Source of the DNA: Candidatus Scalindua sp.
Lineage (GTDB): Bacteria > Planctomycetota > Brocadiia > Brocadiales > Scalinduaceae
Direction: 5' to 3'
Assembly (NCBI GenBank): GCA_021776915.1
Contig: JAIQZU010000076.1
Span: 1-32,431 of the forward strand
DNA: 32,431 nt
In this document: positions 1 through 32,431 of the stretch, one piece after another
Position numbering within the stretch: the first letter of the stretch is position 1
How the letters are laid out: the number at the start of each line of letters is the position of its first letter
Position numbers and translations under genes: made by a program
The notes under the pieces: model-generated
What the model was told of the DNA's origin: nothing
Databases searched by the model: none
What the model saw: the letters and a program-made list of their open reading frames with translations, nothing else

Positions 1-1950
1 GGAAACCTTATTAACAGACTGGAACAGGAATACTTAAGAAGAGGCACTGTTAACGACTGCAACAGATGGCTGAAACTTACCAGCGAATTAAAATCCATTA
101 ATGATTTCCTGAAAAAACTGAAGAAGATTTTCGCCAACCTGGAAGGCAGGCATACATTCAAACATTATTGCAAATGTTATGCTGAAATAGTAAACCTGTT
201 TTACAAACCATCGTTTACGCCGCCTCTGAAATCTATTGATGAAGTAAATCATAATCAGGAGATCTCAGGATTGATGAAGACAGATGCAGGCGCCCTGAAA
301 GAATTCATGACAATCCTTAACAACACCAACCTTGGTGATCTTTCCGGCAATACAGGAAACCTTACATTCAGGGAGTTCAACCACATCCTGGGAACACAGG
401 TGGCCTTATCATCGTACAAGGAAACAGACAGGAGGAAAGAGGTTGTTAACGTTATCAATGTCCTGGAAGCCAGACAGTGGGAAATGCCAGTCGTCTTTGT
501 GGGAGGCCTGCTAGAAAAAGAATTTCCCAGACAGGTACGGGAAGATCTGTTCCTGAAGGATTATTATAGGAAGAAACTTAATGCCACGGGAAAGATTGTC
601 CTGAGAGAAGCCAGCGAGCAGATGAACGAAGAGAGATACCTGTTTTACATAGCCGTTACACGCGCGAAGGAGAAGCTCTATTTATCCTATCCGTCAGCGA
701 ACAGCAATGGTAATCCAACACTGCCCTCTTTTTTTCTCTCTGACACGCAGAAGTTATTCCCGAAAGAAACAGTTCAAGGAATTACAATCCGGAGAAACCT
801 TTCAAAGATAATTCCCGAACCGGAAGAGATCATCACTTCAACCGACTCAAAGAACTTCGTCTATTATCACCTTAATACTCCCTATGTATCTAAAAAGGAG
901 CAATACGAAAAGGCAATCGCACTCTGGTTATATAATAACAGTGAAGAAAACAAGTCTTCGATCAGGGAAGAGCTCTGCACATTAACGACACTGATAGATT
1001 CCTACAATAACCTGAAGCTTAAACTTTCTGATAAAAAGATAGTAAAGAAGATCAGTGAAACAACCACAAGGCTTTCACCCACAAAGTTGAAAGACTATGC
1101 CCAGTGCCCTTATAAATATTTCGGCAGGTCAATACTCAAACTCAGGCAGGCCATTCCCAGATCCATGGATCTATTAATGCAGGGAACCATCATTCACAAA
1201 GTACTTGAGGAGTATTTCAGAGATACCGGAGAGACTAAAAACATCACAGAAATATTTGATAACGTTTTCAAACAGAAGACCAGAGGAATGGTTACAGGTT
1301 TTGAAGAATTGAAGGCCAGAAATGAGATGCTTAATACGCTTCTGGCATTTGAAGCCATGGAAAAGAAATCTAATCTGCCAACATTCAAACCCTCCATGTT
1401 CGAAGCAAAATTCGGGGATGAAGGCAAAGAAGAGAAAGAGATTGAAACCCTGAAAATCGGAGATGTAGAAAAAGATGGTATTGATATCTCCGGCAAGATT
1501 GACAGGGTTGATATTTCAGAAGTTGATGGAGAAAAGGTTGGCATAATTATTGACTACAAATACGGACAGACAGAATTCAGGTTAACGGAACTTGAAGAGG
1601 GTCTGGACCTGCAACTGCCTATCTACGTACTTGCATTGCGGAATCTGTTTGGAGTTGTCCCCGTCGCTGCCGAATTCTACGCACTGAAGACTTCTAAAAA
1701 GACGGGAATATATAATCAGGAACTAATCGACAAACTTAAGCTCAATATAACACCGGCAAGGAAATCACTTTCCGTTGATAACAAAGAATTTAACAAGCTG
1801 CTGAAAAATGCAGAGAGCCATATTCTCAAATTCTCAAGGGAAATCCGGAAAGGAAGGATTGAACTTGATCCGGCAAATATTGATTTTTGCGGTGAGGGAA
1901 GTTGCGATTTTGCAAACGTCTGCCGTATTGATAAGTGGAGACTTAGGTAA
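1..1950 (+). CDS. addB: AddB-like helicase/exonuclease subunit (5' end outside window)
   Basis: The frame is open from base 1, so the gene begins upstream of the window; about 649 C-terminal residues are visible. The first part shows the late motifs of a UvrD/Rep-like helicase fold: a motif V-like stretch around VINVLEARQWEMPVVFVGG and a motif VI-like YIAVTRAKEKL. The second part is a RecB/AddB-type PD-(D/E)XK nuclease with GTIIH (H399 of the visible fragment), GKIDRVD (D501) and IIDYK (D518, K520). One cysteine in QCPYKY (C369) and a C-terminal trio (C630, C635, C641) match the four-cysteine iron-sulfur staple of AddB nucleases. Known family role: with AddA it resects double-strand breaks for recombination. 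The addA-like gene lies downstream on the same strand, separated by a small inserted gene. The helicase Walker A region would be off-window, so its activity cannot be judged. Confidence 0.85.
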   Translation, partial: GNLINRLEQEYLRRGTVNDCNRWLKLTSELKSINDFLKKLKKIFANLEGRHTFKHYCKCYAEIVNLFYKPSFTPPLKSIDEVNHNQEISGLMKTDAGALKEFMTILNNTNLGDLSGNTGNLTFREFNHILGTQVALSSYKETDRRKEVVNVINVLEARQWEMPVVFVGGLLEKEFPRQVREDLFLKDYYRKKLNATGKIVLREASEQMNEERYLFYIAVTRAKEKLYLSYPSANSNGNPTLPSFFLSDTQKLFPKETVQGITIRRNLSKIIPEPEEIITSTDSKNFVYYHLNTPYVSKKEQYEKAIALWLYNNSEENKSSIREELCTLTTLIDSYNNLKLKLSDKKIVKKISETTTRLSPTKLKDYAQCPYKYFGRSILKLRQAIPRSMDLLMQGTIIHKVLEEYFRDTGETKNITEIFDNVFKQKTRGMVTGFEELKARNEMLNTLLAFEAMEKKSNLPTFKPSMFEAKFGDEGKEEKEIETLKIGDVEKDGIDISGKIDRVDISEVDGEKVGIIIDYKYGQTEFRLTELEEGLDLQLPIYVLALRNLFGVVPVAAEFYALKTSKKTGIYNQELIDKLKLNITPARKSLSVDNKEFNKLLKNAESHILKFSREIRKGRIELDPANIDFCGEGSCDFANVCRIDKWRLR

Positions 1951-1955
1951 GGAAA

Positions 1956-2024
1956 GTAGGCAATAGACAGTTTGCAGTAGGCAAAAAAACAAAAGAGCGT
2001 TAACAGTAAACAAGAGGTGATATT
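1956..2024 (+). repeat. Imperfect direct repeat, left copy, before four-helix-bundle gene
   Basis: GTAGGCAATAGACAG followed by TTTGCAGTAGGCAAA lies just after the addB stop (1956-1984). A diverged copy, GTAAGCAATAGACGG followed by GCAGTTAAC and GGCAGTAAGCAAA, follows the next gene (2395-2445). The gene between them therefore looks inserted or duplicated together with its flanks. A Shine-Dalgarno sequence, AGAGGTGA, at 2013-2020 serves the gene that starts at 2025. Confidence 0.55.
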
Positions 2025-2405
2025 ATGAATGGCTTTAAAGATTTGATTGTTTATAAAAAAGCATTTAGTTTATCTATGGAAATTTTTCAACTTACTAAAA
2101 CTTCTCCAAAAAATGAGGATTATTCGTTAACAAGCCAGATTAGAAGGTCTTCTCGTTCTGTTTGTTCAAATATTGCGGAAGGATATAGAAAGCGTCAATA
2201 CCAGGCACATTTTGTGAGCAAGATATCTGATGCAGATATGGAAAACAGTGAAACGCAGGTTTGGATCGATTTTGCATTACACTGTGAATATATAAACGAA
2301 CAAACAAATAATGATTTACTTAACAAATCAAAAGAGATTGGAAAGCTTTTAAATCACATGATTGAAAATCCTGAAAAGTACACAAGGAAAGACAGTAAGC
2401 AATAG
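2025..2405 (+). CDS. Four-helix-bundle protein (23S rRNA intervening-sequence / S23 family)
   Basis: A 126-residue helical protein. It has the recognisable N-terminus of the TIGR02436 / 23S rRNA intervening-sequence family: FKDLIVYKKAF, then SLTSQIRRSS, and SNIAEGYRK. Members form small pentameric helical bundles and are related to the Avd accessory protein of diversity-generating retroelements. Their function outside rRNA inserts is unknown. The start is supported by AGAGGTGA four bases upstream. The gene splits the addB-addA pair and is flanked by imperfect direct repeats; its last codons and stop lie inside the right repeat. No reverse transcriptase or variable-repeat pair is seen nearby, so a retroelement role is not supported here. 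Confidence 0.85.
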   Translation: MNGFKDLIVYKKAFSLSMEIFQLTKTSPKNEDYSLTSQIRRSSRSVCSNIAEGYRKRQYQAHFVSKISDADMENSETQVWIDFALHCEYINEQTNNDLLNKSKEIGKLLNHMIENPEKYTRKDSKQ

Positions 2406-2571
2406 ACGGCATGCAGTTAACAATTGACAGTTGGCAGTAAGCAAAAGGCGATTAAACATGTACTATATACTCAATGCAAAAAACAAAAGACAAATAAGCA
2501 GTCCAGCTTGCATGACTGTTCGTATGGATAATTCAGTTGTAAACAATTGTCTACTGTCAATTGTCAACTTA
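2395..2571. repeat. Right flanking repeat plus an inverted copy before addA
   Basis: 2395-2445 carries the second copy of the repeat that precedes the four-helix-bundle gene. The 12-mer ACAATTGACAGT at 2420-2431 occurs again in reverse complement at 2553-2564 (ACTGTCAATTGT), just before addA. The repeat family therefore occurs in both orientations and fills most of the spacer. It could form a long imperfect hairpin across about 140 bases. Confidence 0.5.
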
Positions 2572-2579
2572 AAGATTCT

Positions 2580-5500
2580 ATGACTAACCAACTTACAGAT
2601 TCTCAAATAAAAGGCGTTACGATTACGGACAGGGATCTCTGTGTTGTCGCCGGGCCCGGTTCGGGAAAGACACGCGTACTTGTAGAACGATTTGCGAATC
2701 TTGTAACCGAACACAACGTATCAATCAACGAGATCCTCACCCTTACTTTCACTGAGAAGGCGGCAAACGAGATGAAGATAAGGGCAGCAAGATTGTTCGA
2801 AGAGAAAGGAATGGAGAAGGAGCGACAAGAGATAGAGTTTGCCTATCTATCTACCATCCACAGTTTCTGTTCTCGATTACTTAGAGAAAACGCAATAGAG
2901 GCATGCATCGACCCACAATTCCGCGTCATGGACGAACTCGAAGCCGGTAGGGTTAAAGAGCAGACATTGCGGGACACACTTCGAAGGTGGGCAGAGGAAA
3001 AAGGCCTGGATACATTCCTGAATGACATATTCTGGAAACAAACAGACTCAAGGAAAAGCAGGTTAAAGTCATTCAAGGAAAACCTCATCATGCTATATGA
3101 AAAGATCAGGAATGCATGCGTACCTATCTCAGAAACAGTAAACCAGAACGATTTGTCTCAGGACATCGCTAGTTCTTATAACGATGCAGGGAAGTTGATA
3201 AATGAAATTGATAAAATCCGCTCAGAAAAGAAACTGGCAGAGAAAACCAGAGAAAAAGTAGATTACGTTTTGGAACGTTGGAACGCCTCAGACCTGCAAA
3301 ATGATATAAACAAACTGTACACAGAAAAAGAAAGCCCTCCTCAAAAAGACGATCTCATACTTGCATTATTAAACAGAGTCAAAGGCATTCACTCTGTCAT
3401 AAACCTGACCGTATCAAATGATGTAAAACCACCATTGGGTGCCTTGCGCGAAGAACTTAAAACCCTTACAGGATTACTCGCAGAGGATTACTCGACAAGG
3501 ATCAAGATGGTGTTAAGGGATTTTCTCATGAATTTCGATATTGCCTACTCGGAACGGAAAAGGGCTGAGAGCCTCATCGACTTTACAGACCTTGAGACCA
3601 AAACGATAGAATTGCTGAGAAATAAAAAGTACATAGCAAATGAAATACAACAAAAGTTCCTGTACATACTGGTTGATGAATTTCAGGACATAAGCAGACT
3701 GCAAAAGACCATAATTGACCTCATAAGAGGCAAGGATAATTTATTCATTGTGGGTGATGAGAAGCAATCCATTTATGGTTTCAGGGATGCAGAGGTTGAA
3801 ATATTCCAGGATATACAAAAAGAATCAGACCGGGAATCTTTAATAAGCCTGAATGAGAACTTCAGAAGCCGGCCTCAGGTACTAGATTTTATAAACCATA
3901 TATTTGACAGATTGTGGTCAGACAACTTAACCAACCAAGACAGTACACAGTTAAAAACGGGAGCAGAATTTTCAGACAAGCCGGTTCCCTCAATTGAAAT
4001 AATCGTGGCAGAGGGAAAGGATAAGACCGAGGCCAGGAAATGGGAGTCAATGGAGATAGCAAAAAGAATAAAGGAGATTGTAGATAAAGGTGAGATCAAA
4101 ATTACAAACAAAAGAGAACGGGAGCGAAATATATCTTATAGGGACTTTGCCATCCTGTTTCGGAGTACAACAGACATAAAACTATATGAACACAGTCTGT
4201 CACATCTTGATGTCCCTTACTATGTCGTCAGCGGAAGGGGATTCTTTAATACTACAGAGATTACCGACCTGATCAACCTCCTGAAGGTCATCGAATCGCC
4301 CCTTGATGAGATAAACCTGGCCTCCGTCTTAAAATCTCCGTTTGTCGGAATAGACGATGACGCCCTTTTCCGGCTGGCAGACCACGCTCACAGCAGTGAT
4401 GAAACCAGACTTCTCTATCAGGCCCTGGGAGAAGTTGGCTCCATAAAAGAAATAGAAACACAATCACGGGACAGGATTATTCAATTTACACAATTCCTGA
4501 ATGAGGTACAAGGCATCAAGCCCAGAACCTCATTATGGAACTTGATTTCTTTCATTCTCAAGAAAACAGAATTTCAATCAAAGATGCTTCTTTTCTCCAA
4601 TGGGAAGAAGAGGTATGCAAACCTCCTGAAGATTGTCGAATTATGTAAAAACCAGGAAGACTTTGAACCACTGACATTGAGAGATTTTATTGAGATTGTA
4701 GAAGGTTATAAGTTCAGGGAGATCAGGGAATCCGAAGCACCGGTAGAATCCGAGGAAGATGACGTTGTTAAATTGATTACGACCCATTCCGCTAAAGGGT
4801 TGGAATTCCCTGTCGTTATTGTCGCCGATGTTGATAGAGACAATATAAGACCGTCTGATTATTTTGTGTATTCAAGGAACCATGGAATCAGTTTTAAGAT
4901 ACTGAACCCATCGACTAATGAAGAGGAAAGGCCCCGGAGCTATGAACGGATAAATGATGAATCAAAAGAAAAAGAATTAAGGGAGTCAAGACGCCTGCTC
5001 TTTGTAGCAATGACGAGGGCACAGGAACATCTGATAATCTCTGGTGGCATAAACAGGAACAGGGCCAAAGGAGAGAAAGACAGTGGTAATTGGTACGGTT
5101 ATCTCTCTTCAACTCTCGGCCTGAACCCGGATCCCGAGGGTAACCCGGAAATCATAAAACTCGATGACAATAAGCACGGCCGGAATTCATCACAAACGGT
5201 CGAGATAAGACATACACGCATAAAAAATGAAAACAAACCTCCAAAAGAGGGCAAAAGAATTAAACTGCTGACTCAACACAAAAAAGAGATAGCAACATGT
5301 GATAAAATTAAGACACCTTCACCGGCGAAAAGGATAGCTGATACAGGCAAAAATATATTATCAACAATCACGCACACAGTAGATGTTGATAACAGTCACT
5401 ATGTATACTCCGTCACAGAGATACTCAAGTTTCACTTTTGCCCACAGTTATACTATTTTAATTCTATTCTGGGTTTACAGGGTATAAATGAACGATGTTG

Positions 5501-6149
5501 GATTGAGCCGGATTATGCCGAAGGTGAAGATGAAGGCAATCTGAAAGACGATGAGCTGCCCGGACACGAGCTGGGAAATATCGTACACAGGGTCTTTAAG
5601 AACTACCATTTTTCTGAAGACAAACTCAAAGAATATATTAAAAAAGAGCTAAGCGTCTTTGGACTGGATACAAACCAGAATAGCATTGACCTTGTTGCGA
5701 ACTGGGTAAACTCTTTCTACAATAGCGATATTGGTAAGGAAGTTGTTTCAAGTAAACTTCATAAACGGGAAACATCATTTATATTTAACTACAGACACAA
5801 TCTTATAAGGGGACAGATAGACCTTTTCTATTTTAACAATGAAGGTTTATTAAAAATTATTGACTACAAGGCAAATGATATTACCATTGATGAAATACCA
5901 GAGAAGGTACAGTACTATCAACTGCAGATGCAGCTCTACTCCAGAGCGCTGGAAACTATTTATGGCAAGAAGGTAGATGAGGTTATTCTATATTTCCTTG
6001 TACCAAATAAATCCGAAGCAGTTGATACAACAGAAGATGTCGAATTAGACTCCACCCTGGACAATTTCTTCACGGCACATAAGGATGGAGCCTTTAAAAA
6101 GTCGAGAGATCAAAAATGCAGGTGGTGTGAATACGAAGGGATATGTTAG
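2580..6149 (+). CDS. addA: AddA-like UvrD-family helicase with C-terminal PD-(D/E)XK nuclease
   Basis: A 1189-residue superfamily 1 helicase-nuclease. The motifs in order are Walker A GPGSGKT (25-31), TFTEKAANEM, Walker B DEFQD (366-370), VGDEKQSIYGFR, ENFRSRP, THSAKGLEFP and FVAMTRAQE. The C-terminal nuclease has GNIVH, QIDLF (D1081), IIDYK (D1095, K1097) and YQLQMQLY. Family role: 3'-5' translocation and end resection at double-strand breaks, in complex with AddB. An unusual trait is a four-cysteine set (C954, C1180, C1183, C1189) resembling the iron-sulfur staple normally described for AddB. I chose ATG 2580 because the longer reading begins at a TTG (2547) inside a repeat. Neither start has a clear ribosome binding site. 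RecB-type annotation would be an alternative name. Confidence 0.88.
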   Translation: MTNQLTDSQIKGVTITDRDLCVVAGPGSGKTRVLVERFANLVTEHNVSINEILTLTFTEKAANEMKIRAARLFEEKGMEKERQEIEFAYLSTIHSFCSRLLRENAIEACIDPQFRVMDELEAGRVKEQTLRDTLRRWAEEKGLDTFLNDIFWKQTDSRKSRLKSFKENLIMLYEKIRNACVPISETVNQNDLSQDIASSYNDAGKLINEIDKIRSEKKLAEKTREKVDYVLERWNASDLQNDINKLYTEKESPPQKDDLILALLNRVKGIHSVINLTVSNDVKPPLGALREELKTLTGLLAEDYSTRIKMVLRDFLMNFDIAYSERKRAESLIDFTDLETKTIELLRNKKYIANEIQQKFLYILVDEFQDISRLQKTIIDLIRGKDNLFIVGDEKQSIYGFRDAEVEIFQDIQKESDRESLISLNENFRSRPQVLDFINHIFDRLWSDNLTNQDSTQLKTGAEFSDKPVPSIEIIVAEGKDKTEARKWESMEIAKRIKEIVDKGEIKITNKRERERNISYRDFAILFRSTTDIKLYEHSLSHLDVPYYVVSGRGFFNTTEITDLINLLKVIESPLDEINLASVLKSPFVGIDDDALFRLADHAHSSDETRLLYQALGEVGSIKEIETQSRDRIIQFTQFLNEVQGIKPRTSLWNLISFILKKTEFQSKMLLFSNGKKRYANLLKIVELCKNQEDFEPLTLRDFIEIVEGYKFREIRESEAPVESEEDDVVKLITTHSAKGLEFPVVIVADVDRDNIRPSDYFVYSRNHGISFKILNPSTNEEERPRSYERINDESKEKELRESRRLLFVAMTRAQEHLIISGGINRNRAKGEKDSGNWYGYLSSTLGLNPDPEGNPEIIKLDDNKHGRNSSQTVEIRHTRIKNENKPPKEGKRIKLLTQHKKEIATCDKIKTPSPAKRIADTGKNILSTITHTVDVDNSHYVYSVTEILKFHFCPQLYYFNSILGLQGINERCWIEPDYAEGEDEGNLKDDELPGHELGNIVHRVFKNYHFSEDKLKEYIKKELSVFGLDTNQNSIDLVANWVNSFYNSDIGKEVVSSKLHKRETSFIFNYRHNLIRGQIDLFYFNNEGLLKIIDYKANDITIDEIPEKVQYYQLQMQLYSRALETIYGKKVDEVILYFLVPNKSEAVDTTEDVELDSTLDNFFTAHKDGAFKKSRDQKCRWCEYEGIC

Positions 6150-6167
6150 AAAAAAGATTTATGATTG

Positions 6168-6200
6168 AAGAATTAAGGAATTAAAAATTCCTAAATTCTT
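6168..6200 (+). terminator. Hairpin after addA, possible terminator
   Basis: Arms at 6168-6182 (AAGAATTAAGGAATT) and 6186-6200 pair at 14 of 15 positions around a three-base loop, 18 bases after the addA stop. The stem is AT-rich and no long T tract follows, so termination is plausible but not certain. Confidence 0.35.
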
Positions 6201-6531
6201 TGATGACAAATGGAAGCGATTTTCGAAATATCGTAAATTACGAAATATCGGCTTGCTCTTACTATATTTCGTGTATTGTGGTGTAGAAAGTAAATTCTGG
6301 TGGTATTTTGTATTTAGTATGCTTTTGTCGCTTTGGTATTAGTAAAACGACAAACAAGAGGCTTGATGTTGAAACACTTTAGAGCAGTAGTGTTTCAATA
6401 TAAAAAGAATTATTCATGCTTAAGGGAATATTTTTGGCCTGAAAAGGGGATTTGAGCGAATAATTTAAACAGAATGAACGATAGTGTTTCAGGCTAGTTT
6501 TGTACGGTTGCAAATTATAGGTGAAAATACT
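6201..6531. other. Non-coding spacer with several stem-loops
   Basis: No convincing gene is seen between addA and the catalase terminator. The stretch has a direct repeat of CGAAATATCG, a 9-base inverted pair ACGAAATAT/ATATTTCGT, and a perfect 10-base inverted repeat TTGAAACACT (6369-6378) / AGTGTTTCAA (6389-6398). It also has a pair AATTATTC (6408-6415) / GAATAATT (6458-6465). TAGTGTTTCA recurs near 6482. This could be a decayed mobile element or a structured RNA; nothing recognised. Confidence 0.4.
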
Positions 6532-6571
6532 TAACGTATCTGTTCAGCACCATCCATGAACAGATACGTTA
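6532..6571 (-). terminator. Strong hairpin terminator of the catalase gene
   Basis: TAACGTATCTGTTCA (6532-6546) and TGAACAGATACGTTA (6557-6571) form a perfect 15-bp stem with a 10-base loop. It lies 26 bases beyond the catalase stop on the minus strand. Only a short T-rich stretch follows on that strand, but stem strength and position fit a terminator. Confidence 0.65.
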
Positions 6572-6597
6572 GCTCCCTGCTTTATGTCTATCTGTGT

Positions 6598-8051
6598 TCA
6601 TTGTCCGGGAGAAATGCCCAAAGCATCAGCCACACCCTTTCCATAAGCCGGGTCGGCCTTCATACAGTTACTGATATGGCGGAGCTTAATCTCCTCTGGA
6701 GCATCGCCCATAGCACGAGCGGTGTTTTCGAAGAGCACCTTCTGTTGCTCAGACGTCATCAATCGGAAAAGTAAGCCGGGCTGGGTGTAGTAATCGTCGT
6801 CTTCACGATGGTCCCAATGATCGGCAGTCCCGTCTAAACCTAGAGGTGGTTCTGAAAATTCCGGCTGCTGTTCCCATTCACCGTAGCTGTTAGGTTCATA
6901 GCCGAGCGTGCTTCCATGATTGCCATCGACTCGCATGGCACCGTCGCGGTGGTAACTGTGGAAGGGACAGCGCGATGCGTTGACCGGAATCAGGTGATGG
7001 TTCACACCAAGCCGATAACGCTGGGCATCCCCGTACGCAAACAGTCGACCCTGTAACATCTTATCGGGAGAGAAACCTATACCGGGCACGATGCTAGCCG
7101 GGTTGAAAGCAGATTGTTCGACCTCAGCGAAGTAGTTCTCAGAGTTGCGGTTAAGCTCTAAAACTCCTACATCAATCATTGGACAATCTTTGTGTGGCCA
7201 TACTTTAGTCAAATCGAATGGATTTAAATTACATTTTTTTGATTCGTCTTCAGGCATTACCTGGATTTTCATATTCCATTTAGGATATTCACCGTTATCA
7301 ATGCTTCCCAGTAAATCACGCTGATGATTTTCTCTGTCCTTCGCTATTATTGCTTCAGCTTCCTGGTCGGTTAAACATTTAATTCCCTGTTGTGTCTTAA
7401 GATGAAACTTAACCCAGACACGTTCGTTTTTATCATTGATAAGACTGAAAGTGTGGCTGCCATAACCGTTCATATGGCGATAGGAGTATGGAATGCCGCG
7501 TTCACTCATGGTTATTGTGATCTGGTGCAGCGCTTCCGGCAGCGACGTCCAGAAGTCCCAGTTATTGTGGGAACTTCGCATGTTTGTACGGGGGTCGCGC
7601 TTCACTGCGTGATTAAGATCGGGGAACTTGAGTGGATCACGCAGAAAAAAGACTGGCGTGTTGTTACCCACCAGATCCCAGTTACCATCCTCGGTATAGA
7701 ATTTTATGGCAAATCCACGGATATCGCGCTCAGCGTCTGCCGCTCCGCGTTCACCGGCCACCGTTGAGAAACGTGTAAAAAGTTCTGTCTTTTTTCCAAT
7801 CTCAGAGAAAAGCTTTGCCTTGGTGTAGCGAGTAATGTCGTGAGTAACTGTAAAAGTTCCATACGCACACCTGATCCCTTGGCATGCATGCGCCTCTCAG
7901 GTATGACCTCTCGATCAAAGTTGGCGAGTTTCTCCAGGAACCAGGCATCCTGCAGCAACTGAGGACCGCGTGGGCCCGCAGTCATCACATTCTGATTGTC
8001 AGATACGGGAGCACCAGCATTGTTAGTCAACTTCTTCTTTTCGTCTTTCAT
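6598..8051 (-). pseudogene. katA: Monofunctional heme catalase, frameshifted
   Basis: Read as two frames that join near 7867-7870, this is a complete small-subunit (clade 3-like) catalase of about 483 residues. The N-terminal frame has RMHAKGSG with the distal histidine (H56). After the shift the other frame continues [16 protein letters not shown], then [12 protein letters not shown] with the catalytic asparagine, and [14 protein letters not shown] with the proximal heme tyrosine. In the coding strand, GGTGTGCG stands where GGTGCG would keep the frame: a duplicated GT. All catalytic residues survive, so either the mutation is very recent or it is a sequencing error. AGGAG (8060-8064) lies upstream of ATG 8051. 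The gene follows a peroxidase gene 87 bases upstream on the same strand, and a strong hairpin follows the stop. Family role: dismutation of hydrogen peroxide. Confidence 0.85.
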
Positions 8052-8138
8052 GGTTTCTTCTCCTAAATTGTATTGTGCCGTAGTTTTATTTAAGGCAAGG
8101 ATAGAAAGAGGTTATTAATTTCACCCACATTTCGAATC

Positions 8139-9491
8139 CTATAGAGTTCTCATGAAAGCGACCAGATCAGTTTTCTGATGTGCCGACAGTTTAAGCCCTT
8201 GAATCAGGTTGAAAAACTCAACTGTATCTTCCAGTGTCAGACACCTCCCATCGTGCATGTATGGAGGAGAGTCTTTGATTCCTCGCAGGGCAAAGGTCTT
8301 TATCAGACCCTCGGCACGTCCATCGTAGAAGCGTTCTACCTGGAGATCATGCGCGAGGTTGTCCGTATAATATGGAGCCGGATGGCAAGAGGCACATGCC
8401 ATCGAAAAAATCTTTTCGCCACGCAACTCAGATTCTGAGGCCTTATCCGGATTCAGGCGGCCCTGGATATCCAGCTTTGGGGCCGGTGGAAAAGCAATCA
8501 TATTCTGCATTGCTGCCATGGCCGCAATTTCCTCCCGCGTGAAACGACGGGCACCTTTTTTCAGCGCTATTACGAGATCACCGTCAAAATAAGCTGTTTT
8601 TGCTTCAACCTCACTGAAATCCTCCAACGTTCTCAAAGCACGTTTGGAGCCGAAAAAATGCTGGATATTCACACCACGCAAGCTGACTGTATCGATACGG
8701 AAACGCGTCTCCTGAGGCCGGTTGTCCGGATTGAGATGAAAGACACCGCTTGTATGTCCGTTGGTGTGACAACTAAAACAGGAGACAGCATCCTGTGCTT
8801 TGTCCGCCTTACGGTCTTCCGAGATGTTAAACTGTTGCTGCGCCACCGGTGTGACCAGAAGACGCAAGCCTTCCAACTGAAACGGCGTAAGTATACCGTT
8901 CATCTTTTTGTAGTAATTGTTGATTGTGATCTCTTCTCCACCGGAAACATCTCCCAGATCAGGCCGTGAGATCAGGAATAATGGTGGAGGAAATTCCGGC
9001 AAAAAATCTTCCGGTAAGTCGAAATCCACATCAAAGCGGACAAGTTCAGGATGTGTCTTCAATTGCATTGGAGCCACGACCATTCCACCGGTAGCATGCT
9101 TGACGTGCGGCAGTGGAGTATATGGAAATACGCCCTTCTGCTTGATCTCCTCAGGTGACAGTGAACCTAAGCTTTCCCAGGTCATACCGTTCCTTAACTT
9201 TGCTGTAGGCCCGACCAGCAACGGTTTGCCACCTGACATAGTGGCGTTCAGGTCAGTTTTCCCTGAAAGATCATACATTTTTCTAAGCAGTTCCATGTGT
9301 TTACTCATCACTTCTGGTTTCTCCGCCACATCCATTTCACGGACTGCCTCGAATGTTTTGGTGATCATTACAGGTGCATAGCTGGATTCCTGCATTTTCA
9401 TTTCCTTAGCATGTACCGCGTCCACAATGACCGACACCGTAGCGAATACTGACAATGTAACCATAGCATACTTCAATGTTATTCTTTTCAT
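8139..9491 (-). CDS. Secreted di-heme cytochrome c peroxidase-like protein
   Basis: A 450-residue protein with an N-terminal signal peptide (hydrophobic stretch about residues 8-26, cleavage near AVHA-KE). It has two CxxCH heme sites: C238-C241-H242 (CFSCH) and C366-C369-H370 (CASCH). The end, SPPYMHDGRCLTLEDTVEFF (409-428) with M412, matches the C-terminal part of the CcpA/MauG superfamily. The long N-terminal 230 residues are not typical of classical bacterial peroxidases of about 330 residues. Known family chemistry is periplasmic reduction of peroxide with electrons from cytochrome c, or MauG-type oxidation; which applies here is unknown. The ribosome site AGGAAGGAG (complement of 9498-9506) supports the start. 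The catalase gene follows 87 bases downstream, so a peroxide-stress operon is likely. Confidence 0.8.
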   Translation of the reverse strand: MKRITLKYAMVTLSVFATVSVIVDAVHAKEMKMQESSYAPVMITKTFEAVREMDVAEKPEVMSKHMELLRKMYDLSGKTDLNATMSGGKPLLVGPTAKLRNGMTWESLGSLSPEEIKQKGVFPYTPLPHVKHATGGMVVAPMQLKTHPELVRFDVDFDLPEDFLPEFPPPLFLISRPDLGDVSGGEEITINNYYKKMNGILTPFQLEGLRLLVTPVAQQQFNISEDRKADKAQDAVSCFSCHTNGHTSGVFHLNPDNRPQETRFRIDTVSLRGVNIQHFFGSKRALRTLEDFSEVEAKTAYFDGDLVIALKKGARRFTREEIAAMAAMQNMIAFPPAPKLDIQGRLNPDKASESELRGEKIFSMACASCHPAPYYTDNLAHDLQVERFYDGRAEGLIKTFALRGIKDSPPYMHDGRCLTLEDTVEFFNLIQGLKLSAHQKTDLVAFMRTL

Positions 9492-10080
9492 GTACCTCTC
9501 CTTCCTATAAATAGTTAAATATTAATTTATTCTCATCTACAAACATTGTGCCCCAATCCAGCCCCCCCTTCCTAATAAATGGTTAAAATTATATTGTGTC
9601 TCTATCAATTATCACTGTATATAATAGAATCACTGTTCCTCTATGACAAAGCCGGTTTCATCAACTGCAGACACCGTACAAGCACCCAAATCAAATAAAC
9701 TTTTGTAAATAGCAATGATTACAAACTAGTAATCATTGTATATAACCAGATTACATATTCAAGCTTATTATTGTTCCTGTAAAAAGAAAGTTTTAAAGCA
9801 AGCTAACACAGAAAAAAACCAGCAAAGCAACATTTAAACAGGTATTACTCCAATAGACTCATCTAGCTTGAATTTATTATGAAAAATGTGTATTGTAGCT
9901 GTAAGTTAGTGTATCACAATATGTTAGTTGATATAAACCCTATCTTTCTTTTTGGTTTTTCTGGTGGGTTCAACATTTTCTTAATAGTTTCAAAGATGAT
10001 CTTAAAATGTTAGCCTATTTGTAAAAGTATCTGTTGGCAAACACCGCCAAAATGACAGTTGAGGAATAGGATTGAAAAAC
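9492..10080. other. Long AT-rich spacer upstream of the peroxidase gene
   Basis: No gene is supported here. The main landmark is the perfect palindrome at 9713-9738 (listed separately). ATCACTGTATATAA near 9608 and ATCATTGTATATAA near 9731 are near-identical short direct repeats. AACATTTT (9970s) and AAAATGTT (about 10004-10011) form a weak inverted pair past the end of the ATPase gene. Confidence 0.45.
9713..9738. promoter_or_regulatory. 26-bp perfect palindrome, operator candidate
   Basis: CAATGATTAC (9713-9722), a six-base spacer AAACTA, then GTAATCATTG (9729-9738): perfect 10-base arms. It lies about 220 bases upstream of the peroxidase start. The dyad spacing suits a dimeric regulator of the Fur/PerR or TetR kind, but it does not match a consensus I can name. 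Assignment to peroxide control is inference from the neighbouring gene. Confidence 0.5.
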
Positions 10081-11793
10081 TCAACACCTCTGCTCTATCC
10101 TTAAAGCACGAAAACGGTTAATGGTCGCGGCTAATTCATAACTCCTGAATTCAGCAAAATCACCCCTTGCTTCCCGGTCACTTAAGCAGTCAAGGCCATT
10201 CTGTCGAATATCAGCTAATGTTAACTGGCAAATTTCTTTTATACTTCTGTTGCCATCTATATATCGATTAGCATAATGAATGGCGTATCCTATCGCCCTT
10301 AACTGACTGGGATGCACGAGCTGTTCCACTGCCGCAACCTGCACCTTGTGTACTCCAAAGCGCATATACAAGAGATCCTCTATCTTGATATCAATAGGCC
10401 GTTTCCCCTTTGAAGCATTCAATACACCTGATGCAGGAATACGCTGAATGTCTGAAGGGGACACAATATCAAAGTCCTGAGGAGAAGGATTATCCTTAAC
10501 TATCTGATGCGCCTGGGCGGTTAAATCATGTGGAACATATTCAATCATGCCGATAACCACATCTGCCAGGCTGAAATAGTCGCCACTGCCTCCCATTACG
10601 ATTACGGTTGATATACCCTTTTCTTCATAGAGTCTGCGTACGTGTTCCACAAATGGAGTAATGGGTTCCTTCTCTTTTGCGATCAGGGCCTTCATCCGCG
10701 GATCACTAATCATGAAATTTGTTGCCAGCGTATCCTCATCCAGTAAAAGAGTACTCGCACCTACCTCCAATGCCTCCAGTATATTGGCTGCCTGAGAGGT
10801 ACTCCCGCTGGCATTAGCAGTAGAAAATGTAGTGGTAGCCTGATCAAACGGCAGATTAGAGATAAAGGGGTCTATATTCAGATTCTGAATACTGCGTCCG
10901 TCCTCCGCCCTTATCTTGACAGCATCAGCATTGATTACTACAAACTCACGGCCATCATCCGGGATATGATTATAGATCCCAAACTCCAATGCATTTAAGA
11001 GTGTAGATTTTCCGTGATACCCACCGCCCACAATCAATGTCACACCTTTTGGAATACCCATTCCAGTTATCGAACCATGGTTGGGTAATTCGATGCTGAC
11101 TCTCATCGATTGGCAGCTTTCAAAAGGTACCAGTCGTTCTGATCTGAGCGGCAGGGGATCAACTCCACTGGCCCTGGGCAGAACGGCATTATCCGCTACG
11201 AATGCTATCCAACCTGATTCAGATAATTTTTCCCTGATAAATTCAGCATCTTCAACGGTCTCAATATGACGGTACAATTCATCTTCAGGAAGTTCCCGGA
11301 AATATAATGAATCGTTTACAACGTGAGGAATAACTTCTGAAAATATGTTGGCGGCTATCCTGCCGGCAATCCTGCGACCGAAGGCCGGGAGACCAACCAG
11401 GAAACGCGCCTCGATACAACCGCTTTTTTTGACCATAGAGGAGGTTTTGAGCACCTCCTGTCCCGGACGGTCAATTTCTATAACGCCGCTCTTACCCGAA
11501 CCTTCCCTTTGTGTATTGTGCTTTTTAATGGAATGATAAAACCGTCTTGCCAGGAAATCACACAAAGCAACTTTCCTGCAGTCATTATGATATGTATCCT
11601 CTGGGAATCCGGCTGTACGTATGGGGATTATGACCCTTACCTTACTGGGTATGGCAAACGGGTCGCCCTGAACGTGGTCAATCGAAAGCTCAAAATCCTG
11701 ATATTGATAACTGCCCTTTATAGCTTTATAAGCAGGATATGGCTTCCCATCCATCTTTGATAAAGCCTGAACCAGTTCATTTTGATTTTGCAT
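10081..11793 (-). CDS. ABC-class ATPase (PF09818 / COG3044 family)
   Basis: A 570-residue soluble protein of the predicted ABC-class ATPase family, full length for the family. It has Walker A GGGYHGKST (256-264) after the typical IPKGVTLIV strand, and Walker B STLLLDEDT with D352-E353. A signature-like region, ANASGSTSQAANILEALE (326-343), lies between them. There are no membrane segments and no transporter partner next to it. The family's biochemical role is not established; an RNA- or translation-related role has been suggested from its ABC architecture, which I treat as open. The gene stands alone on the minus strand, with spacers of more than 350 bases on either side. The ribosome binding site before ATG 11793 is weak (AGAGAAG). 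Confidence 0.88.
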   Translation of the reverse strand: MQNQNELVQALSKMDGKPYPAYKAIKGSYQYQDFELSIDHVQGDPFAIPSKVRVIIPIRTAGFPEDTYHNDCRKVALCDFLARRFYHSIKKHNTQREGSGKSGVIEIDRPGQEVLKTSSMVKKSGCIEARFLVGLPAFGRRIAGRIAANIFSEVIPHVVNDSLYFRELPEDELYRHIETVEDAEFIREKLSESGWIAFVADNAVLPRASGVDPLPLRSERLVPFESCQSMRVSIELPNHGSITGMGIPKGVTLIVGGGYHGKSTLLNALEFGIYNHIPDDGREFVVINADAVKIRAEDGRSIQNLNIDPFISNLPFDQATTTFSTANASGSTSQAANILEALEVGASTLLLDEDTLATNFMISDPRMKALIAKEKEPITPFVEHVRRLYEEKGISTVIVMGGSGDYFSLADVVIGMIEYVPHDLTAQAHQIVKDNPSPQDFDIVSPSDIQRIPASGVLNASKGKRPIDIKIEDLLYMRFGVHKVQVAAVEQLVHPSQLRAIGYAIHYANRYIDGNRSIKEICQLTLADIRQNGLDCLSDREARGDFAEFRSYELAATINRFRALRIEQRC

Positions 11794-12149
11794 CTGCTTC
11801 TCTGCCCTATTAATAGCTTTCTCTTATTTATAACAAAAGAGCTTACTCTTTTCCAATTTATAAAACTTTGGACGCCGCACATGTAAAAGGTATACAAGAG
11901 GCTGAACAGGGTTATAAGATAGTAATTACAACCCCTTGTCCACACGTAATATAAGGCAATTTATTTTTTATAATAAGGCAGAAAAAAATTGTAAATAGTG
12001 TCTCCTCCCAATAGACAAAAAAAGGCAAAAACAAGATAATGCGCCGGTTGTGTTTGTTTAAATAAAATTACCGTAAACTTTATATATTATTATTTTCATG
12101 ATAAGAATATCTTTATTGGGAATTTTTATTTAATTGAGGGGGGCGTATT
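11794..12149. other. AT-rich spacer, divergent promoter region
   Basis: This spacer lies between the minus-strand ATPase gene and the plus-strand small membrane ORF. A seven-base inverted pair AAAAGAG (11835-11841) / CTCTTTT (11846-11852) sits just upstream of the ATPase start. The remainder is AT-rich and without a recognised gene. It ends in the ribosome site GAGGGGGG (12136-12143) of the next frame. Confidence 0.4.
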
Positions 12150-12316
12150 ATGGGTATATTTTTTATGAAAGCCGCATTCTTAGTTGTTTGGGTTGCTATA
12201 GTTTTATTTAGTTTGACAGGCCTGTAAAACTAGAAGTCAGAGGTAAAAAGCTCACACCCGAAAGACCGCCGGCTAAGGCTAAACAAGCTGGCTATTTGTA
12301 CCCGGCTCCTGAGTAA
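12150..12316 (+). pseudogene. Small single-span membrane protein, apparently frameshifted
   Basis: ATG 12150 is preceded at an ideal six-base distance by GAGGGGGG. The frame encodes 25 residues (MGIFFMKAAF..., mostly hydrophobic, ending FSLTGL) and stops at 12225-12227. The next frame continues without a stop from about 12209 to 12316 with a plausible basic, proline-rich tail: KLEVRGKKLTPERPP, then AKQAGYLYPAPE. Adding one C to GGCCTG near 12219-12223 would join both into a 55-residue protein with one transmembrane helix and a charged tail. Either the 25-residue peptide is the true product, or a base was lost in the genome or the assembly. No family recognised. Confidence 0.5.
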
Positions 12317-12356
12317 CTATCTTTAGTTGCGTACCAACTGTATGTTTATCTATAAC

Positions 12357-12430
12357 CTATGTTGAGCGATTTTATCTGGCGTTCCTTTGTAGTCGTTCAA
12401 GCCTGCGGCTATGAAAATCGCTCAACATAG
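12357..12430. repeat. Long inverted repeat (17-bp perfect arms), dispersed repeat copy A
   Basis: CTATGTTGAGCGATTTT (12357-12373) and AAAATCGCTCAACATAG (12414-12430) are perfect reverse complements around a 40-base loop containing GCCTGCGGCTATG. Related sequence, with GCGGCT followed by CGCTCAA, occurs at 28046-28107 and 29380-29433, so this is one member of a small dispersed family. About 170 bases further on, to the rluA start, I see nothing more. Confidence 0.6.
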
Positions 12431-12599
12431 ATAAAATCGTTCAGGTAAAGTCTTCTCCTCTATCCTCATACCAATCCATCCAACTTTATAGGATTATCCC
12501 CTCCATACTTTCATCAAGACATGTATTGAAATATCATTTGTTATTTTTAAGCCGACAGTTTAAAATTACTGTTTCTATTACTTCGTCTTAAGAATAACA

Positions 12600-13274
12600 A
12601 TGCCTTCTTTGTCTCATATAATACATAAGCAGTTACCTCCATCATTGGGTGACGTTGAGTATATTTATAACGATGATCAGATCATCATTGTTGATAAACC
12701 GGCAAATATGTTGTCAGTACCCGGCAAGACGCCGGAAAAACAGGATTGTCTCATTCACCGTGTTCAGCAGCGTTTCCCGGAAGCACTTATCGTTCACCGC
12801 CTGGATTTTTCTACTTCGGGTCTCATGGTTATTGCACGAAACCCGGAATCACACCGTGAGCTAAGTCGCCAGTTTCAGGATCGTGAAACCGAAAAGACTT
12901 ATATCGCAAGAGTGTATGGCCACCCGGAGGAAGAATCCGGTGAGGTGAATGTACCGTTGCGCTGCGATCTGGAGCGGCGTCCACTGCAGATCATCGATCA
13001 CCAACATGGTAAGGCGGCTCAAACTTTCTGGCGAATTCTTGTGCGGTATGAAAACAGTTGCAGCCTTGAGTTGACACCAGTTACGGGACGCACACACCAG
13101 CTACGCGTACATATGCAGGCATTGGGACACCCCATTCTCGGCGATGAACTTTATGGCCATAAGGACGCATTTGCAATGGCCGATCGATTATTTCTGCATG
13201 CCAGAAAATTGACAATCACCCACCCGACAGACAATAATCGGTTGACCTTCCTCAGCACCATCGAACCTTTTTAA
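12600..13274 (+). CDS. rluA: RluA-type pseudouridine synthase
   Basis: A 224-residue protein with the length and motif order of RluA proper and no S4 domain. An N-terminal strand, DQIIIVDKPANMLSVPG, leads to the catalytic motif HRLDFSTSG with aspartate D69. Then come FQDRETEKTYIARVYG, VTGRTHQLRVHM and LGHPILGDELYG. RluA isomerises uridine to pseudouridine in 23S rRNA and some tRNAs, in the cytoplasm; the exact target here is not determined by sequence. ATG 12600 has no clear ribosome site, and the gene stands alone. The similarity to the gammaproteobacterial enzyme is high by eye (LSVPG, GHPILGD blocks), so lateral origin is possible but unproven. Confidence 0.88.
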   Translation: MPSLSHIIHKQLPPSLGDVEYIYNDDQIIIVDKPANMLSVPGKTPEKQDCLIHRVQQRFPEALIVHRLDFSTSGLMVIARNPESHRELSRQFQDRETEKTYIARVYGHPEEESGEVNVPLRCDLERRPLQIIDHQHGKAAQTFWRILVRYENSCSLELTPVTGRTHQLRVHMQALGHPILGDELYGHKDAFAMADRLFLHARKLTITHPTDNNRLTFLSTIEPF

Positions 13275-13282
13275 TCTTTGCA

Positions 13283-13331
13283 GGGGCGAAAAGTCCTCGG
13301 CGCAATTTGTCCGGGGACGGCCGGCCGCCCC
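13283..13331. repeat. GC-rich palindromic repeat after rluA
   Basis: GGGGCG (13283-13288) pairs with CGCCCC (13326-13331). Inside, TCCTCGG (13294-13300) pairs with CCGGGGA (13311-13317) with one G-U, and GGCCGGCC follows. The 27-base core at 13291-13317 recurs at 29685-29711 with 25 of 27 bases identical. It may also end the rluA transcript. The remaining spacer to 13538 shows no other feature. Confidence 0.6.
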
Positions 13332-13538
13332 TACGTTTAACATTTAATTATGTCTGTAGCACCGGTCTGACAGTACCGATATCATTATAACATAAATCAA
13401 CTCTTGCTTTAAAAAAGATTAAGGGTTATCCTTTTATTTGAAAATGCAGAGGAAGAATAGGTTCTAAACCAAATGTAAGATTCAGGTTTATATTGTCAAA
13501 GCAAAACGACATTAAACTAATAAGGAAATGAGGGGAAA

Positions 13539-13940
13539 ATGACTATACTGATTGAAGAACTTAAGAATGAACATTCAGAAATCGTTGCTGCTCTCAACGA
13601 AGTCAAAAAACTCGGCATTCTTTCAAAAGAAGGACAAGACAAACTCGTGTCTGTACAAACGAGTTTGCTTGCACATCTCGAAATGGAAGACGATCAACTT
13701 TATCCTGCTCTTCGCAAAGAAGCAGAACATAATAAAGATTTAAAAAACATATTAGATTTATTTGAAATGGATATGGAGGATGTTTCAGCGGTTGTACGAG
13801 AATTTTTTGATAAATACTCTGAGGAATTTTCAGGTAAGGAACTTCCTGAAGATTTTGAAAACCTTATCACTGCCCTTAACAAAAGAATAAGCAACGAAGA
13901 AGAATCCCTTTATGAAGAGTATGAATACATGAATAAATAA
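13539..13940 (+). CDS. Hemerythrin-domain-like four-helix protein
   Basis: A 133-residue all-helical acidic protein. The first half has hemerythrin hallmarks: LKNEHSEI (H12) and AHLEMEDDQLYP (H46, E50). The second half lacks the usual histidines of helices 3 and 4; in their place are FEMDMEDVSAVV and RISNEEESLY. The fold is probably kept, but a canonical O2-binding di-iron site is doubtful; a carboxylate-rich metal site or a purely structural role is possible. Ribosome site GAGGGGAAA directly precedes ATG 13539. No operon partner is evident: rluA lies 264 bases upstream, and the next gene is on the other strand. Confidence 0.75.
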   Translation: MTILIEELKNEHSEIVAALNEVKKLGILSKEGQDKLVSVQTSLLAHLEMEDDQLYPALRKEAEHNKDLKNILDLFEMDMEDVSAVVREFFDKYSEEFSGKELPEDFENLITALNKRISNEEESLYEEYEYMNK

Positions 13941-14050
13941 TATATTCAAATTTCGGGACATTCTTTCTTCATCTATTAGAAGGTATTTAGCAAAAAATAA
14001 AATGTTTATGTTTATGATGTGTAGCCGGTATTCATGTACATAATATTAAA

Positions 14051-14320
14051 TTATCCCGGCTTTATAGTCTCGAAGATGTTCCCAAGAAAGGCGCTTAACG
14101 GTTGGATCACAAAGGATTTTTCCGGATTAATACGGACACCTGTGTAGGTATTTATTGCTCTCATTGGAGTCATTGAAATTAGAAATATACCCGCAAAAAG
14201 CCCAATTGCAAAACCTGTTAAACCACTATACTTGAAAAATCGTCCCGAGGCTCCAACAATACCAGAAAGAATAATTGCCCATATAGCTGCAATGTCAAAC
14301 AATCCTGTCGTATACTCCAT
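14051..14320 (-). CDS. Small two-helix membrane protein of unknown function
   Basis: An 89-residue protein with two predicted transmembrane segments, around IAAIWAIILSGIVGAS and GFAIGLFAGIFLIS. The C-terminal tail is short and partly amphipathic. I prefer ATG 14320 over the upstream TTG 14332, because AAAGGGG abuts the TTG directly but sits about 12 bases from the ATG. No family recognised. It faces the hemerythrin-like gene tail to tail, and nothing in the context suggests a role. Confidence 0.6.
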   Translation of the reverse strand: MEYTTGLFDIAAIWAIILSGIVGASGRFFKYSGLTGFAIGLFAGIFLISMTPMRAINTYTGVRINPEKSFVIQPLSAFLGNIFETIKPG

Positions 14321-14663
14321 TATTGAAATCAACCCCTTTCAACTTCATTAAATGATAAAATTTATAACCACAGAAGATGCCCGTTATTATCAGTACCTCT
14401 ATTAGTGAAATCGCAAAAACAATTCCAATGTATCTTGTTAAACAAAAAAATTTTATAACATGCAATAAAAACTGTAGATACAGAATGTCATGTTATTTCG
14501 GTGTTCGGTTTGATTCATAATAATGTCACGTAAAGAAACAACCAATGTCAGAATGGAACAGTTTAATATAAATATAGGCCTGAAAATTAAGATGATCGTT
14601 CAAAAAACAAATCCTTACCGGCCCATATTTTTTTATAAAATTGACAGAAACGGAGGAATTTGT

Positions 14664-15452
14664 ATGAGAATCTTTTGCACACTTGTAATAGTGCTCACAA
14701 TACATGTACTATTTTCACAAACATATGCCCAGTCACAGGAAGTGGAAAAACCTTTTCCATACGAAAGTTGGAAATATTTATACGAACAAAAATGTTCAAA
14801 ATGCCATCCACTGGATAGGATTTTTGCTGATCCTAAGACTGAAGAAGAGTGGAAGATATGTGTAAACAGAATGATTCAAAAGAGCCCCTTGTGGATTACG
14901 CCGGAGGAAGGAGAACTGATAATTGCGGAAATCATTGGCACCAGAAAGGAAGTAATAGGATCTTTTTCTAAGAAGAAAAAATATGCTGATGCTCGATTGC
15001 TCTTTATCGACAGGTGTACAATGTGTCATTCTGTGAACAGAATTCTTTTGGCAGATAAAACAGCAAAAGAATGGAAGGAAACTGTAACAAGGATGAGGAA
15101 TAACGCACCAGAACTGTTTCTTGACGAAGATCTCCCTGTCATAATAGAATATCTTACCGAAAGAGGGGCAATTATGCGTGACGACGTTGCAGCTCAAAAA
15201 ATAGTTGACAAATGTTTGATATGCCATGATGCCGGCAGGATATTTCTAGAACGTAAATCAAAAAGAGGTTGGGAGGAAACCGTTGCTGATATGCGTTTGC
15301 TGGCCAGGGAGGAATTAAAAAAAGACTGGTTTACGCACCATGAATCCAAAATCATTGTCGATTTACTTGTAAAAACACAAGGCCTCGTACCAGAAAGCAA
15401 CACAGCAAACGCAAAAGAAGCAGGAGGCAAGAGTCAAAGAGACAAGGAGTAA
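14664..15452 (+). CDS. Secreted triheme cytochrome c with three repeated modules
   Basis: A 262-residue protein starting at ATG 14664, chosen because GGAGG lies just upstream and the first 22 residues form a signal peptide ending TYAQ. It has three CxxCH sites: C44/C47/H48, C118/C121/H122 and C184/C187/H188. Each lies in a module of about 66-74 residues in which the heme is followed by RI(F/L) and then a tryptophan (W63, W137, W203) within a (K/R)xWxxxV consensus. The modules clearly arose by duplication and recall single-heme domains of quinohemoprotein-type proteins. It is likely a periplasmic electron carrier; the partner is unknown. A tail of about 25 charged residues follows. The radical SAM gene begins 52 bases downstream on the same strand. 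Confidence 0.82.
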   Translation: MRIFCTLVIVLTIHVLFSQTYAQSQEVEKPFPYESWKYLYEQKCSKCHPLDRIFADPKTEEEWKICVNRMIQKSPLWITPEEGELIIAEIIGTRKEVIGSFSKKKKYADARLLFIDRCTMCHSVNRILLADKTAKEWKETVTRMRNNAPELFLDEDLPVIIEYLTERGAIMRDDVAAQKIVDKCLICHDAGRIFLERKSKRGWEETVADMRLLAREELKKDWFTHHESKIIVDLLVKTQGLVPESNTANAKEAGGKSQRDKE

Positions 15453-15504
15453 GAAGCTAGAAATAAGAGGCCGGCAATTGTATAAATGAATATCTGGAAT
15501 TTAT

Positions 15505-17280
15505 ATGGCGATTGACTACACAAAGGAAAAAAAGGCTCGACCACAAAAATACCCGGACCCACAACCGTCAGGGCAGCCAAAGAAGGTAATGCTGATATTT
15601 CCTCCTGACTGGTATCCATCCGAACCTTATTTGAGCCTGCCAACTCTTACCGCGTTTTTAAGGAAGGCAGGACATTGTGTTATCCAGAAGGATATGAACC
15701 TGGAAATGTATGACTGGTTCTTCAGTGAGGATGGTCTCAGCCTGATACTTGAAAGGATCCCACGTAAACACACCCATTTCAATATTACCAGACTTACCGA
15801 AAAAGCAGAGTCTGCCAAGGCTATTGTACGGTCACAGGAATTTTATAATGTAGATAAACTGGAATGGGCCATGAATGTTTTTCGTGAAGTGGCTGACACC
15901 ATATCCCTTGCTTATGCTTCTGCAAGAATCTGCATACCTCCCATGGAAACAGATTTAACCTATAAATTGTTTATGTCTTCAGAAATTCTTAAAGCTGTCG
16001 AAGACATTCAGGTAAATGTGTACCGGGATGTGTTCAATCACATACTCAAATCTGCTATTGAGGCAGAAAAACCCGACATAATCGGAATCTCTATTGTCTT
16101 GAAGCAGCAGCTTTTTTCCTCTATGACCTTCTGCGCTATGATAAGAGAGGGGTTTCCAGGTACTCATATTACCATAGGCGGAAATACGGTAACTCGACTA
16201 CGTGACGTATTACCGCAGGCTCACAACCTGTTTTCACTTTTTGATACGGCTATAATGTATGAGGGAGAAACGGCATTGTTACAGTTAGTAGATGCTATAG
16301 GTACTGACCGGAACTTTTCCACTATTCCCAATCTCATATTCAAAGATTCAACAGGGATTCATACCTCTACGATTACTTCCGCAGAGGATATGTCAACTTT
16401 GCCTCCACCTGATTTTGACGGTCTCCCTCTTGAAAAATATTTTCTGCCAGATAGAATTCTACCTTACCTTTCCACCCGTGGGTGTTATTGGGGAAGGTGT
16501 GAGTTTTGTGATCACGGCGAAGGTTATACCGCAGGTTACAGAGCAAAAAATATTGGACAGATTATTGAGGATATCCGACACCTGAGGGATAAGTATCAGG
16601 CGACCCATTTTCATTTCCCCGATGAATCATATCCACCGGCGTTGTTTAAGAAATTGACCCGCAGGTTAATTGAGGATGATTTGCAGATTGCCTGGTCAAC
16701 ACATTTGCGTTTTGAAGAAAGTTTACTGGACGATATAGTGTGGGAAGATGCCGAAAAGTCCGGGTGTAAATTCCTGCATATGGGTTTTGAATCAGGAAGT
16801 GAACGGGTCCTCAAATTGATGGGCAAGGCAACTACTACAGAAGTAATTAAGCGAAGTCTGGAGGCCTCATCCAGGCATGGTGTATGGAACCATGTGATGG
16901 GATTTTTCGGTTTTCCCGGTGAGACATTAGAAGATGCAAAAATTACTATACGATTTTTAGAGGATAATAAAGAACACGTGCATTCCATCGGTTTTGGAAC
17001 TTTCGATCTTAGCAAGTATTCCCCTGTCCTGAAGAATGCAGAAAAGTTTGGGATAACTTACAACAAAAATCCTGAATGGGATTTGGCTCTCGATTATTAT
17101 TTTACTGTAAGGGAAGGGCTTGGTATTGAGGATGCCGAACAGGTTCTTGGAGAATTTGAACGAAGTCATCATGGGGGATGGGATTTAAGGATTTATATCC
17201 GGGAATACGTCTTTTTGTATATAGCCCATTACGGAACTAATAAGCTTCCGCAACTCCAACTCAAACCCCGACAAAAGTAA
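15505..17280 (+). CDS. B12-binding-domain radical SAM protein
   Basis: A 591-residue protein. Residues about 27-265 form a cobalamin-binding-like Rossmann region (VMLIFPPDWYPSEPYLSLP, then DIIGIS and HITIGG), without a DxHxxG motif. The radical SAM domain starts at RGCYWGRCEFC, with cysteines C327, C332 and C335 spaced CX4CX2C rather than the common CX3CX2C, a known variant in this superfamily. Further blocks are FHFPDES, LHMGFESGSERVL and GFFGFPGETLED. Members do methylations, rearrangements or RiPP modification; the substrate cannot be read from the sequence, and no precursor peptide is seen nearby. ATG 15505 has only a weak GGAA upstream. A convergent terminator follows. Confidence 0.85.
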   Translation: MAIDYTKEKKARPQKYPDPQPSGQPKKVMLIFPPDWYPSEPYLSLPTLTAFLRKAGHCVIQKDMNLEMYDWFFSEDGLSLILERIPRKHTHFNITRLTEKAESAKAIVRSQEFYNVDKLEWAMNVFREVADTISLAYASARICIPPMETDLTYKLFMSSEILKAVEDIQVNVYRDVFNHILKSAIEAEKPDIIGISIVLKQQLFSSMTFCAMIREGFPGTHITIGGNTVTRLRDVLPQAHNLFSLFDTAIMYEGETALLQLVDAIGTDRNFSTIPNLIFKDSTGIHTSTITSAEDMSTLPPPDFDGLPLEKYFLPDRILPYLSTRGCYWGRCEFCDHGEGYTAGYRAKNIGQIIEDIRHLRDKYQATHFHFPDESYPPALFKKLTRRLIEDDLQIAWSTHLRFEESLLDDIVWEDAEKSGCKFLHMGFESGSERVLKLMGKATTTEVIKRSLEASSRHGVWNHVMGFFGFPGETLEDAKITIRFLEDNKEHVHSIGFGTFDLSKYSPVLKNAEKFGITYNKNPEWDLALDYYFTVREGLGIEDAEQVLGEFERSHHGGWDLRIYIREYVFLYIAHYGTNKLPQLQLKPRQK

Positions 17281-17287
17281 AGGATAT

Positions 17288-17329
17288 AAAAAAAGCCTCC
17301 AATACCATTTTATAGATATTGGAGGCTTT
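17288..17329 (-). terminator. Bidirectional intrinsic terminator between radical SAM and csp genes
   Basis: AAAGCCTCCAATA (17292-17304) and TATTGGAGGCTTT (17317-17329) form a perfect 13-bp stem with a 12-base loop. Seven A residues at 17288-17294 give a T7 tract on the minus strand, so it best ends the cold-shock transcript. The short TTT on the plus side may also end the radical SAM transcript. Confidence 0.85.
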
Positions 17330-17436
17330 CACGTCTTCATTATAATAATATTTTACAATTACCCTATATTTTTATATGCAACCCTCTCTCGACAACTTCT
17401 ACAGTAAAATATATAAGCGTACTTTATAATATATAT

Positions 17437-17637
17437 TTATAATTTGACAACATTTGAGGCCTTAAATCCCTTTTGGTCTTCAACGAGTTCAAACTCTACT
17501 TTATCCCCTTCCGCAAGAGTTTTAAAACCCTCACCCTGTATTGAGGTATGATGCACAAAGACATCGTCCCCTTCATCCTGAGAAATAAAGCCAAAGCCCT
17601 TCTTGTCGTTAAACCACTTGACCGTTCCAGTCGGCAT
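17437..17637 (-). CDS. cspA: Cold-shock domain protein (CspA family)
   Basis: A 66-residue single cold-shock domain: [18 protein letters not shown] with RNP1 KGFGFI, then the RNP2-like VFVHHTSI, and a C-terminal KASNV strand. Size and motifs are those of a complete Csp RNA chaperone. I chose ATG 17637; the reading can extend four codons to a GTG at 17649, but Csp proteins normally start right before the GTVKWFN block. A GAGGGGGG ribosome site precedes it. A terminator-like hairpin sits in its leader (17680-17713) and another after the gene, so leader-level control is possible. Confidence 0.93.
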
Positions 17638-17679
17638 ACTGAAAATCACCCCCCTCTAATATAAAAAAGGTAAAACAAT

Positions 17680-17713
17680 AAAAAAAGGCAACAAGGTTCT
17701 AACCCCTGTCGCC
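17680..17713 (-). terminator. Terminator-like hairpin in the csp leader
   Basis: On the minus strand, GGCGACAGGG (from 17713 to 17704) pairs with CCTTGTTGCC (17696 to 17687) with two G-U pairs, a seven-base loop, then seven T residues. It lies about 50 bases upstream of the csp start, with no minus-strand gene further up, so it may attenuate csp transcription. Confidence 0.6.
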
Positions 17714-18012
17714 TATCAATTATGAAATGTATAATTTATATGTCATTTACAATACAACTGAAAGATTACTAATACTAATAATTAGAGAAATATATCAAAC
17801 ACTACTTATGAAAGCAAGAGAAAACATAATTTATTTATAGTTTATTATTTACTCCTAAAGGGTATATTTCATATAATTCTAGATCGTTTTTATTGAATAT
17901 CACAGTACCCTGGGAAAACTCCCGCCCCTGTCTCTCCCGAACGATTGTCGCCAGAATGTGCCGTCAGGTGTGGGCAGGTTGGCAGGTATGGTGAAGTGAG
18001 TTTTCTAAACAA
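17714..18012. other. Spacer between csp and hisC-like gene
   Basis: On the minus strand TTGTAT, 17 bases, TTATAC (complement of 17757-17729) is a possible but weak csp promoter. The stretch 17905-18000 is noticeably more GC-rich than its surroundings and has one open frame ending TGA at about 17999; no protein is recognised. GTGAAGTGAG just before 18001 is the nearest purine-rich sequence to the hisC start. Confidence 0.35.
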
Positions 18013-19074
18013 ATGAAATCTAAAAACATGGTCAAGGGATTGTTAAGAGAGGACATTTCTTTTTCACATCCGTTTACAGTCTCAGAACTTCCACACAAAG
18101 CAAAACTGGATCAAAATGAAACTCCTTTTGATCTGCCGGACGATGTTAAAGCGACCTTGCTGGAAAGGCTTAAAGAGTGTAAGTGGAATCGTTATCCACA
18201 ACCCTCGATGTACGTAAAGGCCAAAGAGGCTTTTGCGAAGGCAATAGGATTTTTTCCGGAAAACCTGATACTTACAATGGGCTGTGATCAGCTCATACAG
18301 GGCGCTTACCTGATTGCAGGAGGGCATGAGCGAAGAGCCCTGGTCTTTGAGCCTACTTATCCGATGTTTTCACACGCTGCCAGATTTAACCAGACTAAAG
18401 TAACAGGAATACAGCTCGCTGCTGATGAAGTTGCAACAAAAGCTCATATCAACAAATCAGACCATCATATTATCTTTATTGTAGCCCCGAACAATCCAAC
18501 CGGTACTTTTCCGGAAGAGGGTGTTATAGAGACAGCCCTTTCTAAAAACTCGTTAGTGTTTGTGGATGAAGCATATGTTGATTTCTCTAAAAGAACATGG
18601 GCTCATCTTTTAAAAGATAATCCCAACCTCTTTATTGCCCGCACCGCATCAAAGTCTTGCATGGCTGGGATCCGTCTGGGGTATGGCATTGGCCACCCTG
18701 ACATTATTAGTGCTATGGAGAGCACTTTTACGGCACCCTATCATTTAAGTTATCTTCAACTGGTTATCGCAAAACATTTTGACCTTATCCAGACTCATCT
18801 TAAAGGCCTTGCGGATATTATTGTTTCGGAAAGAGGGCGTCTCGCAAATCAGTTCAAAGAAATGGGAATTTCTTTTATCCCTTCTCATGGTAATTTTATT
18901 CTATTTAAGGTAAATAACCCACCAGTCGTTTTTCAACAATTGGCAGAATCAGGTGTGCGCATTCGCAATCTTCACACCATTCCCGGCCTGTCTGATTATG
19001 TCAGGGTAACAATTGGTAAGAAGGAAGAAAATGATTTATTTATTGAGAAACTCAGAACTCTCACCATCAAATAA
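18013..19074 (+). CDS. hisC: Histidinol-phosphate aminotransferase-like PLP enzyme
   Basis: A 353-residue fold-type I aminotransferase. It shows LDQNETPFDLP at the N-terminus, RYPQPSMY, APNNPTGTFPEEG (N161, P162), VDEAYVDF (D185, Y188) and the PLP lysine K214 in TASKSCMAGIRLGYG. Family reaction: transamination between histidinol phosphate and imidazole-acetol phosphate in histidine biosynthesis. Similar enzymes act on aromatic amino acids or threonine phosphate (CobD-like), so the substrate is not certain. No other his genes are present. ATG 18013 has no clear ribosome site; ATG 18028 is an alternative. The next gene starts six bases after the stop, suggesting co-transcription. Confidence 0.75.
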   Translation: MKSKNMVKGLLREDISFSHPFTVSELPHKAKLDQNETPFDLPDDVKATLLERLKECKWNRYPQPSMYVKAKEAFAKAIGFFPENLILTMGCDQLIQGAYLIAGGHERRALVFEPTYPMFSHAARFNQTKVTGIQLAADEVATKAHINKSDHHIIFIVAPNNPTGTFPEEGVIETALSKNSLVFVDEAYVDFSKRTWAHLLKDNPNLFIARTASKSCMAGIRLGYGIGHPDIISAMESTFTAPYHLSYLQLVIAKHFDLIQTHLKGLADIIVSERGRLANQFKEMGISFIPSHGNFILFKVNNPPVVFQQLAESGVRIRNLHTIPGLSDYVRVTIGKKEENDLFIEKLRTLTIK

Positions 19075-19080
19075 AAAATA

Positions 19081-19941
19081 ATGAAAAACTCAATTGTAGA
19101 AAAATTCATTGAAGAAATAACTAACGGCAAAAGCAAACAACCCGACCGTTTTTATGAAATCTTTTCCGCACGAGGGTTTTTGTTGGAGATTGACAGTAGT
19201 TCCGGGAAAGTACGGTTAAGTAATGAATCACATATAGATGATTGTGAGTTTCTGGAAATACTGCAAAATATTAATTATAAAAATATTTATAATAAACCAC
19301 ATCAAGATTCTATAAATGAGGATGACAAAGAAGGTACTGTCAGGTACCGTCATGCATACTTTGATGATATAAACATTCAACTATTCGATATTAATAATAT
19401 TCAATATTTGAACGAAGTATTTACGAATGAAATTCCCATTGACCTGTTTCGTTTAAATTGGGAGAGGGACTGGTACGGCAAGTTTAATCAATTTAAGGAG
19501 ATTGAGCATCTGCCTAAAGTTCGTGTATACGATTTAGAACCCTTCATAGCCCGTTTAGCGAAGGCTGTTTCTTCTATTGGAATATCAACATGGTCGTCAT
19601 GCGAAGGTCATTGGGGTAAGCCTGCCTATATAATTTTTGATAGAAAGTATCATCGCGTCTGGTTTCAAACTATACTAAACAAATTTATTAAAGAGAAACT
19701 GAATCTGGTGTGCAATTGGCAATGGATGGAAAATCGCTGTACCATTAGCAGCCCGAGCGAGGACCCACTGGAAATATATCTGGAACTCCAGGATGTGGCA
19801 CGGTTAATTTATGATAATAGGTTTATTTTAATAAATACGAAGAAGCAACTTTCCTCACTTCTTACAAACAAAAATAAAAACATGAATAAGAAAGAATTGC
19901 TCATTGCCTTTGAGGACTTTTTTGAAGAATTATGTTGTTAA
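19081..19941 (+). CDS. Conserved-looking protein of unknown function with SSCEGH motif
   Basis: A 286-residue soluble protein I do not recognise. The central region, residues about 135-210, has LPKVRVYDLEPFIARLAKAV, then GISTWSSCEGHWG followed by alternating strands (AYIIFDRKYHRVWFQ). The cysteine-glycine-histidine set could bind a metal or form an active site; this is inference from the motif alone. The first 120 residues are acidic and less structured. It begins six bases after the aminotransferase, so it is probably translated from the same mRNA. No signal peptide or membrane segment is visible. Confidence 0.6.
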   Translation: MKNSIVEKFIEEITNGKSKQPDRFYEIFSARGFLLEIDSSSGKVRLSNESHIDDCEFLEILQNINYKNIYNKPHQDSINEDDKEGTVRYRHAYFDDINIQLFDINNIQYLNEVFTNEIPIDLFRLNWERDWYGKFNQFKEIEHLPKVRVYDLEPFIARLAKAVSSIGISTWSSCEGHWGKPAYIIFDRKYHRVWFQTILNKFIKEKLNLVCNWQWMENRCTISSPSEDPLEIYLELQDVARLIYDNRFILINTKKQLSSLLTNKNKNMNKKELLIAFEDFFEELCC

Positions 19942-19999
19942 AAACAAATCTTGATTTGAATGAAAAAGAAGTTATGCTTTTAACGAAAGGAAATAAACT

Positions 20000-20503
20000 A
20001 TGAGCCTGAACCAAAATACATACATTTCAGCTATTTGTGAGAAGCTGAAACAGGATGGCTTCAAATTTAAAGATGAAAAGTTTGATCACTTTGACTCCAT
20101 TGTAGCTTCAGGCCAGCAGTTTAAAATCTCCTGGTTTAAGACAACACAAGTAAACATTTTCGCGATTATGGGTGTTGCAGAGAGAGTAACAAAGGAGTTC
20201 ATTGAAGCGTACTCCAGGGTCACACTGAGTTACTCAATAAAAAACAATAATGTCTTTCCAAAAACCATGCATTGTATTACTGCGAGTTTTCCGCTTCTGA
20301 TCTCTTCGTCAATAGACGATGATGCCCGGCAATGGGTCAAACAAAGACTTAAAAAACAACTTGGTTTTCTGGAAATACCAATTATCCTTGATTCCGGCAA
20401 TAATACTTTATTGTATTGCAATGAAAAGGCCTCCAGAAGTTCGGGTTATTACAAGTTTTTAGATGGCCTTATTCAAAAGTATTTTAATACAATTTTATCA
20501 TAG
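20000..20503 (+). CDS. Protein of unknown function, 167 residues
   Basis: A soluble mixed alpha/beta protein without a motif I can name. The N-terminus YISAICEKLKQDGFKF is helical. The middle, QFKISWFKTTQVNIFAIMGV, is strand-rich, and LLISSSIDDDARQWVKQRLK is amphipathic. The start is well supported by AAAGGAAATAAACT before ATG 20000. It lies 58 bases after the SSCEGH protein on the same strand and may belong to that operon. Two cysteines (13, about 138) show no pattern. Confidence 0.6.
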   Translation: MSLNQNTYISAICEKLKQDGFKFKDEKFDHFDSIVASGQQFKISWFKTTQVNIFAIMGVAERVTKEFIEAYSRVTLSYSIKNNNVFPKTMHCITASFPLLISSSIDDDARQWVKQRLKKQLGFLEIPIILDSGNNTLLYCNEKASRSSGYYKFLDGLIQKYFNTILS

Positions 20504-20538
20504 CTGAATTTCAGGACCCCCTAAGAAATCTATTGGAA

Positions 20539-20895
20539 ATGAATGACGAACTAAGGATAAATAAAATTGTTCGCGTGAACCCACAGAAAACTCCTCTTAA
20601 CCCAAATGAAAAAAAGGGCCAGCGAGAGCACAAACATAGGGACGAGGCCAGAAATCATTTTCAGCAATTGGCCGAAGCCGCTGAACTTGCTCATACTGTT
20701 CTGGAAAAAAATAATTCTCCATACAGATTCTGTGTCTATCAAAATGGAGAAGAGGTTTATATTGATATAGTGATCGTTAATGAAGACGGGGAAATTAAGG
20801 ATATAAAGATGAAAAATATTACTCACGATGAATTCTTAACCTGGTTAAATCATATTGAACAAGGCGATGGGCTTTTCTTTGATATAACAGCATAA
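20539..20895 (+). CDS. Small protein of unknown function, weakly FlaG-like C-terminus
   Basis: A protein of 118 residues from ATG 20539; a TTG six bases earlier is an alternative start, and neither has a strong ribosome site. The first 40 residues are basic and polar (NPNEKKGQREHKHRDEARNH) and probably disordered. The C-terminal part alternates strands: YRFCVYQNGEEVYIDIVIV, EDGEIKDIKMKNIT, then LTWLNHIEQGDGLFFD. The pattern loosely recalls the FlaG fold, but no flagellar gene is near and I do not assign it. Confidence 0.5.
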   Translation: MNDELRINKIVRVNPQKTPLNPNEKKGQREHKHRDEARNHFQQLAEAAELAHTVLEKNNSPYRFCVYQNGEEVYIDIVIVNEDGEIKDIKMKNITHDEFLTWLNHIEQGDGLFFDITA

Positions 20896-21042
20896 TCTTT
20901 GAAAGAGTCAAGGTGACACCAATGTGCGATTGCCAATATGAGCGAAAGTTCTTATCCATCTTATTCAGCATTTACCGTTGTATGGAACTGTTATTTTGTT
21001 ATAATCAATTCACAACACAAGATAAAAGTAGGAGATATTGAA

Positions 21043-21246
21043 ATGAAGACAAAAATAGAAGACGACAAGCTTAAATCAATAGTAAAAGACAGTTTGATTG
21101 AGATGTTACATGAAAATAGAGAAGAAATGTATGAACTGGTTACAGAAGCCATAGAGGAAGTATGTCTTGGTAAAGCAATTGAAAAAGGTAGAAAGAATAA
21201 ATTTGTTGAAGAGGATCAAATTATAAAATTACTCGAAGGAAAATAA
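21043..21246 (+). CDS. Antitoxin of a RelE-type toxin-antitoxin pair
   Basis: 67 residues, mostly helical and acidic, beginning MKTKIEDDKLKSIVKDSL. ATG 21043 follows AGGAG at a good distance, so the longer upstream extension of this frame is unlikely to be translated. Its stop TAA shares its last base with the ATG of the RelE-like gene, the translational coupling typical of type II modules. It has no clear DNA-binding domain by eye. The assignment rests mainly on size, order and overlap. Confidence 0.75.
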   Translation: MKTKIEDDKLKSIVKDSLIEMLHENREEMYELVTEAIEEVCLGKAIEKGRKNKFVEEDQIIKLLEGK

Positions 21247-21512
21247 TGAAAATCCTCTTCGAAGAAAGCTTTGCAAAAGATCTAAAAAGAATCAAAGATA
21301 GAAAAATATTAAAACGTCTTGGTCTCATAATTCAGGAAGTTAAGGACGCAACTAAGATTACAAAAATAAAGAACCTCCGAAAGCTTAAGGGTTATGATTC
21401 ATATTTCAGGATTAAAGTAAGTAATTATCGTATCGGAATAGATCATACAGACGATAGTATCATTTTTGTAAGATTTCTTCACAGAAAAGACATTTATAAG
21501 TATTTCCCGTAG
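21246..21512 (+). CDS. relE: RelE/ParE-superfamily toxin
   Basis: 88 basic residues of the RelE/ParE fold: N-terminal FEESFAKDLKRIKDRKI, LRKLKGYDSYFRIKVSNYRI in the core, then FVRFLHRKDIYKYFP at the end. RelE members cleave ribosome-bound mRNA, while ParE members poison gyrase. The LxGxxxxxRIKVxNYRI pattern with R/K/H near the end fits RelE better, but the activity is not proven by sequence. It overlaps the antitoxin stop by one base. Nothing suggests a plasmid or phage context. Confidence 0.85.
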   Translation: MKILFEESFAKDLKRIKDRKILKRLGLIIQEVKDATKITKIKNLRKLKGYDSYFRIKVSNYRIGIDHTDDSIIFVRFLHRKDIYKYFP

Positions 21513-21677
21513 AACATTTCTGGCAACCACGTAATCTTTAACCGTTTCTATCCTGCCATACTCCAAAAAACAGTCACACACTCATCATGAAAATACCCTT
21601 TTTTAATCAAAAGGAGAATCAATTGATAAGTTACAAAAACATGCAATTCTAAAACAAATACAAAGACAAAACATTCA

Positions 21678-22094
21678 ATGACAAAATTTACATATTATAT
21701 ATTAATAATAATATTAATCCTATATATCGTAAGTCCTCTTGATTTACATCCACTTGTTTTTGATGACCTTATTGCTTCCGGGTTTTTGTACTATATATGG
21801 AACAAATTCAAAAAACAAAAGAGTCCGGGAAATTATTATTCAAAAGGACGGTCACAAGCAAATATAAAGACTAAACCTTATAGTGAAATGAGTTTAGATG
21901 AAGCGCACAGGCTGTTGCATATCAACACGGACGCCCCATGGGAAGAGGTGCAGAAAGCATATAAGGAGAGAATGGCTAAGTCCCACCCTGACAAAGTTAC
22001 ACACTTGAGTGAAGAACTTCAGAAAAAGGCCAGGGAACTTACACTTGAAATCAATAAAGCCTTCAATACTATTAAACGTTATAAAAAGGGTTGA
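21678..22094 (+). CDS. Membrane-anchored J-domain protein
   Basis: 138 residues. An N-terminal hydrophobic segment (7-18) runs into SPLDLHPLVFDDLIASGFLY, resembling the short DUF1232 hairpin motif (SPxDLxPD...DD). A linker follows, then a C-terminal J-domain, residues about 72-137, with the HPD tripeptide at 103-105. J-domains stimulate DnaK ATPase, so this protein may recruit DnaK to the membrane; its client is unknown. There is no strong ribosome site before ATG 21678. No dnaK gene is in the window. Confidence 0.75.
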   Translation: MTKFTYYILIIILILYIVSPLDLHPLVFDDLIASGFLYYIWNKFKKQKSPGNYYSKGRSQANIKTKPYSEMSLDEAHRLLHINTDAPWEEVQKAYKERMAKSHPDKVTHLSEELQKKARELTLEINKAFNTIKRYKKG

Positions 22095-22186
22095 TCATTT
22101 TCCTTCATCGTTTACTAAATAGTATCTATACAAAAATAGCACAAAATAGTTAACCCCATTATTCTTATTCATTTTCAAAGGAAAAA

Positions 22187-23005
22187 ATGACAACTGTCAA
22201 AGAATTACGTTACATAACACAACGAGAAAAAGTAGAGAATCGCGAGTGGCCGTGGTTCTATAGGTCGCTACAGAGAGGGCCATCAATTTATCTGACAATA
22301 CTATTTCTTAAAACCAAAATATCACCAAACCAGATTACCATGTTGTCAATATTGGCAGGATTGGCTGGATGTGTATTTATATATATCGGAGGTTTTATAC
22401 ATATAATAATTGGATTGGCACTTCTTTATTTGAACATATTGTTTGACAAGGCAGATGGAGAGGTCGCGCGATTTAGAAGGCGGTTCTCACTACGTGGAAT
22501 ATATTTAGACGAGATAAACCACCTAACAATACCCGCTTTATTTTTCGCAAGCCTTACACTTAGTTTGCTCGGCCAAGATGTAGTATCAGAAACTATACTT
22601 ATCTCTTTAGGCATGCTCGCCGCTGTTTCAATGCCAATTATTAGAATTGGGCTCCGCCTTGCTCCACAAATCTATCTTGAAAAATTCCTCAAAAAGAGAG
22701 AGATGTTTACCCCGCCCGCAAGTGGGAACAAAACAAAAGTCGACACGCTGAAAAGCAGGCTTGGAATACTTAGCAAGGTTCTTTATATAATTCATCAGTT
22801 CCAGGAATTCTTTATGATACTTCTAACATTCGCTATAGCCATTATTATTCAAAGGTATAGTGACTACTCTTCCCTGTCTTTGGTATTGCTACTTGGATAT
22901 GGTAGCCTTCTCCCTTTAATTTTTATTGCAGACACGATAAAAGGAGTCCTGCAAGTAGAACAGTGTATATCAGACTTAGATAATAGGTTTAAAATAAGTG
23001 AATAA
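22187..23005 (+). CDS. CDP-alcohol phosphatidyltransferase family membrane enzyme
   Basis: 272 residues with several membrane helices and the family motif in DKADGEVAR...GIYLDEINH. The pattern DxxDGxxARx8GxxxD is intact (D87, D90, G91, A94, R95, G104, D108). The fourth aspartate, three residues after D108, is histidine (H112). Family members transfer a phosphatidyl or phospho-alcohol group from a CDP-linked donor in the membrane, in phospholipid or polar head-group synthesis. The last aspartate is the proposed base, so the histidine may change chemistry or mark a subfamily. AAAGGAAAA precedes ATG 22187. The J-domain gene is 92 bases upstream; no functional link is evident. Confidence 0.82.
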   Translation: MTTVKELRYITQREKVENREWPWFYRSLQRGPSIYLTILFLKTKISPNQITMLSILAGLAGCVFIYIGGFIHIIIGLALLYLNILFDKADGEVARFRRRFSLRGIYLDEINHLTIPALFFASLTLSLLGQDVVSETILISLGMLAAVSMPIIRIGLRLAPQIYLEKFLKKREMFTPPASGNKTKVDTLKSRLGILSKVLYIIHQFQEFFMILLTFAIAIIIQRYSDYSSLSLVLLLGYGSLLPLIFIADTIKGVLQVEQCISDLDNRFKISE

Positions 23006-23129
23006 ATCAGGTACTAACAGATTTATGTCGTAGCGTTTGACATGCTCACTGAGACACTTGAAATACCTTCAGGGTTCAGTATTTCCTCTATAGCCCCACT
23101 GGGATGACAGGCAATTTTTTTTTCTACAC

Positions 23130-25040
23130 TCAGGCCTTTACATGTTGAACGTTTTCCACCATAAGTTTCGAAATCGCCTTTGCAAAGGCGGCAGAGTCTT
23201 TTGGTTTTGAGCCTTCCAGTAAAAGTGCCTGGTCATAAAGGAGGTCTGTATAATCTTCCAGGACTTTGCTCTTCCTGTCTTCTTCAAATATCCTGTTCAT
23301 GGCTTCAAAGATCGGATGTGATGGATTGATTTCCAGAATCCTTTTTCTTTCAGGTACGTCCTGGCCCATAGATTTCAAGAGCTTCTCCATCTGTGGATCC
23401 ATCTCTCCCTCATCACCAACAAGACAGCATACAGAATCTTTCAGTCTCCCAGAAAGTCTGACTTCTTTTACTTCATCAAGACGGTCATTTATGAGATCAA
23501 GGAGTTTTTTATACTTTTTCCCTGCCTTCTCCTTTTCATCCTTCTCAGATTTATCCAGAGTAACATCACCCTTAATGGCAGATTTGAACTTCTTCCCCTT
23601 GTACTCAAAACTGCTCATGATAACATCATCAATATCTTCCAACATTATCAGGACTTCATAGTCCTTTTCTTTAAATGCTTCAAGGTATGGTGATTTCAAT
23701 GCTTCATCCAGTGATGTACCCGTAATATAATATATATCTTCCTGACCCTCCTTCATGTTGTCAACGTATTCCGGAATGGTTCTGTATTTATCCTTTTCAG
23801 TTTTTGTGGAAGGAAAGAGAAGGAGTTCTCCAATGGTTTCCCTTCTGGAGAAATCCATATGAACACCTTCCTTCAGTACTCTGCCGAATTCGTTATAAAA
23901 ACTAATGTATTTATCAAACTCTTTCTCCTTCATATCACTCAAAGTACCAAGCACTTTTTTTGTGATACTATTCTTTATAACTTCAATCTGCCGGTTGTTC
24001 TGCAGTATCTCTCTTGAAACATTTAATGGTAAATCTGAAGAGTCCACCACCCCCTTTACAAAACGCAGATACGGCGGTATTAACTCTTCGCAATGATCAA
24101 TTATTTTTACCCTTTTAACATAAAGAGTAGGTCCGATCTTGTACTCCTTGTAGTAAATATCAGCAGGCCTCATTGAAGGGATGTAAAGAAGTGAGGTAAA
24201 CTCTGAAGCCCCCTCTGCCTTGTAATGAACCACCTTTGCCGGCTCCGTGAAATCATGAGAAATGTGTTTGTAAAATTCATTATACTCGGTATCGGTTATG
24301 TCTGATTTATTCTTAAGCCAGATCGCCTTTCTGGAATTCAGGGTCTCTTCTTCCTTGACTTTAACCTTCTGAGTTTTATCCAGTTTACTTTCCTGCTCCC
24401 GTTCAATATCCATTACGACAGGATGCTCGATAAAATCAGAATACTTCTTGACGGTACTCTTTATCTCCCACTCATCGAGATATTTCTTTTCCTCTTCCTT
24501 GAGATGGAGAATTATGTCAGTACCTTTCTTTTCTTTTTCCACATCCTCCACTGTGAAAGAACCATCCGCGGCGGACTCCCACTTAACGCCTTTTTTATCA
24601 CCAACACCAGACTTTCTAGAAACTACCGTGACCTTATCTGCAACCATAAATGTTGCATAAAATCCGACTCCAAACTGACCAATCAGTTCGGGATTGTCTT
24701 TTACCTCCTTGCTCTGCAAAGCCGTAATAAATTCCTTTGTCCCCGAGTGAGCAATAGTTCCGAGTTCCTTAATTGCTTCATCTTTAGTCAAGCCGATTCC
24801 ATTATCACTGATTGTCAGTACACCAGCATCTTTGTCTGCTGTAATCTTAATCTTCCAATCCTTTTCCCCTTCAAGAATTTCTTTGTTTGTTAATGACTCA
24901 TAATGTGCCTTGTCAATGGCATCCGAGGCATTGGAGATAAGCTCTCTGAGAAAAATCTCTTTGTGGGAATAAAGAGAGTGTACCACTAAATCAAGGACCT
25001 GTTTGATTTCCGTCTTAAATTCCATCTTTTCTGCTGTCAT
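23130..25040 (-). CDS. htpG: Chaperone HtpG (Hsp90)
   Basis: 636 residues, the usual bacterial Hsp90 length. The N-terminal GHKL ATPase domain shows LRELISNASDAIDK (E33, N37), ISDNGIGLTKDE and GQFGVGFYATFMV. The middle domain has IYYKEYKIGPTLYVKRV and RFVKGVVDSSDLPLNVSRE. The C-terminal dimerisation domain ends with the LLYDQALLLEGSKPKD block. It assists protein folding and stress tolerance in the cytoplasm. The start ATG 25040 follows GGAAGGTGA. The gene lies downstream of an ABC-2 permease gene on the same strand, 124 bases apart, probably as a separate unit. Confidence 0.97.
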   Translation of the reverse strand: MTAEKMEFKTEIKQVLDLVVHSLYSHKEIFLRELISNASDAIDKAHYESLTNKEILEGEKDWKIKITADKDAGVLTISDNGIGLTKDEAIKELGTIAHSGTKEFITALQSKEVKDNPELIGQFGVGFYATFMVADKVTVVSRKSGVGDKKGVKWESAADGSFTVEDVEKEKKGTDIILHLKEEEKKYLDEWEIKSTVKKYSDFIEHPVVMDIEREQESKLDKTQKVKVKEEETLNSRKAIWLKNKSDITDTEYNEFYKHISHDFTEPAKVVHYKAEGASEFTSLLYIPSMRPADIYYKEYKIGPTLYVKRVKIIDHCEELIPPYLRFVKGVVDSSDLPLNVSREILQNNRQIEVIKNSITKKVLGTLSDMKEKEFDKYISFYNEFGRVLKEGVHMDFSRRETIGELLLFPSTKTEKDKYRTIPEYVDNMKEGQEDIYYITGTSLDEALKSPYLEAFKEKDYEVLIMLEDIDDVIMSSFEYKGKKFKSAIKGDVTLDKSEKDEKEKAGKKYKKLLDLINDRLDEVKEVRLSGRLKDSVCCLVGDEGEMDPQMEKLLKSMGQDVPERKRILEINPSHPIFEAMNRIFEEDRKSKVLEDYTDLLYDQALLLEGSKPKDSAAFAKAISKLMVENVQHVKA

Positions 25041-25164
25041 TATAATTCACCTTCCTGCACTTAGACTTAATTGTTTACTGAAAATAAAAAACCAATCTAT
25101 ATTTAAACAAATACTAAATAAATGTCAATTAATGCGAACAAATATTCCTGGAAAAAATAACTTA

Positions 25165-25989
25165 TCAGGCAATTTCCCTTCTTTTAAAGAGAGCAACCGC
25201 CAACCATACAATAGCCATGCAATATATAGCAGCATAGATAGTATTATATACTATATATTGTATCACAGTGTCTTTCTGCCAGAATATTATCGAGTTGTTA
25301 ACCGTTTCATTTATAGACATCAAATTTAGATTTTGAAAGTTTGGAAATAGCGCATAACATATTGGTATAACTATGCTTGCAATGCCTGGCTCGTGACTGT
25401 AAAGTGGTAGGATACAACTGAAAGTATGGCAAAAAATAAAAAAAAACAAACAAATAGTTAAATTTGCTACCGTATTAAGATACAGCGACAAAACAAGAGA
25501 TATTGCAGTAAGGATTAAAACCTGTAACAAGGAAAAATATATTCCCAGCAAACAAACATAATCTATCAGGCCGGAAACATGGAATAAGCCGCTTGAAACC
25601 TTGGTATATTTATTGATTATCAGTGCTATTTCCAGAACCAGACCCTGAGAAAGTATTAACACTATAGCCGCCAGGATAATTCCCATATATTTTCCCAGAA
25701 TATAATGAATCCTTCCTATTGGCTTACATAGCACGGCCAATACAGCTTGTTCTTCAAATTCATTTGCGATTAAAACAGAGGAAGACAGGCACCCTGTCAG
25801 GAGGCCGCTAATAGTTATAGTAGAAATCCCCATATCTCGTATCATCTTTGTCTCTTCTCCAAATGCGAAGAATGTAAAAGTTAATGACATCAGCATTATT
25901 AAACAACCTGAAAAAAGAATAACATAATAGAACGGTTGTCTGACAATTTCCTTAAAATTGTTAATAACTATCGGGACAAGAATCTTCAT
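25165..25989 (-). CDS. ABC-2 type transporter permease
   Basis: 274 residues with about six transmembrane segments. It has the typical ABC-2/NosY layout: N-terminal FKEIVRQPFYYVILFSG, then ISGLLTGCLSSSVLIANEFEEQ and CKPIGRIHYILGKYMG, the signature of membrane permeases of this type, and a last helix before FKRRE. It would move a substrate across the inner membrane with an ATPase partner, but no ATPase gene is adjacent; the partner must lie elsewhere. The start is supported only by a distant purine run. It is divergent from parB, with a 129-base AT-rich spacer. Confidence 0.85.
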   Translation of the reverse strand: MKILVPIVINNFKEIVRQPFYYVILFSGCLIMLMSLTFTFFAFGEETKMIRDMGISTITISGLLTGCLSSSVLIANEFEEQAVLAVLCKPIGRIHYILGKYMGIILAAIVLILSQGLVLEIALIINKYTKVSSGLFHVSGLIDYVCLLGIYFSLLQVLILTAISLVLSLYLNTVANLTICLFFFIFCHTFSCILPLYSHEPGIASIVIPICYALFPNFQNLNLMSINETVNNSIIFWQKDTVIQYIVYNTIYAAIYCMAIVWLAVALFKRREIA

Positions 25990-26118
25990 AATAAAATATT
26001 AAATTTTTCCCCCTAGCCTCTTAAATATTTTTCTTGAATATTAAAACATAATCTGCTACGTAATATCTAATTAATTTTCAAATAAAACTTTAAAAGCTTA
26101 AAATTTTTAAATAATCTA

Positions 26119-27006
26119 ATGGCAAACAAAGAAAAACTTGGGCGCGGTTTAGAATCCTTACTGGGAGAAGCAATTGGCGTCGAATCCAGCGAAAAAATCT
26201 TGCGAATTAACGTGGCAGATATCCAACCAAATGAAGCTCAACCACGCAAGAAATTTTCAGAACCACAAATGGAATCATTGGTAAATTCTATACGAGAACA
26301 TGGAGTTTTACAGCCAATAATTGTTCGCCCAACAAGCAAAGGGTATAAAATAATAGCAGGAGAAAGACGCTGGAGAGCGTCAAAACAATTAGGAATAAAG
26401 GAATTGCCTGTAATCGTAAAAAGCGTTGATAGTTTAAAGACCATAGAGCTTGCATTGGTAGAAAACATACAGAGAGAAGACCTGAACCCAATCGAAAAAG
26501 CCACTGCTTTTTCAGAGTTAAAAGACAATTTCAGCCTAACACAAGAACAAATCGCAAAAAAGGTCGGCCAGGACAGGTCTACCATAGCAAATACACTCCG
26601 TTTGCTGGATCTGCCGGAGGAAGTTCAGGATTTTGTTTCACGTGGAACAATCTCGATGGGCCATGCACGCTCCCTTTTATCCCTGAAAGACCCAAAAAAA
26701 CAAATAACCCTTAGCGAAAGAATTGCAAAAGACGATCTCTCTGTTCGCGAAGTAGAACAAATCGTTTCTGGCAGTAAAGCCTTTGCCGATCCTGCAAAAT
26801 CACCTATGGGCATTAAACTGACCCCTAAATTAATCAAATCGCCACAAATTCTGGATCTGGAAGACGGACTAAGAAGGGCCGTTGGAACAAAGGTCTCTAT
26901 TATGGAGAGAAATGGAAAGGGGAAAATCACAATTGAGTTTTCCAGTAATGCTCAATTCGAGAGTATTGTTGCAAAGTTAAATGCCATGACTGGCCCACAC
27001 ACCTAA
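26119..27006 (+). CDS. parB: Chromosome partitioning protein ParB
   Basis: 295 residues with the ParB order. An N-terminal KLGRGLESLLG tail leads into the CTPase/parS-clamp core INVADIQPNE...QPRKKF. Then come GYKIIAGERRWRA (81-87), LALVENIQREDLNPIEKA, and a helix-turn-helix in EQIAKKVGQDRSTIAN and MGHARSLLSL; the C-terminal dimerisation domain ends the protein. ParB loads at parS sites as a CTP-driven sliding clamp and works with ParA and SMC in segregation. ParA is normally the upstream neighbour, but here a divergent ABC permease gene precedes parB. The reading frame contains a parS-like site (26634-26649). No ribosome site is evident before ATG 26119. Confidence 0.96.
   Translation: MANKEKLGRGLESLLGEAIGVESSEKILRINVADIQPNEAQPRKKFSEPQMESLVNSIREHGVLQPIIVRPTSKGYKIIAGERRWRASKQLGIKELPVIVKSVDSLKTIELALVENIQREDLNPIEKATAFSELKDNFSLTQEQIAKKVGQDRSTIANTLRLLDLPEEVQDFVSRGTISMGHARSLLSLKDPKKQITLSERIAKDDLSVREVEQIVSGSKAFADPAKSPMGIKLTPKLIKSPQILDLEDGLRRAVGTKVSIMERNGKGKITIEFSSNAQFESIVAKLNAMTGPHT
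26634..26649. promoter_or_regulatory. parS-like centromere site inside parB
   Basis: TGTTTCACGTGGAACA differs from the perfect palindrome TGTTTCACGTGAAACA at one base. Its reverse complement, TGTTCCACGTGAAACA, fits the bacterial consensus TGTTNCACGTGAAACA exactly. It lies in codons for VSRGT of ParB; B. subtilis also carries a parS inside its parB homologue spo0J. Confidence 0.85.
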
Positions 27007-27110
27007 TAAGCCCCAAAAAATGATTTTATCTTCACCATGAAACACCTTGTTTGTTAAATAGTGAATTGAGGCATTCTGAATATGAGGCGAATACAAAATT
27101 AAAGGTTGTA

Positions 27111-27965
27111 TTAGTTATTTGCTTCTTCTATTAATCTTAAGTAACCTTCAGCACAGCCTTTGGCCAGGCTCCTCACTCTCCCTATATATCTCGTACGCTG
27201 TGCAACGCCTATTGATTTTCTGGCATCCAACATATTAAATGTATGTGAACATTTTAATACATAATCGTATGCGGGGATGACGATCCCGTCTTCTAATAGC
27301 TTCTTGCATTCCTGCTCATACATGTCAAATTGCTTGAGAAGCATGGGAATATCCGCAACCTCAAAATTATATCTCGAAAATTGCACTTCATCTAATTTGT
27401 GCACCTCTCCATAAGTACACCCATTCACCCATTTCAAATCGTATACGGATTCTTTTTCCTGGATAAACATAGCGATTCTTTCAAGACCATAGGTCAGCTC
27501 AAGCGAAATAACATCCAGTTCAATCCCGCCAACCTGTTGGAAATACGTAAACTGGGTTATCTCCATACCGTCAAGCCATACTTCCCAGCCCAACCCGGTA
27601 GCACCCAAGGTTGGTGATTCCCAATCGTCTTCTACAAAACGCACATCATGTTTAACCAAATCGACTCCGAGAGATCTCAAGCTATTTAAATACAAAGACT
27701 TGGAGTTCTCCGGAGATGGCTTTATGATTACCTGAAACTGATAATAATGCTGCAATCTGTTTGGATTCTCGCCATATCGCCCATCTGTTGGCCTCCTCGA
27801 TGGTTCAACATAAGCGCATTTCCATGGATTTCCTCCAAGAACCTTTAGGAAAGTTGATGGATTGAAGGTACCTGCACCAATTTCAATATCATACGGCTGC
27901 ATTATTACGCATCCTTCATCCGCCCAATATTTCTGGAGATTAAGTATTATTTCCTGAAACGTCAT
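27111..27965 (-). CDS. glyQ: Glycyl-tRNA synthetase alpha subunit
   Basis: 284 residues, matching the alpha subunit of the bacterial heterotetrameric enzyme. It shows [54 protein letters not shown] and [14 protein letters not shown]. With GlyS it charges tRNA-Gly in the cytoplasm. GlyS usually follows directly, but here the convergent parB gene occupies that position (stop at 27006), so glyS must be elsewhere or absent. AAGG is near ATG 27965. A clear gene by length and motifs. Confidence 0.96.
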
Positions 27966-28007
27966 TTTTTGCCTTATAAATTTAACGTCTTATATTGTAT
28001 GCTGTTG

Positions 28008-28107
28008 TAGGTGAAGGCTTTAGCCTGCGCTTCTCAGCATTGACGGAGCGATGTTAAGTTTCGCAACCTCAAGGTTGCGGCTCTATAATCGCTCAATTCA
28101 ACTATGT
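28008..28107. repeat. Two adjoining palindromic repeats (copy B of the GCTCAA family)
   Basis: 28008-28030 has GTAGGTGAAGGCTTTAGCC, a short hairpin in the same style as the elements near 29791-29860. 28046-28094 has GAGCGAT (28046-28052) pairing with ATCGCTC (28088-28094) around a perfect inner hairpin CGCAACCT-CA-AGGTTGCG (28062-28079). It then runs CAATTCAACTATG, like the copies at 12357 and 29380. The right end overlaps the 3' end of mogA. Confidence 0.55.
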
Positions 28108-28598
28108 GGGTTTACATCCTTGCCACAATCTGAGACTTTTCCCCTTGCTACCTCCAGAACATGTGGAATTGCTTCCAGTACAACCCCTAAACATTCTGAA
28201 ACTCCTTTAGGGCTTCCTGGAAGGTTAATAATCAGCGTATCTTTGTACATCCCTGACACGGCTCGTGACCCAATAGATCTTGGTGTGACCTTGAAACTTT
28301 CAGATCTCATGGCTTCTGAAAAACCGGGTAATTCCCTTTCTATCACGTCTCTGGTAGCTTCTGGTGTTACATCCCTGGGACTTACTCCCGTGCCCCCGGT
28401 GGTCAAAATCAAATTCGCCCTATCTGCAAAACTCCTAATGGTTTGGGAGATAATTTCCCGCTCATCAGGCACTATCTCATATGCAACAACTTCAGCTTTA
28501 ATGTGACCCAACTTCTCTTTGATCACCTCACCGCTCTTGTCTTCTCTTTCGCCCCTGGAGCCTTTGTCGCTAATTGTTAGAACTGCCGCTTTTATCAT
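28098..28598 (-). CDS. mogA: Molybdopterin adenylyltransferase / MoaB-MogA family
   Basis: 166 residues of the MogA/MoaB fold: MIKAAVLTISDKGSRGER, LILTTGGTGVSPRDVTPEAT and a C-terminal INLPGSPKGVSECL. The family activates molybdopterin by adenylation before metal insertion. The gene starts (ATG 28598) inside the preceding MOSC-domain gene, overlapping its last 29 bases in another frame, which implies translational coupling. No other moa/moe genes are present. Confidence 0.88.
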   Translation of the reverse strand: MIKAAVLTISDKGSRGEREDKSGEVIKEKLGHIKAEVVAYEIVPDEREIISQTIRSFADRANLILTTGGTGVSPRDVTPEATRDVIERELPGFSEAMRSESFKVTPRSIGSRAVSGMYKDTLIINLPGSPKGVSECLGVVLEAIPHVLEVARGKVSDCGKDVNPHS

Positions 28599-29028
28599 TT
28601 AAAAACTCAATTTCATCATCTATTTTTATTTCGCCGCCCTGTAAAACTTCAGCAAATATGCCTTCCCTGGGCATAATACAATCACCCACCTGGTAATAAA
28701 TATTGCATTTATCGTGACACTCCTTGCCAATCTGTGTAATCCTTACCAAAGCATCCTTCCCTAGTCGCAACTTGTTGCCTACCTTAATGTTAGCAAAATC
28801 AATACCTTCCGTCAGCAGGTTTTCTCCAAAGTCGCCATCGTTAAGCTTCGCCCCCTTATTTTCCATGACTAATCTAGCCTCTTTTGAGAGCAGGCTAATC
28901 TGGCGATGCCAGGAACCGGCATGGGCATCGCCTTCTAACCCATGGTTCTCAATTAACTTACACCGTTTTATATCCTTTTTCTGAACACCCTTTTTCTTGC
29001 TTATACAAATTGCAACAATCTTTCCCAT
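28570..29028 (-). CDS. MOSC-domain protein
   Basis: 152 residues of the MOSC family: IENHGLEGDAHAG with WHRQISLLS, GDFGENLLTEGI, then IGKECHDKCNIYYQVGDC containing the conserved cysteines, and MPREGIFAEVL. MOSC domains are linked to sulfur transfer and molybdenum cofactor handling. Single-domain members are often encoded with mogA, as here (29-base overlap). AAGGT lies before ATG 29028 at a somewhat long distance. The substrate is unknown. Confidence 0.88.
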   Translation of the reverse strand: MGKIVAICISKKKGVQKKDIKRCKLIENHGLEGDAHAGSWHRQISLLSKEARLVMENKGAKLNDGDFGENLLTEGIDFANIKVGNKLRLGKDALVRITQIGKECHDKCNIYYQVGDCIMPREGIFAEVLQGGEIKIDDEIEFLNDKSGSSNN

Positions 29029-29205
29029 GATTAAACTGTACCTTAAAAAAATACCTGTTACTTAAAAATTCTAACAATTTATGTAAAAGTGTCAAGCCAT
29101 ATAATATTTACTGGCAACAACCTGACAATGAATATTTGATAGCAGAAAATAATACTAAAAATCTTATCTCATAAACGAAAGTGCTATATATAGTATATTA
29201 TCTAC

Positions 29206-29231
29206 TATAACACACAATATAGTGTGTTATA
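29206..29231. promoter_or_regulatory. 26-bp perfect palindrome, operator candidate
   Basis: TATAACACAC (29206-29215), spacer AATATA, GTGTGTTATA (29222-29231). The geometry is the same as at 9713-9738 (10-base arms, six-base spacer), although the arm sequence differs. It lies about 180 bases upstream of the MOSC start on the minus strand. Confidence 0.45.
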
Positions 29232-29379
29232 TGATATCACTCTGAAAAAACCTTCTTTTTTAAAAGTTTCTTATCGTGTCATAAAAAGCTTAAAGCGAGC
29301 TAACGTTATGGTAAAACCCCGCTCAGCGTGGTAAAAAACAAATCTATTAACTTTAGGCACTTTAGTTCACTTCAAACTT

Positions 29380-29433
29380 GGTTGCGGCTATGCCGCACTA
29401 TGATATGTTCATATTTCTTTCGCTCAATTCAAC
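29380..29433. repeat. Copy C of the GCTCAA repeat family
   Basis: GGTTGCGGCTATG (29380-29392), hairpin TGCGGC-TAT-GCCGCA, then CGCTCAATTCAAC (29421-29433). The last block matches the end of the copy at 28090-28102 and, less well, 12418-12430. It lacks a left outer arm, so it may be a partial copy. Confidence 0.5.
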
Positions 29434-29606
29434 AAAAAGAACAAGTCTTTTGTACACAATAAAGGCTTGCCGTAATGTATTTTTATTGGATTCTTTCATG
29501 CTTTCTTTTTATAGTAATTTATCATTTGAAAAAAGCGAGATTTTGAACCTATACTGACACTACATAATAATTCAGTTCTGAAAATTTGCTACTAAAATTT
29601 TCTTGT

Positions 29607-29744
29607 TAAGTTCTCAATAAGAAGAGGAAAACTTTTTAATTTTTTTTACCACCCCATTTCCCCTCCTTGCCAAGGAGGGGATTAAAGTCCTCGGCGCTTT
29701 TTGTCCGGGGAAGGGGAGGCTTTCCTCTTCTTATTGACAAGTTA
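29607..29744. mobile_element. MITE-like element with about 24-bp terminal inverted repeats
   Basis: The left end 29607-29630 (inner part CAATAAGAAGAGGAAA) and right end 29721-29744 (TTTCCTCTTCTTATTG) are reverse complements at 22 of 24 bases. The 90-base interior holds CCCCTCCTTG-C-CAAGGAGGGG (29660-29680, perfect) and the 27-base GC-rich core also found after rluA (29685-29711). No coding capacity. GTTA occurs at 29605-29608 and 29741-29744, but overlaps the ends, so a target duplication is unclear. Confidence 0.55.
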
Positions 29745-29790
29745 GGCCTTCGGCGAAATTTTTATGTCTTCATTCTTTCTGATAACAAGT

Positions 29791-29860
29791 GTCGGGCAAG
29801 AAACCCGACCTACGCGTAATAATTTAATATTTTTGTAGGGCGGGTTTCTTACCCGCCGAC
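29791..29860. repeat. Inverted pair of REP-like hairpin repeats
   Basis: 29791-29813 (GTCGGGCAAGAAACCCGAC then CTAC) and 29835-29860 (GTAGGGCGGGTTTCTTACCC then GCCGAC) are reverse-orientation copies of one short element. Each also forms its own hairpin. Confidence 0.65.
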
Positions 29861-29919
29861 TTTGAAATTCCTATACACGAACTTACGTATAAATCCGGAA
29901 GAAACATTGGAGTAAAAAG

Positions 29920-30789
29920 ATGCAAACAAAACGTCCCGATTGGCTCAGGGTTAAACTGCCGGGTGGCGAAGCATACCACAGGATGAAAAGCCTGTTAAGA
30001 ACTGCCAACCTGCACACGGTATGTGAAGAGGCTGTCTGTCCAAACATTGGAGAATGCTTCGGGCAGGGTACGGCGACATTTTTAATACTAGGAGATGCCT
30101 GCACACGGAGATGTAATTTTTGTGCAGTTGCTAAAGGAGTTCCATCAGCATTGGAGGAGGGAGAACCCGAAAAGATTGCACAGGTAGTTAAACAGTTAGG
30201 CCTGAGGCATGTTGTTATTACGTCTGTCACCAGGGACGACCTCCCTGACGGTGGTGCAGGCCACTACGCAAAGACAATAAAAGCCATCCGCACCCAAGAT
30301 CCTGCATGCACAATAGAAGTATTAATACCCGATTTCAAAGGTTCAGAGAATGCCCTCGAAATAGTTCTGAATGAAAGCCCACACATACTCAATCACAATC
30401 TTGAGACAGTACCGAGACTGTATCCGAACGTAAGACCGGGTGCCGACTACGAACGTTCGCTTAGTTTATTAGAGAGAGCAAAAGAGATTGATCCTGAACT
30501 AACTACCAAGTCCGGCCTCATCCTCGGCATGGGAGAGAAACATGATGAGATAATAGACGTGATGAAAGATATGAGAGACGTTGGATGTGACATACTTACT
30601 ATCGGACAGTACCTTTGCCCCGGTAAAGGGTTCCTGACAATAAAACGTTTCTACCATCCCGATGAATTCAGACACCTGAAATATGAGGGAGATAAGATGG
30701 GCTTCAGACATGTGGAATCAGGCCCGCTGGTCCGAAGCTCATATCATGCTGCAGAACAATTCAAGTTAACGCCTTTTGGACAGGAGTAA
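29920..30789 (+). CDS. lipA: Lipoyl synthase
   Basis: 289 residues, usual length. An N-terminal cluster C35, C40, C46 (CX4CX5C in TVCEEAVCPNIGECF) binds the auxiliary 4Fe-4S cluster that is sacrificed as sulfur donor. The radical SAM cluster is C61, C65, C68 (CTRRCNFC). Further motifs are TSVTRDDLPDGGA and the C-terminal RSSY (272-275) that supplies the serine ligand. It inserts two sulfurs into octanoyl groups on lipoyl domains. TTGGAG upstream of ATG 29920 supports the start. lipB is not adjacent. It is the last gene with the window's usual base composition. Confidence 0.97.
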   Translation: MQTKRPDWLRVKLPGGEAYHRMKSLLRTANLHTVCEEAVCPNIGECFGQGTATFLILGDACTRRCNFCAVAKGVPSALEEGEPEKIAQVVKQLGLRHVVITSVTRDDLPDGGAGHYAKTIKAIRTQDPACTIEVLIPDFKGSENALEIVLNESPHILNHNLETVPRLYPNVRPGADYERSLSLLERAKEIDPELTTKSGLILGMGEKHDEIIDVMKDMRDVGCDILTIGQYLCPGKGFLTIKRFYHPDEFRHLKYEGDKMGFRHVESGPLVRSSYHAAEQFKLTPFGQE

Positions 30790-30852
30790 CAAGATATACA
30801 AGATTTTTAATTTTTTTATAATACATTTTCACCCCTTAATAGTGAGGAAAAA

Positions 30853-30882
30853 CGAAACATTTAAATACTTGTAAATCAAGGA
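30853..30882 (+). promoter_or_regulatory. Repeated leader with archaeal-like BRE/TATA arrangement, copy 1
   Basis: CGAAACA followed by TTTAAATA (30860-30867), then CTTGTAAATCAAGGA. 27 of 30 bases match the stretch at 32370-32399. The TATA-like box ends 36 bases before the TPR start; counting about 24 bases down gives a start near 30891, just before GGAGACATTAAA. A bacterial promoter cannot be excluded. Confidence 0.45.
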
Positions 30883-30902
30883 ATACGTAAGGAGACATTA
30901 AA

Positions 30903-31481
30903 ATGCCATTAGATGCAGATTTACCAAAACTAGAAGGAATTGCAGATGTTTATTCTAATAATAACCTTAATAGACCTGCTTATGTGCAGACTATAAGTAA
31001 AGAGGAGATGGAAAAAAATAGTCTTACTAGCAAATTAAAAAAAATAGGGGCGACATTTGGAAAAACAATTGATGATGCTTTATTTGGGAATGCTTATGGG
31101 GAAGAATCTGATGGTGGGAATGTTGATTATGAAGCACTTGGAAATTGGGCAGAAAAAATTGATGCTTATAAGAATGCTGATATAGTAATTGCAAAATTAA
31201 AACAATATAAAGATGATAAAGAAAATAAAAGTAGTGAATTCTTCAATAATTTAGGTGTTGCTAATTATAGCATAAAAAATACTGATGAGGCTATCAAATT
31301 ATATAATAAAGGATTGGAATTTCATCCAGACAGTCCAAATATTTTATATAATTTAGGGGCTGCATTTTTTGATAAAAAAGAATATGAAAAATCATATGAA
31401 TTTTTTAAAAAAAGCAATGAAATAAAACCAAATCAAAAAGATACATTAAATTGGATAGATTATGTATCAAAAAGATTATAA
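30903..31481 (+). CDS. TPR-repeat protein
   Basis: 192 residues. No signal peptide is visible. Residues about 115-192 form two to three tetratricopeptide repeats: SEFFNNLGVANYSIKNTDEA, LYNKGLEFHPDSPNILYNLG, FFDKKEYEKSYEFFKKSNEI. The first 100 residues are charged and probably flexible (EEMEKNSLTSKLKKIGATFG, DGGNVDYEALGNWAEK). TPRs are protein-interaction scaffolds; a specific role cannot be given. AAGGAG lies before ATG 30903. The gene is strikingly AT-rich compared with lipA, and with the next gene it forms a compact pair 30 bases apart. Confidence 0.75.
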   Translation: MPLDADLPKLEGIADVYSNNNLNRPAYVQTISKEEMEKNSLTSKLKKIGATFGKTIDDALFGNAYGEESDGGNVDYEALGNWAEKIDAYKNADIVIAKLKQYKDDKENKSSEFFNNLGVANYSIKNTDEAIKLYNKGLEFHPDSPNILYNLGAAFFDKKEYEKSYEFFKKSNEIKPNQKDTLNWIDYVSKRL

Positions 31482-31484
31482 ATA

Positions 31485-31500
31485 GTACTTATTTAAGTAC
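31485..31500. repeat. Short palindrome between TPR and secreted-protein genes
   Basis: GTACTTA-TT-TAAGTAC sits in the 30-base gap after the TPR stop. No T tract follows, and no ribosome site is seen before ATG 31512, so translation of the next gene may depend on another signal. Confidence 0.4.
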
Positions 31501-31511
31501 CATTTATAAAA

Positions 31512-32273
31512 ATGAAAAAGGTATTTTATATATTCTTTATGGTGTTTATAACTATTATTCTTATTGTTAATTCTGCTGAACAAAAAGTACCTGGACCACC
31601 AACAGATACAACCACAGCTACATCAGAGCTCCAAAAATCTATGCAAAATGCCCTATATAGTGGAGAGTCATTTTCTGGCATTGTTGATTCTCCAATAACT
31701 TTAAAATCTGCATCTGGTAAAGATATTACTGTTCAAGGAGAGGTTGAAATAAGTAATAACAAAGTTACAGCTGGTCAGGTTAAACTCAATAAGGGTGATA
31801 TGGAAGATGTAACTGGATTAGAAACAAAAAAAGATGGATATACAGCTGATTCCGTAAACACTTTAAATCAAGATGGGAATACTATATCTGAAGGAAGTGG
31901 TATTGAATTAAAAAATCTTCCAGATTCAACAAATCAATTAACAGCAAACAATCTAAAATCCATAAAAACAAAAAACAACCTAAACTTCAAAGACATAAAA
32001 GGAGGGACATTTCTATTCAATCAACTTGGAGATTTAGAATCTGCTAAATTCAAATCATCAAATACCCAAACTAAAAACAATTTAAACCTAAAAGATGAAA
32101 ATGGAAACAATATAGTTGATTTTAATATAATAGACAATAATAAGGAATCATCAATAGACATAGAAAAACAATCCGACGGCTCTTATAAGATTACCACATC
32201 TAATCTCGAATCTACTTTTCATGGCAATGGGTTTAATGAATATGTTTTTGGGGAGAAATCTGTTATTGCATAA
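31512..32273 (+). CDS. Secreted low-complexity repeat protein, function unknown
   Basis: 253 residues. The N-terminal signal or anchor is hydrophobic at 3-20 (VFYIFFMVFITIILIV), with cleavage plausible after SA. The rest is rich in Asn, Asp, Ser, Thr and Lys and strand-forming. TKNNLNFKD (153-161) recurs as TKNNLNLKD (187-195), so there is an internal repeat of about 34 residues, suggestive of a beta-solenoid or surface protein. No known domain recognised. The style (ADSVNTLNQDGNTISEGSG) resembles surface proteins I associate with AT-rich, possibly archaeal or symbiont genomes; that is a weak impression. Confidence 0.7.
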   Translation: MKKVFYIFFMVFITIILIVNSAEQKVPGPPTDTTTATSELQKSMQNALYSGESFSGIVDSPITLKSASGKDITVQGEVEISNNKVTAGQVKLNKGDMEDVTGLETKKDGYTADSVNTLNQDGNTISEGSGIELKNLPDSTNQLTANNLKSIKTKNNLNFKDIKGGTFLFNQLGDLESAKFKSSNTQTKNNLNLKDENGNNIVDFNIIDNNKESSIDIEKQSDGSYKITTSNLESTFHGNGFNEYVFGEKSVIA

Positions 32274-32369
32274 ATAGATTCATTACATCCATTAATTTTA
32301 TTAGTTTTAGATATGATTTTTATTATTTAAAATTTTCTATTATTTACTACTATATAAAGACTAAATGAC

Positions 32370-32399
32370 CGAAAAGTTTAAATACTAGTAAATCAAGGA
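32370..32399 (+). promoter_or_regulatory. Repeated leader, copy 2
   Basis: CGAAAAG then TTTAAATA (32377-32384), then CTAGTAAATCAAGGA. It matches copy 1 at 27 of 30 positions. The ATG follows 23 bases after the TATA-like box, and AAGGAG sits between them. A leaderless or short-leader archaeal-type start, or simply a bacterial ribosome site, are both possible. Confidence 0.45.
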
Positions 32400-32406
32400 G
32401 ACTATT

Positions 32407-32431
32407 ATGAAACTTATAGATAAGTTAAAAA
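32407..32431 (+). CDS. Start of a further gene, cut by window end
   Basis: ATG 32407 opens a frame reading MKLIDKLK to the end of the window. It is supported by AAGGAG at 32395-32400 and by the leader shared with the TPR gene. The product cannot be identified from eight codons. Confidence 0.55.

Follow-up and report, generated by a model that had tools for sequence, protein, structure and literature searches.

How did an AT-rich segment, headed by what look like archaeal promoters, come to lie at the end of a planctomycete contig? The window analysed here is the entire 32,431-nucleotide contig of Candidatus Scalindua sp. (assembly GCA_021776915.1, contig JAIQZU010000076.1; C74 of genome G000), ending at 32431. 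The first-pass annotation, made from the letters alone, had left three origins for this segment: transfer from an archaeal symbiont, a chimeric contig or a native mobile island. The compositional shift that it described proved exact on recounting (25 of 60 G+C at 30301-30360 and 14 of 60 at 31261-31320). In the window, the AT-rich segment spans ~30,815-32,431 with 27.7% G+C, against 39.8% at 1-30789, and the lowest 1.5-kb stretch within the host part reaches 31.8%. This segment is only the left part of the whole feature: the last 71 bases of the window (32361..32431, plus strand) are exactly the first 71 bases of contig C84, and the island carries on through this overlap over positions 1-~7,000 of C84, with 23-34% G+C up to that point and 38-43% beyond it, where comEC lies on the minus strand. 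Measured from 30834, the island totals ~8.5 kb. The host genome is a fragmented draft (89 contigs, 3.79 Mb) in which the island is spread over two contigs, and the contig break, which falls in the repeated leader, could hide further collapsed copies of the gene pairs described below.

The island is placed between lipA and comEC, which are adjoining genes in related genomes without it. The left host flank is a lipA-like radical SAM gene (lipoyl synthase; 29920..30789, plus strand; Radical_SAM 5e-18, LIAS_N 1e-10) that is 91% identical to the lipA of the relative G011, and comEC is 85% identical to that of the same genome. These flanks are contiguous in the relatives that lack the island, with a gap of 308 bp in G011, 87 bp in G013 and ~470 bp in G002. 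In G001 the gap extends to 2.5 kb (L021:9933-12438) and, judged by eye, contains small toxin-antitoxin-like genes (MazF-like, CopG-like and others); because it is filled in this way, the lipA-comEC gap accepts insertions, which suggests an insertion hotspot. The intergenic region upstream of lipA (29640-29880 of the window) carries GC-rich repeat-like strings (CCCCTCCTTGCCAAGGAGGGG and similar).

Both junctions could be located closely. The left one is a zone between host and archaeal DNA (30790..30834, unstranded) with the breakpoint within ~30800-30834: a host-like part, GGACAGGA.T.ACA.GATA, is also present in G011 up to ~30805, and an island-like part, CTTAATAGTG-GG-AAAA-CGAAA, is also found upstream of C84:3192. 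A search for this left flank elsewhere in the genome retrieved no other copies, the sequence being otherwise unique. The right breakpoint lies at C84:6,998-7,024, and beyond it the flank, from C84:7025, matches repeats that are interspersed through the host genome. One such repeat (L006:7025-7081) sits at the 3' end of comEC, apparently lengthening the protein by ~18 residues, and further copies occur in C83, C36 and C86. The two island ends carry mutually resembling AT-rich stretches (left AGATTTTTAATTTTTTTATA, right TTATTTTTTAATATTTGG), and the island may have been joined via this short AT-rich similarity (microhomology). As regards an integrative mobile element, neither an integrase or transposase among the island open reading frames nor defined ends were found.

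Since host DNA is present at both junctions, an assembly error is very unlikely. In principle, DNA from an archaeon living alongside could have been wrongly joined to bacterial contigs, as might be expected in a draft of 89 contigs with a break inside the island. Nevertheless, such an error needs two independent wrong joins at one and the same host gap, across which relatives are continuous, and a native gene order in the archaeal piece between the joins. Moreover, the contig break sits in the array repeat, away from both junctions, and no archaeal TFIIB was detected in the host genome bin, so that there is no sign of a contaminating archaeal genome. The two-sided synteny excludes a chimera on one side, and a chimera on both sides of this gap is very unlikely. 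The chimeric contig proposed in the first-pass annotation can therefore be largely set aside, since the two host flanks are there and lie side by side in relatives that lack the island.

Five A-B gene pairs stand in tandem in the island, the last of them with the full-length B gene, and none of the ten reading frames is interrupted by a stop. In pair 1, gene A (30903..31481, plus strand) encodes 192 aa comprising an export-type leader that ends in NAYGEE and a TPR domain (TPR_1 2e-13); its identity to gene A of the archaeal loci L059 and L098 is 33-43% over 99-121 aa. Its partner, gene B (31512..32273, plus strand; 253 aa), is a shortened copy of a secreted protein, with 54% identity to the 519-aa copy at C84:5441-7000 over the part that aligns, and a low-confidence single-sequence model gives it an N-terminal hydrophobic helix (2-22) followed by strands, that is, a beta-rich fold; the single-sequence structure predictions were of poor quality (mean pLDDT 43 and 53). 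The other pairs follow on C84: gene A of pair 2 starts with an ATG near 32407 of the window and continues into C84:47-679, with B at C84:722-1504, followed by pair 3 (A, C84:1638-2327; B, C84:2340-3125), pair 4 (A, C84:3244-3780; B, C84:3823-4614) and pair 5 (A, C84:4748-5389; B, C84:5441-7000). Four B genes encode 253-263 aa and have a common stop point, FGE(K/N)S-x-IA, while the fifth and last encodes 519 aa. The first annotation had called the B product a secreted repeat protein; it is secreted, but the repetition lies among the tandem gene copies and not inside the protein. The end of the 519-aa gene is overlapped by a remnant of a third gene, C, an open reading frame starting MKKGQITLF at ~C84:6970 that continues into host DNA, so that only its first ~10 codons belong to the island.

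The leaders and the domains behind them do not go together. The gene A leaders of pairs 1 and 4 are 87% identical over 68 aa, and the remaining domains are unrelated (TPR versus an unnamed domain, the pair 4 protein being 49% identical over 106 aa to that of archaeal locus L095, E 5e-29). Gene B has no match in Pfam, NCBIfam, PHROGs or solved structures, and searches of PHROGs, PADLOC, NCBIfam and solved structures returned only generic TPR or weak chance matches. As judged from these searches, the array fits no known family apart from generic TPR.

The regions upstream of the pairs point to the archaea. An archaeal promoter has an AT-rich TATA box ~26 bases ahead of the transcript start, with a purine-rich BRE immediately 5' of the box. 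The leaders at 30853-30882 and 32370-32399 are identical at 27 of 30 positions, as claimed originally, and belong to the promoter and leader of pair 1 (30853..30902, plus strand; archaeal-type CGAAAC-ATTTAAATA, TATA centre 39 bases before the ATG) and of pair 2 (32362..32407, plus strand; archaeal-type ACCGAAAAGTTTAAATACTAGTAAATCAAGGAG, TATA centre 26 bases before the ATG). Across the five pairs, this distance is 26 bases in three and 39 in two. A genome-wide scan of the 3.79 Mb for GTTTAAATACTWGTAAATCAAGGA with up to three mismatches gave five matches, all in the island (two in the window and three in C84), and CCGAAANGTTTAAATA gave four exact matches, every one inside the island, although one C84 place in each count is the 71-base overlap and the distinct sites are one fewer. 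The reversed control for GTTTAAATACTWGTAAATCAAGGA gave none in the whole genome; the leader is therefore not a chance pattern, and it is confined to the island.

Outside this genome, a scan of 84,980 species genomes for the 21-base promoter string found 13 stretches, 12 of them archaeal by their labels (five Woesearchaeota, two Pacearchaeota, one Micrarchaeota, two Nanoarchaeota and two named only "archaeon"), and in several of these an ATG follows 25-29 bases after the start of the box. The 13th, labelled as an alphaproteobacterium, was discarded as a chance match inside an unrelated open reading frame. The BRE/TATA reading of the leaders is thus upheld on sequence elements, which are present in five of five leaders. 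The island shares with archaeal box A promoters the CGAAA element, the TTTAAATA box, the 26-base spacing in three of five pairs and identical 21-mers in Woesearchaeota, Pacearchaeota, Micrarchaeota and Nanoarchaeota. It differs from them in lying in a bacterial chromosome that has no archaeal TFIIB and in the 39-base spacing of two pairs.

The distribution of the proteins is in agreement with the promoters. As a single query, the 519-aa protein retrieved relatives (E 6e-9 to 4e-8) from the phylum to which a named Woesearchaeota genome belongs, and of the 353 genomes in the archaeal order containing another named Woesearchaeota genome (G071/L048), 23 held the gene B family in a profile search. 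No relatives of the family were found among 61 other genomes of the host order or among ~390 genomes of the host phylum, and the island was not found in the other members of the host genus that were examined. The comparison of archaeal and host lineages that the first-pass annotation had proposed therefore gives relatives in this archaeal order only. An alignment restricted to the island sequences (A1), scanned against the proteins of genome and viral collections, retrieved nothing, and neither did a profile including the archaeal sequences against viral contigs. A tree of 18 sequences nests the island copy in the archaeal family and groups it with G305, G476, G452 and G453 at 100/100 support; its long end branches do not pin down the donor. 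None of the genomes found comes close to the island as a donor, the amino-acid identities being 25-49%.

Composition (28-29% G+C versus 39-40%) and codon usage also separate the island from its surroundings, and the codon usage agrees with an archaeal origin. AGA and AGG account for 98% of arginine codons in the island, 56% in host genes and 91% in the archaeal loci, and of the two codon models, the archaeal one is the better fit for every island gene and the host one for 23 of 24 host genes, the remaining gene being even. These results leave little room for a native or mobile bacterial island whose promoter is archaeal-like by chance and whose genes the archaea took from bacteria. The insertions that the lipA-comEC gap takes in relatives, such as the one in G001, would suit such a history; nevertheless, it is already contradicted by the nesting within the archaeal family tree, the match of the promoter to archaeal ones, the lack of relatives in the host order and phylum and the lack of an integrase, a transposase or viral relatives, and we regard it as hardly credible.

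The reading that we prefer, with a probability of roughly 85%, is that a ~8.5-kb array of exported-protein genes from a DPANN archaeon, of the order containing Woesearchaeota, moved recently into the lipA-comEC gap and is probably silent there. On the sequence comparisons above, the insertion, its archaeal origin and its gene plan can be taken as established, and transfer from a DPANN archaeon, the first of the origins initially listed, is borne out by promoter, proteins, gene order and codon usage alike. We infer the joining mechanism, the expression state and the surface function. A piece of DPANN chromosome would have been inserted recently, probably by non-homologous joining, and would comprise the tandem A-B pairs with the full-length B last, ending some ten codons inside gene C. 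Each pair would be driven in the archaeon by its own BRE/TATA promoter; in the bacterium, the archaeal promoters are probably weak, and the island is most likely a silent passenger. Each leader also carries AAGGAG ahead of the ATG, usable by bacterial ribosomes, which could permit translation if transcription took place. The ten open genes and these motifs would fit DNA that the bacterium had retained and expressed for an advantage, for example as a decoy or as protection against an archaeal partner. A role maintained by selection is possible, but we consider it unlikely: composition and codons are unchanged, so that the transfer may be too recent for decay, and other members of the genus that were examined lack the island.

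Transfer of the array from a DPANN archaeon bears on the question of partners. Gene transfer between DPANN archaea and their partners has been reviewed (PMC6349945), and some Woesearchaeota or Pacearchaeota may be episymbionts of bacteria according to a 2021 study (PMC8204110). As in those cases, DPANN genes lie here inside the genome of another organism; unlike them, in which the partners are archaea or the DPANN gained bacterial genes, an intact archaeal locus with its promoters lies in a bacterium. No account of DPANN-to-bacterium transfer, or of such a cassette system, was found in the open-licence literature. Bacterial hosts of Woesearchaeota have been proposed only on indirect signs. A recent, intact locus for exported archaeal proteins within the chromosome of a bacterium amounts to a physical trace of contact and points to a candidate lineage of partners. 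Close contact of the bacterium with a DPANN archaeon is suggested by it, and the donor may have been a symbiont, as first supposed.

The native loci show what was transferred. The order gene A, gene B, gene C is found in L059, L060, L090, L091, L092, L093, L096 and L097 (in L060, with 194, 501 and 249 aa), where A combines an export leader with an interchangeable domain, B is secreted and beta-rich, and C is a membrane protein of the MKKxQITLF type. We define here a woesearchaeal A-B-C locus by an A gene with an export leader, a B gene of the A4 family and a C gene starting MKKxQ(I/V)TLF; the island conforms to it in A and B, and in C as judged from the first ~10 codons alone. These loci often carry tandem pairs with a shortened B, then a full-length B and gene C. 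The closest parallel to the island in layout is the archaeal L090 (G295; L090:5072-10466), with three A-B pairs whose first two B genes are short (227 and 238 aa) and whose last is long, followed by gene C (MKKTKAQLSIFIVLG); one leader reads GATTTAAATACTAGTAAAACAAAG. Behind the export leader, no fewer than four kinds of domain occur among the gene A products of different loci: TPR; thioredoxin-like (PF00085 4e-6 in L090); the domain of island pair 4 (L095, also L096 and L076); and one in L089, L090 and L091. Leaders are common to different domains (L060 and L089, 59% over 81 aa; two gene A of L091, 62% over 39 aa), and therefore the domains of gene A have been exchanged. The L093 leader is within 0.1 bit of the Tat-signal cut-off, and other leaders look similar.

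From export signals, gene order and domain exchange, the products of A, B and C, the last with a pilin-like N-terminus, would most likely assemble a variable cell-surface structure for attachment or interaction. Going further, the array might be a polymorphic system of domain-swapping cassettes for interaction of DPANN archaea with partners, the bacterium being or having been a host that captured the surface-protein locus of the archaeon itself by cell contact; this we hold to be doubtful. In polymorphic toxin systems, C-terminal toxin domains are accompanied by cognate immunity genes. The array resembles them in layout, as one leader is joined to different C-terminal domains and shortened cassettes precede a full gene. 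It differs in its domains, which are TPR, thioredoxin-like and two unnamed ones, and no toxin or immunity families were found in it in Pfam, NCBIfam or PADLOC; membership in these systems was considered and is not claimed. The transfer exposes a gene family of archaea that has not been described before, which is arranged in tandem arrays, carries interchangeable domains and is open to study as regards attachment or variation.

Some neighbours of the A-B-C loci recur, namely a diphthamide-synthesis gene, a small membrane protein and an amino-acid transporter-like gene. L092 (L092:3838-7816) adjoins the diphthamide-synthesis gene, and L089, L095 and L096 have similar neighbours by eye.
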